DNA of 64,000 nt from Pseudomonas resinovorans NBRC 106553 (GTDB taxonomy: Bacteria; Pseudomonadota; Gammaproteobacteria; Pseudomonadales; Pseudomonadaceae): contig NC_021499.1 of NCBI RefSeq assembly GCF_000412695.1, positions 4,960,001 to 5,024,000 of the forward strand. Reading direction: 5' to 3'. Under the pieces are notes generated by a model. It was not told the DNA's origin, ran no database searches, and saw nothing but the letters and a program-made list of their open reading frames with translations. Both the position numbers and the translations under genes were made by a program. Below, in pieces: positions 1 through 64,000 of this stretch (its first letter is position 1; each line of letters starts with the position of its first letter).

Positions 1-1
1 C

Positions 2-691
2 GGCTTGCTCATGGGCCTGGCCCTGTCGCTGGGGATCAACCTGCAGCAAGTCGGCCTGATGTTCACCACCGTCACCAACTCGGGTTTCATCACCGGCCTG
101 TATGTGATCATCGTCCCGCTGCTGGGCCTGTTCCTCGGCCATCGTACCGGCATGGGCACCTGGCTGGGCGCGTGCCTGGCGGTGGTGGGCATGTTCCTGC
201 TCAGCGTCGGCGATGGCTTCCACGTCGCCTCCGGCGACTGGCTGCAGCTGGCCGGTGCCTGCGTCTGGGGCGTGCACGTGCTGCTGGTGGGTTTCTTCGC
301 CAGCCGCTACGACCCGATCCGCCTGGCCATCCTGCAGTTCATCGTCTGCGCGGTGCTGAGCCTGGTGCTGGCGGTCATCTTCGAAGAGATCAAGCTCGAC
401 GCCATTCTCCAGGCCGGTCCCGCCATCCTTTATGGCGGCGTGATAGCCGTCGCCATCGGCTACACCCTGCAGGTGGTGGCGCAACGTCATGCCATCGCCT
501 CCCACGCGGCCATCATCCTGTCCCTGGAAGCGGTGTTCGCCGCGATCGCCGGTGCCCTGATGCTGGATGAAAGCCTCCACGCCCGTGGCTACCTGGGCTG
601 CGCGCTGATGTTCGTCGGCATGCTGGTGGCGCAGCTCTGGCCGCAGAAGCCTCAGGTGCAAGCGCCGGCCCCGGCCAAGGCCGAAGCCTGA
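2..691 (+). CDS. EamA/DMT-family transporter, 5' end cut by window
   Basis: This is the C-terminal part of a drug/metabolite transporter of the EamA family, an inner-membrane permease of ten helices in intact members. The reading frame is open to the left edge, so the true start lies outside the window. About 229 residues are visible, with roughly seven hydrophobic segments and a second EamA repeat ending in the motif around GALMLDESLHARGYLGC, typical of the family's last two helices. The tail is short and Ala/Pro/Lys rich. The substrate cannot be told from sequence. Its stop codon directly abuts the stop codon of the convergent DTW gene, with no space for a separate terminator. Confidence 0.85.
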   Translation, partial: GLLMGLALSLGINLQQVGLMFTTVTNSGFITGLYVIIVPLLGLFLGHRTGMGTWLGACLAVVGMFLLSVGDGFHVASGDWLQLAGACVWGVHVLLVGFFASRYDPIRLAILQFIVCAVLSLVLAVIFEEIKLDAILQAGPAILYGGVIAVAIGYTLQVVAQRHAIASHAAIILSLEAVFAAIAGALMLDESLHARGYLGCALMFVGMLVAQLWPQKPQVQAPAPAKAEA

Positions 692-1402
692 TCAGAGATA
701 GACGCTGAGTGCCTGGTGAGCGGGGCTCGCCAGGTCCAGGGGCAGGGCCCGCTTGGCCCCCAGGTAGCGCTCGGTGAATACGTCCAGGTAGGCGTTCAGC
801 GCGCCACCCGCCTGCTCATCCCCCGCCAGCTCCAGGCACAGCGCGCCCACTTCGGCGGTGCACAGATGCTCGTCGCGGGTGGAGCGGCGCAGGCGATAGC
901 GGGAGATCTGCTCAGGGGTCAGGCTGAGCACCGGGAAACGGTCCAGGTAGGGACTCTTGCGGAACATCTTGCGCGCCTCGGTCCAGGTGGCATCCAGCAG
1001 GATGAACAAGGGCCGCTTGCCCTCCTCCACCGCTACCTCCTGCACTACCCGGCCGGGCTCGGCGTATTCGCCGGGGAACACCAGGTAGGGCTGCCACTGG
1101 GGATCGTCCAGCAGCGCCAGCAGCGCCTCGTCCACCTCGGTACGCGACCAGCCGAAGGCCCAGGTGTCCGGCACCAGGTCGGCGATCAGCCAGCCGGTGT
1201 TGCTCGGTTTCATCGGCTCGGAGTAGTACATCATCAGGCACACCCCGGCGCGTACCGGCACCTTGGGCCGCCAGGCGCAGAAGCAGTATTCGGCAATCAC
1301 CCGGCAGCCCGGGCAGCGCGGCGAACGAGCGCCCCGGGCGACGAAGGGGCGGGTGCTGCGCGCAAGGCATTCGGCGCGCAGACGGAAAACGGCGTGACTC
1401 AT
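692..1402 (-). CDS. DTW-domain tRNA-uridine aminocarboxypropyltransferase
   Basis: The protein has 236 residues and belongs to the DTW family, whose E. coli member YfiP/TapT transfers the aminocarboxypropyl group of SAM to a tRNA uridine. An N-terminal cysteine cluster (CPGC near 30-33 and CFC near 40-42) probably binds zinc. The family signature DATWTEARKM lies near residue 138, followed by an SRYRLRR-type basic stretch. The tRNA position modified cannot be deduced here. The gene converges on the EamA gene. The 212 bp between it and the next gene to the right, 1403-1614, shows no clear feature beyond the divergent promoters expected there. Confidence 0.85.
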   Translation of the reverse strand: MSHAVFRLRAECLARSTRPFVARGARSPRCPGCRVIAEYCFCAWRPKVPVRAGVCLMMYYSEPMKPSNTGWLIADLVPDTWAFGWSRTEVDEALLALLDDPQWQPYLVFPGEYAEPGRVVQEVAVEEGKRPLFILLDATWTEARKMFRKSPYLDRFPVLSLTPEQISRYRLRRSTRDEHLCTAEVGALCLELAGDEQAGGALNAYLDVFTERYLGAKRALPLDLASPAHQALSVYL

Positions 1403-1614
1403 CGAAGCGGGTTCCAGTACGGCAGCTGGCCGCCCCGCGCAAGCCGGAAGGTTGCGAGCGGGAGCGGGATTAACAGGAAGGATCGGGCGATTCTACCAGA
1501 GGCGCCCGGCAGCGCCGTCGACCGTCCGGAACAGAATTTCCACGCGACAAGCACCGCCCGCGAACGCACAATTGCCGCGCTGGTCAAACAGCTACTTTTT
1601 GTTAGGAGATACCC

Positions 1615-2028
1615 ATGCTGCGCATCACCGCCCTCGCCCTCTGCGCGACCCTGCCGTTCTTCGCCCAGGCCGAATCGCTCAAGGATTACGAGTTGTCCAA
1701 GATGCTCGAGAAGGTTGCCAAGGAGAGCAGTGCCGGCACACCCCGCGCGATTAACGAGGACATCCTCGACCAGGGTTACACGGTGCAGGGCAACGAACTG
1801 GTCAACCACCTGAGCGTGCGCGAGGCCCACGCCGCGCAGATGCGCGCCAACCCCGACGCGGTGCGCGCCCAGCTCGGCGCCAGCGTCTGCCGCAACACCG
1901 GCTACCGCCAGCTGTTGGCCCGTGGTGCCGGCCTGCGTTACGAGTTCAGCGAGTACAAGACCAATCGCCCGGTAAGCTCCGAGCGCTTCACCGCCAGGGA
2001 TTGCGGCCTCAAGGCCAAGTCCAACTGA
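1615..2028 (+). CDS. PA3611-like secreted small protein
   Basis: The product has 137 residues with a clear Sec signal peptide (MLRITALALCATLPFFAQA, cleavage after about residue 19), so it is exported to the periplasm or beyond. The mature part has two cysteines (SVCRNTGY and ARDCGL) that could form a disulphide. Overall it resembles P. aeruginosa PA3611, described as a quorum-sensing-regulated virulence factor of known structure but unclear function. A strong AGGAG ribosome site lies at 1604-1608, just before the ATG. Function here is unknown, and quorum control is not visible in the sequence. Downstream, 2029-2295 holds no feature I can support. Confidence 0.75.
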   Translation: MLRITALALCATLPFFAQAESLKDYELSKMLEKVAKESSAGTPRAINEDILDQGYTVQGNELVNHLSVREAHAAQMRANPDAVRAQLGASVCRNTGYRQLLARGAGLRYEFSEYKTNRPVSSERFTARDCGLKAKSN

Positions 2029-2295
2029 TCCCCGCGCACCGTTCCCGGCGCTCCTGCCCAGGTGCGCCTTGCCGCGATCGGTGCTCCCTCTCCTAGCCAA
2101 TCAAGCGCACCAACACGCATTGACGCGCCGTGCGCGCCATTTCCGACACATCGGCGGGTTCCATTGGCTGGCCGCCCAACTGGAAAAGATCCGGCCCCTG
2201 CCGCAAGCTGTAGTTGAGCGGCTCGACTGGGTCGCCCGGATTCCGGACACGGCCAGCGACGCTGCTCTGAGTAGTTGATGAGCAAGGAGATCGCT

Positions 2296-3375
2296 ATGCC
2301 CTATGATCCGGACGACTACCTCTCCCGGCATTTCCAGACCAGTGGCATCGACCTGACGCAGAAGGTCGATGAACTGATCAACCTGACAGTCCCGAGCGAC
2401 AGTCCCAACCTCTCGCTGTACCGCGAGATGCTGATCACCGTGGTGCGCATGGCCCAGGCCGACCGCAACCGCTGGGACGCCAAGATCATGCTGCAGACAC
2501 TGCGTGAAATGGAGCACGCCTTCAGCGTCCTGGAGCAGTTCAAGCGACGCCGCAAAGTCACGGTATTCGGCTCGGCGCGAACCCCCGAAGGCCACCCCAT
2601 CTATACCCTGGCCCGCCAGCTGGGTGCCGAACTGGCCAAGCGCGACCTGATGGTGATCACCGGCGCCGGCGGCGGCATCATGGCCGCGGCCCACGAAGGT
2701 GCCGGGCTGGAAAACAGCCTGGGCCTGAACATCACCCTGCCCTTCGAGCAACACGCCAACACCACGGTGGGTGGTACCGAGCACCTGCTGTCGTTCCACT
2801 TCTTCTTCGTGCGCAAGCTGTTCTTCGTCAAGGAGGCCGACGCCCTGGTGCTCTGCCCGGGAGGCTTCGGCACCCTGGATGAAGCGCTTGAAGTGCTGAC
2901 CTTGATCCAGACCGGCAAGAGTCCGGTGGTGCCGGTGGTGCTGCTGGACGAGCGGGATGGCAGCTACTGGGAAGACGCCGTGGGGTTCCTCCATGAGCAA
3001 TTGGCACACAACGGCTACATCCTGCCCAGCGACATGAACCTGCTGCGCCTGGTGCACAGTGCCGACGAAGCGGCAGCCGAGATCGCCCAGTTCTACGCCA
3101 ACTACCACTCCAGCCGCTGGCTGAAGCACAACTTCGTGATCCGCATGAACCATGCCCTCAACGAGCGAGCCTTGGGACAGGCTCAGGAGCAGTTCTCGGA
3201 CCTCTGCCTGGAAGGTGCCTTCAGCCAACAGGACGTTGCAGAGGCGGAAAAGGACGAGCCGGAGTTCGGCGACCTGGTAAGGCTGGCGTTCCGCTTCAAC
3301 GGTCGTGACCATGGCCGCCTGCGCGAACTCATCGACTTCATCAACCTTCCGCAACACTGGGTCGCCAAGGCCTGA
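2296..3375 (+). CDS. LOG-family (TIGR00730) Rossmann-fold nucleotide hydrolase
   Basis: The product is a 359-residue member of the lysine-decarboxylase-like LOG family, whose characterised members cleave nucleotide 5'-monophosphates at the N-glycosidic bond. The two signatures are present: GAGGGIMAAAHEGA (about 122-135) and PGGFGTLDEALEVLTLIQTG (about 192-211), the second carrying the catalytic Arg/Glu region of the family. It is longer than the ~190-residue cytokinin-type LOGs, with extra N- and C-terminal helices. I chose the ATG at 2296 because AAGGAG sits 6 nt upstream; a TTG at 2275 and an ATG at 2278 lie in frame but overlap that site. Substrate is uncertain. Confidence 0.85.
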   Translation: MPYDPDDYLSRHFQTSGIDLTQKVDELINLTVPSDSPNLSLYREMLITVVRMAQADRNRWDAKIMLQTLREMEHAFSVLEQFKRRRKVTVFGSARTPEGHPIYTLARQLGAELAKRDLMVITGAGGGIMAAAHEGAGLENSLGLNITLPFEQHANTTVGGTEHLLSFHFFFVRKLFFVKEADALVLCPGGFGTLDEALEVLTLIQTGKSPVVPVVLLDERDGSYWEDAVGFLHEQLAHNGYILPSDMNLLRLVHSADEAAAEIAQFYANYHSSRWLKHNFVIRMNHALNERALGQAQEQFSDLCLEGAFSQQDVAEAEKDEPEFGDLVRLAFRFNGRDHGRLRELIDFINLPQHWVAKA

Positions 3376-3388
3376 TCCATTACCGTCC

Positions 3389-3440
3389 ACGCAACAGCAG
3401 CCGGCCATGAGCATTCGCTCATGGCCGGCTGCTGTTGCGT
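3389..3440. terminator. Bidirectional terminator, perfect 23-bp hairpin
   Basis: Arms 3389-3411 and 3418-3440 are perfectly complementary over 23 bp with a 6-nt loop (CATTCG). It lies between the convergent LOG gene (stop 3375) and recX (stop 3451). There is no long T-run on either side, so it may act as a bidirectional terminator or as an RNA end protector. Confidence 0.7.
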
Positions 3441-3450
3441 GCTTGGGAAC

Positions 3451-3912
3451 TCAGTCGTCGAGGTTGCCGCGCAGGAGACGGTTGATCATCTCCATGGAGT
3501 AGCCGCGATAGGCAAGGAAACGCCCCTGCTGGGCGCGTTCGCGGGCATCCGCAGGTTGGTGGTTGAACTTGCGTCGCCAGACTTCCCGCAGCTGTTCGTT
3601 CCAGTCGATATCGGCCTCGCGCAAGGCCTGGTCGATCTCGCTTCGGGGTAGCCCACGCTGGGCAAGATCTTCACGGATACGCTGGGGCCCATGACCGCCA
3701 CGGGCACGGCTGGCGATGAAGCTTTCGAGGTAGCGGGATTCGGAGAGCAGGCCCTCTTCCGTGAGACGGTCAAGGGCACTGTCGATCAACTCGGGAGGAG
3801 CGCCGCGCTGACGCAGCTTGCGCGTCAGCTCGACTCGCCCGTGTTCGCGCTGCGCCAGCAGATCCATGGCGGCCCGCCGCACCGCGGCGGGGCTGTCGAG
3901 CACGACGGGCAT
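3451..3912 (-). CDS. recX: RecX regulatory protein
   Basis: RecX binds RecA filaments and limits RecA recombinase and coprotease activity. The product has 153 residues, the usual size, built of helical repeats. It starts 7 bp after the recA stop on the same strand, the usual recA-recX pairing, so it is probably made by readthrough from the LexA-controlled recA promoter. Family-typical segments include [15 protein letters not shown] near residue 23 and [20 protein letters not shown] near residue 54. Confidence 0.95.
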
Positions 3913-3919
3913 GGGTGGA

Positions 3920-4963
3920 TCAGCCGTCTACGTCAGCCAGGTCGGCGGCGGTTGCTGCCGATTTGTTGGCCGTGGTGTCGACCAGCAGGCGCTCGCGGAT
4001 GATCTTCTCGATGGCGCTGCCCACTTCCGGGTTGTCCTCGAGGTACTTCGCCGCATTGGCCTTGCCCTGGCCGATCTTGTTGCCCTGGTAGCTGTACCAG
4101 GCGCCGGACTTCTCGACCAGACCTTGCTGTACGCCCAGGTCGATGATCTCGCCGGTGCGGTAGATGCCCTTGCCGTACATGATCTGGAACTCGGCCTGAC
4201 GGAAAGGCGGTGCCACCTTGTTCTTCACTACCTTGACGCGGGTTTCGCTACCCACCACTTCCTCGCCTTCCTTCACCGCGCCGGTACGGCGGATGTCGAG
4301 ACGCACGGAGGCGTAGAACTTCAGGGCATTACCACCGGTGGTGGTTTCCGGGTTGCCGAACATCACGCCGATCTTCATACGGATCTGGTTGATGAAGATG
4401 ACCAGGCAGTTGGCGTTCTTGATGTTGCCGGTGATCTTGCGCAGGGCCTGGGACATCAGGCGCGCCTGCAGACCAACGTGGGAGTCACCCATCTCGCCTT
4501 CGATCTCGGCCTTGGGTACCAGGGCGGCCACGGAGTCGACGATGATCACGTCGACGGCGTTGGAGCGCACCAGCATGTCGGTGATTTCCAGGGCCTGTTC
4601 ACCGGTGTCCGGCTGGGAAACCAGCAGGTCGTCGACGTTCACGCCGAGCTTGCCGGCGTAGTCGGGGTCCAGGGCGTGTTCGGCGTCGACGAAGGCGCAA
4701 GTGGCGCCCATTTTCTGGGCTTCGGCGATCACCGAGAGGGTCAGGGTGGTCTTACCGGAGGATTCAGGACCGTAGATTTCGACGATACGGCCTTTCGGCA
4801 GGCCGCCGATGCCGAGCGCGATGTCCAGGCCCAGGGAGCCGGTGGAAATGGCCGGGATGGCCTGGCGATCGTGATCGCCCATGCGCATGACCGCACCCTT
4901 GCCGAACTGCTTCTCGATCTGGCCCAGGGCAGCAGCCAAGGCGCGCTTCTTGTTCTCGTCCAT
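3920..4963 (-). CDS. recA: Recombinase RecA
   Basis: The product is a 347-residue RecA, the ATP-dependent strand-exchange protein and LexA coprotease of the SOS response. Walker [11 protein letters not shown] is near residue 66, the Walker B-like [14 protein letters not shown] near 139, and loop L2 runs through [17 protein letters not shown] near 194. The acidic end is [10 protein letters not shown]. The start is the ATG encoding [15 protein letters not shown]; longer in-frame starts would run across the LexA box. The spacing to recX indicates one transcript. Confidence 0.97.
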
Positions 4964-5006
4964 TGAAGTCCTCACTAAAATCAAGAGGGCCTGGCGGCCA
5001 CCAACA

Positions 5007-5024
5007 ACTGTATAAGTAGACAGT
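5007..5024. promoter_or_regulatory. LexA (SOS) box upstream of recA
   Basis: The sequence ACTGTATAAGTAGACAGT contains CTGT-N8-ACAG, the gammaproteobacterial LexA operator. Its inner edge is 44 bp upstream of the recA ATG, where LexA would block the promoter. It lies in the recA-cinA gap. Confidence 0.9.
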
Positions 5025-5050
5025 ATTATTCCATAGGGCAAGTCGCTCGC

Positions 5051-5563
5051 CTACCCCTGCACGGCTTTTTCTCCTGCAGCTAGTCGGATCAGGCCATCGA
5101 GCGCCTCGGCGACCGTCTGCCGACGGACCGCCTGCCGATCTCCCGGGAACTGGCGTCGTACAGCCTGCACCTCGGCGCCATCGGCCCAGGCCAGCCAGAC
5201 GGTGCCAACGGGCTTTTCCAGGGAGCCGCCATCGGGGCCGGCAACCCCGCTGACCGCCACCGCGAAGCGCGCTCCGCTGCGCTGCCGCGCACCTCGGACC
5301 ATGGCCTCGACCACTTCGCGACTGACAGCCCCCACCACCGGGAACAGCTCGGCGGGCACCTCAAGCTGCGTAGTCTTCTGCTGATTCGAATAGGTGACAT
5401 ATCCCGCCTCGAACCATGCCGAGCTGCCGGGGATTCGGGTAATCGCCTCGGCGATGCCGCCGCCGGTACAGGACTCGGCGGTGCTCACCAGTTCGCCACG
5501 CGCCTTCAGTCGTTCGCCCAGGCGGGCAGCGAGCGCGGTCAGCTCATCATCGGTTACGGACAT
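5051..5563 (-). CDS. CinA C-terminal domain nicotinamide-nucleotide amidohydrolase
   Basis: The product has 170 residues and consists only of the CinA C-terminal domain (PncC type), which deamidates NMN to nicotinic acid mononucleotide in pyridine nucleotide salvage. Signatures are [22 protein letters not shown] (from about residue 24) with the catalytic Ser/Thr region, and [12 protein letters not shown] near 100. The N-terminal molybdopterin-binding-like domain of full-length CinA is absent, as usual in this position next to recA in Pseudomonas. The start at MSVTDDEL is preferred over an upstream one because it leaves a 70-bp divergent promoter region with mutS. Confidence 0.88.
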
Positions 5564-5633
5564 GTGCACTCCGGGGTTAAAGCGGGCCAGCGGGATACCG
5601 TACACTAGCGCCTTTTGCACGCAAGGCCAGGCA

Positions 5634-8207
5634 ATGAGTCAGAGCGATCTCAGCGGACACACACCCATGATGCAGCAGTACTGGAGGCTGAAAAACCAGC
5701 ATCCGGACCAACTGATGTTCTATCGCATGGGCGACTTCTACGAGATCTTCTACGAGGACGCCAAGAAGGCGGCCAAGTTGCTCGACATCACCCTCACCTC
5801 CCGTGGCCAATCGGCTGGCACCGCCATTCCCATGGCCGGCATTCCCTTCCATTCGGTGGAGGGTTATCTGGCCAAGCTGGTCAAGCTGGGCGAGTCGGTG
5901 GTGATCTGCGAGCAGATCGGCGACCCGGCCACCAGCAAGGGACCGGTGGAACGCCAGGTGGTGCGCATCATCACGCCCGGCACCATCAGCGACGAGGCGT
6001 TGCTCGACGAGCGCCGCGACAACCTGCTGGCCGCCGTGCTGGGCGATGAGCGCCTGTTCGGCCTGGCCGTGCTGGACATCACCAGCGGCCGCTTCACCGT
6101 GCAGGAGATCAAGGGCTGGGAGAACCTGCTGGCCGAGCTCGAGCGCCTCAACCCCGCCGAGCTGCTGATCCCGGACGACTGGCCCCAGGGCCTGCCGGCG
6201 GAAAAGCGCCGTGGTGTGCGCCGCCGCGCACCCTGGGACTTCGACCGCGACTCGGCGAAGAAGAGCCTCTGCCAACAATTCGGTGTGCAGGACCTCAAGG
6301 GTTTCGGCTGCGAAACGCTGACCCTGGCCATCGGCTCCGCCGGCTGCCTGCTCGGCTACGCCAAGGAAACCCAGCGTACCGCCCTGCCCCACCTGCGCAG
6401 CCTGCGCCACGAGTGCATCGACGACACGGTGATCCTCGATGCCGCCAGCCGCCGCAACCTGGAGCTGGACGTCAACCTCTCCGGCGGCCGCAGCAACACC
6501 CTGCAATCGGTGATCGACCGTTGCCAGACCGCCATGGGCAGCCGCCTGCTGAGCCGTTGGCTCAACCGTCCGCTCCGCGACCGCGCGGTGCTGGAAGCGC
6601 GCCAGGACGCCATCGACTGCCTGCTGGATCGCTACCGCTATGAAGGCCTGCAGCCGCAGCTCAAGGAGATCGGTGACGTCGAGCGGATCCTCGCCCGAAT
6701 CGGCCTGCGCAACGCCCGCCCGCGCGACCTCGCCCGCCTGCGCGACGCCCTGGCCGCCCTGCCCCAACTACAGGGCGCCATGACCGAGCTGGACGCACCG
6801 CACCTGCAAACCCTGGCGGAGAACATCCGTACCTATCCCGAACTGGCCGACCTGCTGGCTCGGGCCATCATCGAAGCCCCGCCAGCGGTGATCCGCGACG
6901 GCGGCGTGATCAAGACCGGCTACGACGCCGAGCTGGACGAGCTGCAGGCCCTGAGCGAAAACGCCGGCCAGTACCTGATGGACCTGGAAGCCCGGGAAAA
7001 GGCCCGCACCGGCCTGCCCAACCTCAAGGTCGGCTACAACCGCATCCATGGCTACTACATCGAACTGCCCCGGGTGCAGGCCGAGCAGGCGCCGGCCGAC
7101 TACATCCGCCGCCAGACCCTCAAAGGCGCCGAGCGCTTCATCACGCCGGAACTGAAGGCTTTCGAAGACAAGGCCCTCTCGGCCAAGAGTCGCGCCCTGG
7201 CGCGGGAAAAGATGCTCTACGACGAGCTGCTGGAACTGCTGATCGAGCAGCTGGCGCCGCTGCAGGACACCGCCGCCGCCCTGGCGGAGCTGGACGTGCT
7301 GAGCAACTTCGCCGAACGCGCGCTGAACCTCGACCTGAACCGGCCGCGCTTCGTCGACGAGCCGTGCATGCGCATCAACCAGGGTCGCCACCCGGTGGTG
7401 GAACAGGTGCTGGAGACGCCCTTCGTGGCCAACGACCTGGACCTGGACGACGCCACCCGCATGCTGATCATTACCGGCCCGAACATGGGCGGTAAGTCCA
7501 CCTACATGCGCCAGACCGCGCTTATCGTGCTGCTCGCCCACATCGGCTGCTTCGTGCCGGCCGCAGCCTGCGAACTCTCCCTGGTGGACCGCATCTTTAC
7601 CCGTATCGGCTCCAGCGACGACCTGGCTGGCGGCCGCTCCACCTTCATGGTGGAGATGAGCGAGACCGCGAACATCCTGCACAACGCCAGCGCCCGCAGC
7701 CTGGTCCTGATGGACGAAGTCGGCCGTGGCACCAGCACCTTCGATGGCCTGTCGCTGGCCTGGGCGGCCGCCGAACACCTGGCCCGCCTGCGCGCCTTCA
7801 CCCTGTTCGCCACCCACTATTTCGAGCTGACCGTACTGCCGGAAAGCGAGCCGGTGGTCGCCAACGTCCACCTCAATGCCACCGAGCACAACGAGCGCAT
7901 CGTGTTCCTGCACCATGTGCTGCCGGGTCCGGCGAGCCAGAGCTACGGCCTGGCGGTAGCGCAACTCGCCGGCGTTCCGGGCGACGTGATCCAACGCGCC
8001 CGCGAACACCTGGCGCGCCTGGAAACCACCAGCCTGCCCCATGAGACTCCGCGCCAGAGCCCCGGCCAGCCGCCTGCGCCCTTGCAGAGCGACCTCTTCG
8101 CCAGCCTGCCGCACCCGATCCTGGAGGACCTGGCGAAAGTCAGGCCGGATGACCTGACGCCACGCCAGGCGCTGGAGTTGCTATATACACTGAAATCACG
8201 CCTCTAA
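5634..8207 (+). CDS. mutS: DNA mismatch repair protein MutS
   Basis: MutS recognises mispairs and small loops and recruits MutL. The product has 857 residues, close to the P. aeruginosa length. The mismatch-reading Phe-X-Glu motif is in [12 protein letters not shown] (about 31-42). The ABC-type ATPase domain has Walker [14 protein letters not shown] near residue 617, the Q-loop/signature region [17 protein letters not shown] near 660-680, and Walker [13 protein letters not shown] near 693. [10 protein letters not shown] segment near the C-terminus fits a beta-clamp binding motif, and the tail after it is the tetramerisation region. I chose the ATG at MSQSDLSG; longer frames overlap the divergent cinA gene. 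No frameshift is seen, so this is not a mutS-dead mutator allele. Confidence 0.97.
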
Positions 8208-8347
8208 CCCCTGAACCGCACAAGCTGTTAGAATCCCGCGCGCTTTGGAATACGCCCGGGAATCAGCCTGCCCGGCGCCGTGAGTTCCCGAGCCGAGAAG
8301 CCGGATATAGAAGGCTTCCGAGCCGCCGCTTGAGGAGAAGAAAAGAA

Positions 8348-8671
8348 ATGACCTTCGTCGTCACCGACAACTGCATCAAATGCAAATACACCGACTGTGT
8401 GGAAGTCTGTCCGGTGGACTGCTTCTACGAAGGCCCGAACTTCCTGGTCATTCACCCGGACGAGTGCATCGACTGCGCGCTCTGCGAGCCTGAATGCCCG
8501 GCGCAAGCCATCTTCTCCGAGGATGAAGTCCCGGAGGACATGCAGGAGTTCATCGAGCTGAACCGCGATCTGGCCGAAGTCTGGCCGAACATCACGGAGA
8601 AGAAGGACGCCCTGCCCGACGCCGAAGAGTGGGATGGCGTCAAAGGCAAGATGGAGCACCTGGCGCGCTGA
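8348..8671 (+). CDS. fdxA: Ferredoxin FdxA (7Fe type)
   Basis: FdxA is a 107-residue 7Fe ferredoxin carrying one [3Fe-4S] and one [4Fe-4S] cluster, a small soluble electron carrier. Cysteines at 9, 12, 17, 21 and 25 and then 40, 43, 46 and 50 match the Azotobacter ferredoxin I pattern, with the extra C12 position seen in this subgroup. The first 57 residues form the ferredoxin fold and the rest a C-terminal extension. The ATG at MTFVVTDN follows a GAGGAG site. It converges on rsmZ, the conserved Pseudomonas arrangement. Confidence 0.97.
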
Positions 8672-8694
8672 TTCAATTCGGCAGCGCCCACGCA

Positions 8695-8720
8695 AAAAGG
8701 CCCGCATCTGCGGGCCTTTT
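8695..8720 (+). terminator. fdxA terminator
   Basis: AAAAGGCCCGCA at 8695-8706 pairs perfectly with TGCGGGCCTTTT at 8709-8720, giving a strong stem ending in a T-run 24 bp after the fdxA stop. Confidence 0.9.
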
Positions 8721-8735
8721 GCTTTCCTCGGGGCG

Positions 8736-8761
8736 AAAAAAGGGGCGGGGGTTACCCGCCC
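8736..8761 (-). terminator. rsmZ rho-independent terminator
   Basis: On the minus strand, GGGCGGG (8761-8755) pairs with CCCGCCC (8749-8743) around a 5-nt loop, followed by a run of Ts at 8741-8736. It defines the 3' end of rsmZ. Confidence 0.88.
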
Positions 8762-8866
8762 ACTCTTTTGTCCCTATTCCCTGTATTCCTTGCTCATCAT
8801 CCTGATGAATCGCATCCTGCGATGTCCTGGCCGACATCCTTATCAGCCCGCGTACATCCTGTACGC
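8736..8866 (-). ncRNA. rsmZ: Regulatory small RNA RsmZ (CsrA/RsmA sponge)
   Basis: RsmZ sequesters the translational repressors RsmA/RsmE through repeated GGA motifs, relieving repression of secondary metabolism, exoenzyme and biofilm genes. On the minus strand this segment has eight GGA motifs (plus-strand TCC at 8771, 8778, 8787, 8800, 8815, 8825, 8837 and 8857). Several lie in hairpin loops: 8850-8866 (6-bp stem, loop AGGAT), 8809-8823 (6-bp stem, loop GGA) and 8795-8807 (5-bp stem, loop GGA). It ends with the GC hairpin 8743-8761 and a T-run. The position between fdxA and rpoS, the orientation and the core around CAGGACATCGCAGGA match fluorescent-pseudomonad rsmZ. The 5' end (about 8866) is inferred from the -10 box. 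An IS element lies 14 bp upstream of it, so expression is doubtful. Confidence 0.88.
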
Positions 8867-8873
8867 AAGAGTG

Positions 8874-8879
8874 ATATTA
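8874..8879 (-). promoter_or_regulatory. Inferred rsmZ -10 hexamer, rebuilt from the IS target duplication
   Basis: TAATAT on the minus strand lies 7 bp before the presumed rsmZ 5' end. Its TAA comes from the IS target-site duplication (CTAA on this strand) and its TAT from unique rsmZ sequence, so the insertion point lies within this hexamer. In the uninterrupted ancestor it would have been preceded by TTGCCC at a 16-bp spacing. Confidence 0.6.
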
Positions 8880-8880
8880 G
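8877..8880. repeat. Left IS target-site duplication TTAG
   Basis: TTAG precedes the left end of the IS and matches the YTAR target typical of IS5-group elements. The identical TTAG follows the right end at 10071-10074. Confidence 0.85.
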
Positions 8881-8897
8881 GGAAACTCTGAAAAAGA
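8881..8897 (+). repeat. IS5 left terminal inverted repeat
   Basis: GGAAACTCTGAAAAAGA forms the left end. The reverse complement of the right end, GGATGGTCTGAAGTAGC, shares GGA, TCTGAA and AG in register. Confidence 0.8.
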
Positions 8898-8944
8898 CTT
8901 TCTGATTTGGCAAAATACCGCGACCCCACCCACCGAGTTTCCCG

Positions 8945-9925
8945 ATGAAGCAGATGACCTTCGCCGACGCCGAGTACGCTGGCAAGCGCAAGCAAACCCG
9001 CAAGGAGTTGTTCCTGATCGAGATGGATCGGGTGGTGCCGTGGAAGGGCTTGATTGCTTTGATCGAGCCACATTATCCGAAAGGTGAAGGTGGCCGTCCG
9101 GCCTACCCGTTGATGGCGATGCTGCGTGTGCATCTGCTGCAGAACTGGTTCGGCTACAGCGATCCAGCGATGGAGGAAGCGCTGTACGAAACCACGATCC
9201 TGCGCCAGTTTGCCGGGCTGAACCTGGAGCGCATCCCCGACGAAACCACCATTCTCAACTTCCGCCGCTTGCTGGAGAAACACGAGCTGGCGGCCGGCAT
9301 CCTCGCTGTCATCAATGGCTATCTGGGCGACCGCGGCCTGTCGCTGCGCCAGGGCACCATCGTCGATGCAACGCTGATCAATGCGCCCAGTTCGACCAAG
9401 AACAAGGACGGCAAGCGCGACCCGGAAATGCACCAGACCAAGAAGGGAAACCAGTATTATTTTGGCATGAAGGCCCACATCGGCGCCGATGACGAATCGG
9501 GTCTGGTGCACAGCGTAGTGGGCACGGCGGCCAATGTGGCGGATGTCACCCAGGTGGACAAATTGCTGCATGGCGACGAAAACGTGGTCTGCGCCGATGC
9601 AGGCTACACCGGTGTCGAAAAGCGGCCCGAGCATGAAGGACGTGAAGTTATCTGGCAGGTGGCGGCACGCCGCAGCACCTACAAAAAACTCGATAAGCGC
9701 AGCGTGCTGTACAAAGCCAAGCGCAAGATTGAAAAGGCCAAGGCTCAGGTGCGCGCCAAGGTCGAGCATCCGTTCCGGGTAATCAAGCGCCAGTTCGGTT
9801 ACACCAAGGTGCGCTTTCGCGGCTTGGCCAAAAACACGGCGCAACTGGTGACACTGTTCGCTCTGTCGAACCTGTGGATGGCGCGCCGACATTTACTGAC
9901 GAATGCAGGAGAGGTGCGCCTGTAA
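8945..9925 (+). CDS. IS5-family transposase
   Basis: The transposase has 326 residues and a DDE catalytic core. The first Asp is D141 in TIVDATLI, the second D218 in VCADAGYTG, and the Glu E274 in AKVEHPFRVIKRQFGYTK, the last matching the IS5-group Y-(2)-R-(3)-E-(6)-K type pattern. The N-terminal part (DUF772-like, about residues 40-115) contains RPAYPLMAMLRVHLLQNWFG, common to IS5 transposases. No stop or frameshift is present, so it could be active. The ATG at MKQMTFADAEY is the first in-frame start inside the element. Codon choice is less GC-biased than in the neighbouring core genes, as expected for a mobile gene. Confidence 0.95.
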   Translation: MKQMTFADAEYAGKRKQTRKELFLIEMDRVVPWKGLIALIEPHYPKGEGGRPAYPLMAMLRVHLLQNWFGYSDPAMEEALYETTILRQFAGLNLERIPDETTILNFRRLLEKHELAAGILAVINGYLGDRGLSLRQGTIVDATLINAPSSTKNKDGKRDPEMHQTKKGNQYYFGMKAHIGADDESGLVHSVVGTAANVADVTQVDKLLHGDENVVCADAGYTGVEKRPEHEGREVIWQVAARRSTYKKLDKRSVLYKAKRKIEKAKAQVRAKVEHPFRVIKRQFGYTKVRFRGLAKNTAQLVTLFALSNLWMARRHLLTNAGEVRL

Positions 9926-10053
9926 TGCGGGAAATGGCCACCGGAGTGGGGTCCGGGTGGCGAAAACGTAAGAAATACTCGTCGAATTGATTGTTTTTTG
10001 ATCATTTGGCGAGTTTAAAAGTTGCGCTAGGTGGTATGCCGGGGAAATACATG

Positions 10054-10070
10054 GCTACTTCAGACCATCC
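10054..10070 (-). repeat. IS5 right terminal inverted repeat
   Basis: Read on the minus strand this is GGATGGTCTGAAGTAGC, the partner of the left repeat at 8881-8897. It is followed directly by the second TTAG. Confidence 0.8.
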
Positions 10071-10074
10071 TTAG
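10071..10074. repeat. Right IS target-site duplication TTAG
   Basis: An exact copy of the TTAG at 8877-8880. Together they mark the insertion point and allow the ancestral rsmZ promoter to be reconstructed by removing 8881-10074. Confidence 0.85.
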
Positions 10075-10089
10075 CGATCTGCCGGCCTC

Positions 10090-10095
10090 GGGCAA
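10090..10095 (-). promoter_or_regulatory. Displaced rsmZ -35-like element
   Basis: TTGCCC on the minus strand would lie 16 bp before the TAATAT -10 of rsmZ if the IS were removed. With the IS present it is about 1.2 kb away and cannot serve rsmZ. It sits inside a small inverted repeat, CGGGCAAGTTGCCCG (10089-10103). Confidence 0.45.
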
Positions 10096-10103
10096 GTTGC
10101 CCG

Positions 10104-10234
10104 AATCGACTTAGGGTGTGATTCTCACGGTACGATTTAAAAATAAAATACTTATAATTCAATAAGTTAATAAATATCTTCCACTGAAACTCACCGTTCA
10201 CCAGCAGCAACTTCCGCCAATTGCGTACGCGCCA
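10104..10234 (-). promoter_or_regulatory. AT-rich linker between GacA site and rsmZ promoter
   Basis: About 130 bp of non-coding DNA, with 10130-10190 strikingly AT-rich (several TAAATA and TTATAA runs) in an otherwise GC-rich chromosome. In P. aeruginosa and P. protegens the region between the GacA site and the rsmZ promoter is AT-rich and is bound by H-NS-like MvaT/MvaU proteins and IHF. I infer the same role here. I see no gene in it. Confidence 0.5.
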
Positions 10235-10252
10235 TGTAAGCAATCGCTTACA
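10235..10252. promoter_or_regulatory. GacA upstream activating sequence for rsmZ
   Basis: TGTAAGCAATCGCTTACA is a perfect match to TGTAAG-N6-CTTACA, the palindromic site bound by phosphorylated GacA upstream of rsmX/Y/Z in Pseudomonas. It lies just past the rpoS terminator. Removing the IS puts it roughly 175-190 bp upstream of the inferred rsmZ start, consistent with the distant UAS known in P. protegens. With the IS it is about 1.37 kb away. Confidence 0.92.
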
Positions 10253-10267
10253 TGATGGCGCATAAAA

Positions 10268-10289
10268 AAGCCCGACCTAGGTCGGGCTT
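10268..10289 (-). terminator. rpoS terminator
   Basis: A 22-bp perfect palindrome, AAGCCCGACC followed by its complement around CTAG, lies 18 bp after the rpoS stop. On the minus strand a run of six Ts follows. It ends 15 bp before the GacA site, insulating rsmZ control from rpoS transcription. Confidence 0.9.
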
Positions 10290-10307
10290 CTTCAAACTCG
10301 CGTCTGG

Positions 10308-11312
10308 CTACTGGAACAGCGCGTCGCTGGACAGGCCGTTCTTCTCCAGAATTTCCCGCAGGCGCTTCAGCGCTTCCACCTGGATCTGCCTCACCCGCTC
10401 GCGGGTCAGGCCGATTTCCTGGCCGACTTCCTCGAGGGTGCAGCTCTCGTGGCCACGAAGGCCGAAGCGCCGCACCACCACTTCGCGCTGCTTGTCGGTC
10501 AGTTCGGACAGCCACTGATCGATGCTTTGCGAAAGGTCGTCGTCCTGCAGCAGTTCACAGGGATCGGTGGGACGATCGTCGGTCAGGGTGTCCAACAGGG
10601 TCTTGTCGGAGTCCGGCCCGAGGGAGACATCCACCGAGGTTACCCGCTCGTTGAGGCCGAGCATGCGCTTGACCTCGTCAACCGGCTTTTCCAGCAGGTT
10701 GGCGATCTCTTCCGGCGAGGGCTCGTGATCCAGCTTGTGGGTCAGTTCCCGTGCCGCGCGCAGATAGACGTTGAGTTCCTTGACCACGTGAATCGGCAAC
10801 CGGATGGTCCGGGTCTGATTCATGATGGCCCGTTCAATGGTCTGACGGATCCACCAGGTGGCGTAGGTCGAGAAGCGGAAGCCCCGCTCGGGATCGAATT
10901 TCTCCACCGCCCGGATCAGGCCGAGGTTGCCCTCTTCGATCAGGTCGAGCAGCGAAAGGCCGCGATTGACGTAACGCCGCGCGATCTTCACCACAAGTCG
11001 GAGGTTGCTTTCGATCATGCGCTTGCGCCCGGCCGGATCACCACGCTGCGCAAGGCGCGCGAAGTGCACTTCTTCTTCCGGGGTAAGCAGGGGGGAGAAA
11101 CCGATTTCGTTGAGGTACAGCTGGGTCGCGTCGAGCGCGCGGGTGTAGTCGATGTACTTGTGTTGCTTGGGTGAGGTTGAATGCCGGGATTTTGCGGTCG
11201 GCTGAGGCGCGTCGCTCTCCTCGCTCAACGCATCGTCCAAAATGACGCCTGGCTCCAGGAGGAGCAGTTCGTCATCGACGTCAAACTCCGGCGCTTCTTT
11301 ATTGAGTGCCAT
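10308..11312 (-). CDS. rpoS: RNA polymerase sigma factor RpoS
   Basis: RpoS is the stationary-phase and general stress sigma factor. The product has 334 residues, the usual Pseudomonas length. Region 1.2 is [17 protein letters not shown] (near 60); region 2 contains [20 protein letters not shown] and the -10-binding [18 protein letters not shown] (near 146-163); region 3 contains [11 protein letters not shown]; region 4 has the helix-turn-helix [20 protein letters not shown] (near 293-312). No disruption is present. The ATG follows AAGGGA. As in other pseudomonads, the main rpoS promoter is probably inside nlpD; an imperfect hairpin at 11379-11409 lies in the 106-bp leader between the two genes. 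Confidence 0.97.
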
Positions 11313-11378
11313 TGTTGTTGTCCCTTGCTGAGTTCGACAACAAGCCCTAGCGATGCCTTACTTCCCTGGCGCCGCCCG

Positions 11379-11409
11379 AGCCCGTCCTTACCACGTGGTG
11401 GAACGGGCT
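11379..11409 (-). other. Hairpin in the rpoS 5' leader
   Basis: AGCCCGT and ACGGGCT (7 bp) enclose a bulge and the inner palindrome ACCACGTGGT. No T-run follows on the minus strand, so this looks more like leader RNA structure than a terminator. It lies between the nlpD stop and the rpoS start. Confidence 0.45.
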
Positions 11410-11418
11410 GAAAGCGGA

Positions 11419-12300
11419 TCAACGACGAGGCAGGTATTGCAGTGGATCTACAGGTTTACCCTGACGGCGAATTTCAAAATGAAGCTTCACCCGGTCAGTT
11501 CCCGTTGAGCCCATCTCGGCAATTGTCTGCCCGACCTTGACCTGCTGTCCCTCCCGCACCAACAACCTGCGGTTATGACCGTAGGCGCTTACGTAGGTAT
11601 CGCTGTGTTTGATGATGACCAATTCGCCGTAGCCCCGTAATCCACTTCCGGCATAAACAACTGATCCATCTGACGCAGCCAAGACAGGCTGGCCTAATTC
11701 CCCAGCGATATCAATCCCTTTATTCAAACTGCCGTTTGATGAAAAACGACCAATCAGCGGGCCATTCGCAGGCCATACCCAACCGGCTGAAGAGCGCGGA
11801 ATAGACGCGTTCGTGCTCGCAGGCGGGGGACTGGCCACCGGTTGCGCCACCTGGGGTTGCGGGCGGACAGACGGTTGCTGTGCCGGCACTGGCGGGCGGC
11901 TGGAAACGCTGCTGCCCGACTTAGGAACGGTGGCGACAGGCGCACTGGCAACCGCAGTAGGACGTGCCTGACCAGGCTGACCGTCAAAGCGAATTATCTG
12001 GCCTGGCCGTATTACATAGGGCGGAGGAATGCCGTTGCGGGCAGCCAGGGCCTTCCAGTCCCAGCCGAAACGGAAGGCGATGGAATAGAGGGTGTCGCCA
12101 CGTTGGACCCGGTACTGTCCACTGGTGACCGGTTGCCGCTGCGGGGTCGAGGCTGCGCCCGAATGATTGCGGTCGACGACGCTGGCGCCACCTTTCTGGG
12201 TGCTGGAACAGCCGCTCAGCAAGATGCCGACGGCCACAGCGGGCAACCAGGTGAGCCCATTCCCCATGCTAATCCACTGCCGAATGGCCATCAGGCTCAC
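11419..12300 (-). CDS. nlpD: NlpD-like LysM/M23 lipoprotein, amidase activator
   Basis: This outer-membrane lipoprotein activates the septal amidase AmiC in cell separation. With the GTG start chosen here (AAGGGG 6 nt upstream) it has 293 residues; a TTG six codons earlier is possible. The lipobox is LLSGC near residues 26-30. A LysM domain with YRVQRGDTLYSIAFRFGWDW follows near 62-105, then a long Pro/Gln/Ser linker, then a LytM (M23) domain. In that domain the metal residues are degraded: NKGIDIAG replaces HxGxD and KLHFE replaces HxH, as expected for a non-enzymatic activator. It lies downstream of pcm and surE. Confidence 0.92.
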   Translation of the reverse strand: MSLMAIRQWISMGNGLTWLPAVAVGILLSGCSSTQKGGASVVDRNHSGAASTPQRQPVTSGQYRVQRGDTLYSIAFRFGWDWKALAARNGIPPPYVIRPGQIIRFDGQPGQARPTAVASAPVATVPKSGSSVSSRPPVPAQQPSVRPQPQVAQPVASPPPASTNASIPRSSAGWVWPANGPLIGRFSSNGSLNKGIDIAGELGQPVLAASDGSVVYAGSGLRGYGELVIIKHSDTYVSAYGHNRRLLVREGQQVKVGQTIAEMGSTGTDRVKLHFEIRRQGKPVDPLQYLPRR

Positions 12301-12452
12301 TCTTGTCCCCTTTCCCAACGTTCCAAGGTCCTAGCTGTTTATTGTGCCGGAAATATCCGGACGAGCCAGCCGCCTACTGCACAAAGTACAGCAGGAGGAC
12401 GGCCTGGCGATGCATCAGAAAGTTGCCCGCGACGCAGGTTCCCGATTGCGGG

Positions 12453-13130
12453 TCAGGCCAGGGGCCCGTTGAGCAGCGGTACGAAACGCACCGCGTCGAG
12501 TACATGGCGGGTGAAACCCTGCTCTTCGCGAACGATCAGCATCAGTTGCTGGACATCGCCCGCGCCCACCGGGATGACCAGCCGCCCGCCAGGGGCCAAC
12601 TGGTCCAGCAGCGCCTGGGGAACGTCCGCCGCTGCGGCGGTCACGATGATGCCGTTATAGGGAGCCAGCGCAGGCCAGCCCTCCCAGCCATCGCCCCAGC
12701 GGAACACCACGTTGCGCAGGTTCAACACGGCGAGGCGCTCCTTGGCCTTGTCCTGCAGCACCTGGATGCGCTCCACGGAGAATACCCGCTCGACCAGTTG
12801 CGCCAGGATGGCGGTCTGGTAGCCCGAGCCGGTGCCTATCTCCAGCACCTTGTCCAACGGACCGGCCGCCAGCAGCAACTCGGTCATCCGCGCGACCATG
12901 TACGGCTGCGAGATGGTCTGATTGTGCCCGATCGGCAGCGCGGTGTCCTCGTAGGCACGATGGGCCAGGGCCTCATCGACGAACAGGTGACGCGGTGTCC
13001 GGCGGATGGTCTCGAGCACATGGGCGTTGGACAGCCCCTCCTCGTACAGCCGCTGGATAAGGCGTTCGCGAGTGCGCTGGGAGGTCATGCCTATCCCGCG
13101 GCGCATCAGTTCGTCCTGTTCCCGAGGCAT
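12453..13130 (-). CDS. pcm: Protein-L-isoaspartate O-methyltransferase
   Basis: Pcm uses SAM to methylate L-isoaspartyl residues in aged proteins, starting their repair. The product has 225 residues from the ATG that overlaps the surE stop by 1 nt and has GGAGGG 9 nt upstream. An internal start at [10 protein letters not shown] (13088) would give 211 residues, the length usually annotated in P. aeruginosa. SAM-binding motif I is [16 protein letters not shown] near residue 97. The upstream segment [20 protein letters not shown] is characteristic of the family. It is in the stationary-phase operon surE-pcm-nlpD-rpoS. Confidence 0.95.
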
Positions 13131-13879
13131 CAGAGCAGGCCCTCCAACCAGCTATCGAGACCGCTGAAGGCCTCGTTGAACGTCCGATCGAGCTGCAAGG
13201 GCGTGACGGACACGTAGCCCTGCATCACGGCGTGGAAGTCCGTGCCCGGGCCGCCGTCCTCGGCGTCACCGGCAGCGGAGATCCAGTATCCCTCCTTGCC
13301 CCGTGGATTGACCACTTTGACCGGCGCCGCCGCGCGTGCGCGATGGCCCAACCGGGTGAGCTGGATACCGCGGATGCGTTCCAGCGGCAGGTTCGGGATG
13401 TTCACGTTGAGCACGGTTCGCGGCGGCAGGTCGAGACGGTCGTGGGCCGCCACCAGCCGGCGAGCGATGTGCGCGGCGGCGGGCAGGTTGTCGACCTGGC
13501 GCGACAGCAACGAAAAGGCGAACGCCGGCAGAGCGAGAAAGCGCCCTTCCAGAGCAGCAGCCACGGTGCCGGAATACAGCACGTCATCCCCGAGGTTGGC
13601 GCCGAGGTTGATGCCCGACACCACCAGGTCCGGCAGCTGCTCGAGCATGCCGTTGAGCCCGAGATGGACGCAGTCGGTCGGCGTGCCATTCAGGCTGATG
13701 AAGCCATTCTCCAGCGTGCTGGGGTGTAGCGGGCGGTCCAGCGTCAGGGAACTGCTGGCACCACTCTTGTCCTGGTCCGGCGCGATGACCACGCAATCGG
13801 CGTAGTCCTCGAGCGCACCATACAGAGCGGCGAGACCGGGGGCATTCACCCCGTCGTCGTTGGAAATCAGAATGCGCAT
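13130..13879 (-). CDS. surE: 5'/3'-nucleotidase SurE
   Basis: SurE is a metal-dependent phosphatase acting on nucleoside monophosphates and short polyphosphate, tied to stationary-phase survival. The product has 249 residues. The metal-binding N-terminus is [15 protein letters not shown] with D8 and D9; S41 in [15 protein letters not shown] and the Asn of [21 protein letters not shown] (about 90-109) complete the site. Its start overlaps the end of truD by 13 nt and its stop overlaps pcm by 1 nt, implying coupled translation. Confidence 0.96.
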
Positions 13880-14925
13880 GGGTTTTCCGTCTGCCCCGCC
13901 GGCAGCAGATCGACGAGCTCACGCACCACTGCGGTGGCGAAGCATCCAGCCGGCAGGACGAATTCCAGTTGCAGAACGTCAGGCTCGGGATAATGCCACG
14001 TCAGACCGCCGATGGGGAGGCGGAGGATGCGCCGTTCGTGCGCCATTCCCGCTTTGGCCAACCAGTGGCAAAGTGCCGGCTCAGCCGCGGCCAGCGCCGC
14101 TTCCAGCGTTTGCGCCTGTCCCTGGGCGGAGGATGCGCCCTCGCCCCAGAGCGGCCCGGTCGGGTGCAGATCGAGTTGCGCCAGTCGCGGATCGCTGCAC
14201 TCCGCCTCGCCCGCCGGGAAGAAGCTGCGGCTGTCGGTGAAGGCCAGCAGATCGCCAACCAGGGCCTGGTCCCAGGTACCGGCGGCGACACGCTCGGCCA
14301 GCGCCCGGTTGAACAGGAAGCTGCGTCCCGCCGATAGCAGGCGCGAACGCAGGTTGCGCTGCACCGGCAGTTCGTCGCGCTCGGCGAAGGCGCGGGCATC
14401 GACCACATTGCCGCCGCCATGACCGAAGCGCTGCAAGCCGAAGTAGTTGGGCACACCGGCTGCGGCCAGGCGTTCGAGGCGCGCATCCAGCTGTTGGCGA
14501 TCAGCCGCCAGGCGGGTCAGGCGCAGGGTGAAACCGTTTGCCGAATGGGCGCCACGCTGCAGCTTGCGCTTGTGGCGCATGCTTTTCAGGATGCGCAGAT
14601 TGGCGTTCTCGGCGACGGACAGGTCCGGATCGGCCTTGCCCGGCAGATGCAGGCTGAACCACTGGCGAGTCAGGGCCTGGCGATCCTTGAGACCGGCATA
14701 GCTGATCACTTTCAGGGGCACGCCGGCCGCCCGAGCGATACGCCGGGCCGCCTCCTCGGTGTTCAGCTCGCGCTTCTCCACCCAGAGCCACAGGTGCTCG
14801 CCTTCGCCTTCCAGGGGGATGTCCAGCACCTCATCGACCTGGAAATCCTCGGCCACGGCCTTCAGCTGCGCCTGCCCCAGGGGTTCGCCGTGGGCGCGCG
14901 GGCCCAGCAGTTCGAGTTCGTTCAT
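13867..14925 (-). CDS. truD: tRNA pseudouridine(13) synthase TruD
   Basis: TruD converts U13 in tRNA-Glu to pseudouridine. The product has 352 residues, the usual length. The catalytic Asp is in [17 protein letters not shown] near residue 80. The TRUD insertion domain follows at about 155-300. Family motifs [15 protein letters not shown] and [13 protein letters not shown] are present. The ATG overlaps the ispF stop by 4 nt (ATGA). Confidence 0.96.
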
Positions 14926-15395
14926 AGCGGCAGCAACAGGGCCACCGCGTGAACGGCGATGCCCTCCTCGCGACCGGTGAAGCCAAGCTTCTCGGTGGTG
15001 GTGGCCTTGACGTTGACCTGGTCCAGCCCGACCTCCAGGTCGGCGGCGATAGCGGCGCGCATGGCCTCGATATGCGGGGCCATCTTCGGCGCCTGGGCCA
15101 CTATGGTCCCGTCGACGTTACCGACCTTCCAGCCCTTGGCCTTGACCAGGGACACCACGTGGCGCAGGAGCACGCGGCTGTCGGCACCCTTGAACGTCGG
15201 ATCGGTGTCGGGGAAGTGCTTGCCGATGTCGCCCAGCGCCGCAGCGCCCAGCAGCGCATCGGACAGCGCATGGAGCAGCACGTCGCCGTCGGAATGGGCG
15301 ATGAGCCCAAACTTGTGGGGAATGCGTACGCCGCCCAGGGTGACGAAATCGCCCTCGCCAAAGCGGTGTACATCGTAGCCATGGCCAATTCGCAT
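14922..15395 (-). CDS. ispF: 2-C-methyl-D-erythritol 2,4-cyclodiphosphate synthase
   Basis: IspF carries out the cyclisation step of the MEP isoprenoid pathway. The product has 157 residues and would form the family's trimer. Zinc ligands are visible as D8 and H10 in [10 protein letters not shown] and the His in [20 protein letters not shown] near residue 42. It heads the truD-surE-pcm-nlpD-rpoS gene string. A terminator hairpin ends only 9 bp before its ATG, and its likely ribosome site falls in the 3' arm of that hairpin, so translation may depend on RNA folding. Confidence 0.96.
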
Positions 15396-15403
15396 AAAGA
15401 AGA

Positions 15404-15425
15404 ACGCCCTGAAAAGTCAGGGCGT
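15404..15425 (-). terminator. fghA terminator / ispF leader hairpin
   Basis: On the minus strand, ACGCCCTGA pairs perfectly with TCAGGGCGT around a 4-nt loop, followed by a T-rich stretch (TTCTTCTTT) that runs into the ispF ATG. It lies 23 bp after the fghA stop. It probably ends the adhC-fghA transcript and may attenuate ispF. Confidence 0.8.
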
Positions 15426-15448
15426 GATTCTACCCGCTTTGGTTGCGC

Positions 15449-16294
15449 TTAGGCTTTCAGCGCCTCAGCGTGATGCTTCAGATGATCGCCGATGAAACTG
15501 GCGATGAAGTAGTAGCTGTGGTCGTAGCCCGGCTGCAGGCGCAGGGTCAACGGATGTCCGGCGGCCTTCGCCGCCGCCTGGAGGGCTTCGGGCTTGAGCT
15601 GGTTGGCGAGGAAGTCGTCGCGGTCGCCCTGGTCCACCAGTATCGGCAGGCGCTCGCCGGCCTCGGCCAGCAGCATGCAGGCATCCCACTCGCGCCAGCG
15701 GGCGCGGTCGTCACCCAGGTAACGGCTGAAGGCCTTCTCGCCCCAGGGGCAGGCCATGGGGTTGCTGATGGGCGCGAAGGCCGACAGCGACTGGTAACGC
15801 CCCGGGTTGCGCAGCGCGCAGACCAGCGCACCGTGGCCGCCCATGGAGTGGCCACTGATTCCGCGCTTGTCGGAGACCGGGAAATTGGCCTCGATCAGTG
15901 CCGGCAGCTCATGCACCACGTAGTCGTGCATGCGGTAATGGCGCGCATAGGGCTCCTGGGTGGCGTTCAGGTAGAAGCCCGCCCCCAGACCGAAGTCCCA
16001 GGCGTTGTCCGGATCGCCGGGCACATCGGCGCCGCGCGGGCTGGTGTCCGGGGCGACGATGATCAGCCCGAGCTCGGCCGCCAGGCGCTGGGCGCCGGCT
16101 TTCTGCATGAAGTTCTCGTCGGTGCAGGTCAGCCCCGACAGCCAGTAGAGCACCGGCAGCTTCTGGCCCTGTTCCGCCTGGGGCGGCAGGTAGACGGCGA
16201 ACACCATGTCGCAGTTGAGGCTGGTGGAACGGTGTCGATAGCGCTTGTGCCAGCCGCCGAAGCTCTTGTTGCTGGAGACGATTTCAAGGGTCAT
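15449..16294 (-). CDS. fghA: S-formylglutathione hydrolase
   Basis: This esterase hydrolyses S-formylglutathione to formate and glutathione, the second step of glutathione-dependent formaldehyde removal. The product has 281 residues with an alpha/beta-hydrolase triad: Ser in [17 protein letters not shown] near residue 147, Asp in [12 protein letters not shown] near 223 and His in [12 protein letters not shown] near 257. The oxyanion segment [13 protein letters not shown] is typical. The ATG at MTLEIVSS has GGAG 8 nt upstream. It follows adhC with a 79-bp gap holding two hairpins. Confidence 0.95.
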
Positions 16295-16309
16295 GGAGCG
16301 ATCTCCGTA

Positions 16310-16329
16310 GGGTGCGCCATTACGCACCC
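16310..16329. repeat. GTAGGGTG-type hairpin repeat, copy 1
   Basis: GGGTGCG and CGCACCC (7 bp) enclose CCATTA, preceded by GTA. It resembles the hairpin starting GTAGGGTGC at 48051. Such short intergenic hairpins are common in Pseudomonas. It lies between adhC and fghA. Confidence 0.5.
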
Positions 16330-16343
16330 GTGGGTTTCCGGAT

Positions 16344-16365
16344 CGGACGGCGCATGCGCCGTCCG
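16344..16365. repeat. 22-bp perfect palindrome between adhC and fghA
   Basis: CGGACGGCGC followed by AT and then GCGCCGTCCG forms a strong GC hairpin 8 bp after the adhC stop. Without a T-run it is more likely an intercistronic RNA hairpin than a full terminator. Confidence 0.6.
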
Positions 16366-16373
16366 GGCTCGCC

Positions 16374-18479
<2,106 letters not shown>

Positions 18480-18504
<25 letters not shown>

Positions 18505-19190
18505 CGCAGCCACTCGAGGTCTTCAGGACGGGTGACCTTGAGGTTGTCGGCGCGGCCTTCCACCAGCCTGGGGGCGGCGCCCGCCCACTCCATGGCGGAG
18601 GCTTCGTCGGTGATGGCGACACCGGCCACCAGGGCATCAGCCAGGGCCCGGTGCAGGGCGCCGAAGCGGAACATCTGCGGCGTGTAGGCCTGCCAGATCA
18701 GGCTGCGGTCGACGGTTTCCGCGACCCGGCCATCAGCCCCGACGCGCTTGAGGGTATCCCGCGCGGGAACCGCGAGCAGACCACCCACCGGGTCGTCGGC
18801 CAGCTCGCTAAGCAGCAGGTCGAGGTCGAAACGCGAGAGATTGGGCCGCGCCGCGTCATGCACCAGTACCCAGTCATGGGCACGGGCGCCATGTTCGGCC
18901 AGGCGCAGCAGGGCACTGAGTACCGAGTCGGAGCGCTCCTTGCCACCATCGGCGCGGATGATGCGCTCGTCGGCGGCGCAAGCCAGGTTCGGCCAGTAGG
19001 GATCGTCCACCGACAGGGCGATCACCAGCCCCTTGAGCTGAGGATGATCGAGGAAGCAGTCGAGGCTGTGCTCGATGATGCTGCGTCCGGCGAGTTCGAG
19101 GTATTGCTTGGGCCGGTCCGCGCGCATGCGGGCACCGACGCCGGCGGCGGGAATCACCGCCCAGAAGAAGGGGGTATCGGACTGGCTCAT
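18480..19190 (-). CDS. ispD: 2-C-methyl-D-erythritol 4-phosphate cytidylyltransferase
   Basis: IspD joins CTP to MEP in the isoprenoid pathway. The product has 236 residues. The nucleotide-binding glycine-rich start is VIPAAGVGARMRADRPKQYL (near 12-31, with the catalytic Arg and Lys), followed by VLVHDAARPNLS near 110 and the Lys in ADNLKVTRPEDL near 218. It overlaps the ftsB stop by 4 nt at its start and the LysR gene at its end. ispF is 3 kb away, separated by the formaldehyde genes. Confidence 0.96.
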
Positions 19191-19471
19191 TCGGCGATCT
19201 GGTAGAGGGTTTCGCCCTCTTTGACCATGCCCAGCTCGTGGCGGGCACGTTCCTCGACGGTTTCCATACCCTTTTTCAACTCCAGCACTTCCGCCTCGAG
19301 GATGCGGTTGCGCTCCAGCAAGCGCTCGTTCTCGCCTTTCTGATCGGCGATCTGCCCCTGCAGATCCTTGACCTGCGCCAGGCTGCCGTCGCCCACCCAG
19401 AGGCGATACTGCAGGCCAGCCAGCATCAGGATCAGGACTACGAACAACCAGTAAGTATTAGGGCGAGTCAT
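19187..19471 (-). CDS. ftsB: Cell division protein FtsB
   Basis: FtsB is a small bitopic divisome protein that forms the FtsQLB complex. The product has 94 residues with a membrane helix at about 6-21 (YWLFVVLILMLAGLQYRLWV region) followed by a periplasmic coiled coil at about 30-72 (LQGQIADQKGENERLLERN). The start at MTRPNTYW avoids running into the eno terminator. It overlaps ispD by 4 nt, the usual ftsB-ispD pair. Confidence 0.94.
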   Translation of the reverse strand: MTRPNTYWLFVVLILMLAGLQYRLWVGDGSLAQVKDLQGQIADQKGENERLLERNRILEAEVLELKKGMETVEERARHELGMVKEGETLYQIAE

Positions 19472-19493
19472 TTTGCCTGGGAGTATCCATGCG

Positions 19494-19519
19494 AAAAGGG
19501 CAGCTTGCGCTGCCCTTTT
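19494..19519 (-). terminator. eno terminator
   Basis: AAAAGGGCAGC (19494-19504) pairs perfectly with GCTGCCCTTTT (19509-19519). On the minus strand it ends in TTTT, between the eno stop and the ftsB start. Confidence 0.85.
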
Positions 19520-19574
19520 ACCATTCCTGCGCCGATCGCGTCGCTGCCGTGCGGCGGGAGACGACTGGCCAGGT

Positions 19575-19633
19575 GAAATCAGGAGAAGCTGCAAAGTTTA
19601 CATGAAGTAAAGATGCAAACAGCGCCTGATTTC
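19575..19633. repeat. Nested inverted repeat in the eno 3' region
   Basis: The outer arms GAAATCAGG (19575-19583) and CCTGATTTC (19625-19633) are perfectly complementary. Inside are GCTG/CAGC and TTTAC/GTAAA, giving a long stem-loop 22 nt after the eno stop and before the terminator. It could be a 3'-UTR structure or a processed RNA. Confidence 0.55.
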
Positions 19634-19654
19634 AACACGGTCCGCTATCGCCGA

Positions 19655-21067
<1,413 letters not shown>

Positions 21068-21086
21068 TTACCCGAGAACAGCCGGT

Positions 21087-23633
<2,547 letters not shown>

Positions 23634-23738
23634 TCAACCATGGAGCGCACTGGGCGCTGCTTCAAAAGCAACAACCGCCGACTCTGAAGGAATCAGCGGA
23701 AGCTATGTAAGACGGGAGCGTAGTCTACCGGAAAGACC

Positions 23739-25055
23739 CTACCAGCTCAAACCTTGGTCATTCGTCGGTGGCGTCCAGCGCAATCGCCAGCCACCCTCGC
23801 GCGGACCGTCCAGGCCGGGCAGGTTTGCCAGGGCACGCGGTTGGCCGTCGACGAACAGCAGCGGCAATCGGACGCGGACGAAGGCGGGCAGGCGTGCTTC
23901 GTTGAATAGCCGCTTGAGGTCCCGATGCCCCCGCCCTTCCACGTCCAGCACTTCCCCGCCCTGCCGGTAGCGGATTTCCAGGCGGCCCACCGGCGGCGCC
24001 CCCAGGGGTTCCAGCCGGCCATTGCCGGGTAGCGGCAGCGGCTGGCGCGAATCGCTCCAGGCCAGGCCGGACGCCGGGGTGGCGAGCCAGTCCCCCGACA
24101 GCCACCACAACCGTCCGTCGGCGCGCCGCAGCTCGCCCCTGGCCAGGCGCCAGATCGGCGTCGCGTCGACGGCGGCATCGCGCAAGTCCTCCCAACCCGC
24201 CCAATGGTCGCTGTCGGGCAGCGGCGTGAATGCCGACAGCCATAAACGCAGGGCGTTGCGCTGCCTGGCCGGCGACAAGGCGACCATGGGAGCGAGGTCC
24301 AGCGATGGCAACGGCAGCCAGGCGAACTCGCAGCAGCCTTGTGCGGTGTTCAGGTCGGCCTGGGCCAGCTCATCCAGAAGCAACTGCGCCTCGGCCATGT
24401 GTTCGGCGCTGCGCGCCAGGCCTTCTGCCGCCCGCGGCCAACGGGTCCGCAGGGCCGGGAAGATGTCGCGACGGAGGAAATTGCGGGCGAGGGATGTGTC
24501 GGCATTGCTCGGGTCTTCCACCCAGGAAAGACCTTGCCCACGGGCGAAGGCTTCCAGCTCGCCCCGGGACACCTGCAACAGCGGCCGGACCAGGCTGCCT
24601 CGCCCCAGTGGCCGGCTTGCCGCCATCGCCGCCAGGCCGCGCACGCCGGCGCCACGCAGCAGGCGGAACAGCAGGGTCTCGGCCTGGTCGTCGCGGTGCT
24701 GGGCGCTGAACAGGACCTCGCCGGCGCCCAGGCGACCGATGAAAGCGGAATAGCGCGCATCCCGCGCGGCCCGCTCCAGGCTGGCCCCGGCGTCGACCCT
24801 TACCCGCAAGACCTCCAACGGCACCCCCAGCCCGTCGCAGACGCCCTGGCAATGCGCCGGCCAGGCGTCGGCCGCAGCCTGGATGCCGTGGTGAACGTGA
24901 AGGGCTGAAAGTGGCGGCAGGGACTCGCGCTGGGCGAGGCGCGCCAGCAGGTGGAGCAGGACGGTGGAATCGAGCCCGCCGGAAAACCCGACACGCCAGG
25001 CCGGTGCGTTGCGCCAGGGGGCCAGGGCGGACAGCAGGTGGGACTCGAGTGACAT
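23739..25055 (-). CDS. tilS: tRNA(Ile)-lysidine synthase TilS
   Basis: TilS attaches lysine to C34 of the tRNA-Ile with CAU anticodon, changing its codon reading from AUG to AUA. The product has 438 residues. The PP-loop is VGFSGGLDSTVLLHLLARL near residue 22, and the SAQHRDDQAETLLFRLLRGAG motif follows near 117. C-terminal substrate-binding domains cover about 235-435. I chose the ATG at MSLESHLL; an upstream start at 25088 lies inside the accA terminator and is unlikely. Confidence 0.94.
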   Translation of the reverse strand: MSLESHLLSALAPWRNAPAWRVGFSGGLDSTVLLHLLARLAQRESLPPLSALHVHHGIQAAADAWPAHCQGVCDGLGVPLEVLRVRVDAGASLERAARDARYSAFIGRLGAGEVLFSAQHRDDQAETLLFRLLRGAGVRGLAAMAASRPLGRGSLVRPLLQVSRGELEAFARGQGLSWVEDPSNADTSLARNFLRRDIFPALRTRWPRAAEGLARSAEHMAEAQLLLDELAQADLNTAQGCCEFAWLPLPSLDLAPMVALSPARQRNALRLWLSAFTPLPDSDHWAGWEDLRDAAVDATPIWRLARGELRRADGRLWWLSGDWLATPASGLAWSDSRQPLPLPGNGRLEPLGAPPVGRLEIRYRQGGEVLDVEGRGHRDLKRLFNEARLPAFVRVRLPLLFVDGQPRALANLPGLDGPREGGWRLRWTPPTNDQGLSW

Positions 25056-25071
25056 GGGACGCTCAAACAGA

Positions 25072-25105
25072 AAACGGGCCCCAAGCATAAAGCCGGGGCC
25101 CGTTT
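25072..25105 (-). terminator. accA terminator
   Basis: AAACGGGCCCC (25072-25082) and GGGGCCCGTTT (25095-25105) are complementary over 11 bp with a 12-nt loop. On the minus strand the stem ends in TTTTC. It lies between the accA stop and the tilS start. Confidence 0.85.
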
Positions 25106-25124
25106 CTTGGCAGCCGGTAAGGGA

Positions 25125-26075
<951 letters not shown>

Positions 26076-26201
26076 AGGCTTCCGTCGTGCGCTTGGGGCC
26101 AGGCGGCTGGTTCTATTTGGCGCCCTACCTTAAGGGATCGGGCGCGTTCGGGTCGAGATCAAATCGAAATCAGGCCGGGCGGGCGTGCTATCACGCTCGC
26201 A

Positions 26202-29726
<3,525 letters not shown>

Positions 29727-29833
29727 GGAAGTCCTATGCAAAACACAAAAAACAACAAGGCCCGGATTGTACCGGGCCGTCGGGCAAAGCTACAGGCTTG
29801 GGATCGAGTGGTGGACAGGTGTAGCAGGCAGCC

Positions 29834-30436
29834 TCAGCGGCCGTCTTCCAGCAGCGCGCGGACCGGTCCGAAGGAGCGACGGTGGATGGGCGTCGGCCCC
29901 AGGCGGCGCAAGGCTTCCAGGTGGACCGCCGTGGGATAGCCCTTGTGTCCGGCAATGCCATAACCCGGGTACAGGGCGTCCAACTCGGCCATCTCCCGGT
30001 CACGGGCGACCTTGGCCAGGATGGACGCTGCGGCGATGGCCGGTACCTGGCTGTCGCCCTTGACCACCGGCGCACTGGGCACCTTGAGCTTGGGGCAACG
30101 ATTGCCGTCGATCAGCGCCAGCTTCGGCGTGACGCTCAAGCCTTCCACAGCGCGCTGCATGGCGAGCATGGTGGCGTGAAGGATGTTCAACTGGTCGATC
30201 TCCTCGACCTCGGCGCGGGCGATGCACCAGGCCAGGGCCTTTTCGCGAATCTCGTCGAACAGCGCATCACGGCGGGCCTCGGAGAGCTTCTTCGAGTCGT
30301 TCAGGCCAAGAATCGGCCGCGCCGGATCGAGGATCACCGCGGCCGTGACCACGGCACCGCAGAGGGGGCCACGGCCGACTTCGTCGACGCCGGCCACCAG
30401 TTCTTCCACCAGGCTGAAGTCCAGACCGAGTTGCAT
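29834..30436 (-). CDS. rnhB: Ribonuclease HII
   Basis: RNase HII removes ribonucleotides embedded in DNA and RNA-DNA hybrids. The product has 200 residues. The catalytic acidic residues are D and E in [18 protein letters not shown] (near 13-30), Asp in [10 protein letters not shown] (near 108) and Asp in [13 protein letters not shown] (near 143). Its ATG shares one nucleotide with the lpxB stop (TGATG), so translation is coupled. Confidence 0.97.
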
Positions 30437-31569
30437 CAGGGTGCTCCAATCAGTTGCAGGATTGCGTCGGCGGCCTGGCTGGAGGCGTCCTGGCGCAAGG
30501 CGCGATGAATGACGTCGAAACCGTGGGTCTGCACCTCGCCGTCGTCCAGCAGCGGTGACACCGCCTGGGCCAGGGCATCCGGGGTGGCGGCGTCCTGAAT
30601 CAACTCGGGCACCAGCAGACGCTGGGCCAGCAGGTTGGGCAGGGACACGTAGGGGCTCTTCACCAGGCGCCGGAGAATGCGATAGGTCAGCGGCGCCAGC
30701 TTGTAGGCGACCACCATCGGCCGCTTGTACAGCAGCGCCTCGAGAGTCGCGGTGCCGGAGGCGATCAGCACCGCGTCGCACGCGGCCAGGGCCTCGTGGG
30801 ACTGGCCGTCGAGCAGACGCAACGACAGGTCGCGGCCGGCCAGCATTTCCTCTACCTGCACGCGCCGCTCGGGGCTCGCGCAGGGCAGGACGAAACGGAT
30901 ACCGGGGCGAATCGAACGCAGTCGCTCGGCGGCATCGAGGAACAATGCGCCCAGCTTGCCGACTTCGCCGCCCCGGCTGCCCGGCAGCAGCGCCACGACG
31001 GGCGAGTCCTCGGGCAGATCGAGCGCGGCGCGAGCGGCCGCGCGATCGGCGTCCAGGGGAATGGCATCGGCCAGCGGATGACCGACAAAACGTACCGGCA
31101 CGCCCTTCTCTTCGTAGAAGCGCGCTTCGAAGGGGAAGAGCGTGAGCATCAGGTCGCAGCCTTCGCGGATCTTCAGCACGCGCTTCTGCCGCCAGGCCCA
31201 GACCGACGGGCTGACGTAGTGCACGGTCTTGATCCCGGCACGGCGCAGCTTGAGTTCGACGCCCAGGTTGAAATCCGGGGCATCGATACCGATGAAGACG
31301 TCGGGACGCTGCTCGATCAGGGTCTGGATCAGGCGTTTGCGGCGCGACAACAGCTCGGGCAGTCGACCCAGTACTTCCACCAGGCCCATGACCGCCAGGC
31401 GCTCCATGGGGAAATAGGAGTCCAGCCCCTGCGCCTGCATGCGCGGACCACCAACGCCGATGAACTCGATGTCGGGGTGGCGCGCCTTGAGCGCCTGCAT
31501 CAGGGTGGAACCGAGGATATCGCCGGACGCCTCGCCGGCTACCAGCGCGATGCGCAAAGGACGATTCAT
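30436..31569 (-). CDS. lpxB: Lipid-A-disaccharide synthase
   Basis: LpxB joins UDP-2,3-diacylglucosamine and lipid X to form the lipid A disaccharide at the inner face of the inner membrane. The product has 377 residues and is a GT19 enzyme. Motifs are [20 protein letters not shown] at the start, [14 protein letters not shown] near 92, and [14 protein letters not shown] near 117-130, with [13 protein letters not shown] near 192. It lies 4 bp after lpxA in the lpxD-fabZ-lpxA-lpxB cluster. Confidence 0.97.
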
Positions 31570-31573
31570 GGTC

Positions 31574-32350
31574 TCAGCGGGTAATGCCGCGGGTCGAGGA
31601 CTGGATGGAGTCGCGGAAAACAGCCACTTCCGGGAACTGCGCGGAAGACTCGGCCAGTTCGGCCAGGGCCTGTTCCACGGTCAGACCCTGGCGGTAGACC
31701 ACCTTGTAGGCACGGCGCAGCGAGGCGATGGCCTCGGCGCTGAAACCACGACGGCGCATGCCCTCGAAGTTCATGCTGCGGGCTTCGGCCGGGTTACCGA
31801 AAACGGTGACGTAGGCCGGCACGTCCTTGCCGATTGCGGTGCCCATGCCGGAGAAGCTGTGGGCGCCGATGCGGCAGAACTGGTGCACCAGGGTATAGCC
31901 GGAGAGGATCGCCCAGTCGTCCACGTGCACATGGCCAGCCAGCGCGGTGTTGTTGACCAGGATGCAGTGGTTGGCGATCACGCTGTCGTGACCGATGTGC
32001 ACGTAGGCCATCAGCAGGTTGTGGTCGCCGATGGTGGTCTCGGCCCTGTCCTGGACGGTGCCACGGTGAATGGTCACGCCTTCGCGGATCACATTGTGGT
32101 CACCGATCACCAGCCGGGTGGCTTCACCCTTGTACTTCAGGTCGGGCGTGTCCTCACCCACCGAGGAAAACTGGTAGATGCGGTTGTGCGCGCCGATACG
32201 GGTCGGTCCCTTGATGACCACATGGGGTCCGACCACGGTCCCCTCGCCGATTTCCACATCGGGTCCAATGATCGACCAGGGGCCGACCTGAACACCATCC
32301 GCCAGCTTCGCCGACGGATCGATAATGGCGCGAGGGTCAATCAAACTCAT
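31574..32350 (-). CDS. lpxA: UDP-N-acetylglucosamine acyltransferase
   Basis: LpxA transfers an R-3-hydroxyacyl chain from ACP to the 3-OH of UDP-GlcNAc, first step of lipid A synthesis. The product has 258 residues, mostly left-handed beta-helix hexapeptide repeats ([20 protein letters not shown]). The catalytic His is in the segment [23 protein letters not shown] (near 112-135). In Pseudomonas this enzyme prefers C10 chains; the sequence alone does not settle that here. The ATG overlaps the fabZ stop by 4 nt. Confidence 0.97.
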
Positions 32351-32787
32351 AGTTTGCGTTCCGCACAGATGATCTCGGCCGAGCAGACGTCCTTGCCATC
32401 GACGCTGGCGCGGCAATCGAATTTCCAGATACCGCGTTTGACGCTGGTGAACTGTGCATCGAGGATCAGCTGGTCGCCCGGCAGTACCGGCTGGCGGAAG
32501 CGCAGCTTGTCGGAGCCGACGAAGTAGTAGAGGGTGCCGTCGGCCGGTTTCACGTCGAGCATCTTGAAGCCGAGGATGCCGGCCGCCTGGGCCATGGCTT
32601 CGATGATCAGCACGCCCGGCATGATCGGATGCTGCGGGAAGTGGCCGTTGAAGAAGGGCTCGTTGATGCTGACATTCTTGTAGGCGCGAATGCGCTTGCC
32701 TTCAATATCCAGCTCCACGACCCGATCCACCAGGAGGAAAGGGTAGCGGTGAGGCAGATATTCGCGAATCTCGTTGATGTCCATCAT
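32347..32787 (-). CDS. fabZ: 3-hydroxyacyl-ACP dehydratase FabZ
   Basis: FabZ dehydrates 3-hydroxyacyl-ACP in fatty-acid elongation, competing with LpxA and LpxD for the same substrate, which explains its place among them. The product has 146 residues with a hot-dog fold. The catalytic His is in [20 protein letters not shown] near residue 49, and the Glu in [10 protein letters not shown] near 63. The start is [17 protein letters not shown]; a second Met one codon later is equally possible. Confidence 0.97.
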
Positions 32788-32835
32788 GTTCCTGGAGCCT
32801 TTTAAGAAGATTGGGGATGCACGGCGCTGCGCGAA

Positions 32836-33894
32836 TCACGCTTCTGATGAAGCATCCCCGCCCGGGGTCACTGCCGCCAGGCGTTTTTCCAGTTGCAGCA
32901 GACGACGCGCCATGTCGTCCAACTGGCGTATACGGGCGGCACTCTTCTTCCAGTCCGCGGCAGGCTGCATCGCGGTTCCGGAGGAGTAGGCACCCGGCTC
33001 GGTGATATTGCGGGTCACCATGGTCATGCCGGTGACGAACACGTTGTCGCACACCTCGATGTGGCCGACCATGCCCACACCACCAGCGATCATGCAGTTG
33101 CGGCCGATCTTGGTACTGCCGGAAATGCCGCAGCAACCGGCCATGGCGGTGTTGTCGCCGACCTGTACGTTGTGCGCGATCATGATCTGGTTATCCAGCT
33201 TCACGCCATTGCCGATCAGGGTATCGGACAGGGCACCGCGGTCGATGGTGGTATTGGCACCCACCTCGACGTCGTCGCCCAGGGTCACACCGCCGATCTG
33301 CGCGATCTTCTGCCAGACGCCCTTCTCGTTGGCGAAACCGAAACCTTCACCACCGATCACCGCGCCGGACTGGATCACCACCCGCTTGCCGATCTTCACG
33401 TCGTGATAGAGCGTCACGCGCGGGGCCAGCCAGCCGCCTTCACCGATGACGGTGCGGGCACCGACCACGCAGTGGGCACCCAGGCTCACGCCGGCGCCGA
33501 TCTGTGCGCCGGACTCGATCACCACATAGGCGCCCACGCTGGCACTCGGATCCACCCTGGCATCGTCCGCCACCAGCGCGGTGGGATGGATACCGGGCTG
33601 CGCCTTGGGCTTGGGATCGAACAGGTGGGAGAGTTCGGCGTAGGCCAGATAGGGGTTGGCCACCACCAGCGCATCGCCGACATGACCTTCGGCGTCGGCC
33701 GCGGTCAGCAGGACGGCGGCGGCCTTGGTGTCGCCGAGGAACTTGCGGTACTGCGGATTGGCCAGGAAGCTGAGTTGACCGGGACCGGCCTCCTGCAGCG
33801 TGGCCAGGCCGCTGATGGGCGTGTCCTCGGAGCCACGCAGGGTGGCTCCGAGGCGCTCGGCCAGTTGGCCGAGGGTGAAGACCAGGGCTGCCAT
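32836..33894 (-). CDS. lpxD: UDP-3-O-(3-hydroxyacyl)glucosamine N-acyltransferase
   Basis: LpxD adds the second R-3-hydroxyacyl chain, on the amino group, in lipid A synthesis. The product has 352 residues: an N-terminal uridine-binding domain (to about 100), then hexapeptide repeats of the left-handed beta-helix and a C-terminal helix. The catalytic His is in [15 protein letters not shown] near 240. It is 2 bp from the skp-like gene upstream and 48 bp before fabZ. Confidence 0.97.
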
Positions 33895-33896
33895 TA

Positions 33897-34400
33897 TCAG
33901 CGCTGCTGGTTCATGCGCTCGATGACCTGGCGGGTGATGTCGTACTGCGGCTTGACGTCCACCACAGCACCACGCTCCAGCACCAGGTCATAGCTGCCTT
34001 GCTTGAGTACTTCTTCGACCGCCTTGTCCAGCTTCGGCTTGAGCTGCTTGAGCATGTCGCGGTCGGCAACGGCCTTGGCTTCGTTCAGTTCCTTGGACTG
34101 GAACTGGAAGTCGCGGGCCTTTTGCTTGAATTCGAGCTCCAGGCGCTCACGCTCGGCCTGCTGCATTTTGTCGCCGCCCTTGACCAGGCGATCCTGGATG
34201 CGCTTGGCGTCGCTTTCCAGGGTCTTCAGCTTGTTCAGCTGGGGACCGAACTTCTTCTCGGCATCGACGGCGTATTTCTTGGCGGCGTCGGATTCCAGCA
34301 GGGCCATTTGGTAGTTCAGTACCGCGATCTTCATTTCCGCGAAGGCCGGAGTCGCCATCAAGGCAGCGGCAACCAGAACGAATTGAGTCAACTTACGCAC
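33897..34400 (-). CDS. skp: OmpH/Skp-family periplasmic chaperone
   Basis: Skp-type chaperones hold unfolded outer-membrane proteins in the periplasm on their way to the Bam complex. The product has 167 residues with a signal peptide of about 21 residues ending AFA, then a long charged coiled coil (about 40-125) that forms the trimer arms. I chose the GTG at 34400 because GGAG lies 8 nt upstream; an earlier in-frame start adds an implausible Cys-rich stretch. It sits right after bamA, the usual partner order. Confidence 0.93.
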
Positions 34401-34442
34401 GATGCAACTCCTGCAACAAATACTGTTGTCTTGATGAAACAC

Positions 34443-36794
34443 TTAGAAGGTCTGGCCCAGGGAGAACTGGAACACCTGGGTGTCGGCATTGTCCGGCTTC
34501 TTCACCGGCATGCCCAGACTGAAGCTCAACGGGCCCAGCGCGGTGATCCAGGTCAGGCCAACACCCACGGAACTGGCCAGGTCACCCGCGTTGATACTGC
34601 TGCAGTTGGTCGCGGTGGACGAGCAGCTGGTATCGAACACGTTACCCACGTCCCAGAACAGAACGGTGCGCAGCTGACGCTGATCCTTGACGAAGGGCAG
34701 CGGGAACAGCAGTTCGACACCACCCTGGATCAACACGTTGCCACCAAAGGGTAGCGGATCCTGATCCGGATCGAGGGCGGTTCCCGGTTTGGTGCCACGG
34801 CTCGGGGTACTGCGCGGGCCGAGGCTGCTGTCTTCGAAGCCGCGCACGGAGTTGAAACCGCCCGCGAAGTAGTGCTCGTAGAACGGCAGCTCGGAGGTGG
34901 AACCGTAGCTGTCGCCGTAGCCCAGCTCGGTGTGCCAGCGCAGCGCGGTGCTCTGGCTCAGCGGGGTGAACAGCTGGCCACGGTAGTCGAGCTTGTAGAA
35001 CGACAGGTCGCTACCCGGAATGGTGGTTTCCAGCACCAGGCTCTGGGAATGGCCACGGGTGGCCAGCACGCCCTTGTTCAGGGTCGACTCGGACCAGCCG
35101 GCGGACGCCTTGAAGTTCAGGTACTTGTCGCCTTCCTGCTGGATGAAGTCGAAGATCTCGTCAACGGTGTAGAGGCCGGTGCTGATCTCGTCCTGCTGCA
35201 CGGTCAGGCCGTAGGTCAGGCGCGCGGTTTCGCTGATCGGGTAGCCGATGCTGACGCCGGCACCCAGGCTGTCCACCGCATAGCTGGACACGTCGACGTC
35301 GAGGTCGTCGTAGTCGGTGCTGCGGTAGAAGGCGTTGTAGCCCAGGCTCACGCCGTCCGGCGTCCAGTAGGGGTCGACGAAGCCGAAGTTGTAGCGGGTC
35401 TGGTACTCGGAACGGGTCAGGCCGACGCTGACCTTGTTACCGGTACCCAGGAAGTTGTTCTGGCTGATGGAGCCGCCGAGAATCAGGCCGGCGCTCTGGG
35501 CGAAGCCCACGCTGGCGGTGATGGAGCCGGACGGCTGCTCTTCCACGCTGTAGTTGACGTCGATCTGGTCGTCGGTGCCGGGCACCTGCGGGGTTTCGAC
35601 GTTGACTTCCTTGAAGAAGCCGAGGCGTTCCAGGCGGGTCTTGGACTGGTCGATCAGGTAGGTCGAGGCCCAGCCACCTTCCATCTGGCGCATTTCACGG
35701 CGCAGCACTTCGTCTTCGGTCTTGGTGTTGCCGCGGAAGTTGATGCGGTTGACGTAGGCACGCTTGCCCGGGTCCACCACGAAGGTGATGGAAACGGTGT
35801 TGTCCTCGTCATGGGTTTCCGGCACGCCGTTGACGTTGGCGAAGGTGTAGCCCTCGTTACCCAGGCGGCGGGTGATCAGCTCGGAGGTGGTGGTCATCAC
35901 CTTGCGCGAGAAGACCTGGCCCTGCTGCACCAGCAGCAGCTTCTTGATTTCTTCCTCGGGCACCTTGAGGTCGCCGGAGAGCTTCACGTCGCGGACGGTG
36001 AACTTCTCACCCTCGTCGATGTTGACGGTGATGTAGACGTGCTTCTTGTCCGGGGTGATGGATACCTGGGTGGAGGAGATATCCATGTTGATGAAGCCGC
36101 GGTCCAGGTAGAAGGAACGCAGGCGCTCGAGGTCGCCGGACAGTTTCTCGCGGGCGTACTTGTCGTCGTTCTTGAAGAAGGACAGCCAGTTGGTGGTCTT
36201 CAGTTCGAACAGGCCGATCAGCTCTTCGTCAGAGAAGACGTTGTTGCCGACGATGTTGACGTGCTGGATAGCGGCGACCGAGCCTTCGTTGATGTTGATC
36301 TTCAGCGCCACGCGGTTGCGCGGCTGCGGGATCACTTCGGCTTCGATCACGGCGGAGTAGCGACCCTGGGCCACGTACTGGCGCTGCAGTTCGTTACGCA
36401 CGCCTTCAAGGGTGGCGCGCTGGAAGATCTCGCCCTCGGACAGGCCGGACTGTTTCAGGCCCTTGAGCAGGTCTTCGGTGCTGATGGCCTTGTTGCCCTC
36501 GATCTCGATACTGGAAATCGACGGACGCTCGACTACGGTGATGACGAGAACGTCACCTTCGCGGCCCAGCTGGATATCCTGGAAGAAACCGGTCTTGAAC
36601 AGTGCGCGGGTCGCCTCGACCAGACGGCGGTCATCCGCCGAATCGCCGACGTTCAGCGGTAGAGCGCCGAATACGCTGCCAGCGGATACCCGCTGCAGGC
36701 CATTGACGCGAATGTCGGAGATGTTGAAGGACTCGGCGTGAACCTCGGCGATCATGAGTGCGGCAAGCACCGCAGGTAGCAGCAGGCGTTTCAT
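34443..36794 (-). CDS. bamA: Outer membrane protein assembly factor BamA
   Basis: BamA is the essential core of the outer-membrane beta-barrel assembly machine. The product has 783 residues. A signal peptide (to about 20, ending VHA) is followed by five POTRA domains (about 22-425), then a 16-strand barrel with the conserved loop-6 motif SVRGF near 665 and a C-terminal Phe in QFSLGQTF, the usual barrel signal. The start MKRLLLPAVLAALM is chosen because longer starts would destroy the signal peptide. It follows rseP by 74 bp. Confidence 0.97.
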   Translation of the reverse strand: MKRLLLPAVLAALMIAEVHAESFNISDIRVNGLQRVSAGSVFGALPLNVGDSADDRRLVEATRALFKTGFFQDIQLGREGDVLVITVVERPSISSIEIEGNKAISTEDLLKGLKQSGLSEGEIFQRATLEGVRNELQRQYVAQGRYSAVIEAEVIPQPRNRVALKININEGSVAAIQHVNIVGNNVFSDEELIGLFELKTTNWLSFFKNDDKYAREKLSGDLERLRSFYLDRGFINMDISSTQVSITPDKKHVYITVNIDEGEKFTVRDVKLSGDLKVPEEEIKKLLLVQQGQVFSRKVMTTTSELITRRLGNEGYTFANVNGVPETHDEDNTVSITFVVDPGKRAYVNRINFRGNTKTEDEVLRREMRQMEGGWASTYLIDQSKTRLERLGFFKEVNVETPQVPGTDDQIDVNYSVEEQPSGSITASVGFAQSAGLILGGSISQNNFLGTGNKVSVGLTRSEYQTRYNFGFVDPYWTPDGVSLGYNAFYRSTDYDDLDVDVSSYAVDSLGAGVSIGYPISETARLTYGLTVQQDEISTGLYTVDEIFDFIQQEGDKYLNFKASAGWSESTLNKGVLATRGHSQSLVLETTIPGSDLSFYKLDYRGQLFTPLSQSTALRWHTELGYGDSYGSTSELPFYEHYFAGGFNSVRGFEDSSLGPRSTPSRGTKPGTALDPDQDPLPFGGNVLIQGGVELLFPLPFVKDQRQLRTVLFWDVGNVFDTSCSSTATNCSSINAGDLASSVGVGLTWITALGPLSFSLGMPVKKPDNADTQVFQFSLGQTF

Positions 36795-36868
36795 GAAGTC
36801 CTTTTTAATTCCAACCGGTAATAAAGAATCTGCCGCACAAGGCGGCAGACTCGGCATTCAGTGACTTG

Positions 36869-38221
36869 TTACAGACGGCTCAGATCATTGACCAGGGCAA
36901 GCAACATCACCCCTACGACCAAGCTGATACCTATCTGCACCCCCCAAGCTTGCACCCGCTCTGACAACGGACGGCCTCGCGCCCATTCGATCAGGTAGAA
37001 CAGCAGATGCCCCCCATCCAGGACAGGGATTGGCAACAGATTGAGAACCCCCAGGCTTATGCTCAGGTAGGCGAGGAAGTTCAGGAAGTCCCCCACCCCG
37101 GACTGGGCCGAAGCGCCCGCCACTTTAGCAATGGTTATCGGCCCGCTCAAGTTTTTTACCGAGAGCTCGCCAAGCAACATTTTCTTTAGGGAATCCAGAG
37201 TTAGCAGGCTCATGGACCAGGTCCTGGATGCCGCCTCCGCCACGCCCTCCAGCGGACCGAAGCTGACCTCGCGGAGCATTTCCGCCGGCCACTCCACGCC
37301 TTTCACCCCGGCCCCCAGGTAGCCACTGCGGGCCTCGCCCTCACCGCGAGCGGCCAGGGTCACCTGCACATCACGCACCTGGCCCTGTGTTTCGACGCTC
37401 AGGGTGACGCGTTCGGCCGGGCGCTTGCGCACCCGCTCAACCAACTGCTGCCAGTCGTCCAGGGGCTGGCCATCGATGGCCAGCAGGCGGTCGCCGGTCT
37501 TGAGGCCGGCAGCCTGGGCCGGGCCCTTCGGATCGAGTTCGGCGAGCACCGGGGCGATCGCCGGCCGCCAGGGGGTGATCCCCAGGGCGCCGATCGGATC
37601 GGGTTCGTCGACACCCTTGAGCCAGGCATTGAGTTGCAGCTCGCGGGATTGTTCGGTGGTGGCGCCGGATTCGCGCACGCTGACCTGCAAGGCGCCGCTT
37701 TCGCCCAGGCGGCGCACCAGTTGCAGGTTGACCTGGGACCAGCCGGTGACGGCCTTGCCGTCCACGCCGACGATCTCCTGGCCGGCCTCGAGGCCGGCAC
37801 GGGCGGCAATGCTGTCAGGCGCCACGCTGCCGATGACCGGCCGCACCTGCTGGCTGCCGAGCATGGCCAGCACCCAGAAGAACAGCAGTGCCAGCAGGAA
37901 GTTGGCTATCGGGCCGGCGGCGACTATCGCGATGCGCTGGCCCACGGGCTTGCGGTTGAAGGATTGCTCGAGCAACTCGCTGGGCACTTCGGCCTCGCGC
38001 TCGTCGAGCATCTTCACATAGCCGCCCAGGGGAATCGCGGCCACGACGAACTCGGTGCCGTGGCGATCGTGCCAGCGCAGCAACGGCGTGCCGAAGCCCA
38101 CCGAGAAACGCAGGACCTTGACCCCGCAACGCCGAGCCACCCAGAAATGGCCGAACTCATGGAAAGTGACCAGCACCCCGAGAGCAATCAGGGTGCCCAG
38201 AATCATGTAGAGCGCGCTCAT
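36869..38221 (-). CDS. rseP: RseP (MucP) site-2 metalloprotease
   Basis: RseP is an inner-membrane intramembrane zinc protease that cleaves the anti-sigma factor (MucA/RseA) to release the envelope-stress sigma factor; in P. aeruginosa this controls alginate. The product has 450 residues. The zinc motif HEFGH is near residue 21, the second zinc motif LDGGHLLFYLIE near 400, with two PDZ domains between (about 120-305). Four membrane segments are visible. The start MSALYMILGTL begins the first helix. It lies between dxr and bamA. Confidence 0.95.
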   Translation of the reverse strand: MSALYMILGTLIALGVLVTFHEFGHFWVARRCGVKVLRFSVGFGTPLLRWHDRHGTEFVVAAIPLGGYVKMLDEREAEVPSELLEQSFNRKPVGQRIAIVAAGPIANFLLALLFFWVLAMLGSQQVRPVIGSVAPDSIAARAGLEAGQEIVGVDGKAVTGWSQVNLQLVRRLGESGALQVSVRESGATTEQSRELQLNAWLKGVDEPDPIGALGITPWRPAIAPVLAELDPKGPAQAAGLKTGDRLLAIDGQPLDDWQQLVERVRKRPAERVTLSVETQGQVRDVQVTLAARGEGEARSGYLGAGVKGVEWPAEMLREVSFGPLEGVAEAASRTWSMSLLTLDSLKKMLLGELSVKNLSGPITIAKVAGASAQSGVGDFLNFLAYLSISLGVLNLLPIPVLDGGHLLFYLIEWARGRPLSERVQAWGVQIGISLVVGVMLLALVNDLSRL

Positions 38222-38261
38222 CGGTTTCCTCCGGAACGGGCTGTGTGCGGCATGCTGCCTC

Positions 38262-39452
38262 TTACCGCCCTTGTCGGACCAACCACTGTTGCGCGGCCGC
38301 CCGAGCCCGGGCGTCCGCCTGCAACACGGAATCCAGCGTTTCGACTGCAATCGCGGCTTCGCGGTTCAGCACTTCGTCGATGATACTCGCGATCTCGGTG
38401 AAGCGGATGCGCCGCTCCAGGAACGCGGCCACAGCCACCTCATTGGCGGCATTGAGCATGGCCGGGGCGCTACCGCCCTCCTCCGCCGCCTGGCGCGCCA
38501 GGCGCAGACAGGGGAAGCGCTGCTCGTCGGGGGCCTGGAAATCCAGGCGCGCGACGCTGAACAGATCCAGCGGCGCCACCCCGGAATCGATCCGCTCCGG
38601 CCAGGCCAGCGCGTGGGCGATGGGGGTGCGCATGTCCGGGTTGCCGAGCTGCGCCAGGACCGAGCCATCCACATAGTCCACCAGGGAATGGATCACGCTC
38701 TGCGGGTGAATCACCACCTCGACCTGGGACGGGCGCGCATCGAACAGCCAGCAGGCCTCGATCAGCTCCAGCCCCTTGTTCATCATGCTCGCCGAATCCA
38801 CGGAGATCTTGCGCCCCATGGACCAGTTCGGGTGGGCGCAGGCCTGCTCGGGGGTAACGTCCGCCAAACGCTCCGCAGGCATCTCCAGGAAAGGGCCACC
38901 GGACGCGGTCAGCAGGATACGGCGTACGCCTACAGGCGCCAGGCCACGGGCGTAGTCCCGTGGCAGGCACTGGAAGATAGCGTTGTGTTCGCTGTCGATC
39001 GGCAACAGCACGGCACCGCTCTTGCGCACCGCCTGCATGAACAGCGCGCCGGACATCACCAGCGCTTCCTTGTTGGCCAGCAGCACGCGCTTGCCCGCCT
39101 CGACCGCAGCCAGGGTCGGCTTGAGGCCGGCGGCGCCGACGATGGCCGCCATCACGGCGTCTACCTGCGGATGGCCGGCAACCTCACAGAGCCCCGCCTC
39201 CCCCACCAGCACCCGCGTCTTCAGGCCGGCGGCCTGCAGGCCCGCTTGCAGCTGGCGGGCGGCGCCGGCATCCGGCACCACGGCGAATTCGGGGAGATGG
39301 CGCAGGCACAGGGCTTCGAGCTCGCTCAGACGACTGAAGCCGCTGAGGGCGAATACCTGGTAACGATCGGGATGACGGGCAATGACATCCAGCGTACTGA
39401 GGCCGATGGAACCGGTGGCCCCGAGTACGGTTATGCGTTGCGGCTGGGTCAC
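38262..39452 (-). CDS. dxr: 1-deoxy-D-xylulose-5-phosphate reductoisomerase
   Basis: Dxr makes MEP from deoxyxylulose phosphate, the first committed MEP-pathway step. The product has 396 residues. The NADPH motif [20 protein letters not shown] is near residue 11-30, the metal and substrate segment [15 protein letters not shown] near 150, and the flexible loop [16 protein letters not shown] near 214-229. The start is a GTG within GTGA, overlapping the cdsA stop by 4 nt. Confidence 0.97.
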
Positions 39453-40264
39453 AGCGCACCCCAGCCGGCGGCCCAGAGCAACACGGCGAACAGCGGGATG
39501 GCGGCGGTCAGGCTATCGATGCGGTCCAGCACGCCACCATGGCCCGGCAGCAGGTTGCTGCTGTCCTTGATGCCGGACTGGCGCTTGAACATGCTTTCGG
39601 TGAGGTCGCCCACCACCGAGATCAGCACCACCAGGGCGGCACCCGCCAGCGCCAGGACCATCTCGGAGCCGACCCAGCCACGGTAGAAACCGACACCCAC
39701 GGTGATAGCCAGGCTGGCCAGCAGGCCGCCGATCAGGCCTTCCCAGCTCTTGCCGGGGCTCACCTGGGGCGCCAGCTTGCGCTTGCCGAAGGTCTTGCCG
39801 GAGAAGTAGGCGCCGATGTCGGCTGCCCAGACCAGCACCATCACGGCAACGATCAACCAGTTGGCCATCGGCCACTGCTTGAGCAGCATCAGGCCCTGCC
39901 AGGCCGGCAGCAGGATCAGCAGGCCGATCACCAGCTTGCCCGGCGTGCCACCCCAGTAACGGCTGGTGTCGGGATAACCGAGCACCAGAACGGTCGCGGC
40001 GCCCCACCAGAGCACCGCCAGCACCAGTACCAGCGGCGCCAGTGCGGGCAGCAGGTAGAGCCCGTAGAGCAGCGCCGCCACGAGCAGGCCATAGGCGATG
40101 CGCAGGGGTTGCGCGGAGAAGCCCGCCAGGCGCGCCCACTCCCAACCGCCAAGGGTCACCACGAAGCCGATGAACAGGGCGAAGGCGCCGCCGTCCAACC
40201 AGAAGAACCCGGCGAGGGCGATGGGCAGCAACACCAGGGCGGTAATGACGCGTTGTTTCAGCAT
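39449..40264 (-). CDS. cdsA: Phosphatidate cytidylyltransferase
   Basis: CdsA makes CDP-diacylglycerol from phosphatidate and CTP, the branch point of phospholipid synthesis. The product has 271 residues with about eight membrane helices. The signature S-x(2,3)-K-R-x(4)-K-D-x-G-x(2)-[IF] near the end reads [20 protein letters not shown], with the catalytic Asp. It overlaps uppS by 7 nt and dxr by 4 nt, part of one operon. Confidence 0.96.
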
Positions 40265-41019
40265 TTGGCTCGGGCCTCGGCTTCCAACTGCTCGCTTGTC
40301 TTGCCGAAGCGACGCTGGCGCTTGGCGTAGTCGGCCAGCGCCTTGCGCATGGCTTCATGCTTGAAGTCAGGCCAGAAGAGATCGGAGAAATACAGCTCGG
40401 CATAGGCGAGCTGCCAAAGCAGGAAGTTGCTGATGCGATGCTCGCCACCGGTGCGGATGCACAGGTCGGGCAACGGCAGATCGCCGGTGACCAGGCAGCT
40501 CTGCAGCAACTCAGGGGAAATGTCGTCGACTTGCAGGTGCCCGGCCTGGACTTCTCGCGCCAGGCGCTGTGCGGCCTGGGTGATGTCCCACTGGCCGCCG
40601 TAGTTGGCGGCGACCTGGAGGACGAAGCGCTGGTGGCCGGCGGTCAACTGCTCGGCTTCGCGCATGGCGGCCTGCAACTCCGGATGGAAGCGCGAGCGAT
40701 CGCCAATGATGCGCAGACGGATATCGTTCTGATTCAGACGTCGCGCCTCGCGGCGCAGCGCCCCCAGGAACAGCTCCATCAGGGCACTGACTTCGTCGGC
40801 CGGGCGCTGCCAGTTCTCACTGGAGAAGGCGAACAGGGTGAGCACCTCGACACCGGCCTCGGCGCACACCTCGATCACCGCCCGAACCGCGTCCACGCCG
40901 GCCTTGTGACCGGCGACGCCAGGCAGCAGGCGCTTCTTGGCCCAACGGTTGTTGCCGTCCATGATGATCGCCACATGTCGCGGCACCGCGGGATTCGCGC
41001 CTTGCTGGGTTCTGTCCAT
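40258..41019 (-). CDS. uppS: Undecaprenyl diphosphate synthase
   Basis: This cis-prenyltransferase makes the C55 lipid carrier used for peptidoglycan and O-antigen. The product has 253 residues. The catalytic Asp is in AIIMDGNNRWAKKRLLPG near residue 20, followed by the FAFSSENWQRP segment near 68 and the C-terminal LPLPDLCIRTGGEHRISNFL near 190-209. It is also called ispU. It follows frr by 14 bp. Confidence 0.97.
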   Translation of the reverse strand: MDRTQQGANPAVPRHVAIIMDGNNRWAKKRLLPGVAGHKAGVDAVRAVIEVCAEAGVEVLTLFAFSSENWQRPADEVSALMELFLGALRREARRLNQNDIRLRIIGDRSRFHPELQAAMREAEQLTAGHQRFVLQVAANYGGQWDITQAAQRLAREVQAGHLQVDDISPELLQSCLVTGDLPLPDLCIRTGGEHRISNFLLWQLAYAELYFSDLFWPDFKHEAMRKALADYAKRQRRFGKTSEQLEAEARAKC

Positions 41020-41033
41020 GGCGTTTCCGGACG

Positions 41034-41591
41034 TCAGACGGCCATCAGGTCTTTTTCTTTGCTTTCCAGAGCCTTGTCGACATCGCCGACATGCTTGTCA
41101 GTGAGCTTCTGGACGTCGTCAGCGGCGCGACGCTCGTCGTCTTCGCTGATTTCCTTTTCCTTGACCAGATCCTTCAACTGGGCCAACGCATCACGACGGA
41201 TGTTGCGCACGGCAACCCGGGCGTTCTCGGCCTCGGCACGCGCCTGCTTGGTGAAGCCCTTGCGGGTTTCCTCGGTCAGGGCGGGCATCGGCACGCGAAT
41301 GGTGGTGCCGGCGGTGGCCGGGTTCAGGCCCAGATCGGAGGTCATGATGGCCTTTTCCACAGCCTGGATCATGCTCTTGTCGAACACGGTCAGGGCCAGG
41401 GTACGGGAATCCTCGGCAATCACGTTGGCCACTTGGCGCAGCGGAGTGTCGGAGCCGTAGTAGGACACCATCACGCTGTCCAGGATGCTCGGATGCGCAC
41501 GCCCGGTGCGGATCTTTGCAAAGGCATGATCCAGCGACTCCAGGGTTTTCTTCATGCGCTCCTGCGCTTCTTGCTTGATCTCGTTGATCAC
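41034..41591 (-). CDS. frr: Ribosome recycling factor
   Basis: RRF, with EF-G, splits the post-termination ribosome. The product has 185 residues with the three-helix bundle (about 1-30 and 105-185) and a small middle domain. The conserved start reads [18 protein letters not shown] and the segment [13 protein letters not shown] is near 28. The start codon is a GTG in a 4-nt overlap (GTGA) with pyrH. Confidence 0.97.
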
Positions 41592-42331
41592 TGTTCGCTC
41601 TCCTCGATCAGGGTTCCTTCAGCGCCGCCGACCACAATGTTCAGCAGGGCACCCGGTTTATTCATATTGAAGACCCGCAGCGGCATCTTCTGGTCACGGC
41701 ACAGACAAATGGCCGTGAGGTCCATGACGCCCAGCTTGCGATCGAGCACTTCGTCGTAGGTCAGACGCTCGAACTTCTCGGCATTGGGGTCCTTGAACGG
41801 GTCGGCAGTGTACACGCCATCGACCTTGGTGGCTTTGAGCACCACGTCCGCATCCACTTCGATGGCGCGCAGGCAGGCGGCCGAGTCGGTGGTGAAGAAG
41901 GGGTTGCCGGTACCGGCGGAGAAGATCACCACCTCACCGGAAACCAGGTGGCGCATCGCCTTGCGGCGGTCGTAGTGGTCGGTCACGCCGACCATGGAGA
42001 TGGCCGACATGACGATGGCCGGGATGTTCGAACGCTCCAGCGCGTCGCGCATGGCCAGGGCGTTCATCACAGTAGCCAGCATGCCCATGTGGTCGCCGGT
42101 CACTCGATCCATGCCGGCGGCGCTCAGGGCCGCGCCACGGAACAAGTTGCCACCGCCGATGACCAGGCCTACCTGGACGCCGATACCGACCAGTTGGCCG
42201 ATTTCCAACGCCATGCGATCGAGGACTTTCGGATCGATGCCGAATTCCTCGGAGCCCATCAGGGCCTCACCGCTGAGTTTGAGCAGAATGCGTTTATAGC
42301 GAGGTTGGCGACCACTCACCTGCTGAGCCAT
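41588..42331 (-). CDS. pyrH: UMP kinase
   Basis: PyrH phosphorylates UMP to UDP and in proteobacteria is a GTP-activated, UTP-inhibited hexamer. The product has 247 residues. The amino-acid kinase fold begins [19 protein letters not shown] near residue 13-31, with [12 protein letters not shown] near 55 and [19 protein letters not shown] near 140. The start at MAQQVSGRQ is chosen because upstream sequence is a low-coding spacer. Between it and tsf (42332-42533) lie two inverted repeats. Confidence 0.97.
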
Positions 42332-42420
42332 TGCGTATCTCTCCTGCGGCGCTATGTGAATTCGCGGATCTTGCGACCCTATGTACTGGCGAGTCCTGAG
42401 ACTGCGCAAGCGACGGTTGA

Positions 42421-42510
42421 TTCCCGGAAACCGGGCCCGCCACCGGGAACCTGCCCGAATCGGCTCCCCATTTTGACGAAGAGGCCGCACGCGTTAGCGG
42501 GCAGCCTCTT
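42421..42510. other. Inverted repeats in the tsf-pyrH spacer
   Basis: TTCCCGG (42421-42427) pairs with CCGGGAA (42443-42449), and AAGAGGC (42479-42485) pairs with GCCTCTT (42504-42510). The second is 24 bp after the tsf stop. Neither has a T-run on the minus strand, so termination here is unproven. Confidence 0.4.
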
Positions 42511-42533
42511 GCGGGGCGACAGCCGAAGCCGTC

Positions 42534-43403
42534 TTATTGCTTGGTAGCGGCGACCTGGGCAGCTACTTCGGCAGCGAAGTCTACTTCGACTTTCTCGATG
42601 CCTTCGCCTACTTCGTAGCGAACGAAGGAAACGATCTCGGCGCCGGCTTTCTTGGCCAGGTCACCGACCTTGACTTCCGGATCCTTGACGAAGGCTTGCT
42701 CGACCAGGCTGGCTTCGGCCAGGAACTTGGCGATACGGCCCTTGACCATGTTCTCGACGATGTTTTCCGGCTTGCCGGCGATCTTGTCGGCGTTCAGAGC
42801 CAGGAAGATTTCCTTTTCCTTGGCGATGGCTTCTTCGGAAACCTGGGAAGCGTTCAGGAACTGCGGGTTGCTGGCAGCCACGTGCATGGCGATGTCCTTG
42901 GCCAGTTCCGGAGTGCCGCCTTTCAGGTTCACGACTACGCCGATGCGGTGGCCGTGCAGGTAGGCACCAACCACGTCGCCTTCAACGCGGACCAGACGAC
43001 GGATGTTGACGTTCTCGCCGGTTTTGGAAACCAGGGCCAGACGGGCTTCTTCGCGGGATTCAACCAGCGGAGCGGCGTCGGTCAGCTTCTCGTTGAAAGC
43101 CTGTTCCAGGGAAGTGGCAACGAAGGACTTGAAGTCGTCCTGCAGAGCCAGGAAGTCGGTCTGGGAGTTGACTTCGATGATGACGGCAACCTTGTTGTCG
43201 TCGGCAACCTTGACAGCGATGGCACCTTCGGCGGCGATGTTGCCGGCCTTCTTGGCAGCCTTGATGGCGCCGGCGGCGCGCATGTCGTCGATGGCCTTCT
43301 CGATATCGCCTTCGGCGGCGGTCAGGGCCTTCTTGCAATCCATCATGCCGAGGCCGGTACGCTCGCGCAGTTCTTTAACCAGGGCTGCAGTAATCTCTGC
43401 CAT
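42534..43403 (-). CDS. tsf: Elongation factor Ts
   Basis: EF-Ts exchanges GDP for GTP on EF-Tu. The product has 289 residues. The N-terminal UBA-like domain contains LVKELRERTGLGMMDCKKALT near residue 8-28, and the EF-Tu contact motif TDFLALQDDF follows near 82. The core subdomains and coiled coil occupy the rest. It follows rpsB, with a terminator-like hairpin between them that would reduce tsf expression. Confidence 0.97.
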   Translation of the reverse strand: MAEITAALVKELRERTGLGMMDCKKALTAAEGDIEKAIDDMRAAGAIKAAKKAGNIAAEGAIAVKVADDNKVAVIIEVNSQTDFLALQDDFKSFVATSLEQAFNEKLTDAAPLVESREEARLALVSKTGENVNIRRLVRVEGDVVGAYLHGHRIGVVVNLKGGTPELAKDIAMHVAASNPQFLNASQVSEEAIAKEKEIFLALNADKIAGKPENIVENMVKGRIAKFLAEASLVEQAFVKDPEVKVGDLAKKAGAEIVSFVRYEVGEGIEKVEVDFAAEVAAQVAATKQ

Positions 43404-43477
43404 GTCGCAATCCTCTTGAATAGGTTTTCAACCATTCAGCCCGATGATCCGGGCATTCACAATTCGAAGGTGGCAAA

Positions 43478-43496
43478 AAGGGGGCCTAGCCCCCTT
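43478..43496 (-). terminator. Terminator/attenuator between rpsB and tsf
   Basis: AAGGGGGC (43478-43485) pairs with GCCCCCTT (43489-43496) over 8 bp, and the minus strand continues into TTTTT. It lies 34 bp after the rpsB stop, as in other bacteria where readthrough sets the S2:EF-Ts ratio. Confidence 0.8.
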
Positions 43497-43529
43497 CTTG
43501 CGCACCGGGTAACGCTAGATGGCTATGAA

Positions 43530-44270
43530 TCAGCCTTCTGCGGCCTCGGAAGCAGCTTCTTCGACGAACTCGTCAGGGCCGCCAACGGCATTCTGACGGC
43601 CGCGGATTACAGCATCAGCAACGCTGGCCAGGTACAGCTGAACGGCGCGGATGGCGTCGTCGTTACCCGGGATGACGTAATCAACGCCTTCAGGGCTGCT
43701 GTTGGTATCGACGATGCCGATTACCGGGATGCCCAGCTTGTTGGCTTCGCTGATGGCGATGCGCTCGTGGTCCACGTCAACGACGAACAGAGCGTCCGGC
43801 AGGCCGCCCATTTCCTTGATGCCGCCCAGGCTGCGCTCGAGTTTCTCGAGGTCGCGGCTGCGCATCAGGGCTTCTTTCTTGGTCAGCTTGGCGAAGGTGC
43901 CGTCCTGAGCCTGGGTTTCCAGCTCGCGCAGACGCTTGATGGACTGACGGATGGTCTTGTAGTTGGTCAGCATGCCGCCCAGCCAGCGGTGATCGACGTA
44001 CGGGGAGCCGCAACGAGCAGCTTCTTCGCGAACGATCTTGCCAGCGGAACGCTTGGTGCCGACGAACAGAACCTTGTTCTTGCCTGCGGACAGCTTCTCA
44101 ACGAAGGACAGAGCTTCGTTGAACATCGGCAGGGTTTTTTCAAGGTTGATGATGTGGATCTTGTTACGCGCGCCGAAAATGTACTTGCCCATTTTCGGGT
44201 TCCAGTAACGGGTCTGGTGGCCGAAGTGCACACCGGCCTTCAGCATATCGCGCATGTTGACTTGGGACAT
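43530..44270 (-). CDS. rpsB: 30S ribosomal protein S2
   Basis: S2 is a late-assembling small-subunit protein that anchors S1. The product has 246 residues. The family start [20 protein letters not shown] is intact, with [20 protein letters not shown] following and the second signature [20 protein letters not shown] near 158. Upstream, 44271-44532 is the divergent rpsB-map region: it holds the rpsB leader, a candidate -10 TATAAA near 44403-44408 on the minus strand and the map promoter, but no gene. Confidence 0.97.
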
Positions 44271-44532
44271 TTCTATTCCTCGATAAGTCGGGTTAGGCCT
44301 CCACGCATCCCAATATCCAACCCTTGCGGGCACCCAGGATATCGTGTCGATACGTGTGCGGGTTTGAGCTCAACGGACAGCACGCCCGTAAAGCGGCGCG
44401 TTTTATAGCATAGAAAGCCACTCGAAGCTACAGGCTTGAAGCTCGGAAACCGGCGACCCGCGCTTGCCGCTTATGGCATGCAGGCCGAAGCTGTTAATAT
44501 CAAGCCTTTTCCGTTTGCGCCCGAGAGCCACT

Positions 44533-45315
44533 ATGACCGTCACCATCAAGACGCCCGCAGAAATCGAGAAAATGCGCGTGGCCGGCCGCCTGGCCGCCGA
44601 AGTGCTGGAGATGATCGGCGAGCATGTCAAACCCGGCGTGACCACCGACGAACTGGACCGCATCTGCCACGACTACATCGTCAATGTGCAGCAGGCGATT
44701 CCGGCGCCCCTCAACTACAAGGGCTTCCCCAAGTCGATCTGCACCTCGATCAACCATGTGGTGTGCCACGGCATCCCCAACGAGAAGCCGCTGAAGGAAG
44801 GCGACATCCTCAATATCGACGTCACCGTCATCAAGGACGGCTACCACGGCGATACCAGCAAGATGTTCCTGGTGGGCAAGACGCCCGAGTGGGCCGACAA
44901 GCTCTGCCGCGTGACCCAGGAGTGCATGTACAAGGGCATCGAGCTGGTCAAGCCGGGCGCGCGCCTGGGCGACATCGGCGAAGTGATCCAGAAGCACGCC
45001 GAGAAGCTGGGCTACTCGGTGGTCCGCGAGTACTGTGGCCATGGCATCGGTGCGGTGTTCCACGAAGAACCCCAGGTGCTGCACTACGGCCGTGCCGGTA
45101 CCGGCATGGAGCTCAAGGAAGGCATGACCTTCACCATCGAGCCGATGATCAACCAGGGCCGCCCGGAAACCCGACTGCTGGGCGACGGCTGGACCGCCAT
45201 CACCAAGGACCGCAAGCTCTCCGCCCAGTGGGAGCACACCGTCCTGGTGACCGCCGACGGCTACGAGATCCTCACCCTGCGCAGCGATGACACCCTGCCG
45301 CGCACCTCGGCCTGA
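44533..45315 (+). CDS. map: Type I methionine aminopeptidase
   Basis: Map removes the N-terminal Met from new proteins. The product has 260 residues of the pita-bread fold. Metal ligands are D in [20 protein letters not shown] (near 97 and 108), H in [15 protein letters not shown] (near 171), E in FTIEPMIN (near 204) and E in [11 protein letters not shown] (near 235). The conserved His of [13 protein letters not shown] is near 79. I chose the ATG at [14 protein letters not shown]. It is divergent from rpsB, the usual pairing. Confidence 0.97.
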
Positions 45316-45343
45316 CCACAACCCATATAAGGAAAGCCGCCCC

Positions 45344-48046
45344 ATGCCGCAGGTGGATCCCGAGTTGTTCGACCGCGGGCAGTTCCAGGCGGAACTGGCC
45401 TTGAAGTCCAGCCCCATCGCTGCCTTCAAGAAAGCCATACGCCAGGCCCGCGAAGTACTCGACAACCGTTTCGCCAGCGGCCGCGACATCCGTCGCCTGG
45501 TGGAGGACCGCGCCTGGTTCGTCGACCAGATACTGCGGGCGGCCTGGGAACGCTTCGGCTGGAGCGAAGACGCCGACATCGCCCTGCTGGCGGTCGGCGG
45601 CTATGGCCGTGGCGAGCTCCACCCCTACTCCGACATCGACCTGCTGATCCTGCTGGACAGCGCCGACCACGAAGTCTTCCGCGAACCCATCGAGGGCTTC
45701 CTCACCCTGCTCTGGGACATCGGCCTGGAAGTGGGCCAGAGCGTGCGCTCGGTAGCCGAGTGCGGCGAGGAGGCGCGCGCCGACCTGACGGTGATCACCA
45801 ACCTGATGGAAAGCCGCACCATCGCCGGCCCCGAGCACCTGCGCCAGCGCATGCTGGAAGTCACCAGCCCCGAGCAGATGTGGCCGAGCAAGCACTTCTT
45901 CCTCGCCAAGCGCCAGGAGCAGCGCAGCCGCCACGCCAAGTACAACGACACCGAGTACAACCTGGAACCCAACGTGAAGGGCTCGCCAGGCGGCCTGCGC
46001 GACATCCAGACCATCCTCTGGGTCGCCCGCCGCCAGTTCGGCAGCCTCAACCTGCACGGCCTGGTACAGCAGGGGTTCCTGGTGGAAAGCGAGTGCAGCA
46101 CGCTGGCCTCCAGCCAGGAGTTCCTCTGGAAGGTGCGCTACGCCCTGCACATGCTGGCCGGCCGCGCCGAAGATCGCCTGCTGTTCGACCACCAGCGCAA
46201 GATCGCCGCCCTGCTCGGTTTCGAGGAAGGCGACGGCAAGCTCGCCATCGAGCGCTTCATGCAGAAGTACTACCGGGTGGTGATGGGGGTCTCCGAGCTG
46301 AGCGACCTGATCAACCAGCACTTCGAGGAAGTCATCCTGCGCGCCGGCGAAACCGGCCAGGCGCAGCCGCTGAACAGCCGCTTCCAGCTGCGCGACGGCT
46401 ACATCGAAGTGACCCACCCCAACGTCTTCAAGCGCACCCCCTTCGCCCTGCTGGAAATCTTCGTGCTGATGGCCCAGCACCCGGACATCAAGGGCGTGCG
46501 GGCGGACACCATCCGCCTGCTGCGCGCCAGTCGCGACCTGATCGACGACGACTTCCGCAAGGACATCCGCAATACCAGCCTGTTCATCGAGCTGTTCAAG
46601 TCGACCCAGGGCATCCACCGCAACCTGCGGCGGATGAACCGCTACGGCATCCTCGGCCGCTATCTCCCGGAGTTCGGCCAGATCATCGGGCAGATGCAGC
46701 ACGACCTGTTCCACATCTATACGGTGGACGCCCACACCCTCAACCTGATCAAGCACCTGCGCAAGCTGAAGTGGCCGGAACTGGCGGAGAAATTCCCCCT
46801 GGCCAGCAAGCTCATGGACAAGCTGCCCAAGCCGGAGCTGATCTACCTCGCCGGGCTCTACCACGACATCGGCAAGGGCCGGGGCGGCGACCACTCCGAG
46901 CTGGGCGCGGTGGACGCCGAGGCCTTCTGCGCCCGCCACCAGTTGCCGGTGTGGGACTCGCGCCTGGTGGCCTGGCTGGTGCAGCACCACCTGGTGATGT
47001 CCACCACCGCCCAGCGCAAGGACCTCTCCGACCCGCAGGTGATCTACGACTTCGCCCGCGTCATGGGCGACCAGACCCGCCTGGACTACCTCTACGTGCT
47101 CACCGTGGCCGACATCAACGCCACCAACCCGAGCCTGTGGAACTCCTGGCGCGCCAGCCTGCTGCGCCAGCTCTACACCGAGACCAAGCGCGCCCTGCGC
47201 CGTGGCCTGGAAAACCCGCTGGACCGCGAAGAGCAGATCCGCCAGACCCAGTCGGCGGCCATCGACATCCTGGTGCGCAACGGCACCGACCAGGACGATG
47301 CCGAGCAGCTCTGGTCGCAGCTGGGCGATGACTACTTCCTGCGCCACACCGCCAACGACGTGGCCTGGCACACCGAGGCCATCCTCCAGCACCCGGCCGG
47401 CAACGACCCCCTGGTACTGATCAAGGAAACCGCCCAGCGCGAGTTCGAGGGCGCCACCCAGATCTTCATCTACGCCCCGGACCAGCACGACTTCTTCGCC
47501 GTGACCGTGGCCGCCATGAGCCAGCTGAACCTGAACATCCACGACGCGCGGATCATCACCTCCACCAGCCAGTTCACCCTCGACACCTACATCGTGCTCG
47601 ACGCGGACGGCGGGCGGATCGGCGAGAACCCGGCGCGCATCCGCGAGATCCGCGAAGGCCTGATCGACGCCCTGAAGAACCCGGACGAGTACCCGGCCAT
47701 CATCCAGCGCCGCGTGCCGCGCCAGCTCAAGCACTTCGCCTTCCCGCCCCAGGTGACCATCTCCAACGACGCCCAGCGCCCGGTGACCATCCTCGAACTG
47801 ATCGCCCCCGACCGCCCGGGCCTGCTGGCGCGCATCGGACGCATCTTCCTGGAGTTCGACCTGTCGCTGCAGAACGCCAAGATCGCCACCCTGGGCGAAC
47901 GGGTGGAAGACGTCTTCTTCGTCACCGACGCCCGCAACCAGCCACTTTCAGACCCCGAACTGTGCCAGCGCCTGCAGGAGGCCATCGTCTCCCAGCTGTC
48001 CCAGGCCAACGGCCAGAGCCTGGACCCGACACGACTGAGCATTTGA
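45344..48046 (+). CDS. glnD: Bifunctional uridylyltransferase/uridylyl-removing enzyme GlnD
   Basis: GlnD senses glutamine and adds or removes UMP on PII proteins, controlling nitrogen assimilation. The product has 900 residues. The nucleotidyltransferase site is [19 protein letters not shown] near 85-103, the HD phosphohydrolase site is [20 protein letters not shown] near 504-523, and two C-terminal ACT domains (about 705-780 and 815-890, the latter containing [19 protein letters not shown]) sense glutamine. The ATG at MPQVDPEL follows AAGGAAAG. It starts 28 bp after map. Confidence 0.97.
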
Positions 48047-48054
48047 ATCCGTAG

Positions 48055-48085
48055 GGTGCAATAAGGCCGCAGGCCGCATTGCACC
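48055..48085. repeat. GTAGGGTG-type hairpin repeat, copy 2
   Basis: Starting with GTAGGGTGC at 48051, GGTGCAAT pairs with ATTGCACC, and inner GGCC with GGCC. It fills most of the 76-bp gap between glnD and dapC and resembles the repeat at 16310. Confidence 0.55.
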
Positions 48086-48122
48086 GTTCCACCCACGACC
48101 TCCCTGTTGACGCCCTACAACC

Positions 48123-49319
48123 ATGAACGAAGCACTGAACCACCTGCAGCCCTACCCCTTCGAGAAGCTCCGTGCCCTGCTGGCCGGGGCCCAGCCGCCG
48201 GCGGAGAAGAAGGCCATCGCCCTCTCCATCGGCGAGCCCAAGCACCGCTCCCCGGCCTTCGTCGCCGAGGCCCTGGCGGCCAACCTCGAACAGCTGGCGG
48301 TCTACCCCACCACCCTGGGCATTCCGGCGCTGCGCGAGGCCATCGCCGCCTGGTGCGAACGGCGCTTCCAGGTGCCGGCCGGCTGGCTCGATGCCGCCCG
48401 CCACGTACTGCCGGTGAACGGCACCCGTGAGGCGCTGTTCGCCTTCACCCAAACCGTGGTCAACCGCGCCGACAACGGCCTGGTGGTCAGCCCGAACCCC
48501 TTCTATCAGATCTACGAAGGCGCGGCCCTGCTGGCCGGCGCCGAGCCCCATTACCTGCCGTGCCTGGCGGAGAACGGCTTCAATCCGGACTTCGACGCCG
48601 TTACGGCCGAAGTCTGGCAGCGCTGCCAGATCCTCTTCCTCTGCTCCCCCGGCAACCCCACCGGGGCGCTGATCCCGCTGGACACCCTGAAGAAGCTGAT
48701 CGCCCTGGCCGATGAACACGATTTCGTGATCGCCGCCGACGAGTGCTACAGCGAGCTCTACTTCGACGAGCAGAACCCGCCGGCCGGCCTGCTTACCGCC
48801 TGCGCCGAGCTGGGCCGCTCCGACTTCAAACGCTGCGTGGTGTTCCACAGCCTGTCCAAGCGCTCCAACCTGCCGGGCCTGCGCTCCGGCTTCGTCGCCG
48901 GCGACGCCGCTATCCTCAAGTCGTTCCTGCTCTACCGCACCTACCACGGCTGCGCCATGCCGGTGCAGACCCAACTGGCCAGCGTCGCGGCCTGGAACGA
49001 CGAAGTCCACGTGCGCGCCAACCGCGCCCTGTACCGCGAGAAGTTCGACGCCATGCTGGATATCCTCGGCCCGGTGCTGGACGTGCAGCGCCCCGACGGC
49101 GGCTTCTACCTCTGGCCGAAAACCCCGGTGGACGACGAGACCTTCACCCGCGAGCTGTTCGCCCGCGAACACGTCACCGTGGTCCCCGGCTCGTACCTGT
49201 CCCGCGCAGTCGACGGCTTCAACCCCGGCGCCGGCCGTGTGCGCATGGCCCTGGTGGCCCCACTGGCCGAGTGCGTCGAGGCCGCCGAACGCATCCGCGC
49301 CTTCGTCAAAGGCCTGTGA
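48123..49319 (+). CDS. dapC: Succinyldiaminopimelate transaminase
   Basis: DapC makes N-succinyl-L,L-diaminopimelate in lysine and peptidoglycan synthesis, the step before DapE. The product has 398 residues and is a class I PLP aminotransferase. The PLP-binding Lys is in VFHSLSKRSNLPGLRSGF near 242, the Asp in IAADECYSELYF near 206, and the phosphate-binding region NGTREALF near 100. Its place close to dapD (and dapE further right) supports the assignment over other aminotransferases. Confidence 0.93.
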   Translation: MNEALNHLQPYPFEKLRALLAGAQPPAEKKAIALSIGEPKHRSPAFVAEALAANLEQLAVYPTTLGIPALREAIAAWCERRFQVPAGWLDAARHVLPVNGTREALFAFTQTVVNRADNGLVVSPNPFYQIYEGAALLAGAEPHYLPCLAENGFNPDFDAVTAEVWQRCQILFLCSPGNPTGALIPLDTLKKLIALADEHDFVIAADECYSELYFDEQNPPAGLLTACAELGRSDFKRCVVFHSLSKRSNLPGLRSGFVAGDAAILKSFLLYRTYHGCAMPVQTQLASVAAWNDEVHVRANRALYREKFDAMLDILGPVLDVQRPDGGFYLWPKTPVDDETFTRELFAREHVTVVPGSYLSRAVDGFNPGAGRVRMALVAPLAECVEAAERIRAFVKGL

Positions 49320-49338
49320 GATTCAAAGGAAACGCACC

Positions 49339-49686
49339 ATGAGCATCACCCTCTACGGCATCAAGGCCTGCGACACCATGAAGAAGGCCCGCACCTGGCT
49401 CGAAGAGCAGGGCATCGCCTACAGCTTCCATGACTACAAGGCCTCGGCCATCGATCGCGCCAACCTGGAAAAGTGGTGCGCCGAGCACGGCTGGGAAGTC
49501 GTCCTGAACCGCGCCGGCACCACCTTCCGCAAGCTGGATGACGCGCAGAAGGCCGACCTGGACCAGGACAAGGCCGTCGCCCTGATGCTGGCCCAGCCTT
49601 CCATGATCAAGCGACCGGTGCTGGACCTGGGTGAGCGCACCCTGGTCGGATTCAAGCCGGACCTCTACGCCGCGGCCTTCAAGTAA
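49339..49686 (+). CDS. ArsC/Spx-family (YffB-like) reductase
   Basis: The product has 115 residues with a thioredoxin-like fold of the ArsC family. The signature GIKACDTMKKARTWLEEQGI (residues 7-26) has a single active-site Cys (C11) as in YffB-type proteins, not the CX2C of classic thioredoxins. The segment SMIKRPVLDLGERTLVGF near residue 87 matches the ArsC Arg/Pro region. E. coli YffB binds glutathione, but its role is unclear. It lies between dapC and dapD, a conserved arrangement. Arsenate reduction is unproven. Confidence 0.88.
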   Translation: MSITLYGIKACDTMKKARTWLEEQGIAYSFHDYKASAIDRANLEKWCAEHGWEVVLNRAGTTFRKLDDAQKADLDQDKAVALMLAQPSMIKRPVLDLGERTLVGFKPDLYAAAFK

Positions 49687-49700
49687 CCCCGATCAACGAC

Positions 49701-49726
49701 CAGGCACCGCGCCAGCGCGGTGCCTG
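49701..49726. other. 11-bp hairpin between the ArsC-like gene and dapD
   Basis: CAGGCACCGCG pairs with CGCGGTGCCTG around CCAG, 15 bp after the ArsC-like stop. No T-run follows, so partial termination or transcript stabilisation is possible. Confidence 0.55.
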
Positions 49727-49754
49727 ACCAACCCCTTCAGCAAGAGGAACCCCC

Positions 49755-50789
49755 ATGTCCAACGCTCTCTTCAGCATCGCCTTCGGCGTCGGCACCCAGA
49801 ACCGCCAGGGCAACTGGCTCGAAGTCTTCTACGCCCAGCCCCTGCTCAAGCCCTCCGAGCAGCTGGTGGCCGCCGTCGCCCCGGTGCTCGGCTACAGCGC
49901 CGGCAACCAGGCCATCGCCATCAGCAATGCCCAGGCCGCCCAGCTGGCCACCGCCCTGAAGGACATCGACGCCGCCCAGGCCGCGCTGCTGACCCGCCTG
50001 GCCGAAAGCCACAAGCCGCTGGTCGCCACCCTGCTCGCCGAAGACGCCGCGCTGACCTCCACCCCGGAGGCCTACCTCAAGCTGCACCTGCTGTCCCACC
50101 GCCTGGCCCGTCCCCATGGCCTGAACCTGACCGGCATCTTCCCGCTGCTGCCGAACGTGGCCTGGACCAGCCAGGGCGCCATCGACCTCGGCGAACTGGC
50201 CGAGCGCCAGCTGGAAGCCCGCCTGAAGGGCGAGCTGCTGGAAGTCATCTCCGTGGACAAGTTCCCGAAAATGACCGACTACGTGGTCCCGGCCGGCGTA
50301 CGTATCGCCGACACCGCCCGCGTGCGCCTGGGCGCCTACGTGGGTGAAGGCACCACCGTGATGCACGAAGGCTTCATCAACTTCAACGGCGGCACCGAAG
50401 GCCCGGGCATGATCGAAGGCCGCGTCTCCGCTGGCGTCTTCGTGCGCAAGGGCTCGGACCTGGGCGGCGGCTGCTCCACCATGGGCACCCTGTCCGGCGG
50501 CGGCAACATCGTCATCTCCGTGGGCGAAGGCTGCCTGATCGGCGCCAACGCCGGCATCGGCATCCCGCTGGGCGACCGCAACATCGTCGAAGCCGGCCTG
50601 TACATCACCGCCGGCACCAAGGTGGCCCTGCTGGACGACCAGAACCAGCTGGTGAAGGTGGTCAAGGCCCGCGACCTGGCCGGCCAGGCCGACCTGCTGT
50701 TCCGCCGCAACTCGCAGAACGGCGCCGTCGAGTGCAAGACCAACAAGACCGCGATCGAGCTGAACGAAGCCCTTCACGCGCATAACTAA
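49755..50789 (+). CDS. dapD: 2,3,4,5-tetrahydropyridine-2,6-dicarboxylate N-succinyltransferase
   Basis: DapD succinylates tetrahydrodipicolinate with succinyl-CoA in the lysine/DAP pathway. The product has 344 residues, the longer Pseudomonas-type form. Hexapeptide-repeat sequence appears from about 180 on, with FINFNGGTEGPGMIEGRVSAG near 210 and KGSDLGGGCSTMGTLSGGGN near 232-251. It is preceded by AGAGGAA. It is in the dap cluster with dapC; dapE is 7 kb further right. Confidence 0.95.
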   Translation: MSNALFSIAFGVGTQNRQGNWLEVFYAQPLLKPSEQLVAAVAPVLGYSAGNQAIAISNAQAAQLATALKDIDAAQAALLTRLAESHKPLVATLLAEDAALTSTPEAYLKLHLLSHRLARPHGLNLTGIFPLLPNVAWTSQGAIDLGELAERQLEARLKGELLEVISVDKFPKMTDYVVPAGVRIADTARVRLGAYVGEGTTVMHEGFINFNGGTEGPGMIEGRVSAGVFVRKGSDLGGGCSTMGTLSGGGNIVISVGEGCLIGANAGIGIPLGDRNIVEAGLYITAGTKVALLDDQNQLVKVVKARDLAGQADLLFRRNSQNGAVECKTNKTAIELNEALHAHN

Positions 50790-50830
50790 GCCGTTGTCCC
50801 GAGGCCCTCGCCCCGGGACCTGCTCCGACC

Positions 50831-50876
50831 AGGCCCGGACGCTCGTTTACACTCAGTAGACCGGGCATCCGGGCCT
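50831..50876 (+). terminator. Candidate dapD terminator
   Basis: AGGCCCGGA (50831-50839) and TCCGGGCCT (50868-50876) are complementary over 9 bp, followed by T-rich GTTCTTGTTT. The loop is long (28 nt), so this is uncertain. A smaller GTCCCG/CGGGAC repeat lies just upstream. Confidence 0.5.
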
Positions 50877-50923
50877 GTTCTTGTTTCGGCCGGCCTCATT
50901 TCCACTCTATCCGTGCTTCAGCC

Positions 50924-52129
50924 ATGTCCCTGAAATCCCCCTGGCGTTCCGATTTCCCCGCGCTTTCGGCCCTGACGGCCGAGGGCCAGACCTACCTGGA
51001 CAGCGCCGCCACCGCGCAGAAGCCCCAGGCGGTGCTGGACGCCCTGCTCGGCTACTACGCCAGTGGCGCGGCCAACGTGCACCGTGCCCAGCACCTGCCC
51101 GGCGAGCGCGCCACCCGCGCCTTCGAAGGGACCCGCACCCAGGCGGCGCACTGGCTGAACGCCGCCAGTCCGGCGGAGATCCTCTTCACCCGCGGCACCA
51201 CCGAGGCCATCAACCTGCTGGCCTACGGCCTGGAGCAGCTGTTCCAGCCCGGCGACGAGCTGGTCATCAGCGCCCTGGAGCACCACGCCAACCTGCTGCC
51301 CTGGCAGCAACTGGCCCTGCGCCGACAGCTCAAGCTGGTGGTGCTGCCCCTGGACGACCGTGGCCTGATCGACCTGGTCCGGGCCCGCGAGCTGATCGGC
51401 CCACGCACCCGGCTGCTGGCGGTGAGCCAGCTGTCCAACGTGCTCGGCCGCTGGCAGCCGCTGACCGAGTTGCTGGCCCTGGCCCGCGCCCAGGGCGCCC
51501 TCACGGTGGTGGACGGGGCCCAGGGCGCCGTCCACGGCCGCCATGACGTACGGGCCATGGGCTGCGACTTCTACACCTTCTCCAGCCACAAGCTCTACGG
51601 CCCGGACGGCGTCGGCGTGCTCTACGGTCGCGGCGAAGCGCTGGCCCGGCTGCGCCACTGGCAGTTCGGTGGCGAGATGGTCCATACCGCCAGCTACCAG
51701 GCGGCCGACTTCCACGGTGCCCCGCTGGGCTTCGAGGCCGGCACCCCGGCCATCGCCTCGGTGATCGGCCTGGGGGCCGCGCTGGACTACCTGGGCAACC
51801 TGGACCAGGCGGCCGTGGCCGGCCATGAGGCCGCCCTGCACCTGAAACTGCTGGCCGGCCTCGCCGCGCGCGACGGCGTGCGCCTGCTGGGCGAGCCGGA
51901 ACTGGCCCTGGCCAGCTTCCAGGTCGAAAGCGTGCACAACGCCGACCTCGCCCACCTGCTCACCGAGCAGGGCATCGCCGTGCGCGCCGGCCATCACTGC
52001 GCCATGCCGCTGATGCAGACCCTCGGTCTCTCCGGCGCCATTCGCGTTTCCCTGGGCCTGTACAACGACGGAACCGACCTGGAACGCTTCTTCGGCGCCC
52101 TGGACAAGGCCCTGGAGCTGCTGCGATGA
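50924..52129 (+). CDS. csdA: Cysteine desulfurase, CsdA/SufS class
   Basis: This PLP enzyme removes sulfur from cysteine as a persulfide for delivery to its partner CsdE. The product has 401 residues. The PLP Lys is in YTFSSHKLYGPDGVGVLYG near 226, and the active-site Cys is in IAVRAGHHCAMPLMQTLG near 360. It overlaps csdE by 4 nt and is followed by tcdA, reproducing the E. coli csdA-csdE-tcdA (csdL) set. Confidence 0.93.
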   Translation: MSLKSPWRSDFPALSALTAEGQTYLDSAATAQKPQAVLDALLGYYASGAANVHRAQHLPGERATRAFEGTRTQAAHWLNAASPAEILFTRGTTEAINLLAYGLEQLFQPGDELVISALEHHANLLPWQQLALRRQLKLVVLPLDDRGLIDLVRARELIGPRTRLLAVSQLSNVLGRWQPLTELLALARAQGALTVVDGAQGAVHGRHDVRAMGCDFYTFSSHKLYGPDGVGVLYGRGEALARLRHWQFGGEMVHTASYQAADFHGAPLGFEAGTPAIASVIGLGAALDYLGNLDQAAVAGHEAALHLKLLAGLAARDGVRLLGEPELALASFQVESVHNADLAHLLTEQGIAVRAGHHCAMPLMQTLGLSGAIRVSLGLYNDGTDLERFFGALDKALELLR

Positions 52130-52530
52130 GCCTGCCGGAAAAGGCCCGCGAGGCCCTCGAAACCTTCACCGCCGCGGGCGGCTGGGAACAACGCGCGCGC
52201 CTGCTGATGCAGTGGGGCGAACGACTGGAAGCCCTGACAGATGCCGAGCGCAGCGACGCCAACCGCGTCCACGGCTGCGAAAGCCAGGTCTGGCTGGTGG
52301 GCGAGATGCGCGATGGCCACTGGCACTTCCGCGCCGCCAGCGATGCCCGGCTGATCCGTGGCCTGCTGGCGGTGCTGCTGGCGCGGGTCGATGGCCTGCC
52401 GGCGGCGGAGCTGGCCACCCTGGACCTGGCCGACTGGTTCAACCAGTTGGGCCTGGCCCGCCAGTTGTCGCCGTCGCGCAGCAACGGCCTGAACGCCGTG
52501 CTGAAGAAGATGGCCGAGCTGGCGACGTAG
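52126..52530 (+). CDS. csdE: SufE-family sulfur acceptor CsdE
   Basis: CsdE accepts the persulfide from CsdA and passes it to acceptor proteins, including those linked to TcdA. The product has 134 residues of the SufE fold. The acceptor Cys is in DANRVHGCESQVWLVGEM near residue 52. The C-terminal RSNGLNAVLKKMAEL helix is typical. Its stop codon forms part of the repeat that follows. Confidence 0.93.
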   Translation: MSLPEKAREALETFTAAGGWEQRARLLMQWGERLEALTDAERSDANRVHGCESQVWLVGEMRDGHWHFRAASDARLIRGLLAVLLARVDGLPAAELATLDLADWFNQLGLARQLSPSRSNGLNAVLKKMAELAT

Positions 52531-52596
52531 GTTGGCGCCGAGGAGCGAGGCCCAACGACGGGATGTTGGGCTTCGCTCCGCTCTGCCACAACCTAC
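52527..52596. repeat. GTAGGTTGG-type long hairpin repeat, copy 3
   Basis: The outer arms GTAGGTTG and CAACCTAC are complementary, and inside GGAGCGAGGCCCAAC pairs with GTTGGGCTTCGCTCC with one mismatch. The repeat is about 70 nt and starts in the csdE stop codon. It could end csdA-csdE transcription. Confidence 0.65.
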
Positions 52597-52600
52597 GGTT

Positions 52601-52627
52601 CCGCAGGAGCGAATTCATTCGCGAAAG
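52601..52627. repeat. REP-like element
   Basis: The core AGGAGCGAATTCATTCGCGA has the small inverted repeat GCGAA/TTCGC around TTCA and resembles the GGAGCGA...TCGCGAA elements common between Pseudomonas genes. It lies between csdE and the convergent tcdA. Confidence 0.65.
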
Positions 52628-52643
52628 GACGGCGCAGCTGTCC

Positions 52644-53447
52644 CTAGCCGGCCTGCCGCTCCGACGGCCGCCGCGCCCCGGCCACCAACTTATCCACAAT
52701 GCGTGCCGCCGCCACCATGCCGAAGGTGGCGGTGACCATCATCACCGCGCCGAAACCGCCGGCGCAGTCCAGCTTCACCCCTTCGCCGACGAAGCTCTTC
52801 TGCTGGCACACCGAACCGTCCGGCTTGGGATAGCGAAGCTGCTCGGTGGAGAACACGCAGGGCACGCTGTAGGTACGCCCCGGGGTGCGGGAGAAGTTGT
52901 AGTCGCGACGCAGGGTGGAGCGCACCTTGGCCGCCAACGGGTCATTGAAGGTCTTGTTGAGGTCGGCGACCTGGATCTGCGCCGGGTCCACCTGGCCGCC
53001 GGCACCGCCGGTGGTGACGATCTGGATCTTGCGCCGCTTGCACCAGGCGATCAGTGCCGCCTTGGCCGCGACGCTGTCGATGCAGTCGATCACCGCATCC
53101 AGTTCGGGGGTGATGTACTCGGCCATGGTCTCGCGGGTGACGAAGTCGGCCACCTCATGCACCACGCAGGCCGGGTTGATGGCACGCAGGCGCTCGCCCA
53201 TCACCGCCACCTTGGCCTTGCCCACGGCACCTTCGATGGCATGCACCTGGCGGTTGGTGTTGGTGACGCAGACGTCGTCCAGGTCGAACAGGGAGATTTC
53301 CCCGACCCCGGAGCGCGCCAGGGCCTCGGCCGTCCAGGAACCCACGCCGCCGATGCCGACCACCGCCACATGGGCCGCCTGCAACCGGGCGAGCCCTTCC
53401 AGGCCATAAAGCCGGGCAATGCCGCCGAAACGCTCGTCTGTACTCAT
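52644..53447 (-). CDS. tcdA: tRNA threonylcarbamoyladenosine dehydratase TcdA
   Basis: TcdA (CsdL) is an E1-like enzyme that uses ATP to convert t6A37 of tRNA to its cyclic form ct6A; it works with CsdA/CsdE. The product has 267 residues. The nucleotide motif VVGIGGVGSWTAEALARSGVG is near 29-49, with DLDDVCVTNTNRQ near 55 and DAVIDCIDSVAAKAALI near 115. I chose ATG at MSTDERFGG, which has GGGAG upstream; six extra residues are possible. The neighbouring csdAE genes are convergent. Confidence 0.94.
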   Translation of the reverse strand: MSTDERFGGIARLYGLEGLARLQAAHVAVVGIGGVGSWTAEALARSGVGEISLFDLDDVCVTNTNRQVHAIEGAVGKAKVAVMGERLRAINPACVVHEVADFVTRETMAEYITPELDAVIDCIDSVAAKAALIAWCKRRKIQIVTTGGAGGQVDPAQIQVADLNKTFNDPLAAKVRSTLRRDYNFSRTPGRTYSVPCVFSTEQLRYPKPDGSVCQQKSFVGEGVKLDCAGGFGAVMMVTATFGMVAAARIVDKLVAGARRPSERQAG

Positions 53448-53596
53448 ATTCACTCCCATCGCCAACCTTCGGGCGGGCGCGCATTATAGGAAGCGCTATC
53501 CCTCGGCCCAAGTCCATTGCCGCTGAATGGTGCCCCATAGATTCGGCCAGGGTCCGCCAGCGCTATAGTCGGCCGATAACGACAAGGGAACCGCCC

Positions 53597-54748
53597 ATGC
53601 GCAACTTCACCTTCTACAACCCCACCCGCATCCATTTCGGCGAAGGCCAGATCGCCAAGCTGGCGCGAGATGTGCCGGCCGGCAGCCGGGTGCTGGTGAC
53701 CCATGGTGGCGGCAGTATCTTCCAGAACGGGGTCTGGCAACAGGTGGAGGAAGCCCTGGTCGGCCACCAGGTGACGCGCTTCGGCGGCATCGAGGCCAAC
53801 CCGCAGTTCGACACCCTGGTCAAGGCCACGGACCTGGCCCGCGCCGAGCAATGCGACTTCATCGTCGCGGTCGGCGGCGGGTCGGTGATCGACGGCAGCA
53901 AGTTCATCGCCGCCGCCGCCCGCCACGACGGCGACCCGATGGAGCTGCTCAGCGGCAAACGCATCACCGCCGCCCTGCCGCTGGGTTGCGTCCTGACCCT
54001 GGCCGCCACCGGTTCCGAGAGCAACCCCCACGGCGTGGTCACCCATGTGGCCCGCCAGGAGAAGCTCTCGTTCTCCAGCGCCCTGCTCTATCCACGCTTC
54101 GCCATCCTCGACCCGCGCACCACCTTCAGCCTGCCGCCCAGGCAGATCGGCAACGGCGTGGTGGACGCCTTCGTCCACACCATCGAGCAATACCTGACCT
54201 ACCCGGCCGACGCGCCCCTGCAGGACCGCTATGCCGAGGGCCTGCTGCTGACCCTGATCGAGGAAGGCCCCAAGGCGCTGGCCAACCCCGAGGACTATGC
54301 CGTGCGCGCCAACCTGATGTGGTGCGCCACCCAGGCGCTGAACGGCCTGCTCGGCTGTGGCGTGCCCCAGGACTGGTCCACCCACATGATCGGCCACGAA
54401 CTCACCGCCATCTATCACATCGACCACGCGCAGACCCTGGCGGTCGTGCTGCCCGCCCTGCTCGCCGAGCGGCGCGTGGCCAAGCGCGACAAGCTGCTGC
54501 AGTACGCCACCCGCGTCTGGGGCCTGAAGGAAGGCGACGAAGAACATCGCATCGACGCCGCCATCCAGGCCACCCGCGACTTCTTCAAGCGCATGGGCGT
54601 GCCCACCCGCCTGCGGGAACACGGCCTGGACGCCGACGTCATCCCCCAGGTACTGGCCCAACTGGCGCGCCACGGCATGACCGCCCTGGGCGAACGGCGC
54701 GACCTCGACCTGGAGGCGAGCGAGCGCATTCTCCTAAGGGCCCTCTGA
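53597..54748 (+). CDS. Iron-containing alcohol dehydrogenase, YqhD-like
   Basis: The product has 383 residues and is a group III metal-dependent alcohol dehydrogenase closest in appearance to E. coli YqhD, an NADPH-dependent aldehyde reductase. The nucleotide motif is FIVAVGGGSVIDGSKFIAAA near 90-109; metal ligands include D and H in NGVVDAFVHTIEQY near 186-199 and H in HMIGHELTAIYHIDHAQTLA near 263 and 277. This would handle short aldehydes, including lipid-peroxidation products. It stands alone after tcdA, divergent from it. The expected physiological substrate is unknown. Confidence 0.9.
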   Translation: MRNFTFYNPTRIHFGEGQIAKLARDVPAGSRVLVTHGGGSIFQNGVWQQVEEALVGHQVTRFGGIEANPQFDTLVKATDLARAEQCDFIVAVGGGSVIDGSKFIAAAARHDGDPMELLSGKRITAALPLGCVLTLAATGSESNPHGVVTHVARQEKLSFSSALLYPRFAILDPRTTFSLPPRQIGNGVVDAFVHTIEQYLTYPADAPLQDRYAEGLLLTLIEEGPKALANPEDYAVRANLMWCATQALNGLLGCGVPQDWSTHMIGHELTAIYHIDHAQTLAVVLPALLAERRVAKRDKLLQYATRVWGLKEGDEEHRIDAAIQATRDFFKRMGVPTRLREHGLDADVIPQVLAQLARHGMTALGERRDLDLEASERILLRAL

Positions 54749-54956
54749 GGCTGATCCAGGTCAAGTCATCGCGACTTTTCGCCGCAATCGCCGAACTTCT
54801 GCCCCTCCTGGCAAACAAAACTACTGGCGCGGGCGGCCATCCGGCTGTCCCGGCTGGTCGCAATCTGTACAGCTGTTGGGCGCCGGAGTAGCATTCGCGC
54901 CGTCCAGCAAACCGCTGGCCCTACCTTAGTTCCATGCTTCGGAACCCTTGACCTCT

Positions 54957-57551
54957 ATGCCATCGCGTAAATTTGGACTCAATCTGGTGGTCTTCGTGGC
55001 AGTTGCCGCGTTGTTCACCGGTATCTGGGCGCTGTACAACCGCCCGGTCACCGCGCCGGACTGGCCGGAACAGATCTCCGGTTATTCCTTCTCGCCGTTC
55101 CGCGCGGACCAGAATCCCCAGCAGAATCGCTACCCCACCGACGAACAGATCCGCCAGGACCTCGAGCTGCTGAGCAAGCAGACCGACAACATCCGTACCT
55201 ATTCGGTAGACGGCACCCTGGCCGACATCCCCCGCCTGGCCGAGGAATTCGGCCTGCGGGTGACCCTCGGCGTGTGGATCAGCCCCGACGAGGAGCGCAA
55301 CGAGCGCGAGATCGCCAAGGCCATCGAAATCGCCAACGCCTCACGCAGTGTGGTCCGCGTGGTGGTGGGCAACGAAGCCCTGTTCCGTCGCGAGATCAGC
55401 CGCAAGGACCTGATGGTCTACCTCGACCGCGTCCGCTCCGCGGTGAAGGTCCCGGTGACCACCTCCGAGCAGTGGCACATCTGGCTGAAGTACCCGGAGC
55501 TGGCCAAGCACGTCGACCTGGTGGCCGCCCACGTGCTGCCGTACTGGGAATTCGTGCCCATGGAAGACTCCACCGACTTCGTCCTGGAGCGCGCCAAGGA
55601 CCTGAAGAAGGCCTTCCCGAAGAAGCCCCTGCTGCTGTCCGAGGTGGGCTGGCCGAGCAATGGCCGCATGCGCGGCGGTGCCGACGCCTCCCAGGCCGAC
55701 CAGGCCATCTACCTGCGTACCCTGGTCAACGCCCTCAACGCCAAAGGCTACAACTACTTCGTGATCGAGGCCTTCGACCAGCCGTGGAAGGCCAGTGACG
55801 AAGGTTCGGTGGGCGCCTACTGGGGCGTCTACAACCTCGACCGCCAGCCCAAGTTCGCCTTCGAGGGCCCGGTGATCGCCATCCCGCAATGGCGCATCCT
55901 GGCCGTGGCCTCGGTGGTCATGGCCCTGCTGGCCCTGGCCCTGATGCTGATCGACGGCAGCGCCCTGCGCCAGCGCGGCCGCACCTTCCTGACCTTCGTC
56001 GCCTTCGCTGGCGGCTCCGTCCTGGTGTGGATCGCCTACGACTACAGCCAGCAGTACAGCACCTGGTTCAGCCTGACCGTGGGCATGCTATTGGGCATAG
56101 GTGCCCTCGGCGTGTTCATCGTGCTGCTGACCGAGGCCCACGAACTGGCCGAGGCGGTCTGGGTGCGCAAGCGCCGCCGTCCGTTCCTGCCGGTGCTGGC
56201 CGACACCGCCTACCGGCCCAAGGTGTCGGTACACGTGCCCTGCTACAACGAGCCGCCGGAGATGGTCAAACAGACCCTCGACGCCCTGGCCAACCTCGAC
56301 TATCCGGACTACGAAGTCCTGATCATCGACAACAACACCAAGGACCCGGCCGTCTGGGAACCGGTGCGCGACTACTGCGAACAGCTGGGCCCGCGCTTCA
56401 AGTTCTTCCACGTCGCCCCGCTGGAAGGCTTCAAAGGCGGCGCGCTCAACTACATACTGCCGTACACCGCGCCGGACGCCGAAGTGATCGCGGTGATCGA
56501 CTCCGACTACTGCGTCGACCGCAACTGGCTCAAATACATGGTTCCGCACTTCGCCGACCCGGACATCGCCGTGGTGCAGTCGCCGCAGGACTACCGCGAC
56601 GGCAACGAGAACACCTTCAAGCGGCTCTGCTACGCCGAGTACAAGGGCTTCTTCCACATCGGCATGATCACCCGCAACGACCGCAACGCCATCATCCAGC
56701 ACGGCACCATGACCATGATCCGGCGCAACGTGATGGACGAGCTGAAGTGGGCCGACTGGACCATCTGCGAAGACGCCGAACTCGGCCTGCGCGTGTTCAA
56801 GAGCGGCTACGCCGCGGCCTACGCGCACCAGAGCTTCGGCCGCGGGCTGATGCCGGACACCTTCATCGACTACAAGAAGCAGCGCTTCCGCTGGGCCTAC
56901 GGCGCCATCCAGATCATGAAGGGCCACGCCCGCAGCCTGTTCCTGGGCAAGGACTCCAAGCTCAAGCAGGGCCAGCGTTACCACTTCATCGCCGGCTGGC
57001 TGCCCTGGGTGGCCGACGGCCTGAACATCTTCTTCACCGCCGGCGCCCTGCTCTGGTCGGCGGCGATGATCATCGTGCCGCAACGGGTCGACCCGCCGCT
57101 GCTGATCTTCGCCATTCCGCCGCTGGCGCTGTTCTTCTTCAAGGTGGGCAAGATCGTGTTCCTCTACCAGCGCGCGGTGGGGGTCAACCTGAAGGACGCC
57201 TTCTGTGCTGCGGTGGCGGGCCTCGCGCTCTCGCACACCATCGCCAAGGCGGTGCTCTACGGCTTCTTCACCAAGAGCATTCCGTTCTTCCGCACGCCGA
57301 AGATGCGCAGTAACCATGGCCTGCTGATGGCCCTGGCCGAGGCCCGCGAAGAGGTCTTCATCATGCTCCTGCTGTGGGGCGCGGCCATCGGTATCGCCGT
57401 GGTCCAGGGCATGCCCAGTCCGGACGTGAAGTTCTGGGTGGCCATGCTGCTGGTGCAGTCCCTGCCGTACCTGGCGGCGCTGATCATGGCGCTGCTCTCC
57501 TCCCTGCCCAAAGGGCAGGAGGAGCAGGACGAGGAAGTCGCCACCGCCTGA
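54957..57551 (+). CDS. ndvB: NdvB-like glucan synthase (GH17-like plus GT2)
   Basis: The product has 864 residues and closely resembles P. aeruginosa NdvB, which makes cyclic beta-1,3 periplasmic glucans tied to biofilm antibiotic tolerance. An N-terminal membrane helix (about 8-27) is followed by a periplasmic GH17-like domain with candidate acid and nucleophile Glu in VVVGNEALFRR near 138 and LLLSEVGWPSNGRMRGG near 224. Further membrane helices (about 310-400) lead to a GT2 domain with VPCYNEPPEMVK near 425, DSDYC, the EDAE segment and QRFRW near 645, then a helical end. A TTG three codons earlier is possible. The 208-bp upstream gap holds its promoter. Confidence 0.88.
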   Translation: MPSRKFGLNLVVFVAVAALFTGIWALYNRPVTAPDWPEQISGYSFSPFRADQNPQQNRYPTDEQIRQDLELLSKQTDNIRTYSVDGTLADIPRLAEEFGLRVTLGVWISPDEERNEREIAKAIEIANASRSVVRVVVGNEALFRREISRKDLMVYLDRVRSAVKVPVTTSEQWHIWLKYPELAKHVDLVAAHVLPYWEFVPMEDSTDFVLERAKDLKKAFPKKPLLLSEVGWPSNGRMRGGADASQADQAIYLRTLVNALNAKGYNYFVIEAFDQPWKASDEGSVGAYWGVYNLDRQPKFAFEGPVIAIPQWRILAVASVVMALLALALMLIDGSALRQRGRTFLTFVAFAGGSVLVWIAYDYSQQYSTWFSLTVGMLLGIGALGVFIVLLTEAHELAEAVWVRKRRRPFLPVLADTAYRPKVSVHVPCYNEPPEMVKQTLDALANLDYPDYEVLIIDNNTKDPAVWEPVRDYCEQLGPRFKFFHVAPLEGFKGGALNYILPYTAPDAEVIAVIDSDYCVDRNWLKYMVPHFADPDIAVVQSPQDYRDGNENTFKRLCYAEYKGFFHIGMITRNDRNAIIQHGTMTMIRRNVMDELKWADWTICEDAELGLRVFKSGYAAAYAHQSFGRGLMPDTFIDYKKQRFRWAYGAIQIMKGHARSLFLGKDSKLKQGQRYHFIAGWLPWVADGLNIFFTAGALLWSAAMIIVPQRVDPPLLIFAIPPLALFFFKVGKIVFLYQRAVGVNLKDAFCAAVAGLALSHTIAKAVLYGFFTKSIPFFRTPKMRSNHGLLMALAEAREEVFIMLLLWGAAIGIAVVQGMPSPDVKFWVAMLLVQSLPYLAALIMALLSSLPKGQEEQDEEVATA

Positions 57552-57570
57552 TTGGTGCGCGAAAGCCTTA

Positions 57571-57593
57571 AACGGCGGCCCTTGGCCGCCGTT
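57571..57593 (+). terminator. ndvB terminator
   Basis: AACGGCGGCC pairs perfectly with GGCCGCCGTT around CTT, followed by CTTGTTTT, 19 bp after the ndvB stop. Confidence 0.88.
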
Positions 57594-57654
57594 CTTGTTT
57601 TAAGATATCCGCCTTTTCACCCCTCAGTTGCCGCGCTGCTTCCCGGAGCCTTTC

Positions 57655-58797
57655 ATGTCTGCCCTGTCCCCCACCCTCGAACTCGCCTGCGAGCTTATCC
57701 GCCGCCCGTCCGTCACCCCGGTCGACGAAGGCTGCCAGGACCTGATGATGCGCCGGCTGGAAGCCGTGGGCTTCCGCATCGAGCGCATGCGCATCGAGGA
57801 CGTGGAGAACTTCTGGGCCATTCGTGGCAACGAGGGTCCGGTGCTCTGCTTCGCCGGCCATACCGACGTGGTTCCCACCGGCCCGGTTCAGGCCTGGCAG
57901 CACCAGCCCTTCGATGCACTGATCGACGACCAGGGCATGCTCTGCGGCCGTGGCGCGGCGGACATGAAGGGCAGCCTCGCGTCCATGGTCATCGCCGTGG
58001 AGCGTTTCGTCGCCGAACACCCCCAGCACAAGGGCGCCATCGCCTTCCTGATCACCAGTGACGAAGAAGGCCCGGCCCACCACGGGACCAAGGCCGTGGT
58101 CGAACGCCTGGCCGCCCGTGGCGAGCGCCTGGACTGGTGCATCGTCGGCGAGCCGTCGAGCACCTCCCTGGTGGGTGACGTGGTGAAGAACGGCCGTCGC
58201 GGCTCCCTCGGCTGCAAGCTGACCGTGCGCGGCGTGCAGGGCCACGTGGCCTACCCGCACCTGGCGAAGAACCCCATCCACCTGGCCGCGCCGGCCCTGG
58301 CGGAACTCGCCGCCGAGCATTGGGACGACGGCAACGAATTCTTCCCGCCCACCAGCTTCCAGGTGTCCAACGTCAATTCCGGCACCGGCGCCACCAACGT
58401 GATCCCCGGCGACCTGGTGGCGGTGTTCAACTTCCGCTTCTCCACCGAATCCACCGTGGAAGGCCTGCAGCGCCGCGTCGAGGCCATCCTCGACAAGCAC
58501 AAGCTGGACTATCACCTGGAGTGGGCCCTGTCCGGCCTGCCCTTCCTCACCGAGCCGGGTGAGCTGCTGGACGCCGTATCGGCCAGCATCAAGGCCATCA
58601 CCGGCCGCGACACCACGCCTTCCACCAGCGGTGGCACCTCCGACGGCCGCTTCATCGCCACCATGGGTACCCAGGTGGTGGAACTCGGCCCGGTCAATGC
58701 CACCATCCACCAGGTGAACGAGCGCGTGCTGGCCAGCGACCTCGACCTGCTCACCGATATCTACCAGCAGACCCTGGTTCGCCTGCTCGCCCAATGA
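57655..58797 (+). CDS. dapE: Succinyl-diaminopimelate desuccinylase
   Basis: DapE hydrolyses N-succinyl-L,L-DAP to diaminopimelate and succinate, feeding lysine and peptidoglycan. The product has 380 residues with two zinc sites: H and D in [12 protein letters not shown] near 69 and [12 protein letters not shown] near 102, EE in [12 protein letters not shown] near 135, E in [10 protein letters not shown] near 164 and H in [11 protein letters not shown] near 352. The start [14 protein letters not shown] has GGAG upstream. It shares a 4-nt overlap with rlmA. Confidence 0.96.
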
Positions 58798-59600
58798 AAC
58801 TCATCTGCCCCCTCTGCCAGGGTGCCCTGAGCGCCCGCGACCAGGGCCTGGTGTGCCCGGCCAATCACAGCTTCGACCGCGCGCGCCAGGGCTACTACAA
58901 CCTGCTGCCGGTGCAGCACAAGAACAGCCGCGACCCGGGCGACAACGCCACCATGGTCGAGGCCCGCCGGCGCTTCCTCGACGCCGGCCACTACGCCCCC
59001 CTGGCCAATCGCCTGGCGGCGCTTGCCGCCGAGCGCGACCCGGACCGCTGGCTGGATATCGGCTGTGGCGAGGGCTACTACACCGGCCAGTTGGCCATGG
59101 CCCTGCCAGCCACCGACGGCTATGCCCTGGATATCTCCCGGGAAGCGGTGAAACGCGCCTGCCGACGTGCTCCGCAACTGCACTGGCTGGTGGCGAGCAT
59201 GGCGCGGGTACCCCTGGCCGACGCCAGCTGCCAACTGCTGGCCAGCGTCTTCAGCCCGCTGGACTGGCAGGAGGCGCTGCGCCTGCTGGCGCCCGGCGGC
59301 GGCCTGCTGCGCATGGGGCCGACCCGCGAGCACCTGATGGAGCTGCGGGAAAAACTCTATGACGAAGTCCGCGACTACGACGACGAGAAGCACCTGACCC
59401 AAATCCCCGAGGGCATGCGCGCGGTCCACAGCGAAACGCTGACCTACCGCCTGCACCTGGCCGATGCCCAGGCCCGCGCCGACCTACTGTCCATGACCCC
59501 GCACGGCTGGCGCGCCAGCGCCGAGCGCCGCGCGGCGGTCGTCGCCGAGGCCTTCGATGTGACGGTGTCCATTCGCTACGATTGGATCGAGAAGATATAG
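58794..59600 (+). CDS. rlmA: 23S rRNA (guanine745-N1)-methyltransferase
   Basis: RlmA methylates G745 of 23S rRNA with SAM. The product has 268 residues. An N-terminal zinc finger ([18 protein letters not shown], Cys 5 and 8, then CPANH near 22) precedes the SAM-binding domain with [17 protein letters not shown] near 84 and the [17 protein letters not shown] segment. The ATG sits in ATGA with dapE, so translation is coupled. Confidence 0.94.
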
Positions 59601-59609
59601 GAGTTTTCC

Positions 59610-59981
59610 ATGCGCCAACCCGACATCGAGATCTACCTCAAGGATGCCGACCAGGAAGCCGTCACCGCCTGGCTCACCGCGGCGCTGGGCTCCTGCAGCC
59701 CCTGGCAGCAGAAGGGCCAGACCTACAAGTGCCTGGCCGGGGATGTCCCGGTCACCTGGCTGCCCAAGGCCGTGGGCAAATGGCACAGCCTCTACCTGGA
59801 GAGCGACGCCACGCCCTGGGAGGATGACCTGGGTTGCGCCCGCGCGGCCTTCGCGGCCCTCGGGGTGGAAGTCCGCTGCGCGCCGGGTGGCTGGCAGGAA
59901 GCACAGGGTGAAGAGGACGCCGACCGCTGGATCAAGGTGAACGCGCACGGCGAGGAAGAGTTCGTCTGGCGCACCGAGTGA
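59610..59981 (+). CDS. Conserved hypothetical protein, PA1160-like
   Basis: The product has 123 residues, no signal peptide and no membrane segment. It is acidic, rich in Trp (WLTAAL, PWQQKG, VTWLPKAV, KWHSLYLES, GGWQEA, RWIKVN) and looks like a small alpha/beta domain. I do not recognise a function. It has a good AGGAG site and follows rlmA by 9 bp, so it is probably co-transcribed with dapE-rlmA. An equivalent next to rlmA and a cold-shock gene is present in P. aeruginosa, from memory. Confidence 0.75.
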   Translation: MRQPDIEIYLKDADQEAVTAWLTAALGSCSPWQQKGQTYKCLAGDVPVTWLPKAVGKWHSLYLESDATPWEDDLGCARAAFAALGVEVRCAPGGWQEAQGEEDADRWIKVNAHGEEEFVWRTE

Positions 59982-60014
59982 ACCATCGGAACAGCTGACC
60001 AGGAATCGCAGAAA

Positions 60015-60045
60015 GCAAAAGGCCCGTCAGTGACGGGCCTTTTGC
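60015..60045. terminator. Bidirectional terminator between PA1160-like and cold-shock genes
   Basis: GCAAAAGGCCCGTCA pairs perfectly with TGACGGGCCTTTTGC. Both strands end in a T-run, fitting the two convergent genes. Confidence 0.88.
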
Positions 60046-60054
60046 ATTTGAGTC

Positions 60055-60264
60055 TTAGACCTTGGCGACGTCTTCCGCCTGCAGGCCCTTTTGACCCTGG
60101 ATCACGGAGAACTCCACCTTCTGGCCTTCCAGCAGAGAGCGATGGCCCTCGCCGCGGATAGCGCGGTAGTGAACGAATACATCAGGACCGCTTTCGCGCT
60201 GAATGAAACCATAGCCCTTGGCGTCATTGAACCACTTGACGGTTCCGACCTCACGATCAGCCAT
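60055..60264 (-). CDS. Cold-shock domain protein
   Basis: The product has 69 residues and one cold-shock (OB-fold) domain that binds single-stranded RNA or DNA. RNP1 is KGYGFIQRE near 16-24 and RNP2 is VFVHY near 30-34. The ATG has GGAGAG 6 nt upstream. It has an unusually long leader of about 145 nt, common in cold-shock genes whose RNA folds differently at low temperature. It resembles P. aeruginosa PA1159. Confidence 0.92.
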
Positions 60265-60297
60265 TACTGCTCTCTCCAACTCGCAATTTTGTTGTGT

Positions 60298-60315
60298 ACC
60301 CCCTTTGGTGGGGGT
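60298..60315 (-). promoter_or_regulatory. Hairpin in the cold-shock gene leader
   Basis: ACCCCC (60298-60303) pairs with GGGGGT (60310-60315), 34 bp upstream of the ATG and close to the ribosome site. It could be a temperature-sensitive leader element, though this is inferred. Confidence 0.4.
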
Positions 60316-60417
60316 TTCGACGGTACGGTAAAGACGTTCTTCTTGTTATATCCAACCCCTGCCGAGCAAGCTTGGAGCGGGTATTTCGAATGGCGTTCTT
60401 TTTATGACCGCGACCGG

Positions 60418-60445
60418 AGTATACGACAAGAGTTCACGCTGAAAA
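60418..60445 (-). promoter_or_regulatory. Candidate promoter of the cold-shock gene
   Basis: On the minus strand TTTTCA (60445-60440) and TATACT (60423-60418) are spaced by 16 bp, a plausible sigma-70 promoter giving a leader of about 145 nt. The surrounding DNA is AT-rich for this genome. Confidence 0.45.
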
Positions 60446-60492
60446 GCACTTTTTTATGACAGTGCAGAATGGCCGTGTGGCGCGGGCTTGAC

Positions 60493-60577
60493 GCCCCTTT
60501 TTAGTACTTTTGAAGTACAAAATGGGGCACTGGCAAAGGCGGAATCGAACTATCTATTGTCCGATTTACCGCCTTGC
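60493..60577. repeat. Two inverted repeats before the Gld-type operon end
   Basis: An imperfect repeat at 60493-60528 pairs GCCCC-N5-AGTACTT with AAGTAC-N5-GGGGC. A second at 60536-60577 pairs AAGGCGGAATCG with CGATTTACCGCCTT with a bulge. The second lies 14 bp after the stop of the DUF4340 gene and may terminate that operon. No other feature is seen between 60446 and 60591. Confidence 0.5.
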
Positions 60578-60591
60578 CTGATTAACTTGCA

Positions 60592-61587
60592 CTACTTCTT
60601 GGCAAGCAGGTCTTCAAGTTCCCGGGCCAGTGCATGGAACTGCGAAGGTTCGATCCGATAAGCCCAGTCCAGTCTTCCCGGCACCTGTTCTTCGGTGAGT
60701 TTTTCCTTGCTCTTGAGCACCAGCCAGGCCTGTTCGCCCTGGATATGGATCTCGCCACGCAACTCGCCGCCGTCGAAGGTCTGCAGGTTGAATTGCATGA
60801 CGGGCTTGTCCTTGAACTGCACCTGTTCCAGGGGAGCGTTGTCGGCGAACAGCAGGCTCGAGAACAGCATCGCCGGGCCGTTGGCCGCCGCCTCATGGGC
60901 CAGCTGGCGCCCCTTGGGCAGTTCCTTGAGCTTGAGGTTGGGCTCCCCGAATGCGTCACGGTAGACGGTCATGCGGCTGCCGTTGGGGTAGAGCACCTCC
61001 ACCTGGCGAATGCTGGCGAAGGGGATCTCGGCCACGCGGCGATCCAGCCAGTCGAGCTCGGTCGCCGGCAGCGGCATGGGCTGGTCCACCAGCCAGACCT
61101 GGTTGTCGCCATAGAGGCGCACCAGTTGGCCCTTGCCCTGCTGCGCCGGCTTGCCCACCAGCAGCTCCAGGGGCGGCTCGGCGCCGCGCTCCAGCTTGAT
61201 GTGGATGCCCTGCGCCTCCGCCCCGCCCTTGTCGGCCAGGCCGACGCGGCCATGCAGCTCGGGATTGGCGGTCTTGGCCTCGACCTTGCGTGCCTCGACC
61301 AGGGCCCGTAGCAGGGTCGCCACGGGCTGGGCGGATACCGGGGAGTCGGCCTTGGCCGGCACCACCCAGCGTTCGCCCTGGCGCGCCAGGCGCAGGTCGG
61401 GCTGACCCGGGCGCCGTACCTCGATGGTGGTCACGCTGGCCAGATTGCCCTGCAATCCCGGCAGCAGGAGTTCCCGACTGGCGCTGGACGGCTGCGGCTC
61501 AGGCCGCCGGCTGTCCTGCTGGATGAACCAGGCTGCGCCCAGGCCGGCGGCCAGCAGTGCGAGGAAGATCAGGCCTTTGCGTCCCAT
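60592..61587 (-). CDS. DUF4340 domain protein of Gld-type ABC operon
   Basis: The product has 331 residues with one N-terminal membrane helix (about 5-22) and a large periplasmic part that matches the DUF4340 type found beside GldG-like genes. Segments such as RWVVPAKADSPVSAQPVATL look like the repeated beta domains of the family. No catalytic motif is visible. It lies 10 bp after the GldG-like gene, so it is the last gene of the operon. The export substrate of such systems is unknown outside gliding bacteria. Confidence 0.8.
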   Translation of the reverse strand: MGRKGLIFLALLAAGLGAAWFIQQDSRRPEPQPSSASRELLLPGLQGNLASVTTIEVRRPGQPDLRLARQGERWVVPAKADSPVSAQPVATLLRALVEARKVEAKTANPELHGRVGLADKGGAEAQGIHIKLERGAEPPLELLVGKPAQQGKGQLVRLYGDNQVWLVDQPMPLPATELDWLDRRVAEIPFASIRQVEVLYPNGSRMTVYRDAFGEPNLKLKELPKGRQLAHEAAANGPAMLFSSLLFADNAPLEQVQFKDKPVMQFNLQTFDGGELRGEIHIQGEQAWLVLKSKEKLTEEQVPGRLDWAYRIEPSQFHALARELEDLLAKK

Positions 61588-61597
61588 GTTCTACTCC

Positions 61598-63433
61598 TCA
61601 GGCCTTGCGCCGACGGCGCCAGAACCACAGCACCAGTACGCCCAGGGTCAGCACCAGCGGTACCAGGGCGATGTTGATGAATTTCAGCTTGCGGCCCAGG
61701 TCCTCGATGCTGGAATTGAGCTGGAAGCGCACGTCACGCAGTTCCTTGCGGATGCGCAGCTTCTCCTGGACGAACTGCTGCAGTGCCGCCTGTTGCTCCG
61801 GCGTCAGCTCCAGGGCCTTGGCCGGGTCCTGGTTCTGCTGCAGGGTAGCCAGCTTCTGCTCGGTGTCGGCCAGGCGCTGCTGGAGCTCCTGCTCCTGCTC
61901 ACGGAACTTCACCTCGGCATCGCGCTGGAGTTTCTCCACCACATCGAACGGACGGCTGAAGCGACCACGGGAGCGCACGCTGATCAACGCCTCGGAGCCG
62001 GCCAGGTTGTCCAGGGCGTTGATGGCGAAGCCGGCGTTGTCGGCCCAGGGCTGCGGCACGCGCTGGCCGAAGAAGTCCTGCACCTGCACCCACATGCGAT
62101 CGCTGAGGAGATCGGTGTCGGCGACGGCGATCACGTTGATGTTGTCCGCCGCCTTCAGGCCGTCCTTCTGGCCCTCGATGCCCTCGGGGAAGGCCGTCTG
62201 CGCCGGGCCGCTGATGCGCGCCGCCACGGTGTAGCGCTCGCCGGTGGGCTCGAGCTCACGGATCAGTTCCTCGGGGTCGGCGAGCATGGTGAAGCGCTGC
62301 ACGTCGAAGGGCATCGAGTATTCGGAGCTCTGGATCAGCGGCAGGAAATGGGTCTTGGCGCCGTCCAGCGGCCGCAGGATACCGGCGGTGGCTACGGTGA
62401 TGTTCTCCAGGCCGGCGGTGCTCACGTCGCTCTGGTCGAGACTATGGCTGGGCAGGTTGAGCCAGGCGGCGTGGCGCGCCGGCGGCTTGTCCTGGCCCAT
62501 GCTCACCGACATGGCGTTGGCGCCGTCACCGAGTATCTTGCCCGGCAGCATCTGCACGCCCCAGGCCTTGAACAGAGCATCCAGGCTCGAGCCCCGTTCG
62601 CCCCCCGGCTCGCCCGGCATTTCCATGCCGCTGTCGGCTTCGCTCAGGGGGTCGACGAAGACCAGCAGCTTGCCGCCGCGCAGTACGAACTGGTCGATGG
62701 CGTACTGGGTCTGCTGCGGCAGGTCTTTCGGATGCACCAGCAGCAACACCGAGACCTTCTCGAGGATCTGGTCGATGTCGCTCTTGAGGCTCTCGATCTG
62801 GAACAGCTGGCGGATTTCCTCCATCACCATCCAGGGTGCGGTGGGCTGGCGGGTCGCCATGTCGAAGCCACCGTTGAGCTGCAGCCCGGACATCACACCC
62901 ACCACCGGGCGCTCCGGCTTGGCCAGGCTCTGCACCAGGCGGCTGATCTCGTACTCGAGGAATTCCTCCTGGTCCAGGGGGAAGAACGGAATGATCTGGG
63001 TGTGATCGACGCTGTTGGTCCCGGCCAGGCCGAAGTAGACCTGGTCGCCGCCCTGCTGCAGCGGCACCGCCTGCAGGCCGAATTCCGCCGCCTTGTCCTC
63101 GTCCTCGGAGAAGGGCTCGGGGTCGACTACGTGGAGCTTTATCTTGCCGTCAGCGGCGCGCTCGTAGGCCTTGAGCATTTCTTCCACGCGCCGCGCGTAG
63201 TTGCGCAGGCCCATCAGGTCCTTGGCGCTCTTGTCGGAGTAGAAGAAGTACAGGTTGATCGGCTCGTCGATCTCGCCAAGGATTTTCCGGGTCCCGTCGG
63301 AGATGGTGTAGAGCTTCTGCTCGGTGAGGTCGACCCGCGCATTGGTCAGGGTCAGCCCGGAGAGCATGTTGAATGCCAGGAAGGCCAGGGCGATCAGCAG
63401 CAGCCCGGCACCGGAATACAGTGTTCTTTTCAT
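61598..63433 (-). CDS. GldG-like ABC transporter auxiliary membrane protein
   Basis: The product has 611 residues with an N-terminal membrane helix (about 6-25), a large periplasmic region related to the ABC-type 'Gldg' family (LTEQKLYTISDGTRKILGEI near 37-56; YFFYSDKSAKDL), a coiled coil near 520-575 and a C-terminal membrane helix (about 588-605) ending RRRRKA. In Bacteroidetes gliding GldG works with GldA and GldF; here it is an exporter component of unknown substrate. It starts 2 bp after the permease. Confidence 0.85.
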   Translation of the reverse strand: MKRTLYSGAGLLLIALAFLAFNMLSGLTLTNARVDLTEQKLYTISDGTRKILGEIDEPINLYFFYSDKSAKDLMGLRNYARRVEEMLKAYERAADGKIKLHVVDPEPFSEDEDKAAEFGLQAVPLQQGGDQVYFGLAGTNSVDHTQIIPFFPLDQEEFLEYEISRLVQSLAKPERPVVGVMSGLQLNGGFDMATRQPTAPWMVMEEIRQLFQIESLKSDIDQILEKVSVLLLVHPKDLPQQTQYAIDQFVLRGGKLLVFVDPLSEADSGMEMPGEPGGERGSSLDALFKAWGVQMLPGKILGDGANAMSVSMGQDKPPARHAAWLNLPSHSLDQSDVSTAGLENITVATAGILRPLDGAKTHFLPLIQSSEYSMPFDVQRFTMLADPEELIRELEPTGERYTVAARISGPAQTAFPEGIEGQKDGLKAADNINVIAVADTDLLSDRMWVQVQDFFGQRVPQPWADNAGFAINALDNLAGSEALISVRSRGRFSRPFDVVEKLQRDAEVKFREQEQELQQRLADTEQKLATLQQNQDPAKALELTPEQQAALQQFVQEKLRIRKELRDVRFQLNSSIEDLGRKLKFINIALVPLVLTLGVLVLWFWRRRRKA

Positions 63434-63435
63434 GT

Positions 63436-64000
63436 TCAGTCGGCCTTCTTCAGGTCCACCACCACAGCAGTGGCGGCCAGCCAGGCGGCGATCAGGGTGA
63501 CGAAGTAAAGCAGGTCACGCAGGTCGATCACGCCTTTGCTGATGGCATCGAAACGGGTCAGGAAGCTCAAGGACGCCACGGCGTCCAGCAACCACTGCGG
63601 CGCCCAGCCACTGAAGGCGTCGAGCACCAGGGGGAAGCCGCTGACGATAAACAGGAAGCACACGCTGACGGCGAGGATGAAGGCGATCACCTGGTTCTTC
63701 GCCAGCGCCGACATGCACGAGCCGATGGCGAGGAAGGCACCTGCCAACAGCCAGGAGCCGATGTAGCCGGTGATGATGGCGCCGTTGTCCGGCTCCCCCA
63801 GGTAGTTGACGGTCAGCACCATGGGGAAGGTCAGCAGCAGCGCCAGGCCGGCGAAGGCCCAGGCGGCGAGGAACTTGCCGGTGACCGCCTCGAAGCGGGT
63901 GATCGGCAGGGTCATCAGCAACTCGATGGAGCCGGACTTGCGCTCCTCGGCCCAGAGCCGCATGGCGATGGCCGGCACCAGGAACAGGTAGAGCCAGGGG
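63436..64000 (-). CDS. ABC transporter permease (GldF-like), 5' end beyond window
   Basis: This is the C-terminal 187 residues of an ABC-2-type permease; the frame stays open to the right edge. The segment RLWAEERKSGSIELLMTLPI is the ABC-2 cytosolic signature with the EERKxGT-like motif, followed by about four membrane helices. It probably forms a complex with the downstream GldG-like and DUF4340 proteins and an ATPase that should lie just beyond the window. Confidence 0.87.
   Translation of the reverse strand, partial: PWLYLFLVPAIAMRLWAEERKSGSIELLMTLPITRFEAVTGKFLAAWAFAGLALLLTFPMVLTVNYLGEPDNGAIITGYIGSWLLAGAFLAIGSCMSALAKNQVIAFILAVSVCFLFIVSGFPLVLDAFSGWAPQWLLDAVASLSFLTRFDAISKGVIDLRDLLYFVTLIAAWLAATAVVVDLKKAD

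Follow-up and report, generated by a model that had tools for sequence, protein, structure and literature searches.

The kind of event that we describe here, in which an insertion element enters an RsmZ-type locus or gac function is lost, is already known from other pseudomonads. In Pseudomonas fluorescens SBW25, loss of gacA or gacS is among the mutations that compensate for the plasmid pQBR103. This plasmid encodes RsmQ, an RsmA homologue able to bind fragments of RsmY and of RsmZ; deleting gacS gave better compensation with pQBR103 than with pQBR57 (PMC8544851, PMC9928087). For Pseudomonas putida S12/A, a published table lists the element ISS12 in "PrrB RsmZ-like ncRNA" and places a variant of ISS12 in the carbon storage regulator of the plasmid (PMC5658596). 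In a stretch of pTTS12 of P. putida S12, we observed a CsrA frame (approximately positions 1678 to 1830 of that stretch) that meets an ISS12-type element close to its end; the frame aligns through residue 51, which is 15 bases beyond the printed border of the element. The rsmZ promoter of Pseudomonas aeruginosa has a GacA site followed by a site for the repressor MvaT, upstream of the gene in that order (PMC3985676).

We analyzed a window of 64,000 nucleotides that corresponds to positions 4,960,001 to 5,024,000 of the chromosome of Pseudomonas resinovorans CA10 (NBRC 106553), here called C1; the resident plasmid pCAR1, published as pCAR1.3, is called C2. CA10 is the original host of pCAR1, and its genome was determined by 18-fold pyrosequencing and 75-fold Illumina sequencing, with ambiguities corrected using the Illumina data and gaps closed by 30-kb fosmids, primer walking, and PCR (PMC3735057). 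The reading that we favor, with a probability of about 0.7, is that a copy of IS1384 from pCAR1 or from a recent common source cut the rsmZ promoter and that, together with a frameshift in gacS, this would interrupt the Gac-Rsm pathway at two levels. The features of the rsmZ locus are collected in Table 1.

Table 1. Features of the interrupted rsmZ promoter region, in window coordinates
Feature	Position	Strand	Basis
rsmZ small RNA, intact	8735..8867	-	RF00166, 113.7 bits; eight GGA motifs; terminator-like hairpin
Terminator-like hairpin of rsmZ	8743..8761	-	Promoter/terminator scan
-10 box TAATAT of rsmZ, rebuilt by target duplication	8874..8879	-	TAnTAT in 61/65 aligned promoters
Target duplication TTAG, rsmZ side	8877..8880		Sequence
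IS1384 (IS5-like), complete copy of 1,190 bp whose transposase gene points away from rsmZ	8881..10070	+	100% identity to annotated copies
IS1384 transposase, 326 aa	8945..9925	+	Open reading frame; DDE_Tnp_1, 130.8 bits
Target duplication TTAG, rpoS side	10071..10074		Sequence
Displaced -35 box TTGCCC of rsmZ	10090..10095	-	TTG in 65/65 aligned promoters
Displaced AT-rich stretch resembling the P. aeruginosa rsmZ MvaT site	10136..10178		By eye; candidate
Displaced GacA box TGTAAG-N6-CTTACA	10235..10252		Perfect motif; conserved spacing in relatives

A first-pass annotation of this DNA had called an rsmZ-like RNA on the minus strand at 8736 to 8866, and comparison with Rfam bears out that call. 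The match spans the full RF00166 model (positions 1 to 133), and its score is far above the gathering score of 44 and inside the range of 83.2 to 119.2 bits that we obtained for 17 genomes. All eight GGA motifs fall within the matched stretch, and the gene occupies the expected place between rpoS and fdxA and ends in a terminator-like hairpin. Among the best 150 of 334 first-look candidates that were scored, rsmZ was the only match to RF00166 in the genome. The CA10 RsmZ itself is undecayed; judged from its sequence, the RNA is still a member of RF00166, one that appears to have lost its usual control. The window contains another small RNA, t44 (RF00127), at 44292 to 44378 on the minus strand (74.6 bits).

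The interval between rsmZ and rpoS had been read as holding a complete 1,190-bp IS5-group element with a TTAG duplication, and the element can now be named. Along its full length of 1,190 bases it matches, at 100% identity, Pseudomonas plasmid copies that carry the annotation IS1384; it has inverted ends, encodes a DDE transposase, and is bordered on both sides by a 4-bp duplication of the form YTAR. YTAR is the usual target of elements of the IS1384 type. The second, identical copy in this genome lies on pCAR1 (C2:3259-4448), and an earlier record of that plasmid, NC_004444, has a copy at the same position. Among the best 40 of 83 first-look candidates scored, we found four relatives of IS1384 at 85% identity, all on the plasmid, and no further chromosomal copy. 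Transposition from pCAR1 to the chromosome is the simplest reading, its direction being one that we infer. Because RsmZ is undecayed and the two IS1384 copies are identical, the insertion looks recent.

The same identity between copies could mean that the element at rsmZ is an artefact of assembly, placed there from the plasmid. We consider this extremely improbable: the target duplication is clean, identity between the chromosomal and plasmid copies stops at the borders of the element and the flanks differ, both chromosomal flanks are collinear with relatives, and the gaps in the genome were closed by the fosmid, primer-walking, and PCR work cited above (PMC3735057).

The insertion target, CTAA, partly coincides with the beginning of the rsmZ -10 box. 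To place the promoter elements, we used 65 aligned rsmZ promoters, consisting of those of 64 relatives and an empty CA10 site made by joining the two flanks in silico, which aligns with the relatives. The distance between the -35 and -10 boxes is 16 bp in every promoter that has TAnTAT (61/61), and it is also 16 bp in the empty CA10 site. Upstream of rsmZ lies a stretch that is 76% A+T across a 55-bp slice. In CA10, the -35 box, this AT-rich stretch, and the GacA box have each been moved 1,194 bp away from the -10 box. The first-pass annotation described the insertion as separating rsmZ from its GacA site; the displacement of the box holds, and the description is too narrow, given that the -35/-10 core promoter has been split too. 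Because the -10 box has been parted from both the -35 box and the AT-rich stretch, the basal activity of the rsmZ promoter should be damaged, beyond the effect on Gac control. Displacement of the GacA box together with the MvaT-like stretch would likewise remove an activating and a repressing input.

The duplication of the target preserved the -10 box and the start region, and insertion elements of this kind can form hybrid promoters. It follows that the end of IS1384 might supply promoter function to the retained -10 box, in which case RsmZ would be produced independently of Gac, bypassing the apparently broken gacS and free of MvaT-type repression. We regard this outcome as very unlikely. 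In natural promoters, the TTG of the -35 box is strongly conserved at 16 bp from the -10 box, and the native CA10 -35 box matches the consensus at 4/6 positions, whereas the end of the element offers only 0 to 1 of 6 matches at spacers of 16 to 18 bp. At a spacer of 19 bp it has 3/6 matches, which is a counterpoint to the reading that we favor. A consensus scan detected no promoter on the rsmZ strand, although the same scan also misses the native promoter region. We also considered a start from the orphaned -35 box combined with a -10 box inside the element, with read-through into rsmZ, and set it aside as weak, the best hexamer matching at 3/6 positions.

The perfect GacA box that had been noted at 10235 to 10252 is real. 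With up to two mismatches allowed, 0.47 chance occurrences of such a box are expected in 64 kb, so the motif by itself does not exclude chance; chance is excluded because the motif is rare genome-wide and its distance to RsmZ is conserved. Only two perfect boxes (spacer of 5 to 7) occur in the whole genome, one at rsmZ and the other just upstream of rsmY. The earlier estimate that the box now stands about 1.37 kb from rsmZ instead of about 180 bp agrees with our computed distances between the end of the box and the start of the RsmZ model, which are 1,367 bp at present and 173 bp in the IS-free site.

The comparison of the fdxA-rpoS gap in related strains, which had been proposed as a check, shows how rigid this spacing is. 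From 80 named relative loci, we removed 15 whose stretch lacked rpoS or fdxA and retained 65 rpoS-fdxA gaps. In 60 of the 65, the GacA box lies 237 to 256 bp from a constant reference position in RsmZ, and the boxes themselves are perfect in 19 relatives, carry one mismatch in 35, and carry two in 6; the remaining five comprise four without a box within two mismatches and one without the anchor. The corresponding distance in CA10 is 1,445 bp, i.e., 251 + 1,194. A set of 17 genomes that overlaps the named relatives (15 from the same genus and two others) gave a spacing of 243 to 255 bp in all 17. Among the relatives, P. resinovorans DSM 21078 has an rsmZ promoter that is intact. CA10 therefore departs from the arrangement that otherwise marks an rsmZ gene, a GacA box at a constant upstream distance. 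Because the spacing is so rigid in relatives, the predicted loss of GacA control over the CA10 rsmZ, which the first-pass annotation had also proposed, is well supported at the level of sequence.

Three of the 65 rpoS-fdxA gaps exceed 1 kb. One belongs to P. fluorescens C8, whose GacA box is preceded by a long frame that resembles a transposase (of IS110 type, judged by eye); the box, lying downstream of this frame, keeps its spacing to RsmZ at 249 bp, and for that reason we rejected the idea that IS insertions are a common feature of the rsmZ promoter. The other two long gaps have no GacA box within two mismatches.

A second lesion lies approximately 23 kb before the window. At C1:4935338-4938057, the match to GacS/BarA runs in two frames that meet, in this assembly, at C1:4936822. 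The first frame contains the sCache_4, HAMP, HisKA, and HATPase domains; the receiver and Hpt domains fall in the second, which has a separate GTG start codon. The break, which we aligned with relatives, comes immediately past the ATPase domain, within a G-rich tract. All 15 genomes of the same genus that we compared have one long, stop-free GacS/BarA match, which reaches at least profile position 890 in 14 of them and ends at 786 in one. The single frame joining kinase, receiver, and Hpt domains that characterizes the GacS/BarA hybrid kinases is thus absent from CA10 gacS. GacS depends on its receiver and Hpt domains to phosphorylate GacA. The kinase looks broken in this assembly, with the counterpoint that the second half, given its own start codon, could work as a separate protein. 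The first-pass annotation had supposed that the defect is confined to one RNA; the gacS frameshift in this assembly contradicts that supposition, which is probably wrong.

That supposition would be rescued if the gacS frameshift were a sequencing error, rsmZ alone had been hit, and rsmY were working. The location of the break in a G-rich tract, where pyrosequencing can err, and the use of pyrosequencing for part of the data speak for this explanation, but the sequence was corrected with Illumina reads at 75-fold depth. Frame breaks are also rare in the stretch of approximately 300 kb around gacS. In a comparison of this stretch with one relative, 158 of the 242 open reading frames of the relative were whole in CA10 and five were flagged as split; the opposite comparison gave 146 whole frames out of 226 and again five flags. 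The filter used for this control keeps the longest of overlapping frames, which means that it drops some true genes in favor of antisense frames. Two of the ten flags are gacS itself, one of them through an antisense frame, and seven of the other eight lack any Pfam domain, which is what antisense frames would be expected to show. At C1:4850428-4850942, a 172-aa open reading frame of the relative with a Sel1 repeat aligns in two frames and may represent a second broken gene or a different start. Weighing the sequencing depth and the rarity of split frames against the nature of the tract, we consider a sequencing error in gacS unlikely.

GacA, rsmY, and a chromosomal RsmA are present in the genome, as established by searches that, for gacS and rsmY, scored part of the first-look candidates. 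GacA is open across 214 residues, and a chromosomal CsrA/RsmA was found at 90.9 bits. A search for the sister RNAs, which had been suggested to see whether they might compensate, recovered rsmY (99.9 bits, with its perfect GacA box just upstream); rsmX was not found in the CA10 genome. We dismissed rsmX as a backup RNA, given that its sole match was the rsmY locus itself, below the cut-off. The split in gacS implies that RsmY is probably not activated either, although intact rsmY could carry the pathway if GacA were phosphorylated by another route. A third and weak CsrA-like match at C1:4864829-4864921 (24.6 bits, below the cut-off) may be an RsmN/RsmF-type protein.

Two lesions in one pathway raise the question of their order. 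One explanation is that the loss of gacS, whether in nature or in culture, preceded the insertion at rsmZ and that this insertion was neutral, with rsmZ no longer under selection. In an evolution experiment with roots, gac mutants appeared readily (PMC8262913), and the undecayed state of RsmZ, reflected in its score of 113.7 bits, allows both lesions to be recent. Against this, the window contains 53 YTAR sites, which extrapolates to approximately 5,200 on the chromosome, and only four of them lie between the GacA box and the start of RsmZ; that the single chromosomal IS1384 should occupy one of these four without selection is improbable, and chance landing there is rare, with the caveat that the sites were counted post hoc. 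We treat this sequence of events as a tentative possibility, short of even odds.

The plasmid itself could have taken part. pCAR1 encodes a 57-aa CsrA/RsmA protein (C2:112844-113014) that matches PF02599 at 74.1 bits, compared with a curated cut-off of 27, and is a predicted RNA binder. The same protein sequence occurs in four plasmid records, one of them NC_004444 (pCAR1). Relatives with at least 80% identity occur in 8 plasmid records of the 210 with a match, and csrA of the pCAR1 type is present in 3 of 398 genomes of the family, one of which is CA10. A rewiring driven by the plasmid would combine this CsrA, an insertion element identical to that of pCAR1, and the loss of gacS to silence the RNA sponges that titrate RsmA/CsrA, such that the host tolerates the plasmid. 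Given the parallels with SBW25/pQBR and P. putida S12/A, co-adaptation of plasmid and host is a reasonable idea and, by analogy, possible. It is weakened by the two other genomes with pCAR1-type csrA, both of which have gacS in a single frame and a normal rsmZ promoter, and the complete scenario of plasmid-driven rewiring strikes us as quite unlikely. The cause may instead be storage in the laboratory, niche adaptation, a relaxation of selection once gacS had been lost, or chance.

Our preferred reading, an IS1384 insertion that cut the rsmZ promoter in a strain with a frameshifted gacS, leaves the cause aside and starts from what is directly observed, namely the anatomy of the locus, the conservation of the parts that have been separated, the identity of the IS copies, and the break in the gacS frame. 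IS1384 would have left pCAR1, or a very recent common source, and entered a CTAA/TTAG target that overlaps the rsmZ -10 box. Duplication of the target would have rebuilt the -10 box while pushing the -35 box, the AT-rich stretch, and the GacA box 1,194 bp away. RsmZ would then be made at a low, constant level independent of Gac, or be absent. In this assembly, the gacS frameshift puts the sensor-kinase half and the receiver-Hpt half in different frames, and with GacA, rsmY and its box, and the chromosomal RsmA all looking intact, RsmY would probably go without activation. From the predicted loss of RsmZ and of Gac signaling, we infer that the cell would shift toward free RsmA and possibly toward free plasmid CsrA.

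Among the literature matches listed, judged by titles and abstract openings, we found no description of the rsmZ or gacS lesions of CA10; a derivative of the strain, CA10dm4, appears in at least six papers. If Gac-Rsm is off at two levels, comparisons of CA10 with other Pseudomonas hosts would be comparisons of Gac-off with Gac-on backgrounds. CA10 also provides a test case for whether a natural pairing of plasmid and host shows the Gac-Rsm compensation seen in evolution experiments, and if the rewiring explanation is true, compensation through gac in the laboratory would have a counterpart in the field that was partly written by the plasmid's own transposable element.

Set beside the described systems, the CA10 locus resembles each of them in part. 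The IS1384 copy of pCAR1 (NC_004444) is identical over 1,190 bases, and the CA10 copy differs in its chromosomal location and its flanks. The CA10 locus agrees with the P. aeruginosa rsmZ promoter in its GacA box, which is followed in both by an AT-rich stretch and then the start; the P. aeruginosa promoter has GacA, MvaT, and BswR sites, whereas the GacA box and AT-rich stretch of CA10 stand 1,194 bp further from the -10 box (PMC3985676). P. putida S12/A is likewise an aromatic-tolerant Pseudomonas that bears a plasmid and has an insertion element in a gene of RsmZ type, but there the IS21-family element ISS12 is listed inside the RNA gene, while in CA10 IS1384 divides the promoter and the RNA remains whole (PMC5658596). 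With SBW25/pQBR, CA10 shares the loss of the Gac pathway, predicted in the case of CA10, in the host of a plasmid that carries its own CsrA/RsmA homologue; that system comes from evolution experiments with measured fitness, whereas CA10/pCAR1 is known from sequence alone.
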